64,000 nucleotides of DNA from Candidatus Binataceae bacterium (GTDB lineage: Bacteria > Desulfobacterota > Binatia > Binatales > Binataceae). The notes below the pieces were generated by a model. It saw nothing but the letters and a program-made list of their open reading frames with translations, had not been told where the DNA came from and ran no database searches. Positions 1 through 64,000 of the stretch are shown piece by piece; the first letter of the stretch is position 1, and every line of letters begins with the position of its first letter. The stretch lies in NCBI GenBank assembly GCA_035308025.1, contig DATGHL010000022.1:1-64000 (forward strand). Reading direction: 5' to 3'. The translations under genes were made by a program, and so were the position numbers.

Positions 1-626
1 GACGCCCGCATCCCCATCGTGTACCAATCGTCCTTGAAGGTGAGGCCCGGGGTCTCGCGGGGCGGGATAAAGAAAGTCAGGATCGTCGGACCCTCGGGCG
101 CGTCCGCCCAGGTCGCCTCGGAGAAATAGTAGTCCAGCGCGATACTCTGGGTGCTGAAAATTTTCCGCCCATTGATCAGCCAGCCGCCGTTGACCCGATT
201 CGCGGTGGTCCGCGGCCGCAGCACCAGCACCGAATTGTCCGGCTCCGAACCCGAGCCGCCGCAGATTAGCCGCTCCTTCGCGATCCGCCGGAGCTTCGCC
301 TCAACGTTGGGCCGCTTGAATTTCCGCCACAGGTCGAGCAGCAGTCCGACCACGTTGAAGTGCATGTTGATCGCCAGCGCCGTCGGCCCGCAGCCCTGCG
401 CCAGCCGCTCCTGCGCCTTGATCCGTTCAAGCATCGTCGCGCCCAGCCCGCCCAGCTCCTCCGGAATGATCAGCGTGGTGTAGCCGGTCTCGCGAATCCG
501 CGCATAGTTCTCGAAGGGAAACGCCTCCTCGATGTCATATTTCGCCGAACGCGGCGCGAACTCGTCGGCCAGCATTCCCGCAAGGTCGAGAAATCGCTGC
601 TCGCGCTCGGTATGGTGCTGATTCAT
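1..626 (-). CDS. Acyl-CoA dehydrogenase, N-terminal part (runs off window)
   Basis: My reverse-strand translation begins at the ATG at 626-624 (MNQHHTEREQRFLD...) and stays open to position 1, giving about 208 residues. The helical N-terminal domain followed by 'GYTTLIIPEELGGLGATMLE' and then 'GGSGSEPDNS' and 'INGRKIFSTQS' fits the FAD-dependent acyl-CoA dehydrogenase superfamily, which oxidises acyl-CoA thioesters to 2-enoyl-CoA and passes electrons to ETF. The catalytic base region lies beyond the window, so the substrate class cannot be told; members with this start also include flavin monooxygenases of the DszC/HpaH type. It is divergent from the thioesterase/MaoC pair to its right, and the shared intergenic region holds a parS-type palindrome. 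Confidence 0.8.
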   Translation of the reverse strand, partial: MNQHHTEREQRFLDLAGMLADEFAPRSAKYDIEEAFPFENYARIRETGYTTLIIPEELGGLGATMLERIKAQERLAQGCGPTALAINMHFNVVGLLLDLWRKFKRPNVEAKLRRIAKERLICGGSGSEPDNSVLVLRPRTTANRVNGGWLINGRKIFSTQSIALDYYFSEATWADAPEGPTILTFFIPPRETPGLTFKDDWYTMGMRA

Positions 627-757
627 CCGGCTACCCTCCGCCGCGGCCACCCGGGCCGCACTCCCGGAGCATAAGCGCAATCGCCCTGGTTTGACCAGAT
701 CTTGTCAAGGGTGAAACCTTGCACAACAACAGGGTCGGCCGCAGAAACTTGTGGAAC

Positions 758-773
758 TGTTTCACGTGAAACA
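758..773. other. parS: parS centromere-like site (perfect 16-bp palindrome)
   Basis: The sequence TGTTTCACGTGAAACA is a perfect palindrome and equals the classical chromosomal parS consensus bound by ParB in bacteria from Bacillus to Caulobacter. ParB loads here and spreads to organise and segregate the origin region. It lies between two divergent genes. A second close match (15/16) is found 15 kb away at 15868, as expected for origin-proximal parS clusters. No parA or parB gene is in the window. Confidence 0.82.
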
Positions 774-846
774 TTTTTCACCATCTCTTCGCCGCCAGGA
801 TGCTCCGATACTCCGCTGCCGCGGCTCTGGCGGTCGGTTAGCAAAT

Positions 847-862
847 TGTTCGCGTGAAACGT
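847..862. other. Degenerate parS-like half site
   Basis: TTGTTCGCGTGAAACG keeps the right half GCGTGAAAC of the palindrome at 758 and matches 12 of 16 consensus bases. It sits 74 bp from the perfect site and is followed, as in the copy at 16566, by the TGCAAAAGCCGCGACAACGG block. ParB binding is uncertain. Confidence 0.4.
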
Positions 863-935
863 TCGGTGCATGATGTGCAAAAGCCGCGACAACGGAGCGG
901 CGTACTGCCCGGGCGGTGAAAAAGAAGGTGAAAAA

Positions 936-1334
936 ATGAGACCAGTACCAGCGGGGGCCAAAGGCACTTATGAATTTGTCGTCGGTGAGCAGGATCTCGC
1001 CGGGACCGTCGAGCCGACGCTGCCGCCGGTCCTGGCGACGGCCAAAATGAGCCTCGCGATGGAACTCGCGGCGATCAACGCGCTCAAGCCCTACCTCGAA
1101 CCGGGCGAGATGTCGGTGGGCGTCACGGTCAGCGTCACGCATACCGCGGCGACGCCGGCCGGATGGAAAGTGCGGGCCGAGGCCGAAGTCACCGGCGGCG
1201 AGGGCCGCCGCGTCGAATACGTCGTGCGGGCCTTCGATGAGAAGGAAGAGATCGGCAACGGTACGCACACTCGCGCGGTGCTCGAACAGAGCAAGTTCGA
1301 TCAGCGCTTCGACGCCAAGGTCAAAGGAAAGTAG
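936..1334 (+). CDS. FlK-like hotdog acyl-CoA thioesterase
   Basis: I place the start at the ATG at 936, after AAGAAGGTGAAAA, rather than at 870, because the earlier codons translate the intergenic repeat. The 132-residue product reads as a single hotdog domain of the fluoroacetyl-CoA thioesterase (FlK) type. Thr35, Glu43 and His69 have exactly the 8 and 26 residue spacing of the FlK triad (Thr42, Glu50, His76), and 'GEMSVGVTVSVTHTAATP' is the family signature. The protein would hydrolyse a short or unusual acyl-CoA in the cytosol. It is followed after 2 bp by a MaoC-type protein, so the two are probably co-transcribed. Fluoroacetate itself need not be the substrate; many homologues are uncharacterised. 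Confidence 0.75.
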   Translation: MRPVPAGAKGTYEFVVGEQDLAGTVEPTLPPVLATAKMSLAMELAAINALKPYLEPGEMSVGVTVSVTHTAATPAGWKVRAEAEVTGGEGRRVEYVVRAFDEKEEIGNGTHTRAVLEQSKFDQRFDAKVKGK

Positions 1335-1336
1335 CC

Positions 1337-2212
1337 ATGACTGCTGAAATTTTTGCGCCCAACGAAGTCTACGTCGGCCGCGATTTCGGCGGCATTGAAT
1401 GCGCGATCGACAACACAGTCATCGAAAACTTCATCGCCGCCACCGGCGACGACAATCCCGCGTATCGCGGCGATTCCCCGCTCGGCGGACCGCTGGCCCC
1501 GGCCCTGACGGTCCACTCGGCGGTCTTCCGCAATCGCGATTGGTACCTGCCGAACCTGTTCGGCAATCTCCACGCGCGGCAGGAGTGGCAGGGCTTTGCG
1601 CCGATTCGCCCCGGCGACCGCCTGCACACGCGCTCGGTGATAGTCGATCGCTATATCAAGCGCGACCGCGAGTACGTGGTCAACGAATGCCTCCTGCTCG
1701 ACGAGCAGGGAAAGGTGATCCAGCGCAGTCGCACCCATCAGAGCTTTCTGCTGAATCAGGGCGGCGGCTTCGCCGTCGATCGCGAGCGCGAGAAATCCAC
1801 AGCGCGCAGCTTCAATGTCGGCGAGCGTGGCGGCGAGCTGATCGAAACCCCCATGCGCACGATCTCGCAAGCGATGTGCATGGCCTTCTCCGGGCCGAGC
1901 CTCAACTATCACACCGACGCCGACGAGGCGCGCAAGCTCGGCTTTCCGGCGATCGTGGTGCAGGGCATGTGGTCGGTCTGCCTGATCGCCGAAATGATGA
2001 CCCGGCGCTTCGGCCTCGGCTTCATGATCGGCGGGCGCTTCGACCTGCGGCTCGTCAATGTGCTGTGGGCGGAGGAAAGCTCGCGAGCGCGCGGACGAAT
2101 TCTCGAGCGGCGGCCGGAAGGCTCGCGCACTCGCGCCGAAGTCGAGGTCTGGTCAGAGAAGAGCGACGGCACAAAGACGATCGTCGGGAGCGCAAGCGCA
2201 CTAGAACTTTAG
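1337..2212 (+). CDS. MaoC-family (double hotdog) acyl dehydratase
   Basis: The 291-residue protein shows two hotdog halves. The N-terminal half has 'FIAATGDDNPAY' and resembles the FAS1-type dehydratase domain. The C-terminal half has 'SGPSLNYHTDADEARKLGFPAIVVQG', the MaoC layout where a His near the start of the hot-dog helix sits before the VVQG strand. Such proteins hydrate 2-enoyl-CoA or dehydrate 3-hydroxyacyl-CoA. The gene starts 2 bp after the FlK-like thioesterase stop, so the pair likely acts on one acyl-CoA. The canonical GDxNPxH motif is incomplete in the C-terminal half, so catalysis is not certain. Confidence 0.75.
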   Translation: MTAEIFAPNEVYVGRDFGGIECAIDNTVIENFIAATGDDNPAYRGDSPLGGPLAPALTVHSAVFRNRDWYLPNLFGNLHARQEWQGFAPIRPGDRLHTRSVIVDRYIKRDREYVVNECLLLDEQGKVIQRSRTHQSFLLNQGGGFAVDREREKSTARSFNVGERGGELIETPMRTISQAMCMAFSGPSLNYHTDADEARKLGFPAIVVQGMWSVCLIAEMMTRRFGLGFMIGGRFDLRLVNVLWAEESSRARGRILERRPEGSRTRAEVEVWSEKSDGTKTIVGSASALEL

Positions 2213-2220
2213 TCCCGCAA

Positions 2221-2334
2221 ACCGGTACCGGCTTCGCTAGCGCGAAGCTGTCCGAGATCCTTGATTGGCCGCGCCTCGCAAACTCGGCCGCCCCCTGCGA
2301 CTTCGTTCGCGTTACTCACTGCGCTCAGGATGAC
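2221..2334. repeat. Interspersed intergenic repeat R1, copy 1
   Basis: About 114 bp beginning ACCGGTACCGGCTTCGCT and ending CGCTCAGGATGAC. It is clearly the same sequence as 4955-5062, with scattered substitutions and a few indels. Both copies sit just behind stop codons of plus-strand genes. It contains no credible gene and looks like a short chromosomal repeat; TTCGC/GCGAA pairs would let it fold. Confidence 0.7.
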
Positions 2335-2363
2335 ATCGTCGGTATCGCGAGCGCAATCGAACT

Positions 2364-3719
2364 CTAAGGGCGCGTCAGCGCTTCAATCGCGGCGATCGAT
2401 TTCGGGATCGCGGCGGTCATCACTTCGTGGCCGTCCGGCGTCACCAGCACGTCGTCCTCGATCCGGATGCCGATGCCGCGGAACTCCTCCGGCGCACTAT
2501 CGTCGTCGGGCGCGATATAGATGCCCGGTTCCGCGGTGAGAATCATGCCGGGTTCGAGCGTGCGGGATTCGCCGCCGACGCGATAGAGCCCGACGTCGTG
2601 AACGTCCATCCCCAGCCAGTGGCTCGTTCGATGCATGTAATAGCGGCGGAACGAATCCTTCTCGAGCGCCTCCCCGGGCGATTCCGTCAGCAGCCCGATA
2701 TTGCACATACCCTCGACCAGCACGCCGACCGCCGCCTGATGCGCATCGTCGAACTTCACGCCGGGCTTGATTGCCGCGATCGCCTTTAGCTGCGCCGCGA
2801 GAACAATTTCGTAAAGGTCGCGCTGAAGCGGGGTGAAGGCGGCGCCTATCGGAAAGGTGCGCGTAACGTCGGAGGCGTAAAAGTCGTACTCGCAGCCGGC
2901 GTCGATCAGCAGCAGCTCGCCGGTGCGCATCGCGCGATCGTTATTGATGTAATGCAGCGTCGCCGCGTTAGGGCCCGAGGCGACGATCGAGGGATAGCTC
3001 GGGCCCGCGGCGCCGCGCTTGCGAAAGCTGTAGTTGACCAGCGCCTCGATCTCCCATTCCATCATGCCGCCGCGCGCCTCGTGCATCGCCGCTTCGTGCG
3101 CGGTATGGGAGATCGCGATCGCCCGGCGCATCGTGGCGAGCTCCTCGGGACGCTTGAACAGGCGCATCTCGTGGAGGATTTCGCGCGGGTCGAGGATCGC
3201 GTGCGGGCCCGTGCCGGTGCGCGGACGCATCGCGGCAGAGGCCTTGATCATCTCGAGCACATGGCTGTCGGCGGCGGGATTGAGCCCGAGCGGGAAGTAG
3301 ATGCGTTCGGCGCGGTCGAGGAACCCCGGCAGCACCCGATTGAGGTCATCGATTACGTAGGCCTTGTCCGCGCCGTAATCGGCGACCGCGCCTTCGACTC
3401 CGGCGCGGCGTCCGGTCCAGGTTTCGCGCGTTTTGTCGCGAGGCCGGAGGAAGAGGATGAATTCGTCGGGCTGACCGGGCGCGAAGAGCGCGACCGCGTC
3501 GGGCTCGCTGAAGCCGGTCAGGTAGTAAAAATCGTTGTCCTGGCGATAGATGAACTCGACGTCGCCGGAGCGGATTGCAACCGGTGCGCTCGGCAGAATC
3601 GCGACTGCGCCGCCGAGCGCATTGAGGAAGCGCTTGCGGCGCCCCGCAAAAATCTCGCGGCCCGCGCTGGAGTTCAACTGCCCGTCGTTTTCGCCAATTT
3701 CCAAAGTACTGATTGACAC
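2364..3719 (-). CDS. pepP: Xaa-Pro aminopeptidase (M24 family)
   Basis: The 451-residue product has the aminopeptidase P N-terminal domain (about residues 15-170, with 'YRQDNDFYYLTGFSEPDAVALFAP') and the pita-bread M24 domain. The five metal ligands can be read in order: two Asp in 'DAGCEYDFYASDVTRTFP', His in 'HWLGMDVHDVG', Glu in 'TAEPGIYI' and Glu in 'GIRIEDDVLVT'. It removes N-terminal residues preceding proline using two divalent metal ions, usually Mn. The start is a GTG at 3719 lying inside an inverted repeat ATTGAC-N4-GTCAAT. Length is normal for PepP. Confidence 0.92.
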   Translation of the reverse strand: MSISTLEIGENDGQLNSSAGREIFAGRRKRFLNALGGAVAILPSAPVAIRSGDVEFIYRQDNDFYYLTGFSEPDAVALFAPGQPDEFILFLRPRDKTRETWTGRRAGVEGAVADYGADKAYVIDDLNRVLPGFLDRAERIYFPLGLNPAADSHVLEMIKASAAMRPRTGTGPHAILDPREILHEMRLFKRPEELATMRRAIAISHTAHEAAMHEARGGMMEWEIEALVNYSFRKRGAAGPSYPSIVASGPNAATLHYINNDRAMRTGELLLIDAGCEYDFYASDVTRTFPIGAAFTPLQRDLYEIVLAAQLKAIAAIKPGVKFDDAHQAAVGVLVEGMCNIGLLTESPGEALEKDSFRRYYMHRTSHWLGMDVHDVGLYRVGGESRTLEPGMILTAEPGIYIAPDDDSAPEEFRGIGIRIEDDVLVTPDGHEVMTAAIPKSIAAIEALTRP

Positions 3720-3727
3720 TAGTCAAT
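3712..3727. promoter_or_regulatory. FNR/FixK-like inverted repeat at the pepP start
   Basis: ATTGACACTAGTCAAT has 6-bp arms and fits TTGA-N6-TCAA, the FixK/FNR-class operator pattern. It overlaps the GTG start codon of the minus-strand aminopeptidase, where binding would repress. A Crp/Fnr regulator is encoded at 37799-38539. Only the palindrome is seen; its role is inference. Confidence 0.3.
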
Positions 3728-3795
3728 TATGGAGCGATTTCGCCCGCGGGTCGAGGCGATCGCGCGGATTACCAACTCGATTGACAGGTGATGCA

Positions 3796-3817
3796 AAGAC
3801 AAGATAGGGCCTGTCTT
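3796..3817. promoter_or_regulatory. Inverted repeat upstream of the methyltransferase
   Basis: AAGACA and TGTCTT form a 6-bp inverted repeat with a 10-nt spacer ending 22 bp before the ATG at 3840. It could be an operator or a leader hairpin. No regulator can be named. Confidence 0.25.
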
Positions 3818-3839
3818 AAACTGACCGGAGGTTGCGACT

Positions 3840-4922
3840 ATGGCGACGGCATCTGCGCCTTTTGACCTCGAGAAAGCGAAAAAGACTGCGGAGCAGGTCT
3901 TCGGCTTGCTCGGCGGCGCGCTGGTCTCGGCGATGATTTATCTCGGCGACCGGATGGGGCTGTACTCAGCGCTCAACGGCGCGGGGCCGGTTACGAGCGT
4001 CGAGCTGGCGAAGAAAACCGGACTGCACGAGCGTTGGATTCGTGAATGGCTGGAGGGGCAGGCCGCCGCCGGGCTGATCGATTACAAGGGCGAGGGCCGC
4101 TTTGCGTTGAGTGCGGAAACCGCGATGGTGTTGGCAGACGAATCCAGCCCATTCTTTCTGGGCGGCGGTTTCGGCAGTCTGCCGCAGCAGATGGCGGTGC
4201 TCGAGCGGCTGCCGGAGGCGTTCAAGAGCGGCGTCGGCTTGAGTTACGACGCGCTCGGCGCGGAGGTGAACCGCGGCGTCGAACGGCTGCTGGCGCCGTG
4301 GTTCCGCACGCAACTGGTGCCGGTCGCAATCCCACGACTCGACGGCGTCGCGGCCAAACTAGCGACCGGAGCTAAGGTTGCCGATGTCGGCTGCGGCGCC
4401 GGCGTCGCGCTGATCGAGATGGCCAAGGCCTACCCGCGCTCGAAGTTTCACGGCTACGATATCGCGAAGATCCCGCTCGCCCGTGCCACCGCGAATGCCA
4501 AGCAGGCGGGAATCGCGAACGTGACCTTTCATGACGCCGGCGTCGATCCCCTGCCCTCGGATGCGAGCTGTGATTTCATCACGACCTTCGATTGCCTGCA
4601 CGACATGACGCGACCCGACCTCGTGATTCGCGCGATCCGCTCGGCGATCAAGCCCGACGGCACCTGGCTTATCGCGGACGTCCATGGCCAGCCGACCTTC
4701 GAGCAAAATCTGTCGGACAACCCGCTCGCCGCTCTGATGTATGGCTTCTCGGTGCTCTGCTGCATGTCGTCGGCGCTGTCGGAACCGGGCGGTCTGGGTT
4801 TGGGGACGCTCGGATTTCCCGAGCCGGTAGCGCGCAAGATGACCGCGGAGGCGGGCTTCACGCGTTTCGTCGTGAAGGATTTCGAGAACCCGATCAATGC
4901 ATATTACGAGGTGCGTCCTTAG
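3840..4922 (+). CDS. Class I SAM-dependent methyltransferase with winged-helix N terminus
   Basis: The 360-residue protein has an N-terminal winged-helix dimerisation domain ('GLHERWIREWLEGQAAAGLIDY', about residues 61-82), as in O-methyltransferase-type enzymes. A Rossmann methyltransferase domain begins with motif I 'VADVGCGAGVALIEMAKAYP' near residue 180, followed by the acidic residue of motif II in 'HGYDI'. An RBS CCGGAGG sits 8 bp upstream of the ATG. The relatives are often annotated as transcriptional-regulator-fused methyltransferases; the substrate is unknown. It stands alone between divergent and convergent genes, and is followed by repeat R1. Confidence 0.82.
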   Translation: MATASAPFDLEKAKKTAEQVFGLLGGALVSAMIYLGDRMGLYSALNGAGPVTSVELAKKTGLHERWIREWLEGQAAAGLIDYKGEGRFALSAETAMVLADESSPFFLGGGFGSLPQQMAVLERLPEAFKSGVGLSYDALGAEVNRGVERLLAPWFRTQLVPVAIPRLDGVAAKLATGAKVADVGCGAGVALIEMAKAYPRSKFHGYDIAKIPLARATANAKQAGIANVTFHDAGVDPLPSDASCDFITTFDCLHDMTRPDLVIRAIRSAIKPDGTWLIADVHGQPTFEQNLSDNPLAALMYGFSVLCCMSSALSEPGGLGLGTLGFPEPVARKMTAEAGFTRFVVKDFENPINAYYEVRP

Positions 4923-4954
4923 TCTCGCGAGAGCGGATCGGGCGGGCCCAGAAG

Positions 4955-5062
4955 ACCGGTACCGGCTTCGCTCCGCGAAGCTGCGTCCTTGTTTGTCCGC
5001 GCCTCGCAGACTCGGCCGCCCCCTCCGACTTCGCTCGCGTTGCTCACTTCGCTCAGGATGAC
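4955..5062. repeat. Interspersed intergenic repeat R1, copy 2
   Basis: Second copy of the repeat at 2221-2334, beginning ACCGGTACCGGCTTCGCT and ending CGCTCAGGATGAC. It follows the methyltransferase stop codon. The spacing of 2.7 kb between copies and their imperfect identity suggest dispersed rather than recent tandem duplication. Confidence 0.7.
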
Positions 5063-5124
5063 ACTAACGCTGGCTGGCGCGGCAACAGCGGGAACACTTT
5101 TGCAACGAGCTTCTTAGTCAGGCA

Positions 5125-5661
5125 CTAAGGCGAGCCCGGATCATTCGGGCGCAGCAACGACGGGATTTTTGGCGGAGCCGCGGGGGCCTCGGCGCTGACG
5201 CGATGGAGCTTCCAGGTGCCCTGCTCGGCCGCTGACTGGCCCTTGCAGGAATAGCTGCCCTGACCGGTCTTTTGTTTCAGGCCGCCCTTGAAGCGACAGG
5301 TTGACCCATTGCCCATGTCGACCGACAGCATCAGGCTGTGGCCATCAAAAGTCCCGTCGGTGATTTTACCTTTGCGGTTCATCGCCAGACAGTTCTGCGT
5401 GCCGTAAGCGCAACTGTAAGTGCCGGCGACCTCGGCCTCATCCTGGGTCAAATCGAAGGTTATATTCTGGATCGCGTTGCAGCGTTCCTGCGCGCTAAGC
5501 CGGGTGCCGCAGCGGACTTTGCTGGTACCGGCCCAATGGCCGGCGGCGCTCGGCGACGCGATCGCTATGCGGGTCGCGAGAAGCAGCGGGAGCATCAGCA
5601 GACTTACGGTCAGAGATTTCCTCCGGGCTTTTGGATTCATAGAGAGATTTGAAATCCTCAT
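5125..5661 (-). CDS. Exported protein of unknown function
   Basis: The 178-residue product starts with a basic stretch and a hydrophobic core (about residues 14-34, ending near 'ATRIAIASPSAAGHWAG'), a clear Sec signal peptide. The mature part contains four to six cysteines ('KVRCGTRLSAQERCNAIQ', 'SCAYGTQNCLAMNRKG', 'CRFKGG', 'SYSCKG'), so disulfide bonds in the periplasm are likely, and has a repeated beta-strand look (GTxDG, GNGST). The C terminus is rich in Ala and Pro. It begins 4 bp after the stop of the isochorismatase-like gene and is probably its operon partner. An alternative start 18 bp further in lacks a better RBS. I do not recognise the family. Confidence 0.65.
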   Translation of the reverse strand: MRISNLSMNPKARRKSLTVSLLMLPLLLATRIAIASPSAAGHWAGTSKVRCGTRLSAQERCNAIQNITFDLTQDEAEVAGTYSCAYGTQNCLAMNRKGKITDGTFDGHSLMLSVDMGNGSTCRFKGGLKQKTGQGSYSCKGQSAAEQGTWKLHRVSAEAPAAPPKIPSLLRPNDPGSP

Positions 5662-5665
5662 TGCG

Positions 5666-6364
5666 TCACCCGCTTTTGTCGTCCGAGATCGCAGCGAGCC
5701 GTCCGATCGCCTGGTCGGTGCTCATCACGTCGCCGAAGAACATCGCGAAGGTGTTGAGTGCACCGGCGTGCTCCTCATCAGTCAATGCCGCGTTGGCGTC
5801 CGACAGCATGATGACTTTGTAGTCGAGCATCATCGCGTCGCGCGCAGTGGACTCGCAGCAGACATTTGTGGCCGTGCCGGCGATCAGCAGCGTATCGATA
5901 GCGCGGGCTCTGAGCTGCGCGTCGAGGTTCGATGAGCCGGGCACGAGGGCGCTGTACTTGATCTTTCTGACCCACATATCGCTTGCGAGCACCTCAAGAC
6001 CCGGGAACAATTTGAAACCTTCCGAGGACTCGTCGAGCCCGGCAATCCGCTTCTGCTGGCGCTCCAGAGTCAGCATGCGCGTCGTGAAGTTGCGCCAATG
6101 CTGGGACGCGCCGGCCGCGGTCATCTGGACCCACACCACGACGCCGCCGGCCGCACGCATCGCCGCGGCCATGCGGTTGATGTTCGGCACGATCGCGCGC
6201 GCCATCGGCACCTCAAGCGGAAAGCCCGGCGCGCAATAATAGTTCTGCATGTCGATGACGACTAGTGCAGTGTGGGCTGCGTCGATCGTATCGTGGGCCA
6301 GCAGCTTGCCCATCCGGCTCACGACGCGCGCCTTCACTGACGCGGGTAAGACATAGTTGTGCAT
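5666..6364 (-). CDS. Cysteine hydrolase, isochorismatase family
   Basis: The 232-residue protein has the isochorismatase-like alpha/beta fold with the Asp-Lys-Cys triad: Asp in 'ALVVIDMQNYY' (about residue 38), Lys in 'KYSALVPGSSNL' (about 131) and Cys in 'AGTATNVCCESTARDA' (about 168). Family members hydrolyse amides or vinyl ethers such as N-carbamoylsarcosine, nicotinamide, ureidoacrylate or isochorismate. The 'TNVCCESTARDA' form is shared with ureidoacrylate and carbamoylsarcosine amidohydrolases. The exact substrate cannot be read from sequence. The gene precedes the exported protein on the same strand by 4 bp. Confidence 0.86.
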   Translation of the reverse strand: MHNYVLPASVKARVVSRMGKLLAHDTIDAAHTALVVIDMQNYYCAPGFPLEVPMARAIVPNINRMAAAMRAAGGVVVWVQMTAAGASQHWRNFTTRMLTLERQQKRIAGLDESSEGFKLFPGLEVLASDMWVRKIKYSALVPGSSNLDAQLRARAIDTLLIAGTATNVCCESTARDAMMLDYKVIMLSDANAALTDEEHAGALNTFAMFFGDVMSTDQAIGRLAAISDDKSG

Positions 6365-6424
6365 AGCTAACCCTGCAGTAGGGTAGGAACCGACGCCCGT
6401 CCAGCGGGAAAGCCGCGCTTCACA

Positions 6425-6757
6425 TTATGTGAGTGGGATGAAGTCATACTCGCCGAAATGGATAACCAGGAAAGTCGCTGCGGTCTCGCCGCCGTTAGTA
6501 ACCAGGTGAGGACGCTTGGGCAGCACTGAACGGGTTTCGCCCGGCGCGAGGCGCACCTCCTCCTTGGGGTCGCGCAGGAAGAGCCGGATCTGTCCCTCTA
6601 GAACGAGAAAGGTGTCCTGTGCGGCCGAGTGGCAGTGCCAAGGTATCTTCTGCATCGGGGTAATCGTGAACTCAGCGATTCGGAGCCCCGGACGGGAGGC
6701 ATGGTGGATCCGCTTTTCTACGTCAAGAAGAGGGACCGCTTCCTTTGCGTCTTCCAT
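6425..6757 (-). CDS. Single-domain cupin protein
   Basis: The 110-residue protein is a small beta-barrel cupin. The first cupin motif is read as 'MQKIPWHCHSAAQDTFLVLEGQIRLFLRD' with two His and a downstream Glu, and the second as 'PHLVTNGGETAATFLVIHFGEYD'. An AGGAG sits 9 bp before the ATG. Such proteins bind a metal or small ligand and may be dioxygenases, isomerases or sensors. It lies between isochorismatase-like and enoyl-CoA hydratase genes on the same strand, with an 87-bp gap upstream. Confidence 0.78.
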   Translation of the reverse strand: MEDAKEAVPLLDVEKRIHHASRPGLRIAEFTITPMQKIPWHCHSAAQDTFLVLEGQIRLFLRDPKEEVRLAPGETRSVLPKRPHLVTNGGETAATFLVIHFGEYDFIPLT

Positions 6758-6844
6758 AAGGTCGATCTCCTATCCTTTCCACCTCTCATACCGCGAAGCT
6801 CATCGTCGCGCCAGAAAGAATCGAGGCGCGGCAAGGTGCAGGGG

Positions 6845-7609
6845 TCATTGTCCTTTCCACACGGGTTTGCGTTTTTCCAGAAACGCGCGGACGCCTTCCT
6901 TGGCGTCCGCGCTGCTGCGCACGCGCATCCCGAGCTCGTCGAGATCCTTGTGCTCGACCTCAAAGGCGTGGCTCATGACGCGCGCGAGAGTCTGCTTCAT
7001 CGCGCCGACGGAGAGGGGAGCGTTGCCCGCGATCTTCGCCGCCCATGCGGTCGCAGCGGAGTGAAGCTCGGCATCCGGGACGACCTTGTGCACCAGGCCC
7101 ATCTCGCGCGCGCGGGCGGAATCGACCGGGTCGGCGAGGTAGAGGATCTCAGCGGCGTTGGCGGGCCCGACGATCTCGACGAATTTGCGGAAAATCCAGT
7201 AGGTCGGCAGATAGCCGATGCGCGCTGGTGTCATCCCGAGCCGTGCGCCCGCGCCTGCGATTCTTAGATCGCAGAACAGCGCGAGCACGAGTCCGCCGGT
7301 CAGCGCCTCGCCATGGACCTCCGCGATCGTCGGCACGGTCAATTGACCGAGCCGCTTGATCACCTGGTCGAAGGTGGTGCCGCCGGTGCCCAGTTGCTCG
7401 ATATCGCGCAGGTCGAGGCCGGAGCAGAAGCCGCGCCCGGCGCCGCGGATAATCACTGCGCGCACTGCCTTATCTTCCTGCACAGTAGCGAGTGCGCCTT
7501 CGAGCGCCTCGAGCATCGCGCGATTCATCGCGTTACGCTTCTCGGGCCGATTGAGCGTCAGCGTGACGTGATTCTCGGATCGTTCAATCTGCAAGACTTC
7601 GTCAGGCAT
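6845..7609 (-). CDS. Enoyl-CoA hydratase/isomerase family protein
   Basis: The 254-residue protein fits the crotonase fold: 'ITLNRPEKRNAMN'-type start ('VTLTLNRPEKRNAMNRAML'), first oxyanion-hole region 'AVIIRGAGRGFCSGLDLRDI', and second 'VHGEALTGGLVLALFCDLRIAGAGARLGMTPARIGYLP'. The catalytic Glu of classical hydratases would fall in 'LGMTPARIGYLP', where no Glu pair is evident, so isomerase, hydrolase or lyase activity is also possible. The protein is cytosolic and probably works in acyl-CoA breakdown. Confidence 0.85.
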   Translation of the reverse strand: MPDEVLQIERSENHVTLTLNRPEKRNAMNRAMLEALEGALATVQEDKAVRAVIIRGAGRGFCSGLDLRDIEQLGTGGTTFDQVIKRLGQLTVPTIAEVHGEALTGGLVLALFCDLRIAGAGARLGMTPARIGYLPTYWIFRKFVEIVGPANAAEILYLADPVDSARAREMGLVHKVVPDAELHSAATAWAAKIAGNAPLSVGAMKQTLARVMSHAFEVEHKDLDELGMRVRSSADAKEGVRAFLEKRKPVWKGQ

Positions 7610-7919
7610 CTTTTATCCTCTTCGTTCGGCGCAGGGCTCTCTGCGAACCATCGCACGACCGCCGCAGATTGATCAATTGGCGACTTACGGTGCTTGGTGA
7701 ATCGCATAATGAACATCGTGGCCCGCTGTCTCGCCCAAACGTCCCGTCCTCGACGTGAGGCCATTCTGTGGAATCAGGCATGACATCAAATCGGCGCGTT
7801 GGGGGCCAAGTTGGTTTTCGAGGACTTATGCTTTTCTCGGATTTTTGCTAAGGAGCGAAGATACGGAAAAGTTCACGGATAGTGCGACAAGCCGACCGCA
7901 AAAGCACGGGAGAACGCAG
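7610..7919. other. Intergenic stretch without recognised gene
   Basis: The 310 bp between the divergent enoyl-CoA hydratase and cupin genes hold no credible coding sequence. An open frame running upstream of the cupin gene from 7755 is not homologous to cupins and lacks a good start. The stretch presumably contains two divergent promoters, but I cannot assign boxes confidently. Confidence 0.4.
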
Positions 7920-8351
7920 ATGCCGAACAAGGATTTTGAAGTACGACAGTTGCTCAAGGCGTATCGCAAGGGGGTCATCTCGGAAGAGCTCTTTGCCCAG
8001 CAGATGGACCAGCTCGTGGAAAGCAAGGACGGAACGGCGGTTCCGAACGTCTTTTCCTATCGCGGCGACGGGGCCAAGATGGCGCAGCAAATGCTCGGCA
8101 GAACTCCACAATCCGAATCCATGGTCTTTACGCTTCCGCCGGGATTCGGCGGTGATCATGAGAACACTCATCGAGGGGACCAGCTCATCTATGTGATCGA
8201 GGGCAAAGCAACGTGCCGGGTCGCCGGCAAGGAGTGCGAGATCAAAGCGGGTGATTTTGTGACGATTCCCGCCGGCGCACCACATGCGCTGCGCACCGGC
8301 GCCGATCGGCTGTTCGCCCTGACGGTCTTCGCGCCGCCGGAAACACAGTGA
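7920..8351 (+). CDS. Cupin-domain protein
   Basis: I choose the ATG at 7920, 8 bp behind GGGAGA, because the product then begins cleanly at MPNKDFEVRQL. The 143-residue protein has an N-terminal helical segment ('VRQLLKAYRKGVISEELFAQQMDQL') and a C-terminal cupin barrel (about residues 60-143) with 'TLPPGFGGDHENTHRGDQLIYVIEGKATCRVAGKE' and 'GDFVTIPAGAPHALRTG'. The His and Glu positions of the metal site are partly replaced (H-E-N-T-H, D-Q), so the metal may be absent. Function unknown; possibly a sensory or small-ligand-binding cupin. Confidence 0.78.
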   Translation: MPNKDFEVRQLLKAYRKGVISEELFAQQMDQLVESKDGTAVPNVFSYRGDGAKMAQQMLGRTPQSESMVFTLPPGFGGDHENTHRGDQLIYVIEGKATCRVAGKECEIKAGDFVTIPAGAPHALRTGADRLFALTVFAPPETQ

Positions 8352-8496
8352 AGAATCTCAGCCTGGCGGGACACGAGGCGCGCATTTGGCGCGAACCTCG
8401 CCATTCGGTCTGCCCGAAAGCACCGAGGCGCATCTTTGCGGCGCAGGATGATTAGCCGCTGGCGGAGCCTGAGAATTTGCGCCTCGAAACTAGCCC

Positions 8497-9510
8497 GTGA
8501 ACCCGCTGCTCAAGATCGCGATCCTCGACGACTACGTCCAGATCGCACTTCAATCGGCCGATTGGTCGGTGCTTCAAGGTAAGGCGGATATCACCGTCTT
8601 CGATCGGCATCTGTCTGAGGACGAGGCGGCCTCGGTACTGCAGCCCTTCGATGTCCTCTGCACGGTCCGCGAACGGATGAGTTTGCCACGCAGTTTGTTC
8701 GCGCGCTTGCCCAATCTCAAGCTGGTCACCATCATCGGGATGTCCCTGCCCAATCTGGACATGGCGGCGGCAACCGAGCACGGCGTGATCGTCGCCCACT
8801 CCAACTTTTCCAACCCCATATATGCGGGCGTCCTCAATGCGACTCCAGAACTTACTTGGGGGCTGATGATCGCCGTCGTGCGCCATTTTGACCTCGCGAG
8901 CCGGCGGATGCGCGCCGGTGGATGGCAGAGCACAGTGGGAACGATCCTGGCAGGCCGCACGCTCGGGCTTCTCGGGCTGGGTCGCATCGGCAAGCGAATG
9001 GCCGCCTACGGCCAGGCTTTCGGGATGCCGGTGATCGCCTGGAGCCAGAATCTAACCGAGCAGGCTGCCGCGGCGGTCGGGGTGCGGCGTGTCGAGAAGG
9101 ACGCGCTGTTCCGCCTTGCCGACGTGCTCTCGATCCACGTCCAGCTCAGCGAGCGTACCCGGGGCTTGGTCACGGCGCGCGAGCTCGCTCTGATGAAGCC
9201 TGAGGCCTATCTGATCAATACCTCGCGCGGGCCGATCGTGGTCGAGGCCGATCTGATCGCGGCACTGCGGACCGGCCGGATCGCCGGTGCCGGGCTCGAC
9301 GTCTTCGATGTCGAGCCCCCTGCCGCTGATCATCCTTTCTACGCGATGGATAACGTCACCGTTACCCCGCACCTCGGCTACGTCACGCGCGAGACGCTGA
9401 CTGCCTTTTACACCGATACGGTGGAGGCAGTGAGCGCCTTCGCTGATGGCGCCCCAATCCGGGTCGCGAACCTCGAAGCGTTGACGCACCCAAAGCAGCG
9501 AAGATCGTGA
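8497..9510 (+). CDS. D-2-hydroxyacid dehydrogenase (NAD-dependent)
   Basis: The GTG at 8497 starts a 337-residue protein with the two-domain D-isomer 2-hydroxyacid dehydrogenase layout. The NAD-binding glycine motif 'LGLLGLGRIGKRMAAYG' is near residue 152. The catalytic residues are Arg in 'LINTSRGPIV' (about 238), Glu in 'DVFDVEPP' (about 270) and His in 'VTPHLGYVT' (about 292). It interconverts a 2-keto acid and a D-2-hydroxy acid; SerA/glyoxylate-reductase-like enzymes belong here, but no ACT domain is present. It has no operon partner. Confidence 0.9.
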   Translation: MNPLLKIAILDDYVQIALQSADWSVLQGKADITVFDRHLSEDEAASVLQPFDVLCTVRERMSLPRSLFARLPNLKLVTIIGMSLPNLDMAAATEHGVIVAHSNFSNPIYAGVLNATPELTWGLMIAVVRHFDLASRRMRAGGWQSTVGTILAGRTLGLLGLGRIGKRMAAYGQAFGMPVIAWSQNLTEQAAAAVGVRRVEKDALFRLADVLSIHVQLSERTRGLVTARELALMKPEAYLINTSRGPIVVEADLIAALRTGRIAGAGLDVFDVEPPAADHPFYAMDNVTVTPHLGYVTRETLTAFYTDTVEAVSAFADGAPIRVANLEALTHPKQRRS

Positions 9511-9728
9511 CGAGAAGACGGGAAAGGTGATGCGCGCTTTTGACGCGCGTGGGCCGATTGATTGAGCTGACGAGGATAGAACCGCATAAACTCCTGCGGG
9601 CCATTTTTTTCTGCGCCACGCCTTAAAATCTTCGTGCAGTCGGCGCGTACGCAGCTGGTAACACGAGCGCCCGAAAAAATGCTACGGTCCCGCAGGCGAA
9701 CTTTGATCAGCCGCGGAGGACTGACCTC

Positions 9729-11555
<1,827 letters not shown>

Positions 11556-11564
11556 GTTGAGCAG

Positions 11565-12221
11565 CTAGCCGACGGACCGGACGAGGACGCTGTAGCCGTT
11601 CCAGATAATTTCGATACCAATGCAGAGCAGGATGAAGGCCGACAGCCGCACCAACACATTGGTTCCGTCTTTACCCAGCCCTCCGACGGTCCTCTCGGCA
11701 AAGCGGTAGCATACGAATATGGTCGCGGCGATCGCGACCAGGCCCGCAGCGGCCGCACCGCCCAGTAGTGCAATCTCGGGTAGCGCCACTCGCGGCCGCT
11801 GGCTGCCAAGTGTGATAGCCACCGCGATCGACCCAGGGCCCACAGTAATCGGCATGGTAAGGGGATAAAACCCATCGCTCGAGATCACTGGCCGCTGCGC
11901 GGTCGGCTCGTCGTTGCCATAGTCTCCTGCCTGGAGCAGATTCCAGCCGGTGGCGGTGACGACGAGCCCGCCGGCGACACGCACGACCGGCAAGGTGATG
12001 CCAAAGAACTCCAGCACGTATGAGCCGGCGAACAGGGAGCCGAGCAGCAGGAAGAAGCTGTTGCGCGTGACCCGCAGCGCAAGTGCGTTGCGCTCTTTTT
12101 CGGTGCACAGTCGGGTCAAGCCCAGGAAGATTGGCGCGCCACCGATCGGGTTTACGATCGGGAACAACCCCGCGTAAACCAACAGAAACGTGTCAGCGAC
12201 GCCGTTCACGGACTGTGTCAT
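11565..12221 (-). CDS. MarC-family integral membrane protein
   Basis: The 218-residue protein is almost entirely hydrophobic with about six membrane segments. It carries the MarC (UPF0056) hallmarks 'LFPIVNPIGGAPIFLGLT' near the N terminus and 'GFYPLTMPITVGPGSIAVAITL' in the middle. It sits in the cytoplasmic membrane; the transported substrate is unknown for the family. Upstream lies a possible short leader ORF and a duplicated RBS segment (12228-12313). It converges on the monooxygenase with a 9-bp gap. Confidence 0.88.
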   Translation of the reverse strand: MTQSVNGVADTFLLVYAGLFPIVNPIGGAPIFLGLTRLCTEKERNALALRVTRNSFFLLLGSLFAGSYVLEFFGITLPVVRVAGGLVVTATGWNLLQAGDYGNDEPTAQRPVISSDGFYPLTMPITVGPGSIAVAITLGSQRPRVALPEIALLGGAAAAGLVAIAATIFVCYRFAERTVGGLGKDGTNVLVRLSAFILLCIGIEIIWNGYSVLVRSVG

Positions 12222-12227
12222 GCCGCA

Positions 12228-12272
12228 TCAGTCCTCCGATTGGTCGTTAGTTTCGCTGCGATATTCCGCCAT
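12228..12272 (-). CDS. Possible 14-residue leader ORF before marC
   Basis: On the minus strand an ATG at 12272, 8 bp after GGAGGA, opens MAEYRSETNDQSED and stops at 12228, 6 bp before the marC ATG. The GGAGG that would serve marC lies inside its last codons, so the two would be translationally coupled. The upstream half is the second unit of a 22-bp tandem repeat that brings its own GGAGGA...ATG. Size is too small for homology; it may be chance. Confidence 0.3.
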   Translation of the reverse strand: MAEYRSETNDQSED

Positions 12273-12313
12273 TTCAAAAATCCTCCGCACGCATTTCAAA
12301 AATCCTCCGCACG
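12270..12313. repeat. 22-bp tandem repeat containing RBS and ATG
   Basis: Two exact copies of CATTTCAAAAATCCTCCGCA plus CG stand head to tail. Read on the minus strand each unit is a GGAGGA Shine-Dalgarno, a short T-run and an ATG. The downstream unit starts the 14-residue leader ORF; the upstream unit starts a 6-codon ORF that ends in the TGA just before it. The duplication doubles a translation initiation signal in front of marC. Confidence 0.75.
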
Positions 12314-12393
12314 GACTGCACCAGTTTCCAAGACCTGAGATTCTGGCCGCAGCCCACCTGCGGCCGACAGCGCGCGTTGACAGAGATTGCGCG

Positions 12394-12978
12394 TCAGCGG
12401 ACCAGCCGCGGCTGATCCTTTTGCAGGTCGCTCCAGATGATCAAACCGAGATCGACCACATACAGCGCGATGACCACATTGCCCAACTCAGCCGCGAGAA
12501 CGCTAACCGGCATGAGCTGCACGACTCCCCACAGGAGGAACGCCATTCCGAGCATCAACCGTTTGACCAGTTCAAAGGGCCGCGGTCGAAGTATCGCCTG
12601 CAGCACGATGTAGGAAGACCCCGCGAGCAAGAGCGGGAGCGCCGAGAACGACGCATTATTGATCAGGGCCCAGCCGCGGAACGCCGTCGTGGCAAGATAT
12701 GTCGGTAACGAGGTCAACAGCGGCGTGGCGCCCACACACAGAAGGACAACGCTGCTCAAAACCGCGAGAACTGCCAGCGAGCGCGCGAGCCAACGCAAAA
12801 CCTCCTCGAGCGGCGCCCCCTCGCTCGCTCTCCTCATCGGGCTTGGATGGTCATCCGTCGCTTCAAACTGGACATCCTTTTCGTGGACAGATTTCCCCGC
12901 GTCACCATCGTTGACAGGAACGCCCGCTCGCTCCGTATCAAATCGCAAGGGACTCGTTGATTTACGCATCTTTGTCAC
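12394..12978 (-). CDS. Membrane protein of unknown function
   Basis: The 194-residue protein has a charged cytoplasmic N terminus (about 65 residues, 'MTKMRKSTSPLRFDTERAG...') followed by four hydrophobic segments at roughly 68-90, 100-125, 135-158 and 162-182. Length, topology and the final 'VVDLGLIIWSDLQKDQPRLVR' suggest a small integral membrane protein; the YqhA/UPF0114-like families have this four-helix shape, but I cannot claim membership. It lies upstream of marC on the same strand with a 170-bp gap. Confidence 0.55.
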   Translation of the reverse strand: MTKMRKSTSPLRFDTERAGVPVNDGDAGKSVHEKDVQFEATDDHPSPMRRASEGAPLEEVLRWLARSLAVLAVLSSVVLLCVGATPLLTSLPTYLATTAFRGWALINNASFSALPLLLAGSSYIVLQAILRPRPFELVKRLMLGMAFLLWGVVQLMPVSVLAAELGNVVIALYVVDLGLIIWSDLQKDQPRLVR

Positions 12979-13649
12979 TTTGCTGGTGTTGATTGATCAC
13001 CTGTCGAGTTTGCCAAACCCCTTCCCGCGTGAGAATGGGTCACCGGATCAAAAGAGCGATCGCATCTTGCAAAATGAAAGAGTTGGTTTGCATCACGCAG
13101 CGCCAGCGATTGTACGAGACTCAATAAGAGCGCTTGGTTTGCGAAGAGATCGCTTCTGAAAGCGACCCTGCCGTCAGCTCAACGTCTCAACATTAAACGT
13201 CCGAAAATCGCCAATCAGGATCTGGCCTTACCGCTGCACGCCACGGTCGAGAGTTCCTGAGCAGTTCAAGTTGGCGCTCTTTCAGAAGAAAGAACATCCT
13301 ACGCCCGCGCAAATCGCGGCGAACAAGCTCAAGTGGGGCATGGACCCAAACGCCTGGAGCGCAATGCTTGGCAGCGACATCCGGGTTCTGCAACCGCGTC
13401 TGCGAGGCGCGGCCAAGGTCAGCAGCCTAGGAGCCGTGTTCCGGTAAATCCGCGTGTGGCATTCCGGCTCCGCGACCCTTCGCGCGGGAGACCGCACGGC
13501 ACGGTTGTCATGCGAAAAATTCCAGCAGTGATTCGTCCATCCGAGCCGTGTTGGACCGCTCGCCGTGACGTGGCATAATTTCCCGCAGCGCCAGTTTGAA
13601 CCCGGCTGTTTTTTGTTCTCTTGGCGGAACCCGGTGAGATAGTGAAAGA
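12979..13649. other. Gene-poor stretch with a possible coding remnant
   Basis: No complete gene is evident in these 671 bp. From about 13252 to 13446 the plus strand reads openly as VPEQFKLALFQKKEHP..., then 'IAANKLKWGMDPNAW', ending at a TAA. It has protein-like composition but no start codon or recognisable family, so it may be the tail of a decayed gene. The last 200 bp precede yceD and probably carry its promoter. Confidence 0.3.
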
Positions 13650-14186
13650 ATGAAACTGCGCGTCGATGACATAACTGCCGAAGCGCGCGAGCTCTCCTTC
13701 GCCGAGCCCGCGGCTGAAATTAACCGCGAGCTCCGTAGCGGCCCCATCGCCGAATATTTCCTGACGCAGCCCGTCGCGGTGGACATCAGCCACTATCGCG
13801 CCGGCGCCGAGGTCTTCCTCAGCGGCTCCATCGCCGCCGCTGCGCGCGCCAATTGCGCCCGCTGCGCCGAGGAGTTCACGGCGACCCGCGAGCGGCCCTT
13901 CCGCTACGTCCTGGCGCCGAAAGCGATCGCCTCTGACGATGACAAGGATTTGCGCGACGAAGACCTCGAATTCTCGCTTTACGACGGCGATCACATCGAC
14001 CTCACGCCACTCGTGCGCGAGCAGGTGCTGCTTGCCCTCACCGAGCGCCCGCTCTGCCGCGAGGATTGCCGCGGGCTGTGTCCGCGATGCGGTATCAATC
14101 GCAACGAAGCAACCTGCAACTGCCGCTCAGAACCCGCCGATACGCGCCTGGCCGTGCTGCGCACGCTGAAAGTCGGGCGGGGATAG
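13650..14186 (+). CDS. yceD: YceD/DUF177 family protein
   Basis: The 178-residue protein has the DUF177 layout: an N-terminal beta-rich part with the first Cys pair 'ANCARCAEEF' (about residues 69-78), a conserved 'DLTPLVREQVLLALTERPLC' segment, and a C-terminal Cys cluster 'CREDCRGLCPRCGINRNEATCNC'. In E. coli YceD is needed for 23S rRNA accumulation. Its position directly before rpmF and plsX is the near-universal arrangement and supports the call. Confidence 0.9.
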   Translation: MKLRVDDITAEARELSFAEPAAEINRELRSGPIAEYFLTQPVAVDISHYRAGAEVFLSGSIAAAARANCARCAEEFTATRERPFRYVLAPKAIASDDDKDLRDEDLEFSLYDGDHIDLTPLVREQVLLALTERPLCREDCRGLCPRCGINRNEATCNCRSEPADTRLAVLRTLKVGRG

Positions 14187-14230
14187 CCCTCGCATATCGA
14201 GTCAATAAAAACCAACGGAAGATTGGATAG

Positions 14231-14410
14231 ATGCAAGCACCCAAACGTCGCACTTCGCACTCGAAACGCAACAAGCGCCGCGCCCATGACGCGCTGACGC
14301 CGGTAAACCCGCACGCCTGCGCGAGTTGCGGCGAACCTGTCATGCCTCATCGCGTCTGCCGTCATTGCGGCATCTACCGCGGCCGCGAAATGGCGCCGGT
14401 GGCTGAATAA
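14231..14410 (+). CDS. rpmF: 50S ribosomal protein L32
   Basis: The 59-residue protein begins [20 protein letters not shown] and has the zinc-binding pairs CASCG (Cys30/33) and CRHCG (Cys43/46) typical of zinc-containing L32. Length is normal. It lies 44 bp after yceD and 99 bp before plsX, the standard yceD-rpmF-plsX operon. It is too short for many ORF filters but unmistakable. Confidence 0.97.
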
Positions 14411-14509
14411 ATTCTCGCGCCGCGCCGCGCGCACTCCGCGCAACTGCAACGCTGGCGCAATTGAAATGAACGCGATGCTTTATTCGCGAAGATTCCCCCG
14501 AGGCCGCTC

Positions 14510-15790
14510 GTGAAAATCGCGCTCGACGCAATGGGCGGCGACCTCGGCCCGCAAGCCGTGATCGACGGCGCAATCGAGGCCGCCCGCGACCTCGCGATCA
14601 CGGTAATCCTGGTCGGCGATCGCGACGCACTCCAGCACCAACTCGCCGGCCGCGATATATCCGGGCTCCCGCTGACCATCGAGCACGCCGCCGAAGTCGT
14701 GGCCATGGACGACGCGCCGCTCGAATCGGTCCTCACCAAAATCGAATCATCAATTCACGTCGGCCTCGAACTGCTCAAGCGCGGCGCCGCCGACGCCTTC
14801 GTCAGCGCGGGTAATTCGGGCGCCGTGATGACTGCGGCGATGGCGATCCTCGGCAACCTCGCGGGCGTCGATCGTCCGGCCATCGCCTCGGTCGTGCCGA
14901 CCACCGCCGGACTCGCGCTGCTGATTGACGCCGGCGCCAATACTGAGGTCAAGCCGGTCAATCTGATGCAGTTCGGCGTAATGGGCAGCGTCTACTGGAA
15001 ACACGTCGCGCAAGTGACGCAGCCGCGGGTCGCGCTGCTGGCCAACGGCGAAGAGCCTTCCAAGGGCACCGAACTCACGCGCGCCGCCGCCGGGATGCTA
15101 ACCGCGATGGCGCCTCACCTGCACTACACCGGCTATGTCGAGGGCCGCGACATCAATCGCGCCAAAGCCGACGTCATCGTCACCGACGGTTTCACCGGCA
15201 ACGTCGCGCTCAAGACCATGGAGGGCTTTGCCGCTTTTCTCCTCGGCAATCTGCGCGCGGTCTTTGAAGGCGGCCTCCTGCGGCAACTGGCCTATCTGCT
15301 GGTGCGCAAGAAATTGCGCGCGATTCGGCAACGGCTCGATCCGGCCGAATATGGCGGCGCGCCGCTGCTCGGCGTCAACGGCGTTGTGATCATCGCCCAT
15401 GGCTCTTCGGACGCTCACGCCGTGCGCAACGCGATCCGCGCGGCGGCCAACGAAGCGCTGGTCCACAATGTCAACGCCGAAATCGCCACCCTCCTCACCC
15501 AGGCGCCGAATGCGCTCGCGCTCAAACCGGCCGCGGCTAACAAGGGTCTGCGTGGACTTTTCCTCAAGATGCGCGGGCGGCTCCATCGCACGCGCGAAAG
15601 CCATCCCGAGCGCAAGCCCGACGCCGCCGACACTGTCCCGGCTCTCGCCCATGATGCGGGCGCACAGCCGGCCGGCGGCTCCGGCTCATTGAACGGCTTT
15701 GCGATCAAGCATACTGATCACACCGCAGCGGATCCGGCCGGCACTCCGCTGGACCTCGAAGCCGACCCGCCGACTAAACCACCCCGCTAG
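14510..15790 (+). CDS. plsX: Phosphate acyltransferase PlsX
   Basis: The GTG at 14510 opens 'MKIALDAMGGDLGPQAVIDGAIEAA', the PlsX start. Further family signatures are 'LVGDRDALQ', 'VSAGNSGAVMTAAMAILG', 'DAGANTEVKPVNLMQFGVMGSVY' and 'DVIVTDGFTGNVALKTMEG'. The enzyme makes acyl-phosphate from acyl-ACP for phospholipid synthesis at the membrane. At 426 residues it is some 80 longer than usual; the extra is a Pro/Ala-rich, probably disordered tail after about residue 345. In many bacteria fabH follows; here a ferritin-like gene and then fabD follow. Confidence 0.96.
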   Translation: MKIALDAMGGDLGPQAVIDGAIEAARDLAITVILVGDRDALQHQLAGRDISGLPLTIEHAAEVVAMDDAPLESVLTKIESSIHVGLELLKRGAADAFVSAGNSGAVMTAAMAILGNLAGVDRPAIASVVPTTAGLALLIDAGANTEVKPVNLMQFGVMGSVYWKHVAQVTQPRVALLANGEEPSKGTELTRAAAGMLTAMAPHLHYTGYVEGRDINRAKADVIVTDGFTGNVALKTMEGFAAFLLGNLRAVFEGGLLRQLAYLLVRKKLRAIRQRLDPAEYGGAPLLGVNGVVIIAHGSSDAHAVRNAIRAAANEALVHNVNAEIATLLTQAPNALALKPAAANKGLRGLFLKMRGRLHRTRESHPERKPDAADTVPALAHDAGAQPAGGSGSLNGFAIKHTDHTAADPAGTPLDLEADPPTKPPR

Positions 15791-15811
15791 GCGCTCGCCG
15801 CGGCGTTCCGC

Positions 15812-15990
15812 GCGTCAAGGGTGAAATCCTGCACTTCGCCCCCTTTCTCAGAAAGAAACCTGGGGACTGTCTCACGTGAAACATTTTGTTAAATCGATCA
15901 TGCAAGAGCGTGACAGCAAAACGTGGGACTTTGCAGGCGGTGAAAAAAGTGTGATCCTGCAAAAGCGCGACAACGGAGCGCGATCCGTCC
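15812..15990. repeat. Composite intergenic repeat, copy B, with parS
   Basis: The blocks seen near 700-923 recur here: GTCAAGGGTGAAAT with CCTGCAC (from 15812), a near-perfect parS (15868-15883), a degenerate TGCAAGAGCGTGACA, GGCGGTGAAAAA (15937-15947) and TGCAAAAGCGCGACAACGG (15958-15976). The block order differs slightly from copies A and C because the TGCAAAAG/GGTGAAA pair is present twice. It fills the gap between plsX and the ferritin-like gene. Confidence 0.6.
15868..15883. other. parS: parS-like ParB-binding site (15/16)
   Basis: TGTCTCACGTGAAACA differs from the consensus palindrome only at position 4 (T to C). Single changes in one arm are common in functional sites. It sits right after plsX, 15 kb from the perfect copy at 758. 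Confidence 0.72.
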
Positions 15991-16005
15991 GAACGGTAAA
16001 CAACG

Positions 16006-16443
16006 ATGGAAAATCGGGGCGAAGAGATAATCGCGGTCTTGAACCAACTGGTCGAACTCGAACTCGCCGGTGCGGTTCGTTACACTCAGTACTCTCTGAT
16101 GGTCTTCGGCCATGCCAGGATCCCGATCATGCACTGGATGCGACAGCAGGCGGCCGAGTCGCTGCTCCACGCGACCGAGGCCGGGGAGGAGGTCACCGCG
16201 CTGGGCGGACGCGTCTCGTTGGCGATCGCCGAACTGGCAGGGACGCACCACGCCTCGGTGGACGATATCCTGCAGGAGCTGGTGGTTCACGAGCGCCGCG
16301 GTATCGAGCTCTATCGCATGTTGTACAAGGTCAGTGAAGGATGGAGCGTCTCCCTCGAAGAATTTGCCCGCGGGAAAATTCGCGGCGAGGAAATCCATCT
16401 GGCGGAGATTGAGAAGATGCTCCGCCGGCGCGGCGACGCCTAG
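16006..16443 (+). CDS. Ferritin-like / bacterioferritin-type protein
   Basis: The 145-residue product is predicted to be all-helical, with 'IIAVLNQLVELELAGAVRYTQYSLMVFG', 'QAAESLLHATEAGEEVTALGGRV' and 'LQELVVHERRGIELYRMLY' giving Glu...Glu-x2-His type di-iron ligands in helices 1 to 4, and 'GEEIHLAEIEKML' at the end. This fits the ferritin-like superfamily of bacterioferritin and Dps relatives for iron storage or oxidative protection. The heme Met of true bacterioferritin is not obvious. It lies between plsX and fabD, flanked on both sides by parS-bearing repeats. Confidence 0.82.
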   Translation: MENRGEEIIAVLNQLVELELAGAVRYTQYSLMVFGHARIPIMHWMRQQAAESLLHATEAGEEVTALGGRVSLAIAELAGTHHASVDDILQELVVHERRGIELYRMLYKVSEGWSVSLEEFARGKIRGEEIHLAEIEKMLRRRGDA

Positions 16444-16565
16444 CCCCTGCACGCTGAGCCCGACGCAGACATCGGTCTGACGTGGCGGACCGGCTGTACT
16501 GAACGCGAACCTCCGCTCAGGAGACCTTTCGAGAATTTCGCCGCCACCAGCGCTTGCCCGAACAA

Positions 16566-16581
16566 CGTTTCGCGTGAAACA
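16566..16581. other. parS-like site (14/16)
   Basis: CGTTTCGCGTGAAACA matches the parS consensus at 14 of 16 positions; the changes are at position 1 and the central A. It is followed 15 bp later by the same TGCAAAAGCCGCGACAACGG block as the degenerate site at 847, which suggests common descent. Confidence 0.55.
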
Positions 16582-16640
16582 TTCTGCAAACCGACGTGCA
16601 AAAGCCGCGACAACGGCGCGCTGCCGGACGGTGAAAAAAA
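16566..16640. repeat. Composite intergenic repeat, copy C
   Basis: This copy reads parS-like site, 15 bp spacer, TGCAAAAGCCGCGACAACGG (16597-16616), then CGGTGAAAAA (16629-16638). The same order and nearly the same spacing appear at 847-923. It ends about 115 bp before fabD. Confidence 0.6.
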
Positions 16641-16755
16641 CGTTCACGATCTCGGTGAGCTGTGCTACGAATCTCGGATCAGGATCGCCTTGCGGACTTG
16701 CCGAGAGCGGATACGGCCCTGTCAGGGCGCCGTCAGGTGACGGAGGGATCATCCG

Positions 16756-17700
16756 ATGAAACTTGCGTTTCTTTTTCCCGGACAAGGCTCTCAGAAAGTC
16801 GGTATGGGCGCGGACCTGGTGCGGGACTTCGAACCGGCGCGCCGCGTCTTCGAGGAGGCCGACGAGGCCCTTGGCTTCAATTTGTCGCGGCTCTGCTTCG
16901 AGGGTCCCGATGACGAGTTGCGGCTCACGATCAACACTCAGCCCGCGATCCTCACCGCCGCGATTGCCGCGTTGCGGGTCTTCGAGCGCGACTGCGGAGT
17001 GACGCCGGAGCTGGCTGCCGGTCACAGCCTGGGGGAATACGGCGCCTTGGTCGCGGCCGGCACGCTGCGCTTTCGTGACGCGGTCAAAGCCGTGCGCGAG
17101 CGCGGCCGTCTGATGCAGGAGGCCTGTGCGGCCGGGCACGGTGCGATGGCGGCGCTGATCGGACTTGACGCCGCCGCGGTCAAGGCCATTTGTGATGAAG
17201 TTTCTGCGGCGCGCGAGGTCGCGGTTCCCGCCAACTTCAACACGCCGGATCAGATCGTGATTTCGGGACACGCCGCGCCCGTGCGCAAGGCCCTGGAACT
17301 GGCCAAGGCCCGCGGTGCTCGCGCTTCGGTCGAACTCAACGTCAGCGCGCCGTTTCATTCCCCACTGATGCTTCCGGCGCTTGAGGGCATGGCGCCGATC
17401 CTCGGACGCATCACGTTTCACAAGCTCAACTTCGGCGTGATTTCGAACCTCACCGCCCAGGTCAATCACGATCCGAATCAGGTCCTGAAACTGCTGCTCG
17501 AACAGATTGTCTCGCCCGTGCGATGGGAAGAATCGATGCGCACGATGGTCGGCGCCGGTGTCATCCGCGCCGTGGAGTTCGGTCCGGGCCGCGTGCTCGC
17601 CGGCCTGATGCGGAGAATCGATCGCAGCGTCACGGTCTATCCAGCCGAGGACACGCCTTCGCTGCGCGCCACGATGGCCGCGATCGCGCCCGGCACGTAG
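16756..17700 (+). CDS. fabD: Malonyl-CoA:ACP transacylase
   Basis: The 314-residue protein starts 'MKLAFLFPGQGSQKVGMG', has the nucleophile motif 'GHSLGEYGALVAAG' (Ser about 91), the substrate Arg region 'RERGRLMQEACAAGHGAMAAL' and the catalytic His in 'NVSAPFHSPLM' (about 199). It loads malonyl groups onto acyl carrier protein for fatty-acid synthesis. GGAGGGATCATCCG precedes the ATG. The usual partners fabH, fabG and acpP are not adjacent: a ferritin-like gene lies upstream and an amidohydrolase 10 bp downstream. Confidence 0.96.
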   Translation: MKLAFLFPGQGSQKVGMGADLVRDFEPARRVFEEADEALGFNLSRLCFEGPDDELRLTINTQPAILTAAIAALRVFERDCGVTPELAAGHSLGEYGALVAAGTLRFRDAVKAVRERGRLMQEACAAGHGAMAALIGLDAAAVKAICDEVSAAREVAVPANFNTPDQIVISGHAAPVRKALELAKARGARASVELNVSAPFHSPLMLPALEGMAPILGRITFHKLNFGVISNLTAQVNHDPNQVLKLLLEQIVSPVRWEESMRTMVGAGVIRAVEFGPGRVLAGLMRRIDRSVTVYPAEDTPSLRATMAAIAPGT

Positions 17701-17710
17701 ACTGTCGTCC

Positions 17711-19207
17711 ATGAGAAAGAGTTCGCTTCCAGATTCACGCTCGGCGGAGATTCGCGCACGTGTCGGCCATCCGATTATCGATTCGGACGGCCATGTCGTT
17801 GAATTCGAACCCGCCCTGCTCGACTATATCCGCGACGTTGGCGGCGCCGGAATGCTCGAACGCTACAAGAGCGCCTTTGATACCGCCTTCTACTTCCGCT
17901 GGAACCACTTGACGCCGGCCGAGCGTCGCCACGCGCGCGCGCCGCGCCCGGTCTTCTGGCCCTATCCGGCCAAGAATACCTACGACCGCGCCACCGCGGC
18001 CTTACCCCGACTGATGTATCAGCGGCTCGACGAGATGGGCCTCGACTTCACCATCCTCAATCCCAGCCAGGGACTGTTCGCGCCGCACATCGAGGACGAT
18101 GAGCTGCGCCAGGTCGTCTGCCGCGCCTTCAACAATTATCACGCCGAGATTTTTCGCGAGTATGCCGATCGTATCACGCCCGCGGCCTGTGTCCCGATGC
18201 ATACCCCCGCGGAAGCGATCGCTGAGCTCGAGCACATGGCCGCACTCGGGCTCAAGGTTGCGATGATGGCGGCCTTTGTAAAACGTCCCATCCCGGCGCT
18301 GGCGCAACAGGCGCCCCACATGGCGCGACACCTCACCTGGATGGACAACCTCTGCCTTGACAGCGAATACGATTACGATCCGGTCTGGGCGAAATGCGTC
18401 GAGCTCAAGATCACTCCCTCGTTTCATTCGTTCGGACTCAACTGGGGAATGCGGACCTCGATCTCGAATTTCATGTACAACCAGATCGGCCATTTCGCTG
18501 CGGCCGCCGAGGGCATCTGCAAGGCGCTGTTTCTCGGTGGCGTGACGCGGCGTTTCCCGACGCTGAAATTTGCCTTCAAGGAGGGCGGCGTCGGCTGGGC
18601 GGTCAGTCTCTACTGTTCGCTGTATGAGCGCTGGCACAAACGCAATCTGCGCGCGCTCGACCAGGTCAATCCAAAAAATATCGATCGCGAGATGTTCCGC
18701 CGCCTCTGCCGCGAGTATGGCGACGGCTTCACCGCGGGCCGCCTCGACGGCGAGCTCTTCCTGTCGGAACTCGAAGGCGGGGGCGGCGGTGAGCCCTCGG
18801 AGTGGGACGAATGGCGCCATTGCGGGATTGAAACCGCGCAGGACGTCTACGATCGCTTCGTGCCCAATTTCTTTTTCGGCTGCGAGGGCGACGACCGCGT
18901 TACTGCGTGGGCCTTTGACGCCAAGCGGAATCCGCACGGCGCGCGGCTCAACGCGATCTACGGCTCTGATCTCGGTCACTACGACTTGCTCGATATGCGC
19001 GACGCCGCGACCGAGGCGTATGAAGGCGTCGAGCACGGGCTGATGAGTGAGGCCGATTTCCGCGATTTCGTCTTCACCAATCCGGTCAAGCTGCATTGCG
19101 GGATGAATCCGCATTTCTTTGACGGGACGGTGGTTGAAGACCAGGCGCGCAAGCTCATGGCCGATCTCAAGAGCACCGGTAACCGCCGGATCGACGCGCC
19201 GGCGTAA
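17711..19207 (+). CDS. Amidohydrolase family protein (metal-dependent, amidohydrolase-2 type)
   Basis: The 498-residue protein opens 'HPIIDSDGHVVEFEPALLDYI', a D-x-D/H variant of the metal-binding strand-1 motif of amidohydrolase-2 enzymes. It continues with 'YHAEIFREYADRITPAACVPMHTPAEAIAELEHM', 'PSFHSFGLNWGMRTS' (His), 'FKEGGVGWAVSLY' and 'YGSDLGHYDLLDM' (Asp/His near the end). These are features of the ACMSD/ORCAE-like decarboxylase-hydrolase clan with a TIM barrel. It starts 10 bp after fabD, but its job is probably aromatic or amide catabolism rather than lipid synthesis. The substrate is unknown. Confidence 0.82.
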   Translation: MRKSSLPDSRSAEIRARVGHPIIDSDGHVVEFEPALLDYIRDVGGAGMLERYKSAFDTAFYFRWNHLTPAERRHARAPRPVFWPYPAKNTYDRATAALPRLMYQRLDEMGLDFTILNPSQGLFAPHIEDDELRQVVCRAFNNYHAEIFREYADRITPAACVPMHTPAEAIAELEHMAALGLKVAMMAAFVKRPIPALAQQAPHMARHLTWMDNLCLDSEYDYDPVWAKCVELKITPSFHSFGLNWGMRTSISNFMYNQIGHFAAAAEGICKALFLGGVTRRFPTLKFAFKEGGVGWAVSLYCSLYERWHKRNLRALDQVNPKNIDREMFRRLCREYGDGFTAGRLDGELFLSELEGGGGGEPSEWDEWRHCGIETAQDVYDRFVPNFFFGCEGDDRVTAWAFDAKRNPHGARLNAIYGSDLGHYDLLDMRDAATEAYEGVEHGLMSEADFRDFVFTNPVKLHCGMNPHFFDGTVVEDQARKLMADLKSTGNRRIDAPA

Positions 19208-19287
19208 AGCCGGGTTGTAATGGCATAGCATTCGGGCCCATACAGCCATCTAACCATCGTGAAGCGGGTCCGACGCGTTAGGCCGGT

Positions 19288-20211
19288 ATGCGAAGATTCG
19301 CTGTTATCCTGCTGCTAGCTTGCAGCGCCGGAGTTTATCCGCGCCTCGCCTTCGCGCACGGTGTATTGGGCGATTACATCTTTATCGAGCCAATCGTGAC
19401 CCAAGACCCGACGCCTGCGAATGAACTGAATATTCTGCAGCCCACCTGGGCCAGAAGCAGCGATGCGAATACCTATTCGATTGCCTCATCGATTGAGAAA
19501 ATACTGTGGATTGATCAGAATTTCATGCCGAGGGTAAGCGCTGGGGTGAGCAGTTCATGGAGCTATGTATCGCCTTATCATGGACCGAGCCTCAACGGAT
19601 TCGGCGGTCTGACCGTGTTTGCCAAGTATGCGTTCTTCTATTCGCTTGAGCATGAGTTTTTGCTGTCGGGCGCAATCCAGTTACAGATACCAGTTGGCGA
19701 CCAACATATACAAAGTGAGAATCACCCCAGTCTTGGACCGGTGCTGCTTTGGGAAAAGGCGTTGGCCGATCTGCCCAACTCGCCAGTAATCAAGTATCTC
19801 CGGCCTTTTGGCATCCAGAGCGACTTCGGGTATGTGCCGGCGTTGAGCGGCCATACGAGCCATCATATGTTTGCCGACGCAGTAATTGAGTACTCGCTCC
19901 CGTATTTGAGTAATAATGTCAAAGACCTAGGTCTGCCGCGACCTTTCAGAAACATGTTCTTGTTCAATGAGATTAATTACGACCAACTGATTACAGGGCG
20001 GGCAGGCGAGACTTTCCCAATCTTACTTGCGACGCCAGGCATCGCCTACGTTAACTATCATTACGAACTCGCGGTGGCGACCCAATTCGCTCTTAACCAC
20101 GCCAGCCGCGCCGGCAATCATGCGGCGGTGCTCGGCTTGCTCGATATATTTTATGATTCGCTATTTCCGGCGATCGGCAACTGGACGATCAATAAGGGAT
20201 TTGGCGAATGA
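19288..20211 (+). CDS. Exported outer-membrane-like protein in a copper gene cluster
   Basis: The 307-residue protein has a clear signal peptide (residues 1-23, cut near 'LAFAHG') and then alternating short amphipathic strands with Tyr/Phe ends, e.g. 'MPRVSAGVSSSWSYVSPYHGP' and 'LTVFAKYAFFYSLEHEFLLSGAIQLQIPVG', as in outer-membrane beta-barrels of the phenol MetA-like family. Its stop overlaps the copC start (ATGA), so it is cotranslated with a periplasmic copper protein. A role in copper passage or sensing at the outer membrane is inference. Confidence 0.6.
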   Translation: MRRFAVILLLACSAGVYPRLAFAHGVLGDYIFIEPIVTQDPTPANELNILQPTWARSSDANTYSIASSIEKILWIDQNFMPRVSAGVSSSWSYVSPYHGPSLNGFGGLTVFAKYAFFYSLEHEFLLSGAIQLQIPVGDQHIQSENHPSLGPVLLWEKALADLPNSPVIKYLRPFGIQSDFGYVPALSGHTSHHMFADAVIEYSLPYLSNNVKDLGLPRPFRNMFLFNEINYDQLITGRAGETFPILLATPGIAYVNYHYELAVATQFALNHASRAGNHAAVLGLLDIFYDSLFPAIGNWTINKGFGE

Positions 20212-20588
20212 AAGTGCTGATACGAAGGGCTTTGACGAGTTTGCTGATTGCGTTGGTCGCGATGACGGCTACGATTGCAGCGGCCCATTCATTCCCGGAA
20301 AAAGAGACACCGCCGGCCGGCGCCACGCTAAACGCGCCTCCCGCGGTGGTCTCGATCAAGTTTGACGCGCCGATTGAGCGTCTGTTTGCGCAACTCCAGG
20401 TGCTCGGCGCCGACGGGAAGAATGAGGTGACGGGGGGGCCGGAGGTTGCTCCCGATGGCTATACGCTGCGCGCCAAAATACCGGTGTTGAAGCCCGGCGA
20501 CTACAAAGTCGAGTGGGCGGTAGTCTGTATCGACACGCATCATACGAATGGTTCATATGAGTTTACGGTCGGCGAGGGTGGGTCGTAG
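20208..20588 (+). CDS. copC: CopC-type periplasmic copper-binding protein
   Basis: The 126-residue protein has a signal peptide of 26 residues. Cleavage would leave His27 as the N-terminal residue ('AAAHSFPEKETPPAG'), as needed for the Cu(II) histidine brace of CopC. The second half carries 'VVCIDTHHTNGSYEFTVG' with Asp and His ligands and the family strands 'VSIKFDAPIERLFAQLQVLG'. No Met-rich Cu(I) loop is seen, so it is probably the Cu(II)-only class. It overlaps the upstream gene by 4 bp and is 3 bp from copD. Confidence 0.9.
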   Translation: MKVLIRRALTSLLIALVAMTATIAAAHSFPEKETPPAGATLNAPPAVVSIKFDAPIERLFAQLQVLGADGKNEVTGGPEVAPDGYTLRAKIPVLKPGDYKVEWAVVCIDTHHTNGSYEFTVGEGGS

Positions 20589-20591
20589 CCG

Positions 20592-21452
20592 GTGCGCGCA
20601 ATCCTCGCGTGGCCCGTATTGACGGCGCAGCTCGTGATTTTCGGCACGGCGGTTTTCGCCCTCAGTCTTGCCGACGACGCCGGCGGCGAGCGCGATCGCT
20701 TACTCGCCAGCCTGATTGGCCTCTGGCGCATACTCGGATTGACGGCGATCCTGTTTTCGCCGCTGCTGTTCGTCAAGGTCGCCGCCGGGATGGCCGGGAC
20801 AGATTGGTGGGGCGCCCTGCCCTTTGTGTTGCAGGTGTTGCGCCAGACGCACGCCGGCGCGGTCTGGAAATGGCGCCTGCCGCTCGTGATTCTGCTCGGG
20901 GTCCTCGCGTGGCTGCCGTTCGCACGAGCGCGTGCGGCGTTGCTCCTGCTCTTCACCTCAGCGGCGTTGCTGCTCTGCGAGAGCCTGACGAGTCACGCCA
21001 TCGATGTCGGTGGCCTGACCGTCGCGATCGACTTCGTTCACCAGATGGCTGCGGCAGTATGGATTGGCGCGATTCTCGGCCTGCGGCTGGGGGCGATACG
21101 CGCGCGGCTTTCCGACGTTTGGGTTAACGCCACTGCGCCATGGGTCTCGCGGCTGGCCGAATGGACCGTTGCCACATTGATCGTCAGCGGCGTCTATACG
21201 GCCTACCACGCGTTGATGGGCAATCCGGCACTGTTGATTTATGCGGCGTACGGACGCGTGCTATTGTTCAAACTCGGCGCGGCGTCGATTGTACTTTTGA
21301 TGGGAGCGTATAACCGCTTTGTGCTCATCCCACAGCTGGCGGCATCCGGTGCGCGCCGCGCACTACTGCGCAACGTTGCAGTGGAATCGATTTTGTTGTT
21401 GGGCGTTATCGGTATAACCGCACTGCTGGCGAACACTCCTCCAGCGCATTAG
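20592..21452 (+). CDS. copD: CopD-type copper transport membrane protein
   Basis: A GTG at 20592 opens a 286-residue protein with about eight transmembrane segments. The CopD domain is read in 'VAIDFVHQMAAAVWIGAILGLRLG', 'EWTVATLIVSGVYTAYHALMG' and 'YGRVLLFKLGAASIVLLMGAYNRFVLIPQL', all close to family signatures (H-x-x-A-x-x-x-W-x-G and K-x-x-L...N). It lies in the inner membrane and would move copper into the cytosol for cuproprotein maturation or resistance together with CopC. Confidence 0.9.
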   Translation: MRAILAWPVLTAQLVIFGTAVFALSLADDAGGERDRLLASLIGLWRILGLTAILFSPLLFVKVAAGMAGTDWWGALPFVLQVLRQTHAGAVWKWRLPLVILLGVLAWLPFARARAALLLLFTSAALLLCESLTSHAIDVGGLTVAIDFVHQMAAAVWIGAILGLRLGAIRARLSDVWVNATAPWVSRLAEWTVATLIVSGVYTAYHALMGNPALLIYAAYGRVLLFKLGAASIVLLMGAYNRFVLIPQLAASGARRALLRNVAVESILLLGVIGITALLANTPPAH

Positions 21453-21507
21453 TTCAGCGGGTTCAAGTTAATCAATTCGTTTCGCTCGAGTTAAGGCGAA
21501 TGTCTAT

Positions 21508-22140
21508 ATGAAGTTATGCGCGTCGCGAGAGATTCTGCTCGGCGTCTTCGTAGTTGCGCTTCTGATACTTTTGTCTGTAGTCAATTTCGGTTGTAACAGT
21601 AACGTTGAGAATCTTCCGGCATTCTCCGGGCGCAGCGCCGATTGTCTGCCTGATATCGTGTTGACCGACCAGAATAACCGCCCGGTTTCGCTGGCCGCGC
21701 TCAAAGGCAAGCCGGTATTCTTCGATTTTATCTATACGACTTGTCCGGGCCCGTGTCTGGTGCTGACCGCGCGGATGAAAGCGATCGCCGATCAACTTGG
21801 TCCGGTCCTTGGGACCAAAGCCTGGTTCGTCTCAGTTACTGTAGATCCCGAACACGACAGCGCCGCCGCACTGCACGCTTATGCCAAGGAACAGGGCGCC
21901 GACCGTCAAGGCTGGCTCTTTTTGACTGGGCCGCCGGCCGCGGTCGATCGTGTGATGGCGCACTTCAATTTGCATCGCGTACGCGAGGCCGATGGCACGA
22001 TCGATCATGTGCTCGAGTTCTTTCTGGTGGGTCCCGATGGTCATCTGATGATCCAATATCTGGCGTCGGACACCAACCCGGCCAAGATCGCTGGCGACAT
22101 TCAGGAGGTGATCGCGGGGAGGCAATTGGCGGCGCGTTAA
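21508..22140 (+). CDS. SCO1/SenC-family copper chaperone
   Basis: The 210-residue protein starts with an uncleaved or lipoprotein-like N terminus ('LLILLSVVNFGCNSN', Cys possibly a lipobox) and has the thioredoxin-like SCO domain: 'KPVFFDFIYTTCPGPCLVLTARM' with the CxxxC copper site, 'VSVTVDPEHDS' and the distal 'IDHVLEFFLVGPDG' with the conserved His. It delivers copper to the CuA site of cytochrome oxidase. It is the last gene of the copper block, 55 bp after copD. Confidence 0.9.
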   Translation: MKLCASREILLGVFVVALLILLSVVNFGCNSNVENLPAFSGRSADCLPDIVLTDQNNRPVSLAALKGKPVFFDFIYTTCPGPCLVLTARMKAIADQLGPVLGTKAWFVSVTVDPEHDSAAALHAYAKEQGADRQGWLFLTGPPAAVDRVMAHFNLHRVREADGTIDHVLEFFLVGPDGHLMIQYLASDTNPAKIAGDIQEVIAGRQLAAR

Positions 22141-22281
22141 CGCCGCAGATGACTCAGCTAAACGGCAGGAAATGACCGGGATTCTTCGCCCTCGCCAGAC
22201 TCAGCTCAGAATGACACCAAACAGCTCCTTCGGTGGCCAAGGATTACGGTATGAGTCTATACTACCTGAACTGAGTCTCGC

Positions 22282-23334
22282 CTATTTGAACTGAGGCATT
22301 ACGTACTTGGCGAATTTTTCGAGCGAGCGAAGGGTTTCCTTGTGGGGAAAGCCGCCGAAGTTGACTTCGAAAATCGGATAGGTCAGTCCGAAACTTTTTT
22401 CGGCGCGCCGCAGCCGCTGAGTAATCCGCTCCGGCGTGCCGAACATCACGCAGTCGCCTTTATCCAGATCTTCATAGGTGGCATTGCCGAAGAGTTTGGA
22501 GAGGCCGCCCTTGTACTCTTTATAATCGGCCCCTTTGAATTCGTCCCGATCGAGCGCGCTGAAAAACTGCCAATACTTCATGAAATGATTGCCACCGAGC
22601 GCGAGCCCCTCCTCGTCGGAATCCGCGGCGTAGAGATGATAGACGCCGAGAACCTCGCGCGTTTTGGGATCGTGCCCGGCTTCGGCGAGCGCAGACCAAT
22701 AGTATTTGAGCTTGCCTTGCAGGTCCTCGTGCTTCGGATAGGCGAAGGGCACGATCATCGGATTGAAGCCCTTGTGGCCGGCGAAGGTAAAACTTTCGGG
22801 CGTGACCGCGCAGGCGCTCCAGATGGGCGGATGGGGCTGCTGGACCGGCTTGGGCAGCGCGAGTACATCATTGACCTTGTAGTACTTGCCGTCGTAGGTG
22901 ACGCGTTCTTGCGTCCAAGCCTGCAGGATGATTTCGACGGATTCGTGATAGCGACCGTGGCTTTCGTTCTCGTCGATATCGAACAGTTCGTATTCGGCCT
23001 TGAGCACGCCGCGTCCGATTCCCAGATCAAGCCGGCCGTCGCTGAGGACATCGAGCATCGCGTATTCTTCTGCGGTGCGAATCGGATTACTCAGTGGCAG
23101 CAGCGTCACGCCGGTGCCGAGGCGGATACGTTTGGTGCGCTGGGCGACGGCTGCGGCAAATACCGGCGGCGACGGAAACGCATAGCCGCCGACATAGTGC
23201 TCAGCGAAGAAGACCCCGTCGAAGCCTAATTCCTCCTCGCACTGAATCTGCTCGATCATCTCGCCGTAGTAATGGCTGGCGGATTTGTAGCGCTCGGGCG
23301 AGTAATCAGGAATGTAGAGCAGTCCGAACTTCAT
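22282..23334 (-). CDS. LLM-class flavin-dependent oxidoreductase
   Basis: The 350-residue protein is a single luciferase-like barrel: 'MKFGLLYIPDYSPERYKSASHYYGEMIEQIQCEEELGFDGVFFAEHY', 'AVAQRTKRIRLGTGVTLLPLSNPIRTAEEYAMLDVLSDGRLDLGIGRGVLKAEYELF' and 'HPPIWSACAVTPESF'. Such enzymes use reduced FMN or F420 supplied by a separate reductase to oxygenate or reduce small organics. The cofactor cannot be told from sequence. It lies downstream of frdD on the same strand, with a 58-bp gap. Confidence 0.88.
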   Translation of the reverse strand: MKFGLLYIPDYSPERYKSASHYYGEMIEQIQCEEELGFDGVFFAEHYVGGYAFPSPPVFAAAVAQRTKRIRLGTGVTLLPLSNPIRTAEEYAMLDVLSDGRLDLGIGRGVLKAEYELFDIDENESHGRYHESVEIILQAWTQERVTYDGKYYKVNDVLALPKPVQQPHPPIWSACAVTPESFTFAGHKGFNPMIVPFAYPKHEDLQGKLKYYWSALAEAGHDPKTREVLGVYHLYAADSDEEGLALGGNHFMKYWQFFSALDRDEFKGADYKEYKGGLSKLFGNATYEDLDKGDCVMFGTPERITQRLRRAEKSFGLTYPIFEVNFGGFPHKETLRSLEKFAKYVMPQFK

Positions 23335-23392
23335 GCACCTACTCCTTGTCGAGGGCTACCCGGCGCGGGTGCCCGCGGCTGCGAAATTTTCC

Positions 23393-23749
23393 TTACGGCA
23401 CGCAAACGAGCAGCACCATCGTAGCGATGGTGCCGAGCATAGCGCCGGCATAGCAGAGCGAGACGACCACGGTGTCGAGCCGGCGCACGTCGAGGGCATC
23501 GCAGATGGTGTCGCGCAGCCGATAAGCGGCGTGCCAGAAGGCGAAGATCAGGAGTATCGCGAGGTAGATGCGGGTGAGTGGATGCTCGAGCAGGGTCAAC
23601 ATACTCGCGCGGCTGGGAGTAGGTACGAGTCCGAGCGGCTCGGCGAAGCCGGTCAAAAAAATGTGGATGGGGAAAAAGAACGCGACCAGAAAGCCGCCGG
23701 TGCCGAAGAGCAGCCACGCGAGGGGGCGATTTGATCTGTGCGCGGACAT
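23393..23749 (-). CDS. frdD: Fumarate reductase subunit D
   Basis: The 118-residue protein has three hydrophobic helices and the FrdD-like opening 'RPLAWLLFGTGGFLVAFFFPIHIFLTGFAEPLGLVP', similar in layout to E. coli FrdD, which anchors FrdAB to the membrane and binds quinone. It ends the frdABCD operon and starts directly at the frdC stop. Length is normal. Confidence 0.85.
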   Translation of the reverse strand: MSAHRSNRPLAWLLFGTGGFLVAFFFPIHIFLTGFAEPLGLVPTPSRASMLTLLEHPLTRIYLAILLIFAFWHAAYRLRDTICDALDVRRLDTVVVSLCYAGAMLGTIATMVLLVCVP

Positions 23750-24160
23750 CTAAATGAACCTCAGAGCGAAGAGCGCAACCACGAGTGAGGCGACGAACCA
23801 CGCGCCATAGTTGGGGACGGCCGCGAAAAGATCAGGCATCACGGGGCCCAGCAGATGGCGGACGAAGACGCGCGGCACCAGCGCGAACCAGGTCACCGCG
23901 TGAAAGATGATCAAGACGAGCGCGATGGCGTTGAGGATCATCACGACCGGACAACTCATCCAGGCTTGAAAATGCGCGTACGCGGCCGTTCCGTGCTCGA
24001 TCGCGCGAATCTGCAAGAGCATCACGACCGCGAAGTAGGCGACGAAGATGCAACTCGCTTCGCGCACCATGAAACGCAGGTAGGGCCAGCGATCGAAGTA
24101 CCAATAGGGTGACATCTGCGGCCGATAGGCCTTGGGCTGGTAGGCGCTGTATTGAGGCAT
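23750..24160 (-). CDS. frdC: Fumarate reductase subunit C
   Basis: I start at the ATG at 24160 (MPQYSAYQPKAYRPQMSPYW) because the longer frame reads into frdB. The 136-residue protein has three transmembrane helices, the FrdC-type 'PYWYFDRWPYLRFMVREASCIFVAYFAVVML' and a conserved His in 'LIIFHAVTWFALVPRVF'. FrdC and FrdD anchor the FrdAB catalytic dimer and bind the quinone. It is 5 bp after frdB and directly abuts frdD. Confidence 0.87.
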   Translation of the reverse strand: MPQYSAYQPKAYRPQMSPYWYFDRWPYLRFMVREASCIFVAYFAVVMLLQIRAIEHGTAAYAHFQAWMSCPVVMILNAIALVLIIFHAVTWFALVPRVFVRHLLGPVMPDLFAAVPNYGAWFVASLVVALFALRFI

Positions 24161-24165
24161 CGCAG

Positions 24166-24906
24166 TTACTTGTTTCCCCAGGGCATCAGCCAGGTCCTGA
24201 ACCAATCGGCGGTCGCCGTGATTTTGTATTGCTGAATCGCGAGCGAGGGATCGACATGCTTGGGACAGACCACCGAGCACTCGCCGATGACCGTGCAATC
24301 CCAGATGCCGTCATGCTGCGAGAGCACGTCGGTGCGCTCGGCAGAGCCTTGGTCGCGCGAATCGAGGTTGTAGCGCTCAGCCAGCGCGAGCGCCGCGGGT
24401 CCGGTGAACGACGGATCGAGACCATAGACCGGACAGGCGGCATAGCAGAGCATGCAGTTGATACAAAGACTGAATTGCTTGAAGGCGTCGAGCTGCGCCG
24501 GAGTCTGGAGAAATTCGCGCTGGGGCTGAAAATCGTCTTTGCGCACGATCCAGGGGCGCACCTTCTGTAGCTTGCCGACGAAATCGTCCATCTCGATCAC
24601 GAGGTCTTTGATCACCGGGAAATGATCGAGCGGGCCGATGCGCACCGGACCGGGGGCGAACTCCGTCAGCAGGGTCTCGCAGGTCAGCTTCGGCACGCCG
24701 TTGACCATCATGCCGCAACTGCCGCAGATCCCCATCCGGCACGACCAGCGGAAGGCGAGCGAGCCGTCGAGTTGATCCTTGATGTAATTGAGGCCGTCGA
24801 GCACCATCCAATCGCCGCGCAGGGGAACCTCAAAGCTCGCGTAAGAGGGTTCCGCGTCGCGCTCGGGATGAAAGCGCGCGACTTCGAGAATGATCGTATC
24901 GGACAT
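24166..24906 (-). CDS. frdB: Fumarate reductase/succinate dehydrogenase iron-sulfur subunit
   Basis: The 246-residue protein carries the [2Fe-2S] ferredoxin domain with '[23 protein letters not shown]' (about residues 57-79) and two further clusters: '[15 protein letters not shown]' (about 148-162) and '[17 protein letters not shown]' (about 205-222). It moves electrons between the flavoprotein FrdA and the membrane quinone. The start ATG at 24906 comes 134 bp after the frdA stop; that spacer is filled by a 65-bp tandem repeat. Confidence 0.95.
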
Positions 24907-24910
24907 AAGT

Positions 24911-25040
24911 TTCTAACGCACCTCGCAGACTCGTTTGCTCGGCTCCGCTCGCAGGGCCTCGCTTTGCCTAGCGTTTTCTAACGCACCTTGCAGATTCGTT
25001 TGCTCGGCTCCGCTCGCAGGGCCTCGCTTTGCATAGTGTT
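24911..25040. repeat. 65-bp direct tandem repeat between frdA and frdB
   Basis: Two units starting TTCTAACGCACC and ending in GGGCCTCGCTTTGC then A/C-TAG fill almost the whole frdA-frdB spacer. The period is 65 bp and identity is above 90 percent by eye; differences are at a few pyrimidine transitions. The unit resembles repeat R1 (CGCCTCGCAGACTCGG). It may affect translation coupling or mRNA processing within the operon; no gene is in it. Confidence 0.8.
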
Positions 25041-26792
25041 CTAGTGATCCCTTCCGTAGATCCGTTCGCCCGGCGGCCAGCGCGTGATCACCACCGGCAG
25101 GTACTCGATGCGGGGCGGCCCCTCGGCGTTGCGATGGACGACCGAGTGGGCGAGAAAGCGTTGATCGTCGCGCTTGGGGAAGTCGCGCCGCTGATGGGCG
25201 CCGCGCGACTCCTCGCGCTGGAGCGCGCTCTGCACGATGGTCTCGGCGACGTCGAGCATGAAGCCGAGTTCGAGCGCCTGCGTCAGTTGCGTATTGAAGG
25301 TGCGCGTATGATCGTCGAGCGTGAGGTTGCGCGCGCGCTCCTGCAACTCGCGCAATTTCTGCGCCGAGGCTTCGAGCGCGGCGCGCTCGCGATAGATGCC
25401 GCAGCCGCTCTCCATGGTCTTCTGCATCTCTTCGCGGATGGTGGCGATGCGCTCGGTGCCACCGTTGCGGCGTAGCAGGCTCTCCTCGAGCCGACGCTCC
25501 TCGTCGGCGGCCTGTGCCAGCAGATGATTGCGATTGCCCTCGCCCACCCCGGTTACATACTCGACCGCATTGCGTCCGGCACGCGCGCCAAAGACCAGAA
25601 TCTCGCCCAGCGAGTTCGAGCCCAGTCGGTTGGCGCCGTTGATACTGACGCAGGCGGCCTCGCCCGCGGCGTAGAGACCCTTGAGCGGTGTAGCGCCCTC
25701 GATATCGGTGTGGACGCCGCCCATCATGTAGTGCTGCACTGGGCGGACGCGAATCGGTTCCTTGACCGGATCGAGATTTTCGTACTTGAGGCAGAGTTCG
25801 CGCACCATCGGCAGACGCGATTCGATCTTGTGTTCTCCCAGATGCCGCAGATCGAGATGCACGTAATCGCCATAGGGACCCTGGAAGGCGCGGCCCTTCT
25901 CGATCTCGCCGATGATCGCTTGCGACACGCGATCGCGCGGTCCCAACTCCATGCTGCGGAAGACCGGGGTCGGCGTCGGTTTGCCGAGGTCGTAATCCTG
26001 CAGGAAGCGGTAGTTGTCCTTGTTGAGCAGCCAGCCGCCTTCGGCGCGCGCCGCCTCGGTAATCAGGATGCCGGTGAAAGGCAGTCCGGTCGGATGGTAC
26101 TGCACCATCTCCATGTCTTTGAGGGGCGCGCCCGCGCGATACGCCAGCGCCATGCCGTCACCCGTGCAGATATTCGCGTTGGTGCTGAAGGGAAAAACGC
26201 GACCGCATCCGCCGGTGCAGATGATCACCGCTTTGGCCATGATCGCGCGGACGCGGCCGGTGCGCAGCTCGATCGCAACCACCCCACGCGCCTTGCCGTC
26301 ATCGACGAGGAGCATGGTCGCGAAGTGCTCGTCGTAACGGGTGATGGCGGTGTACTTGAGCGAGGTCTGGAAGAGCGTGTGGAGCAGATGGAAGCCGGTC
26401 TTGTCAGCGGCGAACCAGGTGCGCATCTTCTTCATGCCGCCGAAGGGCCGAACGGCGATTTTGCCGTTTGGCTCGCGGCTCCAGGGGCAGCCCCAGTGCT
26501 CGAGGCGCAAGAGTTCTTTGGGGATTTCGTTGCAAAAGTATTCGATCGCGTCCTGATCGCCGAGCCAGTCGCTGCCCGAGATGGTGTCGTAGCAGTGCTC
26601 GTCAATCGTGTCGTCGTCGCCGGCGACGCCGGCGGCGCCGCCCTCGGCCGAGACCGTATGGCTGCGCATCGGGTAAACTTTGGAGACCATCGCGATATCG
26701 GCGTGCGGATTCGCTTCCGCGATCGCGATCGCAGAGCGCAGTCCGGCGCCTCCACCGCCAATCAGCAAAATATCGTGCGAGGACGTTTCCAC
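25041..26792 (-). CDS. frdA: Fumarate reductase/succinate dehydrogenase flavoprotein subunit
   Basis: The 583-residue protein has the FAD motif '[21 protein letters not shown]', the covalent-FAD His in '[16 protein letters not shown]', substrate-site signatures '[24 protein letters not shown]', 'LDLRHLG' and '[17 protein letters not shown]' and the C-terminal helical domain. It interconverts succinate and fumarate. The four-subunit arrangement with separate FrdC and FrdD is that of quinol:fumarate reductase, but direction of catalysis in vivo is not decided by sequence. The divergent cyclase gene lies about 200 bp away. Confidence 0.95.
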
Positions 26793-26988
26793 CGTGTTCT
26801 CCGGTTCGGCCGCAAACGCCGATCCGGCATTAAATACGCTAACCGCCGCCGCATCGCAATATCAGGCGAGCTTGAACCTTAAAAGATAGTAGTTAAGAGC
26901 GCGCGATCGACGGCGGCCCCATCGGCTAAGGGAAATTGTAGTGCGCGCCGGCAAGACCCGGGGGAATCGAAGGCGGCGGCATCAACAG

Positions 26989-27831
26989 ATGAGCAAGATG
27001 AGCAAAGTGAGCAAACTGGTGGTCGCGAGCGTGGTTGTGGTTCTGGTCGCGGCCATGACAATCGGGAGAATTGCGAGCGCAGAGTCGGGTTCGGCGGGGC
27101 CGAGCGGATCGCTCAGCGATGCCTACAGAATTATCGCGTCGAAGCAGTTCGTCGATCTTACGCATTCCTTCAGCCCGTTGACGCCGGTGTGGAAAGGTTT
27201 TGGCCCGGCGAACTTTGCCGCGGCGGCCGATCCGATGTCCGGGCAGCCCTACACGATTGCGCAGGACGGCTTTCGCAGCAACTTCTACTCGATGGTGGGA
27301 CAGTACGGCACGCATATCGATCCGCCCGCCCATTTCGATCCCAATGGCCGGACGCTCGACGAGATTCCGCTCAAGCAGATGATTCTGCCGCTGGTGGTAT
27401 TTGACGAGACCCCGATGCTGACGCACGACTCGAATCACGCTTTGACCGTCGGCGATATCGCCGTGTGGGAGAAGCGCTATGGCCGGGTGCCGGCAGGATC
27501 ATTCGCAGCGCTGCGCACCGACATGTCACGCGACTGGGATAAAAATCCGGCGCGCTTCAAGCGCCAACCCTTCCCCGCGTGGTCGCTCGATGCGATCAAA
27601 TTTCTCTACGAGGATCGTGGGATTGTCGCGAACGGACATGAATCGATGGATACCGACGCGACACCCGAGCTCGCGTCGGAGAAGTGGCTGCTCACTCACG
27701 GTCATTGGCAAATCGAAGTAATGGCCAACCTCGATCAAGTGCCGGCGACCGGTGCGATTATCGTCGTGACCTGGCCGAAGCCGCGCGGGGGTCTGGGCTT
27801 TCCTGCACGCGCCTTCGCCATCCTGCCGTAG
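26989..27831 (+). CDS. Exported cyclase family protein (kynurenine formamidase-like)
   Basis: Starting at the ATG at 26989 the 280-residue protein has a signal peptide ('MSKMSKVSKLVVASVVVVLVAAMTIG...'). It then shows the cyclase-family motif 'FVDLTHSFSPLTPVWKGFGP' and the metal motif 'QYGTHIDPPAHFDPNGRTLDEIPL' (HxDxxxH type), with 'DFD'-like and 'HGHW' His later. Relatives hydrolyse formamides or lactams in a Mn/Zn-dependent way; the periplasmic location is unusual for kynurenine formamidase itself. It is divergent from frdA. The weak AAGGCGG RBS leaves the exact start open between 26989 and 26998. Confidence 0.8.
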   Translation: MSKMSKVSKLVVASVVVVLVAAMTIGRIASAESGSAGPSGSLSDAYRIIASKQFVDLTHSFSPLTPVWKGFGPANFAAAADPMSGQPYTIAQDGFRSNFYSMVGQYGTHIDPPAHFDPNGRTLDEIPLKQMILPLVVFDETPMLTHDSNHALTVGDIAVWEKRYGRVPAGSFAALRTDMSRDWDKNPARFKRQPFPAWSLDAIKFLYEDRGIVANGHESMDTDATPELASEKWLLTHGHWQIEVMANLDQVPATGAIIVVTWPKPRGGLGFPARAFAILP

Positions 27832-28284
27832 CCGGGCGAACACAGGCACGAGCGTCAGCCGAGCGACCGCCACTCGGCATGCGACGCGCACTGTCATCGG
27901 ATGCGCCGTCGCGCCGATAAAATCGACCTGCGCGGACCATCCTGCAGCATCACCGCATTAGGCACGGCGCGGGCGGATAAAAGTAAGTTTTGCAGCTTTA
28001 CACATCTCTCACTTATGCGAAATAACTCCTTCCCTGCCCCGCGCCTTGTGGCTATCGTCCAGTTTCAATGGAAGGCCAATGCGGTCGTCTATTCGTATGC
28101 TTACGGTCTGCACGACCACCGCAGAGCGCGGCGTGTCGCTATCCTCAATCGAACACTCCCCTTGTTGCGCCAGAAACCCATAACCCATAACCGATGACCA
28201 TCCTTGTTGGCATTGTTGCCATTTTCGTCTCGCTCAGGTTAATCCGCGTAATCCGCACAAAGATCTCAGCGACCATTTTAAAAC
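27832..28284. other. Intergenic stretch left of the IS element, no gene seen
   Basis: The 453 bp hold no credible coding sequence. The region includes a short direct repeat ACCCATAACCCATAACC near 28180 and is more AT-rich towards the insertion element. I looked on the minus strand for the missing 3' end of the lectin-like gene cut at 30405 but did not find a continuation here. Confidence 0.4.
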
Positions 28285-28309
28285 GGTAAGTCTAAAGGAC
28301 TTGACTACA
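28285..28309 (+). repeat. Left terminal inverted repeat of the IS1595-type element
   Basis: GGTAAGTCTAAAGGACTT followed by GACTACA. It pairs with the repeat at 30381-30405; only one internal base differs. Confidence 0.88.
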
Positions 28310-28336
28310 GATTCCATTGCTGCTAATCTTGTTTCC

Positions 28337-29209
28337 ATGATGACCCTACGGCAGTTGATGGAAACCTTCCCGACGAGCGACGCTTACAAGCAATTCCTGA
28401 TGGATCGGCGCTGGCCCGACGGGAAGGTCAAATGTGTGCGCTGCGGAAATGAAAAGGTCTATGCATCCAAGGTGCGGCCCTTCCATTGGCAGTGCCGAAA
28501 CCACGGCCATCCCTATCGGTTTTCGGTTCTGGTCGGCACGGTTTTCGAGAACACAAACTACCCGCTCAAGACTTGGTTTGAAGTGCTCTGGCAGATGCTC
28601 AACTCCAAGAAAGGCGTCAGTGCCATGCAGATTCAACGGCAGATCGGATCGTCCTATCCGACGGCATGGTTTCTCTGCCATCGGCTCCGCGCCGGTATGC
28701 GCGATGATCAATTCAAGCAACTGATGGGGATCGTGGAAATTGACGAAACCGGCCTGGGCGGCAAGGACAAGAATCGCCACTGGGACAAGAAGCAGCACAT
28801 TACTGGGCCAAGCGGAAAAACCACGGTCATCGGCGCGATTGCTCGCAAGGGCAATGTGGTCTGCCAAGTGATCGAGAACGCGGACGCTACGACGCTGAAC
28901 AAATTCGTCCGTAAGACCGTCAGCGGTAACGTCGATCTGGTCGCGACGGATGAGAACAAGGGCTATGCCTACTTGGATGCGCTCGGCTTCCCGCACGAGA
29001 CAGTTAGCCATAGCGCCGGTGAATACGTGCGCGGCAAGGTGCACACAAACTCGATTGAGGGCTTCTGGTCGCTCCTGAAGCGCGGGATCGTCGGCACCTA
29101 CCACAATGTCAGCAAGAAGTATCTGCCGCTCTATCTTGCGGAGTTTCAGTATCGTTATAACAACCGAAAGAATCCCGACATTTTCGGCGAAGCCGTAGCA
29201 GGATGCTGA
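28337..29209 (+). CDS. IS1595-family (ISXO2-like) transposase
   Basis: From the ATG at 28337 the protein has 290 residues; an in-frame TTG at 28301 would add 12. It begins with an N-terminal zinc ribbon ('VKCVRCGNEKVYASKVRPFHWQCRNHGHPYRFS', about residues 30-62) and has the ISXO2-like DDE domain: Asp in 'MGIVEIDETGLGGKDKN', Asp in 'VATDENKGYAYLDAL' and the third acid in 'HTNSIEGFWSLLKRGIVGTYH'. The C terminus 'YLAEFQYRYNNRKNPDIFGEAV' is typical. It appears intact and so possibly active. Confidence 0.93.
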   Translation: MMTLRQLMETFPTSDAYKQFLMDRRWPDGKVKCVRCGNEKVYASKVRPFHWQCRNHGHPYRFSVLVGTVFENTNYPLKTWFEVLWQMLNSKKGVSAMQIQRQIGSSYPTAWFLCHRLRAGMRDDQFKQLMGIVEIDETGLGGKDKNRHWDKKQHITGPSGKTTVIGAIARKGNVVCQVIENADATTLNKFVRKTVSGNVDLVATDENKGYAYLDALGFPHETVSHSAGEYVRGKVHTNSIEGFWSLLKRGIVGTYHNVSKKYLPLYLAEFQYRYNNRKNPDIFGEAVAGC

Positions 29210-29293
29210 AGCGCCCGAACTGGCGGACGCTCCTGCATCATTCCAGAAAACCAACACAGTTGACGTTGCACTTGGTTCCGAGGGCAAGACGCC

Positions 29294-29452
29294 ATGTCTA
29301 AAATCGGCGAAGCCAAAAAGAAGATCATCTTCTTCTATTGCTACACGTATAAGGACTACGAACTGAAAACCAGTCCCCACTTCCGAAGCCAGAAAGCGCG
29401 GTTCGCACGACGGCGTAAGAAGGAGCGGGAAGCGGCACGAACGACCACTTAG
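29294..29452 (+). CDS. Small basic passenger protein of the IS1595-type element
   Basis: A 52-residue ORF (MSKIGEAKKKIIFFYCYTY...) ending in a strongly basic tail rich in Arg and Lys. It starts 84 bp after the transposase and stops 4 bp before the next passenger gene (ATG at 29457), as in a compact operon. I do not recognise a family; nucleic-acid binding is only a guess from charge. Confidence 0.5.
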   Translation: MSKIGEAKKKIIFFYCYTYKDYELKTSPHFRSQKARFARRRKKEREAARTTT

Positions 29453-29456
29453 CAAC

Positions 29457-30330
29457 ATGATACGCCGACCAGGAATATGGTGGTTGCCATTTGCGGCAAT
29501 CGTAGTTGCGTTCGTTTTTAGCATGTTCTCACCACGCCCATACGAAGCATACAAATCCGATACCGATAGAAACCAAGAACAGGGCTCCAGCGGCGAAGTA
29601 TCGATCCTCGCCCACGAGCCAAGTAGCTCCCCATCCGCCACCGAAGCTAACGGCAACACCTACAATTACAACTATTATCCAGTCTCTGAGAGCCCGCCTA
29701 TCTGGTTCCAAGTATTGTCCGCCCTCGCTTTGCTGGGATTCACCGGTGGATTGTGGCTCACTTCGCACCGGCAGTGGCGCGCGATCAACCGGCAGGCCGA
29801 CGCTCTCGATAAGAGCTTGGTCACGAGTGAAAAGGCCGCCGAAGCAGCCCGCTTGGACTCTTCACATCAACCGGCCATACTTGATGGTGACAAAGATAAC
29901 CCCGTTGGCCTTGATGCATCCGCTCTACCATATCCAAGAGCCAGTTTCCGTCGTGGAAATTACGCTGCGCAATTTGGGCAGTAGCCCAGCGGAGTTGCTC
30001 GAAATAGTAGGGGAAAGCGATAAATGCGATTGTCTGGCGGATATTCGGGAACCACAATGGCGCGCGCTCCTTGGCAGCCCCAGAACGATTCGCAGGCCAA
30101 TTGTCGGTGTGGGCGAAGACTATGAGCCTATTCGCGTGATGGTCAATTGGACTAAAGACGATATGGATAGTGTCTTTGGTGGAGCTAGGCGCGTTGCCAT
30201 TTATGGCATGGCCCGATATCGCAGCGGTTCTAAGAAACCCTATTACACTCGATTCTTCTACTGGTTCTCTCCCGTAAGCCTTCCCGAACTTCAGAGGGCT
30301 TATAGCGAAGAGTTGAACCAGCGCACATAG
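29457..30330 (+). pseudogene. Passenger membrane-protein gene with a frameshift
   Basis: The first frame (29457-29984) encodes two hydrophobic helices ('IWWLPFAAIVVAFVFSMF' and 'WFQVLSALALLGFTGGLWLT') followed by a helix ('AINRQADALDKSLVTSEKAAEAARLDSSHQPAI'). The conserved continuation 'EPVSVVEITLRNLGSSPAELLEIVGE' is in another frame that runs to 30330. A single indel near 29930-29945 would join them into one protein of about 290 residues. The two-helix plus beta-domain plan is common in IS-borne and phage-borne membrane proteins of unknown function. It may be a sequencing error rather than true decay. Confidence 0.6.
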
Positions 30331-30830
30331 CCCAATGCCAAAGCGCCGGCCTGTCCGAGCCAGAATAGCAGACCGGACCTTGTAGTGAAGTCCTTTAGAC
30401 TTACCCAAAAAAGACGGTTTGCTGGATTCGGACCGGCACCGTTTGTTGGATTTGTGGTGAATGGCATTATTTGCACTGTGGATGGATTGACACTGTCATT
30501 CACAAGCAAAGTAAAGAGTTCCCAAGCGCCGGCGTCGGCAATAGTCTGGTCTGTGTGGACCGGGCACGTTATATCATTGGGACCGCCAACGCCGCCCCCG
30601 CTTACCGCAGTTACATAGTTGCCGGTCAATGTCTTGAGGGCAAACTTCATCCCCGGGCCGATGGGTGGCGATCCCCCCTGCAAAACAAGTGTGAAGGTTT
30701 CCCAAGTGCTGGCAATAGTCCGGTTTGTGTTTAACGCCACAGCATTGTTTGTGCCAAGACCGCCGCCGTTGACGGCGGTCACCAAGTTCTTCCCGTTCGA
30801 AGTCAATATGTGACCGAATAGTGTCTGCAT
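30300..30830 (-). pseudogene. Lectin/fascin-like beta-trefoil gene, 3' end replaced by the IS
   Basis: With the start at 30830 (AGGAGAG 7 bp before the ATG) the protein reads 'MQTLFGHILTSNGKNLVTAVNGGG' and again 'GMKFALKTLTGNYVTAVSGGGVGG', two repeats of a beta-trefoil/fascin-like type with 'ETFTLVL' and 'ELFTLLV' ends. The native reading stops at 30406, where the IS1595 inverted repeat begins; about 35 foreign codons from the IS follow before the stop at 30300. The rest of the native C terminus was not found beyond the IS. No signal peptide is seen. Confidence 0.65.
30381..30405 (-). repeat. Right terminal inverted repeat of the IS1595-type element
   Basis: On the minus strand it reads GGTAAGTCTAAAGGACTT then CACTACA, matching the left end at 28285. 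It also supplies the first foreign codons of the truncated lectin-like gene. Confidence 0.88.
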
Positions 30831-30979
30831 TAGAAACTCTCCTTGGAGCAGGATTTTTCCGCTCTCACTTGTAAGGCGTTCGTTTTGATGGAACAATTTA
30901 TTCGATCACAACGAACAATTCAGATTAATACCTGACCCTAAACGTCGGACTATCTTCCGGCCGCGTCGTTCGCCGGTCG

Positions 30980-31249
30980 TCGAGCCGCGTCGTCGTCGAT
31001 GCTGTCTTCGTGCCCAATGACCTACAGGTCGGGCAAACCGGCAAGGTCGTCGCGCGGGAGCTCTACGTGGCGGCCGGGATTTCCGGCGCGATCCAGCATC
31101 TCGCCGGCATGAAGGACTCCAAGACGATCGTCGCGATCAACAAGGATGAGAAAGCGCCGATCTTCAGCGTCGCCGACTTCGGCCTGGTCGCCGATCTCTT
31201 CAAGGCGGTTCCGGAGATGACCGAAGAAGTCAAAAAGCTAAAGCACTGA
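30980..31249 (+). pseudogene. etfA: Remnant of electron-transfer flavoprotein alpha subunit (C-terminal part)
   Basis: The plus strand encodes '[20 protein letters not shown]', then '[20 protein letters not shown]' and '[20 protein letters not shown]'. These are the hallmark FAD-binding segments of EtfA/FixB, which sit in its last 90 residues. Upstream the frame stays open to about 30930 but matches only to about 30980 ('[11 protein letters not shown]'). The N-terminal two-thirds and EtfB are absent. A GTG at 31010 could start a 79-residue peptide, but this is best read as a gene remnant left by rearrangement in the IS-rich zone. Confidence 0.82.
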
Positions 31250-31405
31250 GCGAACACGGCCTTCCTCGCCCACCGCGCGACACTTGACTGTCTCAGTGGC
31301 CCAGTCTTACTGTTCAACTGTTGGACTTATGGATGCCGGCCGATGGACATTGTTACGGTAAATGAGGGTGCAGGGTGTCAACTGGCGGCGGGTTGCCGGC
31401 CTTTA

Positions 31406-32494
31406 TCAAAAGGCCGGCGCGGGAATGCATTTGGCGTAATCCCCGGCGTTGTCGAGTTCCGCGTCGCACAGCGCCTTCGACGGATATCCGTCGCGCGCCC
31501 ACCATTTTTGATCTGGCGCGTGGATATTCCCGGGTGGCGGCCGCACCAGCCACCAGGGCATCTGTAGCCGCTGCTCATCCTCGATGTAGTCTAAGGTCAA
31601 GGCCGGCGTTGGCCGACCGTTTCGCGCGATCAACTGTAGATCTTCTTGCGCCGAGACCACTACCCGCGGATCGCTATCATTCGCCAGTGTATGCAGGTAG
31701 CCGATGGCTTCCGGGGTACCGATATCCGCCAGGACGCCGGCCGCGAACGCACGCTTGTAGAACTCACGGCTGTCGGCCCATTTGATGGCGTCGGCTATTC
31801 CGGTATCCGGCGGAGCCCCGAGGAAACGCTGAATTTTCTGAATGTCGGCTCGCTCGCAGATAGGATCGAATAGTGGATTATTCCGATAGCCCTCCTGTTC
31901 GACTTGCTGCAGCGACTTGATCTGCCGCTCGTAGAACGGTCTGAACTTTGGCTGGCCGCTGAGGTTCGTGTAGTTACTGCCATCCCAATCGTAGATTACC
32001 GGCCAGCTCGAACTGCAAAACGCGCCTTGATAATCAGTCAACTGATCGTCGAAGACCAGGTAAAGCTGACCGTCGCCCGCGACGTTTTGAATAACGTCGT
32101 CGAGCTCGTCCGCGTCGCTGCCGCTAGAAGGGCTCTGGCGCGCTTCGAACCCTGACAGCTTGCGGTCGACGATGTACGCGGTCCCACATCCACCGCGGGC
32201 GCCACCATTGAGCGTTACAATCAGGGTAAGATTGCCACTGTGGCGCAGGTCAGCGAAGCGAAATTCGCAGACGTCCGAATCGCCTCCGCGGTCATCGCCG
32301 TTCACTTTCACCATAAAGGAGCGAATCGCAGTTGTCGCCGGCGGATGGTTGGCCAAATTGGGCGACGCGCTTGCTGCCCAGTTGTAGGATGAGAGGGGAG
32401 CAGGCGGCAGGTCTTGCGCCCGCGGCGCCGTGCAGAAGAATAAAACCAATAGAGTGGATATGATCAGTTTTGACCGAACTTCTCGCAGGCTCAC
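31406..32494 (-). CDS. Exported protein with HEAT-like segment, unknown function
   Basis: The 362-residue protein has a signal peptide ('KLIISTLLVLFFCTAPRAQD', residues 9-27). The N-terminal half (about 28-190) is beta-rich with several Cys ('DVCEFRFADL', 'GGCGTAYIVD', 'AFCSSSWPVIYDWDG'). The middle (about 225-300) reads as helical repeats, 'AIKWADSREFYKRAFAAGVLADIGTPEAIGYLHTLANDSDPRVVVSAQEDLQLIA', like a HEAT-type pair. It lies 70 bp downstream of the redoxin selenoprotein candidate on the same strand and may be in its operon. I do not recognise the family. Confidence 0.65.
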   Translation of the reverse strand: MSLREVRSKLIISTLLVLFFCTAPRAQDLPPAPLSSYNWAASASPNLANHPPATTAIRSFMVKVNGDDRGGDSDVCEFRFADLRHSGNLTLIVTLNGGARGGCGTAYIVDRKLSGFEARQSPSSGSDADELDDVIQNVAGDGQLYLVFDDQLTDYQGAFCSSSWPVIYDWDGSNYTNLSGQPKFRPFYERQIKSLQQVEQEGYRNNPLFDPICERADIQKIQRFLGAPPDTGIADAIKWADSREFYKRAFAAGVLADIGTPEAIGYLHTLANDSDPRVVVSAQEDLQLIARNGRPTPALTLDYIEDEQRLQMPWWLVRPPPGNIHAPDQKWWARDGYPSKALCDAELDNAGDYAKCIPAPAF

Positions 32495-32564
32495 AATCTG
32501 CGCGCGAATTGCTTCTGATCAAGCGATGGAGACTGATCCAGCGCGTCGCCGCGCTTCTCAGCGG

Positions 32565-33809
32565 CTAAGCCTTCGGCGCGGCGGGCGCCAACGGCGCGAT
32601 TTTCAGGGGAATCTCGAAGGTCACCGACTGCGGAATCTTGCACTCATTGTCGTTGCACTCCTGAAATTCGAGGGTGCCGGCCAGTTTATAATCACCCGGC
32701 TTAAGCTGCTGCTTCAGTAGTATATTTCCGACCGCAGTAAACTTGCCCTCATAGACCGGAAAGGTCTGCCCCAAGGCCTCGAACTTGCGCATCATTGGGG
32801 GCGGAAATTTGAGCGACTGATTCTGCACCAGGTCGCCGCCAAAGGTCACTTTGGTCACAGTATATTCAGGCGGCAGCGGCGCGCCGTAGATATGCCATCC
32901 GGGTCCGACGTCGAAAGCTGCGCTGACGCCGAGTTGATGTCCGCTGTAGCTCTTGGCGTCCGAGACTGTGACTTTCGCGGTGACATCCTCTGCATGGAGC
33001 GTGACTGAGTTACTGCCGACGCCGAAGTCCGTGAGTAGAATCTCCGATGCGGTCGGACGCTCCTGATAGTCAGGTAGAAAGAGCTTGTCTTTCACTGTGC
33101 CGTCGGGCGCGATCAGATACTGACCCGGAAACGGGATGCCGTAAAAGCGTGTGACGTCCGGCGGCACGTTGATGTTGAGAATGCCGAATTTGCGGATTAC
33201 CGTGCTGCCCTTGTCGGAGAGCATCGGATAGCTGATCTGGTAGGCGCTGGTGAAGCGGCTCAGCACGTCTTGCGAGTCGTAGGTGATCGACGCGACGTTG
33301 ATCCCGTTACGCTTGAGGGCCGCCGATGATTCCTGCAGCTCGACGAGCTGCGAGCGGCAGTAGGGTCACCAATCGGCGCTGCGCAAAAAAACCAGCAGAA
33401 GCCCTTTCGGACCCATCAGGTCGTGCATCGACCGCGCCGCGCCATGCTGATCGGGTAGGCTGAAATCGGGAACCCTGTCGCCGATTTTCGGTCCGGTCTT
33501 GAGACCGTCATTCTGCGCGGCGACGAACGTGCTCCAGAGCCTGGGCTCGGGCTTTTGTCCGGCGCTCATCTGCTTGAGGACTTCGCGAAAGGCGTTCGAC
33601 TTGGTGTCGGTATCCATCGTCGCGGTTTGGTCGCCCGAAGATGCTGTACTCATTGAAGCGCTCCCGGTTTGATCCGTCTGCGCGGCAAACGATTGCGGGT
33701 TGCCGAAGGTTGACGCTGCTAAAAATGCAGCCAGACCGACGCCGGCCAGCAGCCGCTTGCGTGGGCCCAACCCTTTTCCCACCAGCCCCTGTTTCGACTC
33801 TCTCAGCAT
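32565..33809 (-). CDS. Exported redoxin with DsbD-like domain; likely selenoprotein (UGA as Sec)
   Basis: The two open stretches 33369-33809 and 32565-33365 are in the same frame, separated only by a TGA at 33368-33366. Read through, they give 414 residues: a signal peptide (residues about 1-43), a peroxiredoxin/thioredoxin-like domain ('VPDFSLPDQHGAARSMHDL', 'LLLVFLRSADW-U-PYCRSQL') and a C-terminal DsbD N-domain-like beta sandwich ending 'LEFQECNDNECKIPQSVTFEIPL'. The TGA replaces the first Cys of the C-x-x-C motif, so residue 148 would be selenocysteine and Cys151 its partner. A hairpin fitting a bacterial SECIS follows. It would act in periplasmic thiol-disulfide or peroxide chemistry. 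A nonsense mutation of TGC to TGA is the main alternative. Confidence 0.75.
33335..33351 (-). promoter_or_regulatory. Candidate bacterial SECIS hairpin
   Basis: On the minus strand GCAGCTC-GTC-GAGCTGC forms a perfect 7-bp stem with a GTC loop. The loop opens 21 nt after the TGA and starts with G, as required by SelB-type SECIS models; in E. coli fdhF the corresponding loop GGUC opens 18 nt after the UGA. The hairpin lies wholly inside the reading frame, as bacterial SECIS elements do. Confidence 0.65.
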
Positions 33810-33936
33810 CCGATTTTTATGGCATCAATCGCGCTGCCCTCGCAATCACCAAGCGCCGCGTCAATGCGGTTTTCCTTTTGAGCATCGCGGACGTGGAGTA
33901 AGAAGAGATTTGGCGTTCATTGCAGTTGGAGTAAAC

Positions 33937-34275
33937 ATGGACGATCTGCATTGGCGTTCCGCGTTCGAGCTAGCTGCGATGATCCGGCGGCGCGAGCTCA
34001 AGCCGAGCGAATTGATGACGGCGACGATCGCGCGCATCGAGCAGCTCAATCCGCGTCTCAACGCCTTCTGTGCGACCCGTTTCGACGAGGCGCTGGCCGA
34101 GGCGCGGAGGCTGGACGAGCGCCGCGGGCGCGGCGACGCGGACCACTCGCCGGCCGGCCTGCCGCTGGCGCGTCTACCGCTCGGCGCGGAGCGCCATCGG
34201 GATGATCTGGTGCCACAGGCGACCCATGCCTTCGAGCTCGCGCGCCCGTGGAATGATCACTGGCCGAAGCTTTAG
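33937..34275 (+). pseudogene. Amidase remnant with internal deletion
   Basis: The first 80 residues ('DLHWRSAFELAAMIRRRELKPSELMTATIARIEQLNPRLNAFCATRFDEALAEAR') are the N-terminal part of amidase-signature enzymes. The last 35 ('GAERHRDDLVPQATHAFELARPWNDHWPKL') match the C-terminal tail of the same family, which normally lies some 350 residues later. The catalytic Ser-Ser-Lys core 'GGSSGG' is missing, so the 112-residue product cannot be an active amidase. The deletion junction is near 34150-34170, without a frameshift. Confidence 0.75.
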
Positions 34276-34298
34276 CTACTGACGCGCTGCCATTGTGC

Positions 34299-34757
34299 TC
34301 AGTGCGTGGCGGCGACGCGCGCGGGCGTCTCACCCGGCGCCAACTTGCCGATTCGGACCAACTCCTCGCGTAGGCTCGCGCGGGAAAGCGGTTTGCACAG
34401 CACCGCCGCCGCCCCCATCTGGTAACTCTGCGCGATGTCGTGATCGTAGAGCGAACTGGTTATCACGAAGGCCGGCACCCCGGCACAGGCCTCGTTCGAG
34501 CGCGTTGCGGCCAGCACGGCGAAGCCGCCGTTTTTCGGCAGGCGCAAATCCACCAGAATCAGATCGGGGCGGTCGTGCTCGGTAAATTGCGCGATCAGGC
34601 CGACCGCCTCGTCGGCGGTTTCCGCGACGATCACCTCGCTGGCCTCGCCGAGCAACTGCTTGATAACGGTAAGCGCGATGAATGAATGCTCGGAGTTGTC
34701 TTCGACCAGGAATATCCGAACCCCAAGTTCAGGCATGAAGCGGTCTTCGTTATTCAT
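34299..34757 (-). CDS. Stand-alone response regulator receiver protein
   Basis: The 152-residue protein is one receiver domain: acidic pair in 'IFLVEDNSEHSFIAL', phospho-acceptor Asp in 'PDLILVDLRLPKNGGFAVLAA' (about 71), Thr/Ser in 'FVITSSLYD' and Lys in 'VLCKPLSRASL'. There is no output domain, as in Rcp1/CheY-like regulators. GGAG precedes the ATG by 5 bp. No histidine kinase is nearby, so its partner is elsewhere. Confidence 0.88.
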   Translation of the reverse strand: MNNEDRFMPELGVRIFLVEDNSEHSFIALTVIKQLLGEASEVIVAETADEAVGLIAQFTEHDRPDLILVDLRLPKNGGFAVLAATRSNEACAGVPAFVITSSLYDHDIAQSYQMGAAAVLCKPLSRASLREELVRIGKLAPGETPARVAATH

Positions 34758-35151
34758 TTGTCTCCGGTGAAGCTTCGTTCACGAGTTCCCGCGAAACTGC
34801 ACTATCCATTTGTGATCGTGAAACCCTCGCCACTGAGCTCTTACTCAACAGCCGTGCCAAGAGGTTCGAATAGTTGCGGCTCGGGCGGCGCAGTCGGCAT
34901 CCAGCGAACCCGAGCGTCGTAGTTCTGCCAATTTATGGAAAATCGAGCGAGTAAAGCTCACTAAAGCCTAGAATCAGACAAATTGGAAATATTGTAAAGC
35001 TTGGCGCGGAGGCGATTTCCCCGTGGCCTTTGCGACGGCGGGACAGGATACGATACAGAGCTCAAGCGCGATCGTTTCATTTTCGATACGCTCATTGCAG
35101 TCCAGATACGGGCGGCGGCCATTTTCGGACTATGCGAGGTGATCACACAGG
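34758..35151. other. Intergenic stretch without recognised gene
   Basis: The 394 bp between the receiver gene and the zinc-ribbon gene carry no plausible coding sequence on either strand. Base composition is lower in GC than the flanks around 34920-35000. Divergent promoters are expected here, but I cannot place them. Confidence 0.4.
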
Positions 35152-35613
35152 ATGACTTTGGAGTCTGAGGATAAGGTTGCTCACCCCGAGGCTTCGGCGA
35201 CGGTTCCGGAAGCGGCAATCGAAACCACTGCACCGCCGAGCCCATCGCACGACGAGTTCGATCCGGTGCGCTGGGAATTACCGGTCATTTGCAAGGATTG
35301 CGGGCGGGATTTCATCGTGCCCTATCGGCACTTCAAGGCGGGCGTGGTGTTCCACTGTCCGCATTGCCACGGCTCGTTCGTGCCGCTGCTTAAGATGTAT
35401 CACGCGGTCCGCGAGGTGTTCGAAACCTTCTACGCGCGGCGGCGGCTTGCGCGGGACGAATTCGCGCGGTCGGGGGGCGATCAGACGCGTTTCGAGCGCA
35501 AGCAGGCGAACGAGCTCGAGGATTTCCGCAAGGCGCTGGCCAAGCTAGCGCACGCGATGCGTCCGGCGGGCAAAATGGTGAAACCCAAAGGTTTCGGCGC
35601 CATGTTTACTTAG
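35152..35613 (+). CDS. Zinc-ribbon protein of unknown function
   Basis: The 153-residue protein has a flexible acidic N terminus (about 1-42) and then a zinc ribbon 'VICKDCGRDFIVPYRHFKAGVVFHCPHCHGSF' with CxxC...CxxC (about residues 45-76). A helical, charged C terminus follows ('RRRLARDEFARSGGDQTRFERKQANELEDFRKALAKLAHAM'). The layout suggests a small nucleic-acid or protein-binding factor. It stands alone, convergent with ilvA. Confidence 0.6.
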   Translation: MTLESEDKVAHPEASATVPEAAIETTAPPSPSHDEFDPVRWELPVICKDCGRDFIVPYRHFKAGVVFHCPHCHGSFVPLLKMYHAVREVFETFYARRRLARDEFARSGGDQTRFERKQANELEDFRKALAKLAHAMRPAGKMVKPKGFGAMFT

Positions 35614-35628
35614 CTGCCGCTTGAATTA

Positions 35629-36906
35629 TCACCTGGCCGCAACTTGGTAGCCATGATCGGCGAGCCGTTGACCGACGTCGCGGAGATGGTCGGGGCCGCG
35701 CGTCTCGAGTTCGAGGACGACGCGCGCCCCGCCGATCGCGATATCAGAATGGTCGCGATCGTGCTCGACAGCCCGCACGTTGGCGCCGCTCTCGCCGATC
35801 AGCGCCAGCAGCTTCTGCAGCTCGCCCGGGCGATCGTGCAGATCGATCTGGAGCCATGCGCGGCGGCCCGCCTTGACGAGGCCGTAGCCGATGATGCGAT
35901 CGAGCAGATTAATGTCGATATTGCCGCCGCTCAGGACGATGACGACGCACTTGCCGCGTAATTCGCGCCCGAGCTTGAGCGCGCCCGCCAGCGCCGCGGC
36001 GCCGGCGCCCTCGGTGAGGAGCTTGAGCCTTTCGAGCAGAAGCAGCACGGCTTCGCCGATCTCAAAATCATCGACCGCGACGACCTGCGCAACGCGTTCG
36101 CGAATGAGTGCGAAGGGCAGTTTGCCGATCCGGCCGGTCGCGAGACCGTCGGCGATGGTATCGACCTGCCGCCCGATCGACGCGGCCGCGCCTGCAGCGA
36201 GACTCGCGCTGAGCTGCGGCGACCCCGAAGCCTCGACTCCGATCACCTCGGTTTGCGGAGCGCGCACGGCGAGCGCGGCGACGATTCCCGCGATCAGGCC
36301 GCCGCCGCCGACGGGCACCATCACGACGTCGGGAGTTACCTCGTCAGCGATCTCAAGACCGATCGTGCCCTGACCTGCGATCACCTCGGCGTCGTCGTAC
36401 GCATCGATAAAGGTTGCACCGGTGCTCGCGCGGAGCGCTGCGGCCGCCTCGCGCGCCGCCTGATAGTCGGCGCCGGCCAGCATGACTTGTTGGCCGTATC
36501 CGCGGGTCGCGTCGATCTTCGCGATCGCCGCGCTCTGGGGCATCACGATCGTGGCGCGCGCGCCGGCGCGGGTCGCCGCATAGGCGATCGCCTGACCGTG
36601 GTTGCCTGCCGACGCTGTAATCAGCCCGCGCGCAGTATCCTGAGGGTCGAGTGTGACGATCCGGTTATAAGCGCCGCGGATTTTGAACGAGCCGGTTTTC
36701 TGCAGGTTCTCCGGCTTGAGATAGACCTTGGCGTCGAGCAGGCGGTCGAACGTCGCGCTGCGCGCCAGTGGCGTTGGCGTGAGAATTCCCCGCAGCCGCT
36801 CCCGCGCCCGTTCGATCGCGGCGAAATTAAACTCCGCAGCGCCCGCCGATTTCGCGGCGATCTCCGGTTCCTTCTCTGGGTCTTGGCCGGTGCCGGGGGC
36901 TGTCAC
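35629..36906 (-). CDS. ilvA: Threonine ammonia-lyase with ACT domain
   Basis: A GTG at 36906 gives 425 residues. PLP-dependent type II fold signatures are 'KPENLQKTGSFKIRGAYNRI' (Schiff-base Lys about 75), 'SAGNHGQAIAYAATRAGARATIVMP' and 'MVPVGGGGLIAGIVAAL'. The C terminus after about residue 345 is a single ACT domain ('LQIDLHDRPGELQKLLALIGESGANVRAVEHDR'), the catabolic/one-ACT layout. It converts threonine to 2-oxobutanoate and ammonia. It ends an apparent operon with two small upstream genes. Confidence 0.93.
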   Translation of the reverse strand: MTAPGTGQDPEKEPEIAAKSAGAAEFNFAAIERARERLRGILTPTPLARSATFDRLLDAKVYLKPENLQKTGSFKIRGAYNRIVTLDPQDTARGLITASAGNHGQAIAYAATRAGARATIVMPQSAAIAKIDATRGYGQQVMLAGADYQAAREAAAALRASTGATFIDAYDDAEVIAGQGTIGLEIADEVTPDVVMVPVGGGGLIAGIVAALAVRAPQTEVIGVEASGSPQLSASLAAGAAASIGRQVDTIADGLATGRIGKLPFALIRERVAQVVAVDDFEIGEAVLLLLERLKLLTEGAGAAALAGALKLGRELRGKCVVIVLSGGNIDINLLDRIIGYGLVKAGRRAWLQIDLHDRPGELQKLLALIGESGANVRAVEHDRDHSDIAIGGARVVLELETRGPDHLRDVGQRLADHGYQVAAR

Positions 36907-36915
36907 TTAACGTCG

Positions 36916-37269
36916 CTAGCTATGCTGACGATGCGCGGTGAACTGGCGCGGCGTGACGGCGCCGAAGCCGCCGCCGGCGAAATCGACCTGGCGGCAGGCG
37001 CCGCTCGCGTAATCGAGGTCCAGCAGCAGGTAGCGAATTGGCCGCTTTTTCAGCGCGGCGATCAACCCGGCGATGCTCGCACGATCGTCCAGGGCGATCG
37101 CCGCGACCTCGGCCACTTCGAGACGGCTCGCGGCGAGAAAACGGCGGGCGGCTTCCTCGCTGGAAAAGGCGAGCGCGCCGGCCCACGATTGATCCTTTTC
37201 CTGAAACGCGATGATCGCCCCTTGGGCGTCCACCAGGAAATTCAGCTCCGCGCAATCGAGCGCGTTCAC
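36916..37269 (-). CDS. Small hypothetical protein
   Basis: A GTG at 37269 overlaps the TGA of the upstream gene (GTGA), indicating coupling. The 117-residue product has a regular alpha/beta pattern: 'LNFLVDAQGAIIAFQEKDQSW', 'AGALAFSSEEAARRFLAASRLEVAEVAAIALDDRASIAGLIAALKKRPIRYLLLDLDY'. This resembles SseB/DUF-type regulatory folds, but I cannot name a family. It lies 9 bp before ilvA. Confidence 0.5.
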   Translation of the reverse strand: MNALDCAELNFLVDAQGAIIAFQEKDQSWAGALAFSSEEAARRFLAASRLEVAEVAAIALDDRASIAGLIAALKKRPIRYLLLDLDYASGACRQVDFAGGGFGAVTPRQFTAHRQHS

Positions 37270-37604
37270 GCCGCTTCGACCTTCAGCTCGCCGCGGCGAA
37301 TCGCGGCGGCGCGCTCGCGCACAAGGGCCGGATAGGTGTAGTAATGCTCGCCGCTCAGATGCAGGAAAGAATCCGCGTCAACGTCTTCGAGTTCGAGCGC
37401 CTCGATTTGGCTTTCGGCGGCAGCGCGGCTGGGTGCGCGCAAGATGAGTTCGTAGAGCGTCCGTCCCTGCGCCGACTGGAAGTCTTCGCGCGGCGGCAGC
37501 GCCGCGGAGTCGAGCCTGCCAGCGTGATAGTTGTCGAGGATGAAGCGCAGCGCCTTGAGCTCATGGCGCAGGAGGTCGATGGCTTTCAGCGGGCGGTGAT
37601 TCAT
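37266..37604 (-). CDS. Small hypothetical protein
   Basis: I start at the ATG at 37604, which follows GAGGG by 5 bp. The 112-residue protein is mostly helical and charged ('AIDLLRHELKALRFILDNYHAGRLDSAALPP', 'TLYELILRAPSRAAAESQIEALELEDVDADSFLHLSGEHYYTYPALVRERAAAIRRGELKV'). It forms a GTGA-overlapping pair with the next gene. No family recognised. Confidence 0.5.
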   Translation of the reverse strand: MNHRPLKAIDLLRHELKALRFILDNYHAGRLDSAALPPREDFQSAQGRTLYELILRAPSRAAAESQIEALELEDVDADSFLHLSGEHYYTYPALVRERAAAIRRGELKVEAA

Positions 37605-37798
37605 GCTGCCCTCGATCTTATCGCCGCTCCACCCGCATTCCAACCGCCGCCCTATCAAGCAACTTGAGAGCGACCACTTAATACCTACGGAATACGCGCG
37701 ACCTATTCCCAGTGAGCACCTGCGACCCGGCTTTGAGGTGCTGGCGGATTTCGTCGTGTAGCGTCCCGCCTGCCGTATGACGAAGTTCGCCGCCGAGT

Positions 37799-38539
37799 CT
37801 AGTGCGTGCCGGAATCGGACTCGTCGCCGTTGGCCGTATGGCGCTGCGCGAGAAAACGCTCGAGGCGGTCGCGTCGCACGATGAACTGGCGGCCGTCGCG
37901 AACGATCAGACGTTCGCGCTCAAAGCTGCTGAGATACTCGGTGACCCGCGGCCGTGAAGCGCCCACCAGTTCGGCCAGATTTTGATGCGTCGCGGGCACC
38001 GTCAGGCGCACGCCCCGGCCGTCGGTAACGCCGAAATTGTCGCTGAGTTCCAGGAGGATCAGCGCCACGCGCTCCTCGAGCGTGCAGCTCATGAAATTCG
38101 CGCAGCGCAACTGCACCAAATCCCACCGTCCCGAGTAACTGGCGGCCATGTGTTTGAAGTCCGCAGAGGCAATGCCTAGAGCGATCTCGACGAAGAGCGC
38201 CAAAGTGACGGCGCCAATCTGACAGTCAGTCACTGCTTCGCAACGGAAGTTATATCTGATCCCGGCGGCCGCGGGCGGAACCCCCGGGATCATGCCCGGC
38301 GCAACCATGATGACCAGCGTGCGATCGCCCTTGCGATTGCGGCAAGTGATGCGTGCGATTCCCGAGAGCAAGATGTAGGCAGATTCGGGCGACTTCTTCC
38401 TATCGAAAATGATCCCGCGGCTCTTTACCCGGGTCAGCACGAGCGCATCGGCAAGGCGGTTCAGCCGGCGCGAGGTGAGCCAGGAAATATTCCTAAGTCC
38501 TTGCAATCTTCGGATTCCTGACATTCGCGTCGTTGGCAT
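37799..38539 (-). CDS. Crp/Fnr-family transcriptional regulator
   Basis: The 246-residue protein has a cyclic-nucleotide-binding-like beta barrel (about residues 38-130, 'KSPESAYILLSGIARITCRNRKGDRTLVIMVAPGMIPG') and a C-terminal Crp-type helix-turn-helix ('THQNLAELVGASRPRVTEYLSSFERERLIVRDGRQFIV', about 185-222). No Cys cluster of true FNR is evident, so it is not an [4Fe-4S] sensor. The ligand is unknown. Its recognition helix (SRPRVTEYL) is of the Crp/FixK kind. Confidence 0.87.
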   Translation of the reverse strand: MPTTRMSGIRRLQGLRNISWLTSRRLNRLADALVLTRVKSRGIIFDRKKSPESAYILLSGIARITCRNRKGDRTLVIMVAPGMIPGVPPAAAGIRYNFRCEAVTDCQIGAVTLALFVEIALGIASADFKHMAASYSGRWDLVQLRCANFMSCTLEERVALILLELSDNFGVTDGRGVRLTVPATHQNLAELVGASRPRVTEYLSSFERERLIVRDGRQFIVRRDRLERFLAQRHTANGDESDSGTH

Positions 38540-38683
38540 TGCCTCAATTTAGCAGAACCGCCGAAATATCCTTCTGATCTTCGCTGCACTTAGTTCTCCA
38601 TATAACCGAATCGGCTTGGCCGCGCGATCGCGACAGGCATAGCGTGAGAGCTGCGGAAATAATCTCCAGCTAGTAATATGCGG

Positions 38684-39676
38684 TTACTCCGCAAGAGAGA
38701 GCTTACGAAACTGCGGCGAGACTAGCGCGACCTCGCACATGATAAAGTCGTGATCGGAGACGCGGCGGCGGAGAAATGACGCGCTTGCCGCGACCGCACG
38801 CGCGGAGTGCGGCAGCGGCGCGAGTCCGCGCACCGCGATCCAGTCCAGATTCGGCCGGAGCCATCGGGGGATCGCCCGAAAGAAGGTGAAAGTCCGCTTG
38901 TCACGCGCGTTCGCGCCATCGACCTCAAATTCAGCCTGCGCGAGGCGGGCGAAGAGCGTTTCCCATCGGCGCGGATCGGATAGCCGGCGCGGCTCGCGCA
39001 AAAGCTTGAGCATGCCGGCGCCGACGGCGCGCGCATTATGAAGCGCGATCGTCGTTGTATTCAGGTCGCCGCCGATGATTGCCGGACCTCCATCGGGAAT
39101 CTGCGCGAGATATTCACGCATCTGCCATTCGCGGCCCGGGGGATCCCACCGGCTGTTGAGATGGACCACGCCCAGCGTGATGGGACGGCCGTTGAAGCTC
39201 GCGCGGGCAATAACTCCCGCCGGTCCACCAGCCATCCGCGTGAGCCGCGGATGGAGAAAGCGGTTGGGAATTGGCGCTGCGCGGACCTCCTCGAGGGGCT
39301 GGCTGCAGAGAATGGCATTGCCCTTCAAGGCGGTCGGTTCGCCGTCGGCTCTCTTCACGCCGAACTGCGGGAGGAACGCGAGACTCATCTTGAGGGCGGC
39401 AGCGAGCTCGGCCGCGAATTCCCGCCATGCCGATCGACGATGGCGCCAGTCGGCCTCGCACAACAGAATCACCTCGGCGCCGGCCAGCGGAGCGCGTTGC
39501 AAACACTTGATAATGCCGTCGAGCCGGGCGCCGCCGCGCGCGTTGAAGGCAACAACCTTGATCGAATCCCTCTTGATCGAATCTTCGCGCCGCGGCGTTG
39601 CGCGATTCACAATGATCGGGGCGAAGCGATGCGCCCGCCCTCGCCGCTGAGAGACCTCGTCAAGCCGGCTGTCCAT
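38684..39676 (-). CDS. Endonuclease/exonuclease/phosphatase-family protein
   Basis: The 330-residue protein shows the EEP fold in order: 'IKVVAFNARGG' (Asn), 'EVILLCEADWRHRRSAWREF' (Glu metal ligand), 'TLGVVHLNSRWD' (His), 'AIIGGDLNTTTIAL' (Asp/Asn) and 'RRVSDHDFIMCEV' (final catalytic Asp-His). Members cleave phosphodiesters in DNA, inositol phosphates or sphingomyelin. About 35 residues precede the domain. Substrate unknown. Confidence 0.82.
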   Translation of the reverse strand: MDSRLDEVSQRRGRAHRFAPIIVNRATPRREDSIKRDSIKVVAFNARGGARLDGIIKCLQRAPLAGAEVILLCEADWRHRRSAWREFAAELAAALKMSLAFLPQFGVKRADGEPTALKGNAILCSQPLEEVRAAPIPNRFLHPRLTRMAGGPAGVIARASFNGRPITLGVVHLNSRWDPPGREWQMREYLAQIPDGGPAIIGGDLNTTTIALHNARAVGAGMLKLLREPRRLSDPRRWETLFARLAQAEFEVDGANARDKRTFTFFRAIPRWLRPNLDWIAVRGLAPLPHSARAVAASASFLRRRVSDHDFIMCEVALVSPQFRKLSLAE

Positions 39677-39742
39677 TGATTCTCTAACGCAGCTCCCAGG
39701 AGTGGCGGAGGCTCGGGGGGTCAGCCCGGCCTGACGCTTCGC

Positions 39743-41839
39743 CTAGGACTTTCCCTGGTCGCGCAGCGCCTGCAGCAACTCTTCGAGCTTGGTCATCGGC
39801 GCCGAGCAGGCGTGATTGCGGCATAGGTAGGCCGTGAGCCGCCCTTCGATCTGGCGCTTGCCGCGCAGCGCTTCGGGCACCATCGCAGCGTCAGTCGCGT
39901 CGGGCGCGATCGCGTAGAGCGCGAGATCCGGGACGTGGATTTTGCCGAGCGCCTTGAGCCAGCCAGCGAATTCGGGCGAAGCGCGATCGCCGACCAAAGC
40001 TATTTCGGTGGGGCCGTTCTCATAAAGGTCCACCGCTTCGAGCATGTGCGCGAAGGCAAATGGTTGCTTCTCCATCATCGGCGCAAACAGGCAGAGCGTC
40101 AGGTCGGCGGCTTTCATGTAGCGCTCGTCGCCGGTATAGGCGTGCAAACGCAGCAACGCCATCACGGCGGCGCTGTTCCCCGATGGCGTCGAGCCGTCAA
40201 ACGCCTGCTTGGAGCGCGCGATCAGCCGTTCATGATCGTCCGAGGTAAAGAAGAATCCGCCCGCCTCGCGATCCTCGAAACGCTCGAGCATCACCGCGGC
40301 CAGAGTCTGCGCGTGAGCGAGATAGCGCGGGTCGAGCGAGGCCTCATAAGTATCAATCATCGCGCCGGTGAGCAGCGCATAATCTTCGAGGTAGGCGTTG
40401 AAGCGCGCGACGCCGTCCGTGCAGGAGCGTCGCAGCGCGTGGCCATCCCAGAGGCGGCTCATCGCGAAGTCCGCTGCACGCTGCGCCGCCACCAGATAGC
40501 GCTGCTCGCCGAGTGCGCGATAGCCCTGCGCCAACGCGCTGATCATCATGCCGTTCCAGGCCGCGAGAATCTTGTCGTCGCGCCCCGGATGAACGCGCTG
40601 CTCGCGCGCGGCAAATAGTTTTTCCCGCGCCGCGGCAAGCTTCGCAGTCATCGTGGCTTCGTCCATTCGAAACATCTTTGCCGCTGATGAGACATCGATC
40701 GTGCGATGCAGAATGTTACTCGACTCGAAGTTGCCCTCGGCGGTGACGTCGAAGTAGCGCGCGGCGATCGTCGCCAGCTCCTCGCCCAGCACGGCGTGAA
40801 ATTCCGCCGGCGTCCAGACGAAGAATTTGCCCTCTTCACCCTCGCTATCGGCGTCTTGACTCGCATAGAAGCCGCCCTCTGGGCTGGTCATCTCGCGGAT
40901 CACATAGTCGAGCGTCTCGCGCGCGACCTGCGCGAATGCCGGCTCGTCAAGCGCTCGCGCGGCGTCCAGATAAAGCCGCCCCAGCAGCGCGTTGTCGTAG
41001 AGCATCTTTTCGAAGTGCGGCACGAGCCAATGATCATCGACGCTGTAGCGATGGAAGCCGCCGCCAAGCTGATCATAGATGCCGCCCCTGGCCATCTTGG
41101 TCAGCGTATGGCGAATCATCTCGGCATAGTTGGCGGCGCGGCTGCGGGCGAAAGCGCGCAGGAAAATTGCAAAAACGAAGGTGTTGGGAAATTTCGGCGC
41201 GCCGCCGATTCCGCCGTGTTCACTGTCGTAATGCTGCGTCAACGCCCGCGCCGCCTCGATCATCAGACCCGGCTTGATCGCGCCGCCACCCTCCGGCACG
41301 GCCATCGCGGTGAGCGCTTTCGCGAGCCGCTCGACATTGCTGCGGATGTCGTCGGGTTTGTTGTGATAAGCGTTGGTGATCGCGGCGAGAACGCGTGCAA
41401 AGCCCGGCATCCCCTGGCGATCCTCCGGCGGAAAGTAGGTGCCGCCGTAAAACGGCCGGGTCTCCGGCGTCAAAAAGACCGTCAACGGCCATCCGCCGCG
41501 GCCGGTCAGCAACTGCACGGCGTCCATGTAGATCTGATCGAGGTCCGGACGCTCCTCGCGATCGACCTTAATCGCAACGAAGTTGTCGTTCATCGCGCGC
41601 GCGATAGCCTCGTTCTCGAACGACTCCCGCTCCATCACGTGACACCAGTGGCAGGCTGAATAGCCGATCGAAAGCAGGATCGGCTTGCCCTCCTCGCGCG
41701 CGCGGGTGAGCGCCTCCTCGCCCCAGGGATACCAATCCACCGGATTGTGAGCGTGCTGACGCAGGTAAGGACTCTGCTCTTTGATTAAGCGATTGGGCTT
41801 GCGCCCAGCGGCCTCGCCCGAACTATGCCCCGAACTCAT
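39743..41839 (-). CDS. DUF255 thioredoxin-domain protein (YyaL/SPATA20 type)
   Basis: Using the ATG at 41839 the protein has 698 residues. It begins '[32 protein letters not shown]', the DUF255 hallmark, with the active site '[49 protein letters not shown]'. A six-hairpin glycosidase-like alpha/alpha barrel follows ('[23 protein letters not shown]', '[28 protein letters not shown]'). The family is conserved from bacteria to humans, but its reaction is not established. Divergent from the glycosyltransferase gene. Confidence 0.92.
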
Positions 41840-42029
41840 AGGGTTATTATCCTCGATCCGCCGGGCTGCGGCCGGCATGGATCAGTCAGACTAACGGGCG
41901 TCGAGGGTTGCGGCTACCGTCGCGCGGCGATGTGCAGGCGCTTGCCCGCGTCAATTCGTATTGCAACCCTTGCGGTCGATGGTAAAGGCCAGATTGGAGG
42001 GCGATTCGCGCGCGGGGAGCGCCGAGCCG

Positions 42030-43754
42030 ATGCCGGCGCGAGACTCCGCGTGGCGCGATGCGGCGCCGATCGTAATCGCCTTGGCCGCGATTCTCTTCTT
42101 CGCGCGTCTGGGGACGCGCGCGCTGTGGGCGTCCGAGTTCCGCTGGGCCGAGATCGCCCGCGAGATGCTCGTCACACACAACTATTTTTGGCCGACGCTT
42201 AACGGTCACGTCTATTATGACAAGCCGCTCGGCTCCTATTGGTTGGTCATAGCCGCAACCTGGCTGACCGGCGGGATGAACGAAGCGGCCGCGCGCATTC
42301 CGTGCGCGGTTGCGGGCTTGATCGCGGTCGCACTCGTGATTCTGCTGACCCGCCGCCTCTACGACTTGCGCACCGGTGTATTCGCCGCCGCCGTTCTCGC
42401 CACGAGCTTCAGTTTCGTATTTTTTTCTCGCCACGCTTCCGCCGACGTCGAGACCGTCGCCGGCGAGCTCGCAGCACTAACGCTTTTTTTGCGCTATCAG
42501 CATCGCCCCATCGGATGGTGGATCCTCGCGCTCTGGATCATTATGGCGCTGACCTCTCTGACCAAGGGCTTGCTCGGCTTTGTCCTGCCGCTTTTGGTGA
42601 TCGGCGTTTACTCATCCTTCGCCGACGGCTGGAACTCGTTCACTGGAGGAATGCTGCTCGGCTCATTGTCCGACCGCATTGGCTACGCGCTGGAGCGCCA
42701 TCGATGGTTCTTCAACTGGCGTACGCCGATCGCAATTGCGGTTGCCGCCAGCATCTACTACTGGCCGTTCGCCATCTCGCACGAGCAAACCGGCTCGGCC
42801 AAAGGGCTGGCGATGGTCTATCGCGAGAACGTCGTGCGTTATTTCGCCCCGTTCGATCACGTCGGGCCAATCTACCTGTATACCTACGTAATCTTCGCGC
42901 TGATGGCGCCGTGGTCGGTGTATTTGCCCGCGGCGCTCGCGCACGCGCATCGAGCGAATCAGGAAGCCCGCACTGAGCGGGATAGAGATCGCTTCGTGCT
43001 GAGTTTTTTCTGGGCAACGTTCATTTTTTTTACCCTCGCGGGTTCGCGGCGCAGTTATTATCTGCTCCCGATATTGCCCGCCGCCGCGATACTCGTGGCG
43101 CGATTACTCGCCGAACCGCTCGACCGGTTAAGCCGGACCGCGCGGATCTTGCTCAAACTTGGTTTCGCCGCGATCGTTATCGCGGTGACTGTTTCGAGCC
43201 TTGCCTTTCTTCCACCGCGGCTCTTCATGCCGGATCCCTACGCCTTGCTGCCGAATGCACCCGAGCGCGGGGTTTTGGCGGTGTATTGGATTGGCTCCGC
43301 GCTCGCGCTCTGCTGGGCGCTGCGCCGCTTGACCTCGGCCCGGGTCTTTTTCGCCACGGCGACCGTCGCGTGGCTCTTCATGTTTTATTTTTTCGTTTTC
43401 GCGATGCCTGCGGGCGACGCCTGGCGCGGCGAGAAACCCTTCGCCTATCGGATCCGCGACCTGATTGGTGCGGACACGGCCGCGCTCGCTTTCTATCGGG
43501 TGGGCGGTCCCGTCTATTACCTCGATCTGCCGCACTCGGTGCCGACCTATGAATCGCGACGCGAACTGGATCAGTCGATCAATACAGGCGCGACGCGATG
43601 GGTCGTCGTGCGGCAACGCGATCTCCAAATACTCGACGTCCCGGCCGCCGTCGTCGCGCGTGAAGCCGTGTTTCCGTGGGACTCCAAGGAGCATCGCCTC
43701 AATGCGATGGTCCTCGTGCGGGTCGGTGCGCCGCCCGCTCAAGAGTCGCCGTGA
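42030..43754 (+). CDS. ArnT/PMT-family glycosyltransferase (GT39/83-like)
   Basis: I choose the ATG at 42030 with GGGGAG 10 bp upstream; the frame is open from 41961. The 574-residue membrane protein has the first periplasmic loop acid pair 'WASEFRWAEIAREMLVTHNYFWPTLNGHVYYDKPLGSYWLV', typical of undecaprenyl-phosphate-sugar-dependent transferases of the ArnT class, followed by about eleven further helices and a periplasmic C-terminal domain. These enzymes modify lipid A or glycosylate proteins in the periplasm. The acceptor cannot be told. It overlaps nothing and is convergent with the ABC binding-protein gene. Confidence 0.82.
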   Translation: MPARDSAWRDAAPIVIALAAILFFARLGTRALWASEFRWAEIAREMLVTHNYFWPTLNGHVYYDKPLGSYWLVIAATWLTGGMNEAAARIPCAVAGLIAVALVILLTRRLYDLRTGVFAAAVLATSFSFVFFSRHASADVETVAGELAALTLFLRYQHRPIGWWILALWIIMALTSLTKGLLGFVLPLLVIGVYSSFADGWNSFTGGMLLGSLSDRIGYALERHRWFFNWRTPIAIAVAASIYYWPFAISHEQTGSAKGLAMVYRENVVRYFAPFDHVGPIYLYTYVIFALMAPWSVYLPAALAHAHRANQEARTERDRDRFVLSFFWATFIFFTLAGSRRSYYLLPILPAAAILVARLLAEPLDRLSRTARILLKLGFAAIVIAVTVSSLAFLPPRLFMPDPYALLPNAPERGVLAVYWIGSALALCWALRRLTSARVFFATATVAWLFMFYFFVFAMPAGDAWRGEKPFAYRIRDLIGADTAALAFYRVGGPVYYLDLPHSVPTYESRRELDQSINTGATRWVVVRQRDLQILDVPAAVVAREAVFPWDSKEHRLNAMVLVRVGAPPAQESP

Positions 43755-43786
43755 ACGCCTCCGACAGGATCAACCTTCGCCCAAGG

Positions 43787-45019
43787 TCAAAAGGAGCGCG
43801 GCGGCGGGTTCGTCTCGTCAGGAATTTTCTCGCGCCGGCTAAGTCTGAATAAATCCGCCGCGCCAAGGATCATCCGCCACGCGCTCGGGAATTCGAGGTT
43901 GCCGCCCTCGGCTTGCGGCTCTGGGTCGATAATCTGTTTGCGCCCCTCGTGCCATTGTACGAGCAGCATCTGGTGGCCGATTTGGCGGCCTGTTTCGCGA
44001 TCGATAGCGAAATCGCCGAAAAAGGTTGTAGTTCGCAGGTCGGCGAAGGCGGCGCGCAATTGAACTTGATCAAGCGAATCGCAGGCGCGGACCGCCGCCA
44101 GAGTGATTAGCCCGGCAGCGTAAATCTGCGCTGCGGGATAATCGCAAGTGCTGCCCGCCGCGAGGATTCTGCGCGAAAATTCGGCCGGTCGCGGCCCCAG
44201 CTCCGGCACGATGTTGAAATCGCGCTCCCATTGGCTCGGACCAACGATACCTTCGGCGTCGTCGCCGAGGTCCTGGCGGAAGCGCTCGACGCCCGCAGCA
44301 ACACATCCGAGCACCGGAACTTTGAGCTCACGGGCGGACGCCACACGCATCATCGCGAGGTCGTAGTCATAACCTCCGGCGCTCACGAAAGCGTTGATCC
44401 GGTTGCGGCGGATTGCGCGCGACAGGCTCGCGGGCGTGTGCTCAGGGCGGAAGGTGCCCGCGTATTTCATGCGCAGCCGGACGCCGTGCAGCCAGGCGCG
44501 TCGGGTCTTGGCGGCGCGTTCGAGGCCGGCGCTAATCGCCCCGGCGAAAGGGGTGGGGGCGGTCGCGACGGCCAGCCGCTTGCGCCAGAACTTGAGCGTG
44601 GCGAGTAGATCTATCAGGCCGGTCATATACGCGCTGGCCGGGGTGAGAACGCTCACGAGCATCCGGACGTTATGGGCGTGAAGCTGATCGGCTGCGCCGC
44701 CGTGATTGATCATCAGGCGACCCGCCTCCTCGCACAATGGCGCGGCGACGCGCGTCAGCCCGCTTGAGTAGGGGCCGAAGATCAGGTCGCAAGGGCGACC
44801 GAAACACAGTTCGCGATAGATTTCGCGCGCGCGATCAATCCGGCTGGCGTCGTCGAGACAGCGCAGGGCGACATCATAATGCTGCCCGCGGACGATGACG
44901 CCGCCGGCTTCGTTCGCGTCAGCGACGAACAGGCGCAGGGCCCTCTCGCCTTGACGCCCCATCGCGGCGTATTTGCCCGTCAACGAAAGCGAGAGGCCGA
45001 GGGTGAGCTGGCGCGTCAT
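43787..45019 (-). CDS. Periplasmic-binding-protein-like protein (branched-chain amino-acid type) without signal peptide
   Basis: The 410-residue protein matches the leucine/amide-binding (type 1 PBP) fold: 'LTLGLSLSLTGKYAAMGRQGERALRLFVADANEAGGV', 'DLIFGPYSSGLTRVAAPLCEEAG' and 'AYMTGLIDLLATLKFWRKRLAVATAPTPFAGAI'. Unlike normal ABC binding proteins it begins with only four residues before strand 1, so it has no signal peptide and would stay in the cytosol, where such folds act as sensors. It is the last of four genes on the minus strand, 7 bp after the MaoC-like gene. Confidence 0.75.
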   Translation of the reverse strand: MTRQLTLGLSLSLTGKYAAMGRQGERALRLFVADANEAGGVIVRGQHYDVALRCLDDASRIDRAREIYRELCFGRPCDLIFGPYSSGLTRVAAPLCEEAGRLMINHGGAADQLHAHNVRMLVSVLTPASAYMTGLIDLLATLKFWRKRLAVATAPTPFAGAISAGLERAAKTRRAWLHGVRLRMKYAGTFRPEHTPASLSRAIRRNRINAFVSAGGYDYDLAMMRVASARELKVPVLGCVAAGVERFRQDLGDDAEGIVGPSQWERDFNIVPELGPRPAEFSRRILAAGSTCDYPAAQIYAAGLITLAAVRACDSLDQVQLRAAFADLRTTTFFGDFAIDRETGRQIGHQMLLVQWHEGRKQIIDPEPQAEGGNLEFPSAWRMILGAADLFRLSRREKIPDETNPPPRSF

Positions 45020-45026
45020 CGGCTTC

Positions 45027-45887
45027 TCAAGGGGAGCGGATTTCTGCGCGGCCGTCGCGCATCACGACGATGCCGCCGGCGTTGGCGGTCTCGAAGGAAA
45101 AGCGCCGGTGTTCGCCGCCTTCGTCAGCGGACCAAATCGAAGTAGTGAGCGAATCGCCCGGGAAGATTGGACGGGCAAAGCGCACGGCGAGCTGTTTCAG
45201 GCGAAGCGGGTCGCCGCCGCAGAGCGTGTCAGTCACGGCGCGAGCCGCGAAGGCCATCGCGCACAGGCCGTGAACGATAATGCCCGGCAGGCCCGCCATG
45301 TTGGCGACATTGTCGTCAACATGTATAGGATTGCGATCGCCCGAGGCTTCCGCGTAGCGAAAAGTCTGATCGAGAGCAATCGTTTCGGTGACCTCCCATA
45401 AGGATGCGCCGCGCGCGACTGCGTCGTTCGGAACATGCAACTCGGATCCGGCCGCCGGAGCGCGCCGACCTCGGATCAAAACGGTGAAGCGGATGCGGCT
45501 GACGGCTTGGTCGTGCTGGTTCGACGCGCGCAGCTCGAGCGTCAGCGATTCACCGCCGCTGACCGACGCGATCGCGGCGATGCGCGCTGCGGGAAAAATC
45601 CGATCCCCCGGACGGATCGGCGCGAGCAACTCCATCTCCTGCGCAGTATGCAGCAGGCGGAGCAGGTCGGCGCGGAGCTCGGGATCAGTCAGCGCGGTAA
45701 TGAGCGGAAGCCAGGTGACCACCACCGGGTACAGCGGTGGCGCGACGATGCCGCCGGGGACGTCGGCATCGAAGTAACGCGGATTATCATCGCTGCAGGC
45801 GCGCGCGTAGTTTTGAATCGAAGCGAGCGTCACGTCGGCCGGCGCGCTGGAATATGCTTTGCCGAGGCAGGCGCGATTCAGAGGCAT
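45027..45887 (-). CDS. MaoC-like double-hotdog dehydratase
   Basis: The 286-residue protein has an N-terminal hotdog of the FAS1-dehydratase kind ('TLASIQNYARACSDDNPRYFD') and a C-terminal MaoC domain with the full motif 'FRYAEASGDRNPIHVDDNVANMAGLPGIIVHGLCAMAF' (GDxNPxH plus IVHG). This is an intact (R)-specific enoyl-CoA hydratase site with catalytic Asp and His. It likely hydrates 2-enoyl-CoA to (R)-3-hydroxyacyl-CoA. In an operon with nagA and the binding-protein-like gene. Confidence 0.86.
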   Translation of the reverse strand: MPLNRACLGKAYSSAPADVTLASIQNYARACSDDNPRYFDADVPGGIVAPPLYPVVVTWLPLITALTDPELRADLLRLLHTAQEMELLAPIRPGDRIFPAARIAAIASVSGGESLTLELRASNQHDQAVSRIRFTVLIRGRRAPAAGSELHVPNDAVARGASLWEVTETIALDQTFRYAEASGDRNPIHVDDNVANMAGLPGIIVHGLCAMAFAARAVTDTLCGGDPLRLKQLAVRFARPIFPGDSLTTSIWSADEGGEHRRFSFETANAGGIVVMRDGRAEIRSP

Positions 45888-45913
45888 TGCGGGTTCCTGG
45901 CGGTAACCGCGGA

Positions 45914-47095
45914 TCAGTCGATTTCGTGACCGTCGACAAAGACCGCTTTCAAATTTAGCGCGCGGTCGAGCAGGATCAAATCAGCGCGTTTGCCCAGCGC
46001 GACCGCGCCGCGATCGGCCAACCCGAGGACTCGCGCCGGACCCTCGGCGGCCATCTGAGCATAGCCGAAGGGATCGAGACCGCCGCCGAAAACGGGATCG
46101 TTTACGGTGAGCCGCAGCCCCTCGAGCATCGTGACGACGCCGCCCGCCAGCGCGCCGTCGGGGAAACGCGCCGCGCCTTCTCGGACTTGTACCCGGCGCG
46201 AAGCGTCGCCAAACATCGGTAGCTCAGCGTCGGGCTGCACACCGGCCAGCGCGACGCAGTCGCTGGCGACGAGGGTTTGCCCGACCGTCCGAGCCGCTCG
46301 CACTAACGCAAACATCGCCGGATGAATATGCACGCGGTCCGGAATAATCGCGGCGGCTGCCGGCGAGGGTGTCAGCGCCGCACCAACGATACCCGGCTCG
46401 CGATGATGCAGCGGGCGCATCGCGTTGAAGAGATGCGTAAACATGCGGGCGCCGACGGCGACGGCCGCCAACGCCTCATCGCAGGTCGCGTCGCTGTGAC
46501 CCAGTGAGACGGTAACGCCCCGCGCGACAAATTGCCGAATCGCGCCAAGCGCGCCGTCAAGTTCCGGCGCAAGGGTTATCAGCCGGAGAGTTTTGAGCGC
46601 GAGCATCCGGGCGAGCGCCTCGCCATGCGGCAGGCGCTGCAGCGGCGGATGTGCGCCGAGATGGCGAGGTGAAATAAACGGTCCTTCAAGATGCATCCCG
46701 AGGATCGTCGCGCCGCTCAGCTTGCGAGCGTCGGACGGGCTTTGCGCAGCTTCGCGCTGACGCGTCATCGCCGCGGCGATCATAGCGTCGCAGCGCTCGA
46801 TCGTCTCCAGCGGCGCGGTGATAACGGTCGGCAGCCAGCTTGTCGTGCCCTCGCGCGCGAGTGCGTATGAGAGCCTGAGAACGTCCTCGATCGAAGCTGA
46901 CATGACGTCGATTCCGTAAGCGCCGTTGACCTGCAGATCGATGAAGCCCGGCAGAACCACATCGTCGAGCGGCGCATGCCGCTCGCATATCGCAGTTACG
47001 GTTTCGCCAAAGACGACTGTGCGAGACTGCCCGGAGGAGTCGAGATGCCCGCTGAGCTGGTGCAGGTCGGCGACAGCGCGCCCGCTAGTTGGCAC
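45914..47095 (-). CDS. nagA: N-acetylglucosamine-6-phosphate deacetylase
   Basis: I start at the GTG at 47095, which overlaps the upstream gene by 11 bp, giving 393 residues. Family signatures are 'DVVLPGFIDLQVNGAYGIDV', 'LGMHLEGPFISPRHLGAH' (metal Glu), 'SLGHSDATCDEA' (His), 'THLFNAMRPLHHREPGIVGAAL' (His) and the catalytic Asp in 'VASDCVALAG'. The first strand reads Q-V-N instead of H-x-H, as in the single-metal E. coli-type enzyme. It deacetylates GlcNAc-6-P during cell-wall amino-sugar recycling. Neither nagB nor a PTS gene is nearby. Confidence 0.9.
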   Translation of the reverse strand: MPTSGRAVADLHQLSGHLDSSGQSRTVVFGETVTAICERHAPLDDVVLPGFIDLQVNGAYGIDVMSASIEDVLRLSYALAREGTTSWLPTVITAPLETIERCDAMIAAAMTRQREAAQSPSDARKLSGATILGMHLEGPFISPRHLGAHPPLQRLPHGEALARMLALKTLRLITLAPELDGALGAIRQFVARGVTVSLGHSDATCDEALAAVAVGARMFTHLFNAMRPLHHREPGIVGAALTPSPAAAAIIPDRVHIHPAMFALVRAARTVGQTLVASDCVALAGVQPDAELPMFGDASRRVQVREGAARFPDGALAGGVVTMLEGLRLTVNDPVFGGGLDPFGYAQMAAEGPARVLGLADRGAVALGKRADLILLDRALNLKAVFVDGHEID

Positions 47096-47336
47096 GGAAT
47101 TTTTCGCGCAGCAGGCGCGCAAAACGCGGCAGGTAGATCAGGTCGAAGGTGTCGTCCTTGCCGGGAAACATCGCGACCGCGGCGCCCTTGAGCCCGCGCA
47201 CGTGTTCCCACGCTTCCTCGAGGGTCATCGTGTCGTCCTGCGCGATCGTCGCGAAGACCAGATCGACCAGAAAGCGCAGCCTGCGGATCTGCTTGTTTTC
47301 GTGCGCTACGCGCGCGGCCAAATTCTCGTCAGCCAT
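47085..47336 (-). CDS. Small hypothetical protein upstream of nagA
   Basis: From the ATG at 47336 (MADENLAARVAHENKQIRRL) the protein has 83 residues, helical and charged, with 'VDLVFATIAQDDTMTLEEAWEHVRGLKGAAVAMFPGKDDTFDLIYLPRFARLLREKF'. Its end overlaps the nagA start, so the two are cotranslated. No family recognised. Confidence 0.55.
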   Translation of the reverse strand: MADENLAARVAHENKQIRRLRFLVDLVFATIAQDDTMTLEEAWEHVRGLKGAAVAMFPGKDDTFDLIYLPRFARLLREKFRAN

Positions 47337-47401
47337 CGAGGCGGAACTATAGCGCGATCGCGCCCAGCTGTCGCGAGGCGCGGTCATGCGACGCGCAGCT
47401 T

Positions 47402-48406
47402 GTGTTCAAATCGGCGCAATGGCAGGCTCGTTCGATTGTGACGCAACCTCGCCTCAAGAGCAGTTTCATCTATCTCGGCAACGCCGTGAATGACCTGCGC
47501 GGCAACTGGCTTACACTCGCGATCGGACTGGCGCCGCTGGCCTTGCTTGCTGCGGTCTGCCTGTTGCCCGACGCGCTCAATCTGCAGCATCTGCTCGCCG
47601 ATCGCTTTACGCCGGGGACGCGTCACGTCGCGTGGCTTCCGATCCAGGAGCCCTACGCGCCTTCGCTCGCGGATACCGCGCCGCTCTTCCCGCCATGGGC
47701 CATCTCGCTGTTCCACCTGATGGTTCTGATCCTGGCCTTCGCCGGCGAGCTGGTGGTGCTATGCGCGGTGCGCCGGATGCGCTCCGGAGCGCTCCAGGAG
47801 CCAGTCGCGACCGCAGTGATCGCGATCTGGCAGGATTCGGTGAAGCTGCTGCCCGCCTTCTTCTGGGTGGTGATTTTGCATCTGGCCGTGCCGTTTGTCG
47901 CCCTGTTCATCCTGCGCATCTACGTGGTTGGCGACGCCTGGCTGGCGCTTCTGCTCTATCTGCTCGACGTCGTTTTGATCGTGCTTGCGCCGACGCTCTA
48001 CCTCTGGCTCTACTTCGCGGAATACGCGCTGGCCTTCGATGGCAAGCACAGTTTCCACGCGCTGTTGTTCAGCCGGGATCTGATGCGCAAGCGCTTCTTC
48101 CGGGTCGCAACGAGGGTCGTCGTATTTCTCGCGGTCTGGTCGGGCTACGACTCATGGGCGGCGGCGGTCTTCTTCGTCGTCAGTCTGATCCTCGGACCGG
48201 TCGGCGTGCTCACCGGATATTTCTGGGCCGTGATTTTTCTGGTTGAATTCGCGGCGGTCGCTACAACCTACGTGACGATGGCCTTCTTTGTGGCGGCGAG
48301 TGCGCGGCTCTATCAGGACCTGGTGGGCGACCGCGCGGAGCAGGTCGTCCCAGTGCAGCCCTTACCGGCGCCAGCGCCGCTCGCCAGCGTCGACGCGCAA
48401 GCTTAG
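47402..48406 (+). CDS. Membrane protein of unknown function
   Basis: The protein has up to 334 residues; the start is a GTG at 47402 or another GTG at 47438. It has about six to seven transmembrane helices ('LTLAIGLAPLALLAAVCLLP', 'LFHLMVLILAFAGELVVLCAV', 'LLPAFFWVVILHLAVPFVALFIL', 'WLALLLYLLDVVLIVLAPTLYLWLYF' and others) and a Pro/Ala tail. The layout resembles glycerophosphoryl-diester-type or DUF975-like membrane proteins, but I cannot name it. It is divergent from the small gene upstream of nagA. Confidence 0.6.
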   Translation: MFKSAQWQARSIVTQPRLKSSFIYLGNAVNDLRGNWLTLAIGLAPLALLAAVCLLPDALNLQHLLADRFTPGTRHVAWLPIQEPYAPSLADTAPLFPPWAISLFHLMVLILAFAGELVVLCAVRRMRSGALQEPVATAVIAIWQDSVKLLPAFFWVVILHLAVPFVALFILRIYVVGDAWLALLLYLLDVVLIVLAPTLYLWLYFAEYALAFDGKHSFHALLFSRDLMRKRFFRVATRVVVFLAVWSGYDSWAAAVFFVVSLILGPVGVLTGYFWAVIFLVEFAAVATTYVTMAFFVAASARLYQDLVGDRAEQVVPVQPLPAPAPLASVDAQA

Positions 48407-48414
48407 GCTCGGAC

Positions 48415-51400
48415 TCAGGCCAGATTCGCCAGTCGGGCGATCGCGCGCACGGTCACCTGAATCGGCGCCAGGCTTAACGCGGGCATCGCGCGCAAGTCCC
48501 GCATCAGGCGATCAACCTCGAGCTCGCTGCGTCGGCGTCCATTCGCGGGCGGCGGCGCGCCATTACCGCCGGTGCGAAGCCGTGCGCGGCAGAGCTGGAT
48601 CCGCGCCCAGGCTAGCTCCGCGCGCAAATCACTCGCGGCGCGCCGCTCCCACCTGTCCCGATGACGCAGCCCGTCAATCGCGCCTTCGAGCGTCGCGAAA
48701 TCAAACTGCTCGCTCATACCGAAATAGACCCGCGCAATTTCCGCCGCGTCGCCGACCCCGGCAAAACTTAAATCGAGAATGTTGAGCAGATGATTGGCGA
48801 AACCCAGCCGCGCCAGTTCAAGCGCCAGCGCTTCCTGTTGCACCGACGCGCGTAACTCGCGATAGGTGCGCTCGAAGCGTTCGCGCTCGACGCCGGTGAG
48901 TGCGTCCTCGAGATGCTGCAGCAGATCGGCGAAGGCGGGTTTGAAACGCTCCACGATCGCGCCGAGGCTTTCGCTTGACGCCCGTTCCGCACGGGTAATC
49001 GACCAGGCGCAGGCGCGCCGCGCGGTCTCGCCCAACGCCAGGAAGGTTTCGACTTCCGCGGTTGCCTCCATCCCCGCCGCATCCCGATGGACCTGGTCAG
49101 CACGAGCGCGCAGATCGATCACGTCTGCGGCGATAAGCCAAGCTAGCACCGCCGCGAAAGTTTCCAGATCGAAGTCAAGCTGCAGATTGAAGACAAAGGC
49201 CGAACCCATCAGATCCACCAATTCGTTGGCGACGCGGGTCGCGATCAACTCGCGCCGCAAACCGTGATTGGGCAGGTCGGCCGCGAATTCATTGGCGATG
49301 GCCCCCGGGAAGTAGGGCCGCAAGTAGCGCTCGACCAGATATGGGTCTTCGGCGAGTTCGCTTGACGTCAACACCGACGCGAGGTCGATCTTGCTCACCG
49401 CCGTCAGTTCGGCGAATTCCGGCCGCGTGAAGCCCGGCGCGCCCGGCTGCGAGCGCATCTCCGGACGCACTAACGCGCGCTGGGCAAGCACGCTGGCATG
49501 CTCAGCGATGGCCGCCGGATCGCTCCGGCCGCGCGCTTGCTCGAGGCTCAGCAGCAGCGCCTGATCGCGATTGTCGCGCAACACGCTCGCGGCGACTTCT
49601 TCGGCCGCGGCCGCGAGCAGGCGATTGCGCTTGCCCTCGCTCAAGGCGCCGCGTGCGACCACCGGCTGCAGCAGAATCTTGAGGTTGACCTCGTGATCGG
49701 ACATATCGACGCCCGCGGAGTTATCGATCGCGTCGGTGTTGATCCGGCCGCCCGCGGCTGCGTATTCGATACGCGCTTTTTGCGTGAAGCCGAGGTTCCC
49801 GCCTTCGACCGCGATTTTGCAGTGCAGTTCCCCAGCCGTCACGCGGCAGGAGTCGTTGGCATGGTCGCCGACCGCGGCATCGCTCTCGCTCTGCGCCTTG
49901 ACGTAAGTCCCGATGCCGCCGTTGTACAAAAGATCAACCGGAGCGCGCAGGATAGTCTGGACCAGGCTGTCGGCATCAAGCTCGGCGCTGGCGCAGCCGA
50001 GCGCCAACTGCGCAGCCGGACTGAGTTGGATGCGCTTTTGTCCGCGCCGGAAAACCCCGCCGCCGTCGCTGATCAGGGTGGGATCGTAATCCGACCACTG
50101 CGAACTCGGCTGTTCGTACAGGCGCTTGCGCTCGGCGTAGCTTTTCACCGGATCGGGATTCGGATCGATGAAGATATGGCGATGATCGAAGGCGGCGATC
50201 AGCTTGAGATTGTCGGATTGCAACATCCCGTTGCCGAAGACATCGCCCGACATGTCGCCAATGCCCACCACCGTCACGGGCGCCCCGCGCAGCAGGTCGC
50301 GGCCCAGCTCGCGCAGATGGCGCTTGGCGGATTCCCAGGCGCCGCGCGCCGTGATTCCGAGCCGCTTGTGGTCGTAGCCATGTTCGCCACCCGAGGCGAA
50401 GGCGTCGCCGAGCCAGAAGCCGCGAGCCTCCGCGAGCCCGTTGGCGATGTCTGAAAACGCTGCCGTGCCCTTGTCGGCGGCGACGACCAGGTAGGCGCCG
50501 TCGTCGTCCCGCACGCGCACGCCGGCCGGATGAACCACGCGGCCCTCGACGACGTTGTCGGTCAGTTCGAGCATCGCGTTGATCAGCGTCGAGTAGGCGT
50601 CAACCACTGCGGCGCGATCAGGTGCGCGGCCCGGCCGGCTCTTGACGATGAACCCGCCCTTGGCGCCGGTCGGCACAATGATCGCGTTCTTGACCGTCTG
50701 GGTCTTCATCAGGTCGAGAATTTCCGTGCGATAGTCGTCGAAGCGATCGCTGTAGCGAATCCCGCCGCGCGCGATTGTGCCGCCGCGCAAATGACATCCG
50801 GCCATCGCCGGCGAGTCGACGTGGATTTCGTACAACGGGGCCGTATCCGGCAAGCCCGGGATTTTTGCGCTCGCAAACTTGAGCGCGATATAGGGCGCCG
50901 GCGCGTCGCTGAAATAGTTGCTGCGCGTGGTCGCCTCCACCATCGCGAGGACGGTGCGGGCAAAGCGATCGTCGCCGATATTCTCAACCCCGGCCAGCTC
51001 GGCGAAGTAATTCTCGCGCAACTCTTCGAGTGCACCAGCAAGCGCCTCCTGTCCGGGATCGAAGCGCGCGCGAAAAAGCTTAACCAGAATGCGCGCGAGC
51101 TGCGGACAGAGCAAAAACGGCCGGCGCGTGGCCGGACGCGCCGGCGCCAGGCGCATCTGGAAGGCCGCAGCCAGGTAGGCGCGGATCAAGGCCGTTTCGC
51201 GCCACTCAAGGCCCGCGCTGAGGGTCAGCGCGTTGAGCGGATCGTCCTCCGCCCGGCCTGTGCGCACCGCTACCAGGGCGTCGGCGAGCAGCGCCGCGCC
51301 CGGCGTCCGTTCGAGTGGTTCACCGTCAAGCGTGCGGACACGAAAAGCCTGCACATAAGCCGGCTGCGGCTGCGTGCCGGAGTGCAAATGGAACTCGTGC

Positions 51401-53190
51401 GCTTCTTCGGAAATCACCGAGATGCCGAAGTTCTGCAGCACCGGCACCAGTTCCGACAGGATTGGCGCCTCGCCGAACTCATAGAGGCGCAGCTCGCTGG
51501 TCTGCTGATCGGCGCCGCCGGCGGCGGCGCCGATCAGCACGCTGAAGCGGCCTTCGCCGCCCAGCCGTTCGACCTGATCGATATCGTCGGCCGCCAGCTC
51601 CGGCGGCGTGCTGGCGCGGTACTGCACCGTGAAGGCGGGCGTCCAGCGCGCGAACAGCTCGCGCCCTCGCGCCGTCCCGAACTGCCCGCTCAGGCGCTCT
51701 TGCAGCAAATCTTCCCAGCTTCGCGCCAGGCGCACGATCTCCTCGCTCAGCTCCTCCTCCACTGCGGGGGGCGGCGGCGTCGCCGCAAAGCAGAAATGCA
51801 GGCGCGCCGTGTAGCTCTCGCCGAGCGCAAGGTGGTAATAGACCAGCCGCCCTCCGAGCTGCGCCGCCAGCGCCGCCTGGATCCGCTCGCGGACTTCCGC
51901 CGAAAACCGATCACGCGGCATTATCACCAATGCGATCACCACGCCGCGCACCGCGTCGCTCGCCAGCCGCAGGCGCACCTCGGCCTCGTTCTCGACGTCA
52001 AGAATCACGTGCAACTGCCGGCGCAATTCGTCGATCCGCGCGCGAAACAGTTCCTGCTTGGGAAAGCCGTTAAAGGCCGCCACCAGCGCCTTGTAATCGT
52101 GCGTTCCTGCCGCGACGCCCTCCGCCTCGATCAACTCGCGCAGCTTCGCCCGCAGCACCGGGATGTGCTCGGCTTCCTCGGTCAGGGCCTTCGAGGTGAA
52201 GAGTCCCAGAAAACGATCAAAACCGATGGCACGGCCCGCCGCGTCGCAGCGCCGGATCGTGATATCGTCCATCAGCGCGCGTCGATGAACTTCCGACTCG
52301 GCGCGCGTTTTGCCGACGATCAGCGCCGGATGATCGAAGAGCAGGCGGCGCAAGCCATCGTCGAGGTCGTCGAGTGGCTTGGGCGAGGCGAAACGTGAAT
52401 TGGACTCGTCGCGCATGATCCCGAGACCCGTCCCGGCCTCGGTCACGATACTCGGGCGACCCTCGTACGGCTCAACCCGGTAGCGGCGATAACCGAGAAA
52501 GACGAAGCCGCTCTGCACCAGCCAGCGCAGAAAATCGCGAACTTCGACCAGCCCGCGCGCCGCCGCCGTCTCCTCGCAAATCTGCAGGGCGCGCGCGGTC
52601 ATCGCCGGAAAGTCTTCCGTTGCGCGGTGCACCTGATTAAGCACGCGGGTCAGATCGGCCTCGATACTGCGGCAGGCGTCGGGGGTCGCGTTGAGCTCGA
52701 TCTCCGCGTGAGTAAACGACTCGGCGCGTTCCGCCGAGCTGCCCTGCTCGAATGACACGACCGCACCGTCGCTTTCCCGACTGACGTTAAAACGCGGATG
52801 CAGCAGCGTCCGCAGCGGCAGACCGCGCCCCCGGAAATATTCCCGAATGCTGTCCACAATGAACGGGCAATCGGGCATCACGGTTTCCACCGCGACCAGC
52901 CCGTCGTGCTCGGCAACCGCCGCTGCGCGCACCTTAACCGCTTCTTCGCGCCGCCGGAAAAACTCGAAGCCTTGCTCGGCGAGCACCAGGCGATCCGCCG
53001 CTGGAAAGTCCGTGGCCAGCTCGGCCGGAAGTCGCGCGAACATCCGCTCGCGGAAGATCTTTGCGCGCCGCGCCTGATCGGTCTCTTCGACTGAGGCAAG
53101 CGCAGGTGAAGGACTGGGTTCGAATGCCACTGGGTTCACCGTCTGACTGATTATGCTCGCAAGAACGGACGGCTCGAGCCGACCCGTCAA
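48415..53190 (-). CDS. gdhB: NAD-specific glutamate dehydrogenase, large (180-kDa) type
   Basis: The 1591-residue protein is the largest in the window and matches the size of L-GDH180. The N-terminal 750 residues hold ACT-like regulatory segments ('VVETVMPDCPFIVDSIREYFRGRGL'-type). The catalytic core carries 'HLRGGTIARGGIRYSDRFDDYRTEILDLMKTQTVKNAIIVPTGAKGGFIVK' with the substrate Lys and nucleotide-site signatures 'VTVVGIGDMSGDVFGNGML' and 'AFDHRHIFIDPNPD'. It deaminates glutamate to 2-oxoglutarate with NAD and is a catabolic enzyme. It is an isolated gene and apparently intact. Confidence 0.95.
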   Translation of the reverse strand: MTGRLEPSVLASIISQTVNPVAFEPSPSPALASVEETDQARRAKIFRERMFARLPAELATDFPAADRLVLAEQGFEFFRRREEAVKVRAAAVAEHDGLVAVETVMPDCPFIVDSIREYFRGRGLPLRTLLHPRFNVSRESDGAVVSFEQGSSAERAESFTHAEIELNATPDACRSIEADLTRVLNQVHRATEDFPAMTARALQICEETAAARGLVEVRDFLRWLVQSGFVFLGYRRYRVEPYEGRPSIVTEAGTGLGIMRDESNSRFASPKPLDDLDDGLRRLLFDHPALIVGKTRAESEVHRRALMDDITIRRCDAAGRAIGFDRFLGLFTSKALTEEAEHIPVLRAKLRELIEAEGVAAGTHDYKALVAAFNGFPKQELFRARIDELRRQLHVILDVENEAEVRLRLASDAVRGVVIALVIMPRDRFSAEVRERIQAALAAQLGGRLVYYHLALGESYTARLHFCFAATPPPPAVEEELSEEIVRLARSWEDLLQERLSGQFGTARGRELFARWTPAFTVQYRASTPPELAADDIDQVERLGGEGRFSVLIGAAAGGADQQTSELRLYEFGEAPILSELVPVLQNFGISVISEEAHEFHLHSGTQPQPAYVQAFRVRTLDGEPLERTPGAALLADALVAVRTGRAEDDPLNALTLSAGLEWRETALIRAYLAAAFQMRLAPARPATRRPFLLCPQLARILVKLFRARFDPGQEALAGALEELRENYFAELAGVENIGDDRFARTVLAMVEATTRSNYFSDAPAPYIALKFASAKIPGLPDTAPLYEIHVDSPAMAGCHLRGGTIARGGIRYSDRFDDYRTEILDLMKTQTVKNAIIVPTGAKGGFIVKSRPGRAPDRAAVVDAYSTLINAMLELTDNVVEGRVVHPAGVRVRDDDGAYLVVAADKGTAAFSDIANGLAEARGFWLGDAFASGGEHGYDHKRLGITARGAWESAKRHLRELGRDLLRGAPVTVVGIGDMSGDVFGNGMLQSDNLKLIAAFDHRHIFIDPNPDPVKSYAERKRLYEQPSSQWSDYDPTLISDGGGVFRRGQKRIQLSPAAQLALGCASAELDADSLVQTILRAPVDLLYNGGIGTYVKAQSESDAAVGDHANDSCRVTAGELHCKIAVEGGNLGFTQKARIEYAAAGGRINTDAIDNSAGVDMSDHEVNLKILLQPVVARGALSEGKRNRLLAAAAEEVAASVLRDNRDQALLLSLEQARGRSDPAAIAEHASVLAQRALVRPEMRSQPGAPGFTRPEFAELTAVSKIDLASVLTSSELAEDPYLVERYLRPYFPGAIANEFAADLPNHGLRRELIATRVANELVDLMGSAFVFNLQLDFDLETFAAVLAWLIAADVIDLRARADQVHRDAAGMEATAEVETFLALGETARRACAWSITRAERASSESLGAIVERFKPAFADLLQHLEDALTGVERERFERTYRELRASVQQEALALELARLGFANHLLNILDLSFAGVGDAAEIARVYFGMSEQFDFATLEGAIDGLRHRDRWERRAASDLRAELAWARIQLCRARLRTGGNGAPPPANGRRRSELEVDRLMRDLRAMPALSLAPIQVTVRAIARLANLA

Positions 53191-53219
53191 CTGCCCAGTA
53201 TATAATGACGCTACCGGCT

Positions 53220-54470
53220 ATGAAGCGATTCGAAATCAGCGCGATGACCCTCGGTCCTTACGGCCTCGGCCATCTCGATGGCAAGATCGTGATGACGCCG
53301 AATGTCGCGCCGGGGGATCTGGTCGAAGCGGCGATAACCGACGACCGTCGCGACTACGCCCTCGCGGGCGCGCCGCGGGTAATTCATCCCGGCCCCGACC
53401 GGCGTGAGCCGCCCTGCATCTACTTACCGCGTTGCGGCGGCTGCGACTGGCAGCAGATCATCTATGCCGCCCAGATTCGCCTCAAGGCCGAGCTGCTCGC
53501 CGCCGAGTTTCGCCGCGCCTTCGCGATCGATCTCGATCCGCGGGAACTGGTCCTTCCGGCGCCGGCCGAATTCGCTTATCGCGCCCGCGTCAGGCTGATG
53601 GTCGGACGCGACGGCGCGCTGGGCTTTCATGAGCTGCAGAGCAATCACCTCGTTCCGGTCGAGCGCTGTCTGGTCGCTGCCGCGGAACTCGAAGCCGCCG
53701 CTGTGCTCACTCGCGTCCTCGCCCCGCGCTGCACCGAGATTGAGATTGTCGCCGGTGATGCCGGGCAGGTTCTGATCGTGCATCTCTCCCAGCCACCCGC
53801 CGGCAGTGCGTTAGCCGCCGTCCGCGCGATCTTCGCGTCAGACCGGGCAGTCGCGGGCGTTATCCTTCGCAGCAAGGCTCGGCGGGATCTGGCCGGCGAG
53901 GTAACCGTCACACTGACGCCACAGCCGGGATGCGAAATTCGCGCAGCCGCCGATTGCTTCAGCCAGGTTAATCACGCACAGAATCAGCGGCTGGTCGCAG
54001 CCGTGATGGAGTTGGGGCAGATCACCGAGGCGACCTCGGTGCTCGACCTCTTTTGCGGCGCGGGCAATTTCAGCCTGCCCGCAGCGCGCCGCGGCGCCAC
54101 GGTGACCGGCGTTGATGCCGACGCCAACGCGATCGCCGCGGCCCGCGACAACGCTGCGCGCATGAATTTGCGCCGCACACAGTTCATCGCGATGCCGGCG
54201 CGGGAGACCGCGCGGTTCCTCGAACGCGCCAGATATCGGCCCGAATTAGTGATCCTCGATCCACCGCGCACCGGCGCCGCCCAGCTAATGGAGACGGTCG
54301 CGCGCCTCAAGGCGGCCCAGGTGCTTTACGTCTCATGCGACCCCTCAACACTGCTCCGCGATCTTGGCCGGCTCGCCGCCGCCGGCTACCGCCTTGGCCG
54401 CGTTCGCGCTTTCGATTTCTTTCCGCAGACCCATCACCTTGAAGCGGTCGCCGAGATGCTATTGACTTAG
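53220..54470 (+). CDS. RNA (uracil-5) methyltransferase, TrmA/RlmD type
   Basis: I start at the ATG at 53220 (MKRFEISAMTLGPYGLGHLDG), one of two close ATGs. The protein (416 residues) has an N-terminal TRAM domain (about 1-60), a Cys cluster 'CIYLPRCGGCDWQ' for an Fe-S cluster, and a Rossmann methyltransferase domain with 'VLDLFCGAGNFSLPAARRGATVTGVDADANAI', 'LVILDPPRTGA' and the catalytic Cys in 'VLYVSCDPSTLLRDL'. It methylates uridine in 23S rRNA or tRNA. Which uridine is modified (RlmC/RlmD-like) cannot be decided. Confidence 0.9.
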   Translation: MKRFEISAMTLGPYGLGHLDGKIVMTPNVAPGDLVEAAITDDRRDYALAGAPRVIHPGPDRREPPCIYLPRCGGCDWQQIIYAAQIRLKAELLAAEFRRAFAIDLDPRELVLPAPAEFAYRARVRLMVGRDGALGFHELQSNHLVPVERCLVAAAELEAAAVLTRVLAPRCTEIEIVAGDAGQVLIVHLSQPPAGSALAAVRAIFASDRAVAGVILRSKARRDLAGEVTVTLTPQPGCEIRAAADCFSQVNHAQNQRLVAAVMELGQITEATSVLDLFCGAGNFSLPAARRGATVTGVDADANAIAAARDNAARMNLRRTQFIAMPARETARFLERARYRPELVILDPPRTGAAQLMETVARLKAAQVLYVSCDPSTLLRDLGRLAAAGYRLGRVRAFDFFPQTHHLEAVAEMLLT

Positions 54471-54540
54471 GTTCAAGGCGCTCCGTAATCTAGCCCAGGG
54501 TGGTTCTAACGCCTCCCCGCCAGAGGTCTGCACCAAAGCG

Positions 54541-54792
54541 ATGCCCAAGCAGGAAAAGGAAAAGCTGGCCCGTCCGAAGATTACGATCATTCCGGGCCGC
54601 GGCGTGGCACAGACGATCAATTACCTGCTCGAAGATCGCGACGATCTCGAATGGATCATCGCGGTCGGACGCACCAAGAATGGCGAGCTTTTTTTCTACG
54701 ATACGGGCGGCGACATCGTCGAGGATCTGGGTACGCTCGAGTACCTCAAGGCCCGTATCGTGCGCGCTCATTTCGGCGACGAGTACGAGTAA
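54541..54792 (+). CDS. Small hypothetical protein
   Basis: The 83-residue protein is predicted alpha/beta with 'ITIIPGRGVAQTINYLLEDRDDLEWIIAVGRTKNGELFFYDTGGDIVEDLGTLEYLKARIVRAHFGDEYE'. It looks like a complete small cytosolic domain; no family recognised. The exported-protein frame that follows overlaps its stop by a few bases. Confidence 0.6.
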   Translation: MPKQEKEKLARPKITIIPGRGVAQTINYLLEDRDDLEWIIAVGRTKNGELFFYDTGGDIVEDLGTLEYLKARIVRAHFGDEYE

Positions 54793-55549
54793 GTTCCGCC
54801 CGACACGCATCGCGTCGAAACTTCTCTTCTTTTCAATTCTGATCAGCTTCGCGCTAATCCTTGACCTCGCCGGCGCGCGCGCTAATCAGATTCAGACCCT
54901 GCCGTCGCAGCAAAACCTGCCCGCGCCACCGCCGCCTGTATCAGCGCCGCCGATTAGTAATCAGAACCAGCGTCAGGAAGAGACGATTCCGCCAGTCATC
55001 AAGCCCAATCAGGGTCAGGAATCTACCCTTCCGCCGACGTCGCCCGGCGCCCAGGGCAGCACGCACGAGATTCCGCTGCCCGAAGTCTTTCGCGGATGCT
55101 GGCACGGGACGGTGCCGAGAGTAGATTCGATCGTCCCAATCGATCCGCTGGCCGGCCGCACCATCTGGCTCACCAAGGCCTATACGCTCTGTTACAAGCA
55201 GGCCGGCGCCAATGGCCAGTGGGTGCTGACCTACGCCGAGGGCGCGGTCGCCAATCGGAGCGAGGTCAGCGATCAGCGCCAGGCGATCAAAGTGAAATCG
55301 GTGAAGGGCGCAGATCGCGCCGAGATTACCGCCTATCTGCACTTCCGCGCGCCGACGATGGGTCTGTTTGGCCCTACCGGCCGCATGAACACGCTGGACG
55401 AACTCTCGCATCTGCACTGTTACGTGATGCCCGATCAGCAGGTGATGGACGTGCAAGCCGCCGTCTTCATCGAGCAGAACGGCCGCCCCTCCGTCAATCT
55501 CACCTGGCACACGCGCTTTTATCGCACGACCGCCGCCGACGCACACTGA
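54788..55549 (+). CDS. Exported Pro-rich protein with unclear start
   Basis: The coding frame is convincing from about 54788: a signal-like segment 'ASKLLFFSILISFALILDLAGARANQ', a Gln/Pro-rich linker ('PSQQNLPAPPPPVSAPPISNQNQRQEETIPP') and a C-terminal globular domain of about 150 residues ('FRGCWHGTVPRVDSIVPIDPLAGRTIWLTKAYTLCYKQ', ending in 'HTRFYRTTAADAH'). No ATG, GTG or TTG lies close to the signal sequence; starts further up would overlap the 83-residue gene. An ACG or ATT start, or an upstream indel, are possible. Family unknown. Confidence 0.55.
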   Translation, partial: SKFRPTRIASKLLFFSILISFALILDLAGARANQIQTLPSQQNLPAPPPPVSAPPISNQNQRQEETIPPVIKPNQGQESTLPPTSPGAQGSTHEIPLPEVFRGCWHGTVPRVDSIVPIDPLAGRTIWLTKAYTLCYKQAGANGQWVLTYAEGAVANRSEVSDQRQAIKVKSVKGADRAEITAYLHFRAPTMGLFGPTGRMNTLDELSHLHCYVMPDQQVMDVQAAVFIEQNGRPSVNLTWHTRFYRTTAADAH

Positions 55550-55574
55550 TGCGCTCCGCCGATTCAGTCCGTGC

Positions 55575-56018
55575 TCATTCGTCGTCCAATTCATAGTCCA
55601 TCGGATTGGCGTAAATCACGCCATCCTCGACGCTGAGTTCGATTCGATAGAGAAACTTGCCGCAGGCGCCGCGCGGCCCGGAGATGCATTCGCCGGTATC
55701 GGGCTGGTAATAGGCGTTGTGGGTCTGGCACATCAGGTAGCGGCCGCGCTCGGCGAAGAACTGATTGTCCACCCAATCCATCGCCATCGGGATGTGACGG
55801 CACTGGTTGACGTAGGCGTGGAAATGGCCGTGATAATTGATCACGAAGCACTCCTCGTCAGCGCCGCGAATCGGCATCAGAAATTTCATCGAGTGGCCGG
55901 GCTTTACTTCCGCGGCGAGTCCTACCCGATAGCGGATCGATTCAGCCGTCGGCGTCGCGCGAACCTGATCGCGATGCGGGTTGGCGAGCGCGGCCCGGCG
56001 GCGCGATTTATCCGACAT
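55575..56018 (-). CDS. Rieske [2Fe-2S] protein
   Basis: The 147-residue protein has a basic N terminus and the Rieske motif 'YVNQCRHIPMAMDWVDNQFFAERGRYLMCQTHNAYYQPDTGECISGP' with Cys-x-His at about 84-86 and Cys-x2-His at about 111-114. The cluster passes electrons at a fairly high potential. No oxygenase catalytic domain is fused and the N terminus has no signal, so it is probably a soluble Rieske ferredoxin or assimilation-type subunit. It faces the unrelated IS1-type element. Confidence 0.86.
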   Translation of the reverse strand: MSDKSRRRAALANPHRDQVRATPTAESIRYRVGLAAEVKPGHSMKFLMPIRGADEECFVINYHGHFHAYVNQCRHIPMAMDWVDNQFFAERGRYLMCQTHNAYYQPDTGECISGPRGACGKFLYRIELSVEDGVIYANPMDYELDDE

Positions 56019-56098
56019 ACGGCATCAGTATTTCCGTCATTGCGCGGACAGTCTAGCGGCGAGCCGCGGAGCCTTCCCGCGATAGTTGACGGCTGGGC

Positions 56099-56114
56099 AG
56101 TGGGTCAGTTTGAA
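56099..56114 (+). repeat. Left terminal inverted repeat of the IS1-type element
   Basis: AGTGGGTCAGTTTGAA matches exactly the repeat read on the minus strand at 58418-58403. No target duplication is seen next to the tips. Confidence 0.82.
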
Positions 56115-56171
56115 ATCTGGCGCTCTTGATTCCGCCGTGCGCCGCCGCTCCGGCTATGCGATAATAGTCGC

Positions 56172-56414
56172 ATGGAGACCCGCAAGAAGCGTCCGCGCGA
56201 TCCGGTCCAACTTGCCAAGCTCATCGGTGACATAGCTACGGGTCAAGTCGAGGACCGCGAGCAGGACAGCCGGAATCCCGCCGCCGTCGCGCTTGGGAAG
56301 CTTGGCGGAGCGAAAGGCGGGAAAGCGCGAGCCGAAAAGCTGACTAAAGAACGTAAATCGGAGATTGCCAGAAAGGCGGCAAAAACGCGCTGGAAGTCTT
56401 CTCAGTCTGGATAA
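56172..56414 (+). CDS. Small Gly-Lys-rich basic passenger protein
   Basis: The 80-residue protein ends in 'VALGKLGGAKGGKARAEKLTKERKSEIARKAAKTRWKSS', a sequence type common in small proteins linked to mobile elements in Gram-negative bacteria, resembling a basic histone-like tail. The N terminus is 'METRKKRPRDPVQLAKLIGDIATGQVED'. It starts 58 bp inside the element and overlaps the next gene tail-to-tail by 13 bp. DNA binding is plausible from charge only. Confidence 0.65.
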   Translation: METRKKRPRDPVQLAKLIGDIATGQVEDREQDSRNPAAVALGKLGGAKGGKARAEKLTKERKSEIARKAAKTRWKSSQSG

Positions 56415-56674
56415 TGCCCATTTTCTCTCAGAAGTCTTTCGTAATCATCGAAATACAAGCGGCATTGAGCGATACCCTCGGCGTCAGAATATTTTATGAA
56501 AATCTGTCGAGCGATGTAGTCGTGCGATAACTCGCCACTGCCGCGCCGAATGCCGAATCGTCCGATTTTTTTCCCGTTGGCACTGATTGTTGCGACTTTA
56601 TGCTTACGATTTTTTGGCCTGAACTCGGCCTTAAGCTTGCGTGCGATTGTCTCCGCATCGCTTGCTGTCAGCAT
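56402..56674 (-). CDS. Passenger protein, candidate toxin-like partner
   Basis: The 90-residue product 'MLTASDAETIARKLKAEFRP', with 'ISANGKKIGRFGIRRGSGELSHDYI' and a charged end, has the size and the G-x-H-D type core of small HicA/YcfA-like RNA-interacting proteins, without clear identity. Its start overlaps the stop of the 125-residue gene by 7 bp, so they are cotranslated. A toxin-antitoxin or restriction-type role is inference. Confidence 0.5.
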   Translation of the reverse strand: MLTASDAETIARKLKAEFRPKNRKHKVATISANGKKIGRFGIRRGSGELSHDYIARQIFIKYSDAEGIAQCRLYFDDYERLLRENGHYPD

Positions 56675-57045
56675 CGCCGGACATGCTTCTTGAGCACGAC
56701 CAATTGCTTTTTAAGCTCCGCCCCTAAGGCAGTTTCATCCGCTATCCAATCGTCAAAAGCGTCCAGGATTTCGATTTCGAGCGCTTGACGCGCATCCTGC
56801 TTCGTAATGCCTGAGATCGCGATATTCGCCTCATCGAAACTGGCGATATAACCGAAGCCGGCGCGCTTGTACTGAAATCTTATCGGTTGCAGCAGGACAT
56901 AACCGCCGTCCTCTAAACTCTCGATTATGCCCTCTGAGAGCGCGGGCTCTTCCCAGACATTCTGTGTGCTTGTTCCAACGCGGAGCGAATTGGAAGCGCC
57001 CGGTACAGTAAAGCTCGGTATGGTAAATAACGTTGCTGCTGCCAT
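56668..57045 (-). CDS. Passenger protein, candidate antitoxin-like partner
   Basis: The 125-residue protein has a distinctive N terminus ('MAAATLFTIPSFTVPGASNS') and a C-terminal part 'GFGYIASFDEANIAISGITKQDARQALEIEILDAFDDWIADE' whose beta-beta-alpha outline recalls HicB-like proteins. It lies 11 bp after the DUF3467-like gene and overlaps the 90-residue gene. Identity is not established. Confidence 0.5.
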   Translation of the reverse strand: MAAATLFTIPSFTVPGASNSLRVGTSTQNVWEEPALSEGIIESLEDGGYVLLQPIRFQYKRAGFGYIASFDEANIAISGITKQDARQALEIEILDAFDDWIADETALGAELKKQLVVLKKHVRRC

Positions 57046-57056
57046 GTGGCCGTCCC

Positions 57057-57365
57057 CTAGTGTGTCTGCGTCGTCTGAAACTGTGCTAGTTGCCCTTGGA
57101 CCAATTGCAACAGCTCTACCATTCTTTGAGGTGTTATAGCTATCCTAATAATCGGTTTGGCCTTTACGCCTTCACGTTTGAGTTTCTCAATTTGTTCTGG
57201 CGTCGGGGCCACCGTGCTAATAAATGGAGGCTCGACAACACCAAAAGTTAGAAAAAATTCACTTGGCGTCTGCTGTATGAGGAACACGTTCGAAAACGCG
57301 ATCGGCATTCCACGTGATTCGTCCCAGTTCACTTGGACTTCGAGTGGTGGTGAATCGGGCATCAT
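57057..57365 (-). CDS. DUF3467-like passenger protein
   Basis: The 102-residue protein reads 'FSNVFLIQQTPSEFFLTFGVVEPPFIS' and ends 'IIRIAITPQRMVELLQLVQGQLAQFQ', the strand-strand and helix pattern of DUF3467, a small domain of unknown function. It is the first gene of the three-gene minus-strand cargo operon. Confidence 0.68.
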   Translation of the reverse strand: MMPDSPPLEVQVNWDESRGMPIAFSNVFLIQQTPSEFFLTFGVVEPPFISTVAPTPEQIEKLKREGVKAKPIIRIAITPQRMVELLQLVQGQLAQFQTTQTH

Positions 57366-57503
57366 ATCCTCTTTGGTTCTGGAACGGATAGCACCGTCGC
57401 AGCTGTTATTATCCGTTCTATTTTTTTGGGGGTCAATATTGTAAAGCTAGCCAAAAAGTGATAATTTGGCGGGTTTTCTTCATTTTGTTGCTAGAGCTTT
57501 GAT

Positions 57504-58412
57504 ATGGCCCTCATTGACCTGACATTACCTAGCCGGTCAAGCATAATGGTCAGTATGAACAAGCTGACCACGGAACGTCGCGCGGCAATTATTGGCATGA
57601 TGATAGAGGGCGTGTTCATCCGCGCGATCACGCGCATGACGGGCGTGAGCAAGAACACTGTCGCCAAGTTGCTCGCGGATGCTGGTAACGCCTGTCTCGA
57701 TTATCAGGATCGAGCGCTCCGCAATCTGCCGTGCAAGCGCATCCAAGCTGACGAAATCTGGTCTTTCGTTTACAGCAAGCAGAAGAACGTCCCGGAGGAG
57801 AAGCGCGGTCAGTTTGGTTATGGCGACGTTTGGACGTGGACGGCGATTGATGCGGATTCCAAGCTGATCGTTAGCTGGTATCTCGGACGGCGCGACGGCG
57901 ACGCGGCCTATTCGTTTATGACCGATCTGGCGAGCAGGCTCAGCAATCGCGTCCAGCTAACCACAGATGGCCACCATGCCTATCTGAACGCCGTCGATGA
58001 AGCCTTTGACCGGCAGATCGATTACGCCATGCTGGTCAAACAATACGGGACTGCGCCGGAAGCCGAGAAGCGTTACAGCCCGCCGATTTGTTTAGGAGCA
58101 GATCCGCAGGCGATACGTGGACGCCCCGACCCGGAGCATATCTCGACCAGCTACGTCGAACGGCAGAATCTTTCGATGCGGATGGGAATGCGCCGGTTCA
58201 CGCGTTTAACGAACGCTTTCAGCAAAAAGCTCGAAAACCATATGCGCGCGCTTTCGATCTACTTCATGCATTACAATTTTGTGCGCTTCCATCAGACGTT
58301 GCGCGTTACGCCCGCGATGCAAGCTGGCGTAACCGAGAAGCTTTGGGACTTGAGCGATATCGTGCGGATCGTGGACGATTGGGAAGCCGCGCAGAAAGAA
58401 AATTCAAACTGA
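57504..58412 (+). CDS. IS1-type DDE transposase
   Basis: The 302-residue protein (the ATG at 57546 or 57555 may be the true start: MVSMNKLTTERRAAII) has an N-terminal helix-turn-helix ('ERRAAIIGMMIEGVFIRAITRMTGVSKNTVAKLLADAG'), the DDE residues in 'IQADEIWSFVYSKQKN', 'QLTTDGHHAYLNAVD' and 'TSYVERQNLSMRMGMRRFTRLTNAFSKKLENH', and ends 'YNFVRFHQTLRVTPAMQAGV'. This is the IS1-family (long, single-ORF) transposase. It appears intact. Confidence 0.9.
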   Translation: MALIDLTLPSRSSIMVSMNKLTTERRAAIIGMMIEGVFIRAITRMTGVSKNTVAKLLADAGNACLDYQDRALRNLPCKRIQADEIWSFVYSKQKNVPEEKRGQFGYGDVWTWTAIDADSKLIVSWYLGRRDGDAAYSFMTDLASRLSNRVQLTTDGHHAYLNAVDEAFDRQIDYAMLVKQYGTAPEAEKRYSPPICLGADPQAIRGRPDPEHISTSYVERQNLSMRMGMRRFTRLTNAFSKKLENHMRALSIYFMHYNFVRFHQTLRVTPAMQAGVTEKLWDLSDIVRIVDDWEAAQKENSN

Positions 58413-58418
58413 CCCACT
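58403..58418 (-). repeat. Right terminal inverted repeat of the IS1-type element
   Basis: Plus strand TTCAAACTGACCCACT, the exact complement of the left end at 56099-56114. It overlaps the last codons of the transposase. Confidence 0.82.
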
Positions 58419-58521
58419 ACCGACCGCGGCGACGGTTTGCCCCGCATCGGATGGGACCGTAGAGTCGGAGCGACTTCGCGAAAAATCGAGGGCTGCGCAT
58501 TTCGGAGGGGTGCTAATTTCG

Positions 58522-59754
58522 ATGGATAAACCCAGGATTCGGCCGGTCGAAGCAGTGCCCATCGAGCAAGAGGGCCAGACCTACGTCATGCTGCGCGACC
58601 CCGCGGGCATCGCGCCGGCGCCCATCGCGATCGGCACGGGCGCCTATTTTCTCGTGACACTCTTTGACGGAGCCAATACGCTGCTCGACCTTCAGGCCGC
58701 CTTCACGCGCCGCTTTGGCGATCTTCTCCCCTCGGAACATCTAAACAGCCTGATCGAAGCGCTCGACCAAGGCTATTTTCTCGACTCGCCGCGCTATGCC
58801 GATCGCGTGCGCGAGATTCACGAGGAGTTCGCCCGTGCGCCGCAGCGCCCCGCCGCGTTGGCCGGTCTCGCCTACGAGAACGATCCGACCCGGCTCCGCG
58901 CCGAGATCGCGAGCTACTTTCAGCGTCCCGGCGCACCCGGAGAAATCCCGCCGCCGCGCGCCGACGGTGCGGCGCTGAGCGGCTTGATCTCGCCGCATAT
59001 CGATCCGCGGCGCGGCGGCGCCGCATACGCTCACGCCTACGGCGAACTGCTGACGCGCGAGCGTCCCGAACTGGTGATCATCCTCGGAACCTCCCATTAT
59101 GGTATGGGCGCGCAGCTCTTCACCGCCACGCGCAAGGACTACGCGACGCCGCTCGGCGCGGTCGCGACCGATCGCGCCTTCGTCGACCGCCTCGCCGCGC
59201 GTTATACTCAAGGTGGTTTGTTCGCTCAGGAAATTCTCCATCGCAACGAGCACTCGATCGAATTTCAGGCCCTGTTTCTGGCTTGGGCGCTGGGCACAGC
59301 GGGTTACAAAATCGTCCCGATCCTGGTCGGCTCGTTTCACGAAATGGTCGGAGCCGGCGAAAGCCCGGCTCTCGACGAGCGCGTGCGCGGTTTTATCGAC
59401 GCGCTCCGCGCGGAACTCGCCGCCGAAGCGCGGCGCGTGTTGATTATTGCCGGGGTGGATTTCGCGCACGTCGGCAGAAAGTTCGGCGACCAGTTCAAGG
59501 CCGACGATAAAATCGCTGAGTGGGTAAAGAGCGCAGACCTCGCGCTCATCGAGAATATCAAACGCGGCGATCCGGACGGCTTCTTCGCCGACGTCGCCAA
59601 GGATCGCGACGCGCGCAAGATTTGCGGCCTCTCGCCGATGTACACGCAGCTTGAACTACTGCGCGGGCATCAGGCGCGCCTGCTGATGCACGACATCGCG
59701 ATGGAGCCGCAGACCGAATCAGCAGTTTCGTTCGCGAGCCTCGCGATCGATTAA
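58522..59754 (+). CDS. Memo-like protein (AmmeMemoRadiSam system protein B)
   Basis: I prefer the ATG at 58522, 11 bp behind CGGAGGGG, over the GTG at 58510; the protein then has 410 residues. After an N-terminal helical-winged part of about 110 residues ('AIGTGAYFLVTLFDGANTLLDLQAAFTRRFGDLLPSEHLNSLIEALDQG', PqqD/winged-helix-like) comes the Memo domain: 'LISPHIDPRRGGAAYAHAY', 'VIILGTSHYGMG', 'HRNEHSIEFQALFL', 'VDFAHVGRKFG' and 'KICGLSPMYTQLELL' with the metal His, His and Cys ligands. The family is a non-haem-iron/copper-binding dioxygenase-like fold. The radical-SAM partner is not in the window. Confidence 0.88.
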   Translation: MDKPRIRPVEAVPIEQEGQTYVMLRDPAGIAPAPIAIGTGAYFLVTLFDGANTLLDLQAAFTRRFGDLLPSEHLNSLIEALDQGYFLDSPRYADRVREIHEEFARAPQRPAALAGLAYENDPTRLRAEIASYFQRPGAPGEIPPPRADGAALSGLISPHIDPRRGGAAYAHAYGELLTRERPELVIILGTSHYGMGAQLFTATRKDYATPLGAVATDRAFVDRLAARYTQGGLFAQEILHRNEHSIEFQALFLAWALGTAGYKIVPILVGSFHEMVGAGESPALDERVRGFIDALRAELAAEARRVLIIAGVDFAHVGRKFGDQFKADDKIAEWVKSADLALIENIKRGDPDGFFADVAKDRDARKICGLSPMYTQLELLRGHQARLLMHDIAMEPQTESAVSFASLAID

Positions 59755-59772
59755 TCCGGCGGCGCGCGCGCC

Positions 59773-60489
59773 TCAGCTCGAGTGTCGTTTGAGAAACTCC
59801 CGCACGCGCTTCACCGCTGCGGGCGCACTCGTGGCGCTCTTCCACGACTTAACTACCTCGATACTCGGATTAAGCCGCGCGATCTCGTCGGAAATCGGCG
59901 CGGGATGATAGAGATCGTCGCCGCACAACAGGAGCATCGGGGTTGTACACGAGCGCACAAAATCCTGCGACACGGAAAAAACGAAATCGCCGCCGTACAT
60001 GGTTTCGCGGAAGGCCGCAAAATCGCCGTCACTGATCCGGCGCGGAGCCGGCAGTTTGCCCGCCCAATTGTCAAACATCTCGCGAAACGCCGCGCGATTC
60101 TCGTGCAATCCGATCGGATTTTGCAGCACCGCGGCACTGATCCGCGACGGTGCCGCTTTGATCAGACCCAGGCAATAGGACGACCCGATGCAGCCGCCCA
60201 TGATATGGCTGCGATCGATCTTCAGATGGTCGAGCAGCGCCAGATGATCGGCCGCGTAGGTATGCCAGCCATCGGCGGCGGTTACCGGACCCTGAGAACG
60301 GCCGGCGTTGCGCTGATCCATCGCTATGACGCGAAAGTCGGCGGCAAACTCTTTCGTCGGATCGAACGGACTGCGATGCCAGAACTCGATCGCCGAACCC
60401 ATCCCGCCCGGTGCGAAGAGCAGGATGGGATACCCACTGCCGAATTCCTCGTAGTAGAGCGAAACCTCGCCGTGTGTGAACGTTGGCAT
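59773..60489 (-). CDS. Alpha/beta hydrolase with a Cys at the nucleophile elbow
   Basis: The 238-residue protein is a compact alpha/beta hydrolase ('GYPILLFAPGGMGSAIEFW', 'RVIAMDQRNAGRSQGPV'). At the nucleophile elbow it reads 'HIMGGCIGSSYCLG', so G-x-C-x-G replaces G-x-S-x-G, as in dienelactone hydrolase. The acid and His are present in 'LLLCGDDLYHPAP' and the C-terminal 'VKSWKSA' region is without an obvious His, so the third residue is uncertain. The gene is followed by CaiB-family CoA-transferase on the same strand. Confidence 0.82.
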   Translation of the reverse strand: MPTFTHGEVSLYYEEFGSGYPILLFAPGGMGSAIEFWHRSPFDPTKEFAADFRVIAMDQRNAGRSQGPVTAADGWHTYAADHLALLDHLKIDRSHIMGGCIGSSYCLGLIKAAPSRISAAVLQNPIGLHENRAAFREMFDNWAGKLPAPRRISDGDFAAFRETMYGGDFVFSVSQDFVRSCTTPMLLLCGDDLYHPAPISDEIARLNPSIEVVKSWKSATSAPAAVKRVREFLKRHSS

Positions 60490-60529
60490 CGTCGCCTCCT
60501 CTAATTAACGCCAGCGAAAACAATCGCGA

Positions 60530-61768
60530 TCAATATTTGCCCTCGATCAGTACATTTGCCGCGCGCAGTTCCTCGATCTCCTGTTCGCTGCGGCCGAGCA
60601 GATCGCGCAGCACTTCGCGGTTGTGTTGGCCGAGCGTCGCGGCTTCGAGCGGCAGATCCTTGGGGAACTCCGAAAAGCGCAGCGGCATCCCGGGAATCTC
60701 GAACTTGCCGACGAAGCGATCCTCGATCGTCCGCACGGTGCCGCGCGCACGATGATGCGGATGGCTGATAGTCTCCTCGATCGAGAGCACCGGGGCTGCG
60801 GGTACGGCATTTTTCTGCATGTGGGCAACGGCGCTATCGCGATCCGGAAAAGTGGCGAGCCAATCCTCGATCATTTTGATCAGCTCAGCACGATTCGCCA
60901 GGCGGCCCGGATCGGTGCCGAATTTCGCGTCATCGACGAGCTCGGGCCGGTTCATCGCCTTGCACAAATCCTTCCAGTGATGGAGGAAGGCCATGATGAC
61001 GACCCATCCGCCGTTGGCCTTAAAGACTCCCGCCGGCGCGATGTAATTGAGATGGGGACCCTGGCGCGACGGTTTGAGCTGGCCATTGCTCCCGCTGTAC
61101 TGATGCACGCTGACTTCGTGACAGTGGTAGTAGACGTCGAGCAGACCGACATCGAGATGCTGCCCGCGCCCGGTGCGATCGCGATGGCGCAACGCGGCGA
61201 GGATCGCCAGCGCCCCGTGCACGCCGGTGTTCACGTCGCCGACTGCGACCAGCGGAATGTAGGGTGTGCCGCCGGCCTCGCCGATCATCGAAGTGACGCC
61301 CGAGTAGGCCTGCGCGATGAAGTCGTATCCGGGCAGCTTCGCCAGCGGACCGGTCTGCCCCAGTGCGGAGATCGAGCACAGTATGATGTCCTTGCGCATC
61401 TCGCGGAGGCGGTCATAACCGAGGCCCATTTCGGCCATCGTGCCGGGTTTGAAGTTCTCGACCACCACATCGACTTTGGGGACGAGCGCGGTGACGATTG
61501 CCATCCCGCGCGGATCACGGATATTCAGGCAAACGCTCTTTTTGCCAAGGTTCTGCTGGATGTAATAGAGGCTGCGATCGTTGCCGCGCAGCTTCGACAT
61601 GCCGCGCACGAAGTCGCCATTCGGCGCCGCTTCAATCTTAATCACCTCGGCGCCCATCTCGGCCAGCATCCGCGTGCAACTTGGACCCGCGAGCGCGCGG
61701 GATAAATCCAGCGCCCGGATTCCGCTCAAAACATGCTCCATCGCACCAGCCATCGGCAGCACCTCCAT
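60530..61768 (-). CDS. CaiB/BaiF-family (class III) CoA-transferase
   Basis: The 412-residue protein has 'LDLSRALAGPSCTRMLAEMGAEVIKIE', 'NLGKKSVCLNIRDPRGMAIVTAL', 'DVVVENFKPGTMAEMGLGYDRLR' and the catalytic Asp in 'VAVGDVNTGVHGALAILAALRHRDRTGRGQHLDVGLLD' (about 176). It moves CoA between carboxylic acids through a mixed anhydride. GGAGGTGC-like RBS precedes the ATG. With the hydrolase downstream it fits activation of a carboxylate; the substrate is not readable. Confidence 0.92.
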   Translation of the reverse strand: MEVLPMAGAMEHVLSGIRALDLSRALAGPSCTRMLAEMGAEVIKIEAAPNGDFVRGMSKLRGNDRSLYYIQQNLGKKSVCLNIRDPRGMAIVTALVPKVDVVVENFKPGTMAEMGLGYDRLREMRKDIILCSISALGQTGPLAKLPGYDFIAQAYSGVTSMIGEAGGTPYIPLVAVGDVNTGVHGALAILAALRHRDRTGRGQHLDVGLLDVYYHCHEVSVHQYSGSNGQLKPSRQGPHLNYIAPAGVFKANGGWVVIMAFLHHWKDLCKAMNRPELVDDAKFGTDPGRLANRAELIKMIEDWLATFPDRDSAVAHMQKNAVPAAPVLSIEETISHPHHRARGTVRTIEDRFVGKFEIPGMPLRFSEFPKDLPLEAATLGQHNREVLRDLLGRSEQEIEELRAANVLIEGKY

Positions 61769-61925
61769 TTAGTGACGGGTATCCTCGCAAAGCCTCTGGC
61801 ACTCGCACAAGCCGGAGCGCGTGGTGGCGCGAGTTAACCATACCGTAACCAATGCGGTTCCAACCGGGTATCGCGACGGGCTATTCTGGCCCTCTTTCCG
61901 GAGCGGACAATGCCCGGATCGGACG

Positions 61926-63650
61926 ATGGCAAATTCGCGGAGCATGACGCAGCGCCTCTTTGGCGCGGCCTTTTCGTTTGTCGCGCTCGCGGCGGTGATC
62001 GCGCTTTTTTTCACCTATCGGCGTTACCAGCCGGCGCCGCATCCGCCGCGCCTGAGTGTCGATGCGCGCGAGCTTCCTTACTATGCGTTCTGCTCCTTTT
62101 ACCGCATGTTGGCCGCCTATCTGATTGCGTTGGTCTTCTCGCTGATTTATGGAATCGCGGCGGCGCACAGTCGCGCCCGCGAGCGCGTCATGATTCCGAT
62201 TATCGATATTGCGCAATCGGTGCCGGTGGTCGGATTTTTCCCGGCCGCAATCTTTTTCTTCGTTGCGCTGGCCCCCGGGCGTCTCGGCGTCGAGATCGCG
62301 GCCATTTTCCTGATTTTCACCAGCATGGCCTGGAACATGGTGCTTGGCGTCTTCGAGTCGGTGCGCACGATTCCCAACGACTCGATGGAAGCGCTGGGCG
62401 CATTTGGCGCGAATTCATGGCTAAAACTCCGGCGACTGCTGCTGCCCGCATGCGTTCCCAAGCTGGTCTACAACTCGATCCTCTCCTGGGTCGCGGGCTG
62501 GTACTACCTGATTGCCTGCGAAATTATCACCGCCGGACCCACCTCGTACCGTCTACCCGGCCTCGGCAGCTATCTGATTACCGCGGCGGACAAGGGACGT
62601 TCGGGGGAGATCGTGGCCGGGCTGCTCGCACTACTGGCGATCATTGTCACGATGGACCTGCTGATGTGGCAGCCGCTCTCGGTGTGGGCAGAAAAATTCC
62701 GCTACGAATTTGCTGCGAGTCCCGAGCCGATGCGCTCGCTCGGGGGGCTGGATGCGGTTTCTGCGATTGGGCCGGCGCTGGTGCGCGCGGTACGCCTCAG
62801 CTTCACCCCGGTGATCCGCGCTCTGCGGAGCGCGCTCAGCGCAACCGCGCCGTTTAATCTCGCGGCTCATCCGGCAATTGTGCGTGCGGGCCGGCTCGTG
62901 CGACTGATGGTGATGGCAGGCTTCGCTTTTCTCTTGGTCTACGGGGTGATCGCGGGGGCGATCGCGCTGGTGCGAACGCTTTCGGCGCCGTGGCCTGCGA
63001 TCGCGGCGCAGATTCCGGCGGCGACCCTGGCTTCGACGATTCGTCTGACGATCGCCTATCTGATTTCACTGGGCTGGACGATTCCATGCGCGATTTATGC
63101 GAGCGAAAATCAACGTTTCGCTCGTGCTATTGCGCCGATTGCGGAGATTATCGGTTCAGTGCCGGCGACGGCGCTGTTTCCGCTGATCGTATTGATTGTG
63201 ATTCGGTATACCGGCGGCATGAACCTCGCCTCTATCCTGCTGATTCTCACCGGGATGCAGTGGTATCTGCTGTTCAACCTGTTGGGCGGCGTCAATCAGA
63301 TTCCCGCCGATCTCAAGGAAGCCGTGCGCTCGATGGGCCTCAGCCGCATCGCCCGCTGGCGCAAGCTCACACTGCCGGCGATTGCACCCTCGCTGCTGAC
63401 CGGCAGCATCACCGCATGGGGCGGCGGGTGGAATGCGCTGATCCTTTCGGAATACTTTCCCTATCGGGGCGTTACCCACAAAGTCTTTGGCCTGGGCGCG
63501 ATGCTCGATGTTGCAACTTACGAGAAGTACAACGGACAGATGATTTTGCTGACGCTGCTCTCGATGATTTTGGTCGTGATAGTGTTAAATCGGCTGGTCT
63601 GGCGCCGGCTATACGATCTGGCGACCGAACGCTATCGAATCGATTACTGA
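61926..63650 (+). CDS. ABC transporter permease, two fused permease domains (NitT/TauT type)
   Basis: I take the ATG at 61926 (MANSRSMTQRL); the frame is open from 61821. The product of 574 residues has two repeats of a binding-protein-dependent permease. The first has 'IIDIAQSVPVVGFFPAAIFFF' and the EAA loop 'SMEALGAFGANSWLKLRRLLLPACVPKL'; the second has 'IAEIIGSVPATALFPLIVLIVI' and 'DLKEAVRSMGLSRIARWRKLTLPAIAPSLLTG'. Such fused permeases are paired with an NrtC/TauB-type ATPase, which follows 39 bp later. The substrate is unknown (nitrate, sulfonate, aromatic acids or similar). Confidence 0.87.
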   Translation: MANSRSMTQRLFGAAFSFVALAAVIALFFTYRRYQPAPHPPRLSVDARELPYYAFCSFYRMLAAYLIALVFSLIYGIAAAHSRARERVMIPIIDIAQSVPVVGFFPAAIFFFVALAPGRLGVEIAAIFLIFTSMAWNMVLGVFESVRTIPNDSMEALGAFGANSWLKLRRLLLPACVPKLVYNSILSWVAGWYYLIACEIITAGPTSYRLPGLGSYLITAADKGRSGEIVAGLLALLAIIVTMDLLMWQPLSVWAEKFRYEFAASPEPMRSLGGLDAVSAIGPALVRAVRLSFTPVIRALRSALSATAPFNLAAHPAIVRAGRLVRLMVMAGFAFLLVYGVIAGAIALVRTLSAPWPAIAAQIPAATLASTIRLTIAYLISLGWTIPCAIYASENQRFARAIAPIAEIIGSVPATALFPLIVLIVIRYTGGMNLASILLILTGMQWYLLFNLLGGVNQIPADLKEAVRSMGLSRIARWRKLTLPAIAPSLLTGSITAWGGGWNALILSEYFPYRGVTHKVFGLGAMLDVATYEKYNGQMILLTLLSMILVVIVLNRLVWRRLYDLATERYRIDY

Positions 63651-63689
63651 ATGGGCAAAACCGATGCGTGACGCGGATCTCCCCGACCC

Positions 63690-64000
63690 ATGGCTCTGCT
63701 CGAGCTCAAGCATATCGCGAAGAGTTTCGCGCACGGCAAAGGCAGTCTGCCGGTGCTCGAAGATATCTCTTTCACCATTGATGAAGGACAGTTCGTCGCG
63801 GTCGTGGGGCCTTCCGGGTGCGGCAAATCGACGATGTTGCGCATCGTCAACGGGCTAATGCCGGCGACCTCGGGACAGGTGCTGTACCAGGGGCGGCAGG
63901 TTGACGGGATCAATCTGGAGTGCGCGCTGGTGTTCCAGTCGTTTGCGCTGCTGCCGTGGCTGTCGGTCAAGGCCAACGTCGAGTTGGGCCTGGAGGCGCG
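63690..64000 (+). CDS. ABC transporter ATP-binding protein, N-terminal part (runs off window)
   Basis: From the ATG at 63690 the frame stays open to the end. It reads 'LLELKHIAKSFAHGKGSLPVLEDISFTIDEGQFVAVVGPSGCGKSTMLRIVNGLMPATSG' with the Walker A GPSGCGKST and then 'ECALVFQSFALLPWLSV' with the Q-loop. It belongs to the NitT/TauT ATPase class and energises the fused permease just upstream. Signature and Walker B motifs are beyond the window. Confidence 0.93.
   Translation, partial: MALLELKHIAKSFAHGKGSLPVLEDISFTIDEGQFVAVVGPSGCGKSTMLRIVNGLMPATSGQVLYQGRQVDGINLECALVFQSFALLPWLSVKANVELGLEA

Follow-up and report, generated by a model that had tools for sequence, protein, structure and literature searches.

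The minus strand of the window (the whole stretch of DNA analysed here, which is 64,000 nucleotides long and runs from position 1 to position 64000 of a contig of 83,940 bases) raises an unusual question at 32565-33809: are the two open reading frames found there, which lie in the same frame and are parted by a single TGA (33368-33366), separate genes or the two parts of one selenoprotein? The preliminary description took the second view, counting 414 codons without any further internal stop, and retranslation of 33809-32565 agrees with it on both points. The sequence across the TGA reads '...FLRSADW-*-PYCRSQLVELQ', this codon (number 148) is the only internal stop, and the frame closes with a terminal stop after codon 414. 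The 265 codons located 3' to the TGA stay open in none of 2000 shuffles of the bases in that region. Judged from this frame and from the homologues described below, the locus is almost certainly a single selenoprotein gene rather than two ORFs. A standard gene caller would cut it in two, and the active site would thereby be lost.

When 148 genomes from the host class were searched, 25 homologous loci turned up in 23 of them. All 24 loci that span the active site contain exactly one in-frame TGA and none has a cysteine codon there; the match of the 25th, which lacks the TGA, starts 3' of the active site. The TGA occupies the same codon in every class homologue that was individually read; at codon 148 it is shared by the full-length homologues of the window's own family, which are 48-58% identical, and by two that belong to other families. 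The class homologues spanning the site are free of frameshifts and of other stops here, either of which would have spoken against recoding. Outside the class, where the search patterns used favoured Cys forms, TGC or TGT stands at this position in 22 homologues that share both domains, of which 21 are labelled Acidobacteriota, and likewise in redoxin-only homologues from Alpha- and Gammaproteobacteria, Opitutales and others. The fusion homologues outside the class read W-C-P-Y-C, in line with the earlier proposal that UGA replaces the first Cys of a redoxin C-P-x-C motif. One of the Cys homologues of Acidobacteriota type (L071) comes from a metagenome-assembled genome whose record is titled Bifidobacterium breve; it groups with Acidobacteriota in the tree, and the bin is probably mislabelled or contaminated.

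A 44-sequence tree places the 16 Sec-containing proteins from the family of the window protein in one clade (support 100/99) and five from other families in a separate one (100/100), while a long-branched Sec protein, L166, groups among the Cys proteins; the Sec and Cys labels require a minimum of two changes on this tree. Residues W147, Sec/Cys148, P149, C151, P228, Cys385 and Cys390 are among those invariant in a 38-sequence alignment. Several other families of the class also possess single-domain redoxins with the motif RGxWUPYC or UPFC and an in-frame TGA (L041-L047), which are probably members of the known peroxiredoxin (Prx)-like UxxC selenoprotein family.

Could the TGA nevertheless be a true stop, and the two ORFs the remnants of a decayed or misread gene? 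A stop does lie between them, and a second copy in the same genome is frame-broken in its C-terminal part. Yet the recurrence of the same TGA in 24 loci of the class makes a sequencing error untenable, the frames are intact on both sides of the codon, the downstream hairpin appears to be under selection and the host encodes the machinery for selenocysteine insertion (see below), so that we regard a pseudogene or sequencing error as very improbable.

The selenocysteine machinery, whose absence would have undermined the proposal, is complete: selA, selB, selD and selC (tRNA-Sec) were all found in the host genome, each above its cut-off. The selB gene (371 bits) and selD are situated on the same contig as the window, at 66111-69066, 2 kb past the window end, whereas selA and the tRNA-Sec gene (70.3 bits, anticodon TCA) are on another contig; ARAGORN detected no tRNA in the window itself. 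Located directly after selB, selD (L001:3485-4558, G000:C22:68095-69168) is itself of the Sec type, with an in-frame TGA (CKAAG-U-AGKLGP) followed by a hairpin, GGGUCC-GGC-GGACCU, and is thereby a second case, within this genome, of a recoded UGA accompanied by a tiny hairpin loop that contains G. Across the class, selA scored above its cut-off in 50 of 57 sampled genomes. A genome-wide reassignment of TGA, for example to Trp or Gly, would also leave the frame open, but it has a negligible probability given that TGA ends other genes of the genome, such as that for EF-Tu, that homologues have Cys at this position and that the host possesses the complete Sec machinery. An apparent TGA within the EF-Tu match proved to be the normal stop of that gene.

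A hairpin is located just 3' of the TGA, starting 14 nt after it (33335-33351, minus strand, as are all features of this gene). As originally described, it consists of a perfect 7-bp stem (GCAGCTC/GAGCTGC) and a GTC loop that begins with G, 21 nt from the TGA. Taken alone, the window sequence folds no better than chance (z = -0.83), and the weight of the hairpin consequently comes from comparison. All 14 Sec orthologues from the family have CAG CTC GTC GAG as codons 154-157, followed by CTG or TTG as codon 158, against an average synonymous identity of 0.53 outside these codons; Cys homologues with similar residues at this site use mixed codons. Over 24 Sec sequences, 95.2% of the stem cells are paired, three pairs have changed on both sides, and the covariation score is reached by no shuffle. 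In L166, the stem is kept despite a different sequence (CCAACUG-GUA-CAGUUGG). Conversely, pairing drops to 66.7% in 21 Cys homologues and the covariation signal is absent. Codon conservation and covariation in Sec homologues, with neither in Cys homologues, indicate RNA-level selection only where the TGA is present, and the hairpin is thus a credible bacterial SECIS element. Scanning against Rfam gave no matches, either in the window or in the region of selB. On the strength of this comparative genomic evidence, UGA 148 (33366-33368) would be decoded as selenocysteine by SelB and a Sec-tRNA(UCA), guided by the hairpin.

What kind of protein would result? The preliminary description had recognised a peroxiredoxin/thioredoxin-like part fused to a DsbD-alpha-like domain, and both Pfam and structural comparison agree. 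Residues 109-241 (33087-33485) match AhpC-TSA (PF00578) at 97.2 bits (cut-off 26) and, with the UPYC motif, have the features of Prx-like UxxC selenoproteins. Residues 289-399 (32613-32945) match DsbD_N (PF11412) at 26.5 bits (cut-off 25) and contain an invariant CxxxxC pair, Cys385 (32655-32657) and Cys390 (32640-32642). AlphaFold modelled the whole chain with a mean pLDDT of 86 and a pTM of 0.81. The redoxin part resembles BcpB, Bcp4 and AhpE in the PDB (Z 20.5-20.9, rmsd about 2) and matches ResA in Foldseek. When modelled alone (pLDDT 94), the C-terminal domain has the immunoglobulin-like fold of nDsbD: ScsB-N/nDsbD structures occupy the top eleven rows of the PDB comparison (Z 9.7-12.2, rmsd 2.2-3.0, 103-126 residues), with unrelated folds at Z 8.7 and below. 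A profile search of PDB sequences with this domain gave no match, and its kinship is drawn from Pfam and the fold comparison. No NCBIfam model reaches its cut-off for the window protein: NF040769 (SelL-related redox protein) scores 48.5 bits (cut-off 120), and NF045694 (TsoB) gives no match at E up to 0.001. The protein has no DsbD_TM match and thus lacks the membrane beta and gamma thioredoxin parts that DsbD proper combines in one chain.

The active site combines features of two groups. HMMER aligns Sec148 with the leading Cys of the ResA CxxC and with the Ser/Thr position in the Prx motif; C151 (33357-33359), its invariant UxxC partner, is aligned with the Prx peroxidatic Cys. The site is therefore thioredoxin-like on a Prx-like scaffold, and the T/SxxC of classical peroxiredoxins is absent, the T/S position being taken by Sec148. 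Such an arrangement would make Sec148 the N-terminal nucleophile of a thioredoxin/ResA-type UxxC site, and we consider a reductase the likelier identity than a peroxidase, the redoxin most likely acting as a seleno thiol-disulfide reductase. The opposite view, in which the Sec redoxin is mainly a GPx/Prx-like peroxidase that removes peroxides and for which the alpha domain would serve as an in-chain reductant, draws on the Prx-like fold with Bcp and AhpE peroxidases as top matches, on the alignment of C151 with the peroxidatic Cys and on the existence of an envelope peroxidase pathway, ScsB-TlpA-PprX, in Caulobacter (PMC5403849, review). It seems to us rather unlikely, because selenocysteine replaces the Ser/Thr of the Prx (S/T)xxC to give a thioredoxin-type UxxC, and because the invariant P228 occupies a ResA-like position at which it would be the cis-Pro, as in ResA-like proteins.

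The electron donor of such a reductase may be indicated by the DsbD complement of the host. The genome encodes a single DsbD_TM protein, from a separate gene, of 407 residues, which comprises the membrane part and a WCVPC thioredoxin and is devoid of an alpha domain; DsbD_N is matched by no gene of the genome other than the fusion gene of the window, although with an assembly about 97% complete (G000) an alpha-domain gene may have been missed. The same division is seen in three further genomes of the family (G001, G010 and G023). In all four, the DsbD frame is short (409-501 aa versus about 600 or more) and gives no match to DsbD_N, and exactly one DsbD_N protein is present. In the host this is the fusion; G001, G010 and G023 instead encode an alpha protein that stands alone and has a signal-like N-terminus. 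That of the sister genome G001 is located in the same neighbourhood as the window fusion, which in both cases includes a threonine dehydratase, a small zinc-ribbon protein and a response regulator. Secreted standalone DsbD-alpha proteins without a Sec redoxin also adjoin the same response-regulator gene at L139:5582-6118 and L141:6219-6800.

This distribution supports, but does not prove, a role of the fused alpha domain in serving DsbD in trans. The beta-gamma part of the host DsbD would reduce the fused alpha domain, and Cys385/Cys390 would in turn pass the electrons intramolecularly to the Sec148-Cys151 selenenylsulfide. A Sec redoxin with an alpha-to-Sec relay fed by DsbD is, in our estimation, the best explanation for the window protein, with a probability of roughly 0.6. 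Alternatively, the alpha domain might play a structural or substrate-docking role, or depend on another donor, many members of the family being cytoplasmic. Most Sec orthologues indeed have no signal peptide and many other genomes encode a complete DsbD together with the fusion, so that a DsbD relay is not the general reason for the fusion; the invariance of the alpha Cys pair in 38 homologues, for which a purely structural role would give no reason, nevertheless leaves us viewing an alpha domain not fed by DsbD as improbable.

As to export, the earlier claim of a secreted protein holds only in part. The window protein has a probable signal peptide region, predicted at about residues 1-43 (33681-33809), with a hydrophobic stretch, LLAGVGLAAFLAAST, after RKR, and is probably exported in the host organism. 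A hydrophobic N-terminus is present in nearly all Cys homologues; among the Sec homologues examined, it was found only in the window protein, L123, L126 and L128, and it is missing from the Sec orthologues L133, L134, L121, L122, L129-L132 and L120. Export is therefore no general feature of the family, most of its Sec orthologues being without a signal peptide, and the relay model is proposed for the host organism.

How does this protein relate to described systems? A Prx-like thiol:disulfide oxidoreductase selenoprotein (PF00578, UxxC) has already been reported (PMC1088965, PMC2398784, PMC13188914). It shares with the window protein an AhpC/TSA-like redoxin, UxxC in place of the Prx TxxC, a bacterial SECIS and Cys homologues, but it is described as a redoxin, without the C-terminal DsbD-alpha fusion. 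The 'Redoxin family protein' selenoprotein (PF08534, UxxC, HEU0032618.1, PMC13188914) is likewise a redoxin with UxxC and may represent the same or a sister family; the text does not mention a fusion, although the comparison is by description only and this protein may carry one unremarked. Unknown_3 similarly joins a Prx-like UxxC domain to a Cys-containing domain, which in that case has three conserved Cys with a CxxC rather than two in a CxxxxC. TsoB (NF045694), a rhodanese/DsbD fusion-like selenoprotein, is also described with a DsbD-like part but is rhodanese-like and carries UxxxxU. The N-terminal (alpha) domain of DsbD/ScsB has the fold and the Cys pair in common with that of the window protein, which in contrast follows a Sec redoxin and is not part of the membrane transporter. 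As in the ScsB-TlpA-PprX pathway of Caulobacter (PMC5403849), electrons would pass from a DsbD-like transporter to an envelope redoxin; there the components are separate proteins, whereas here the relay domain and the Sec redoxin would share one chain. The UxxC Prx-like selenoprotein is thus already known, while its fusion to DsbD-alpha appears to be undescribed, none being reported in the literature searched on such selenoproteins.

The family adds a well-supported selenoprotein architecture to the class. Its fused alpha domain offers a direct clue to the electron donor, donors of Prx-like selenoproteins being usually unknown, and, because the host DsbD itself has no alpha domain, the donor hypothesis can be tested directly. 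We tentatively suggest that the DsbD alpha domain has been placed outside the membrane protein, on a Sec redoxin, and that DsbD beta-gamma reaches its sole alpha domain through the selenoenzyme. If true, the cell envelope of the host lineage would have a reducing arm that depends on selenium and consists of a single chain.

The gene neighbourhoods of the orthologues contain no conserved redox partner; the genes that recur there are ordinary ones, among them those for an amidase and a response regulator. In the window, an N-terminal fragment of an amidase (PF01425; 33943-34275, plus strand, ~110 residues) is divergent from the selenoprotein gene; a relative has a complete 469-aa amidase ORF (L121:1404-2813), and the window copy looks frame-broken. 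The second copy of the selenoprotein gene in the host genome (L119:2910-4062, G000:C48:56948-58049) retains an intact Sec redoxin and SECIS, with the DsbD-alpha part in another frame, and either is on its way to becoming a pseudogene or reflects an assembly error. The next gene downstream of the window selenoprotein gene (31406-32494, minus strand), ~70 bp beyond it and possibly co-transcribed with it, has a product of 362 aa, the start of which is signal-like and which weakly matches HEAT repeats.
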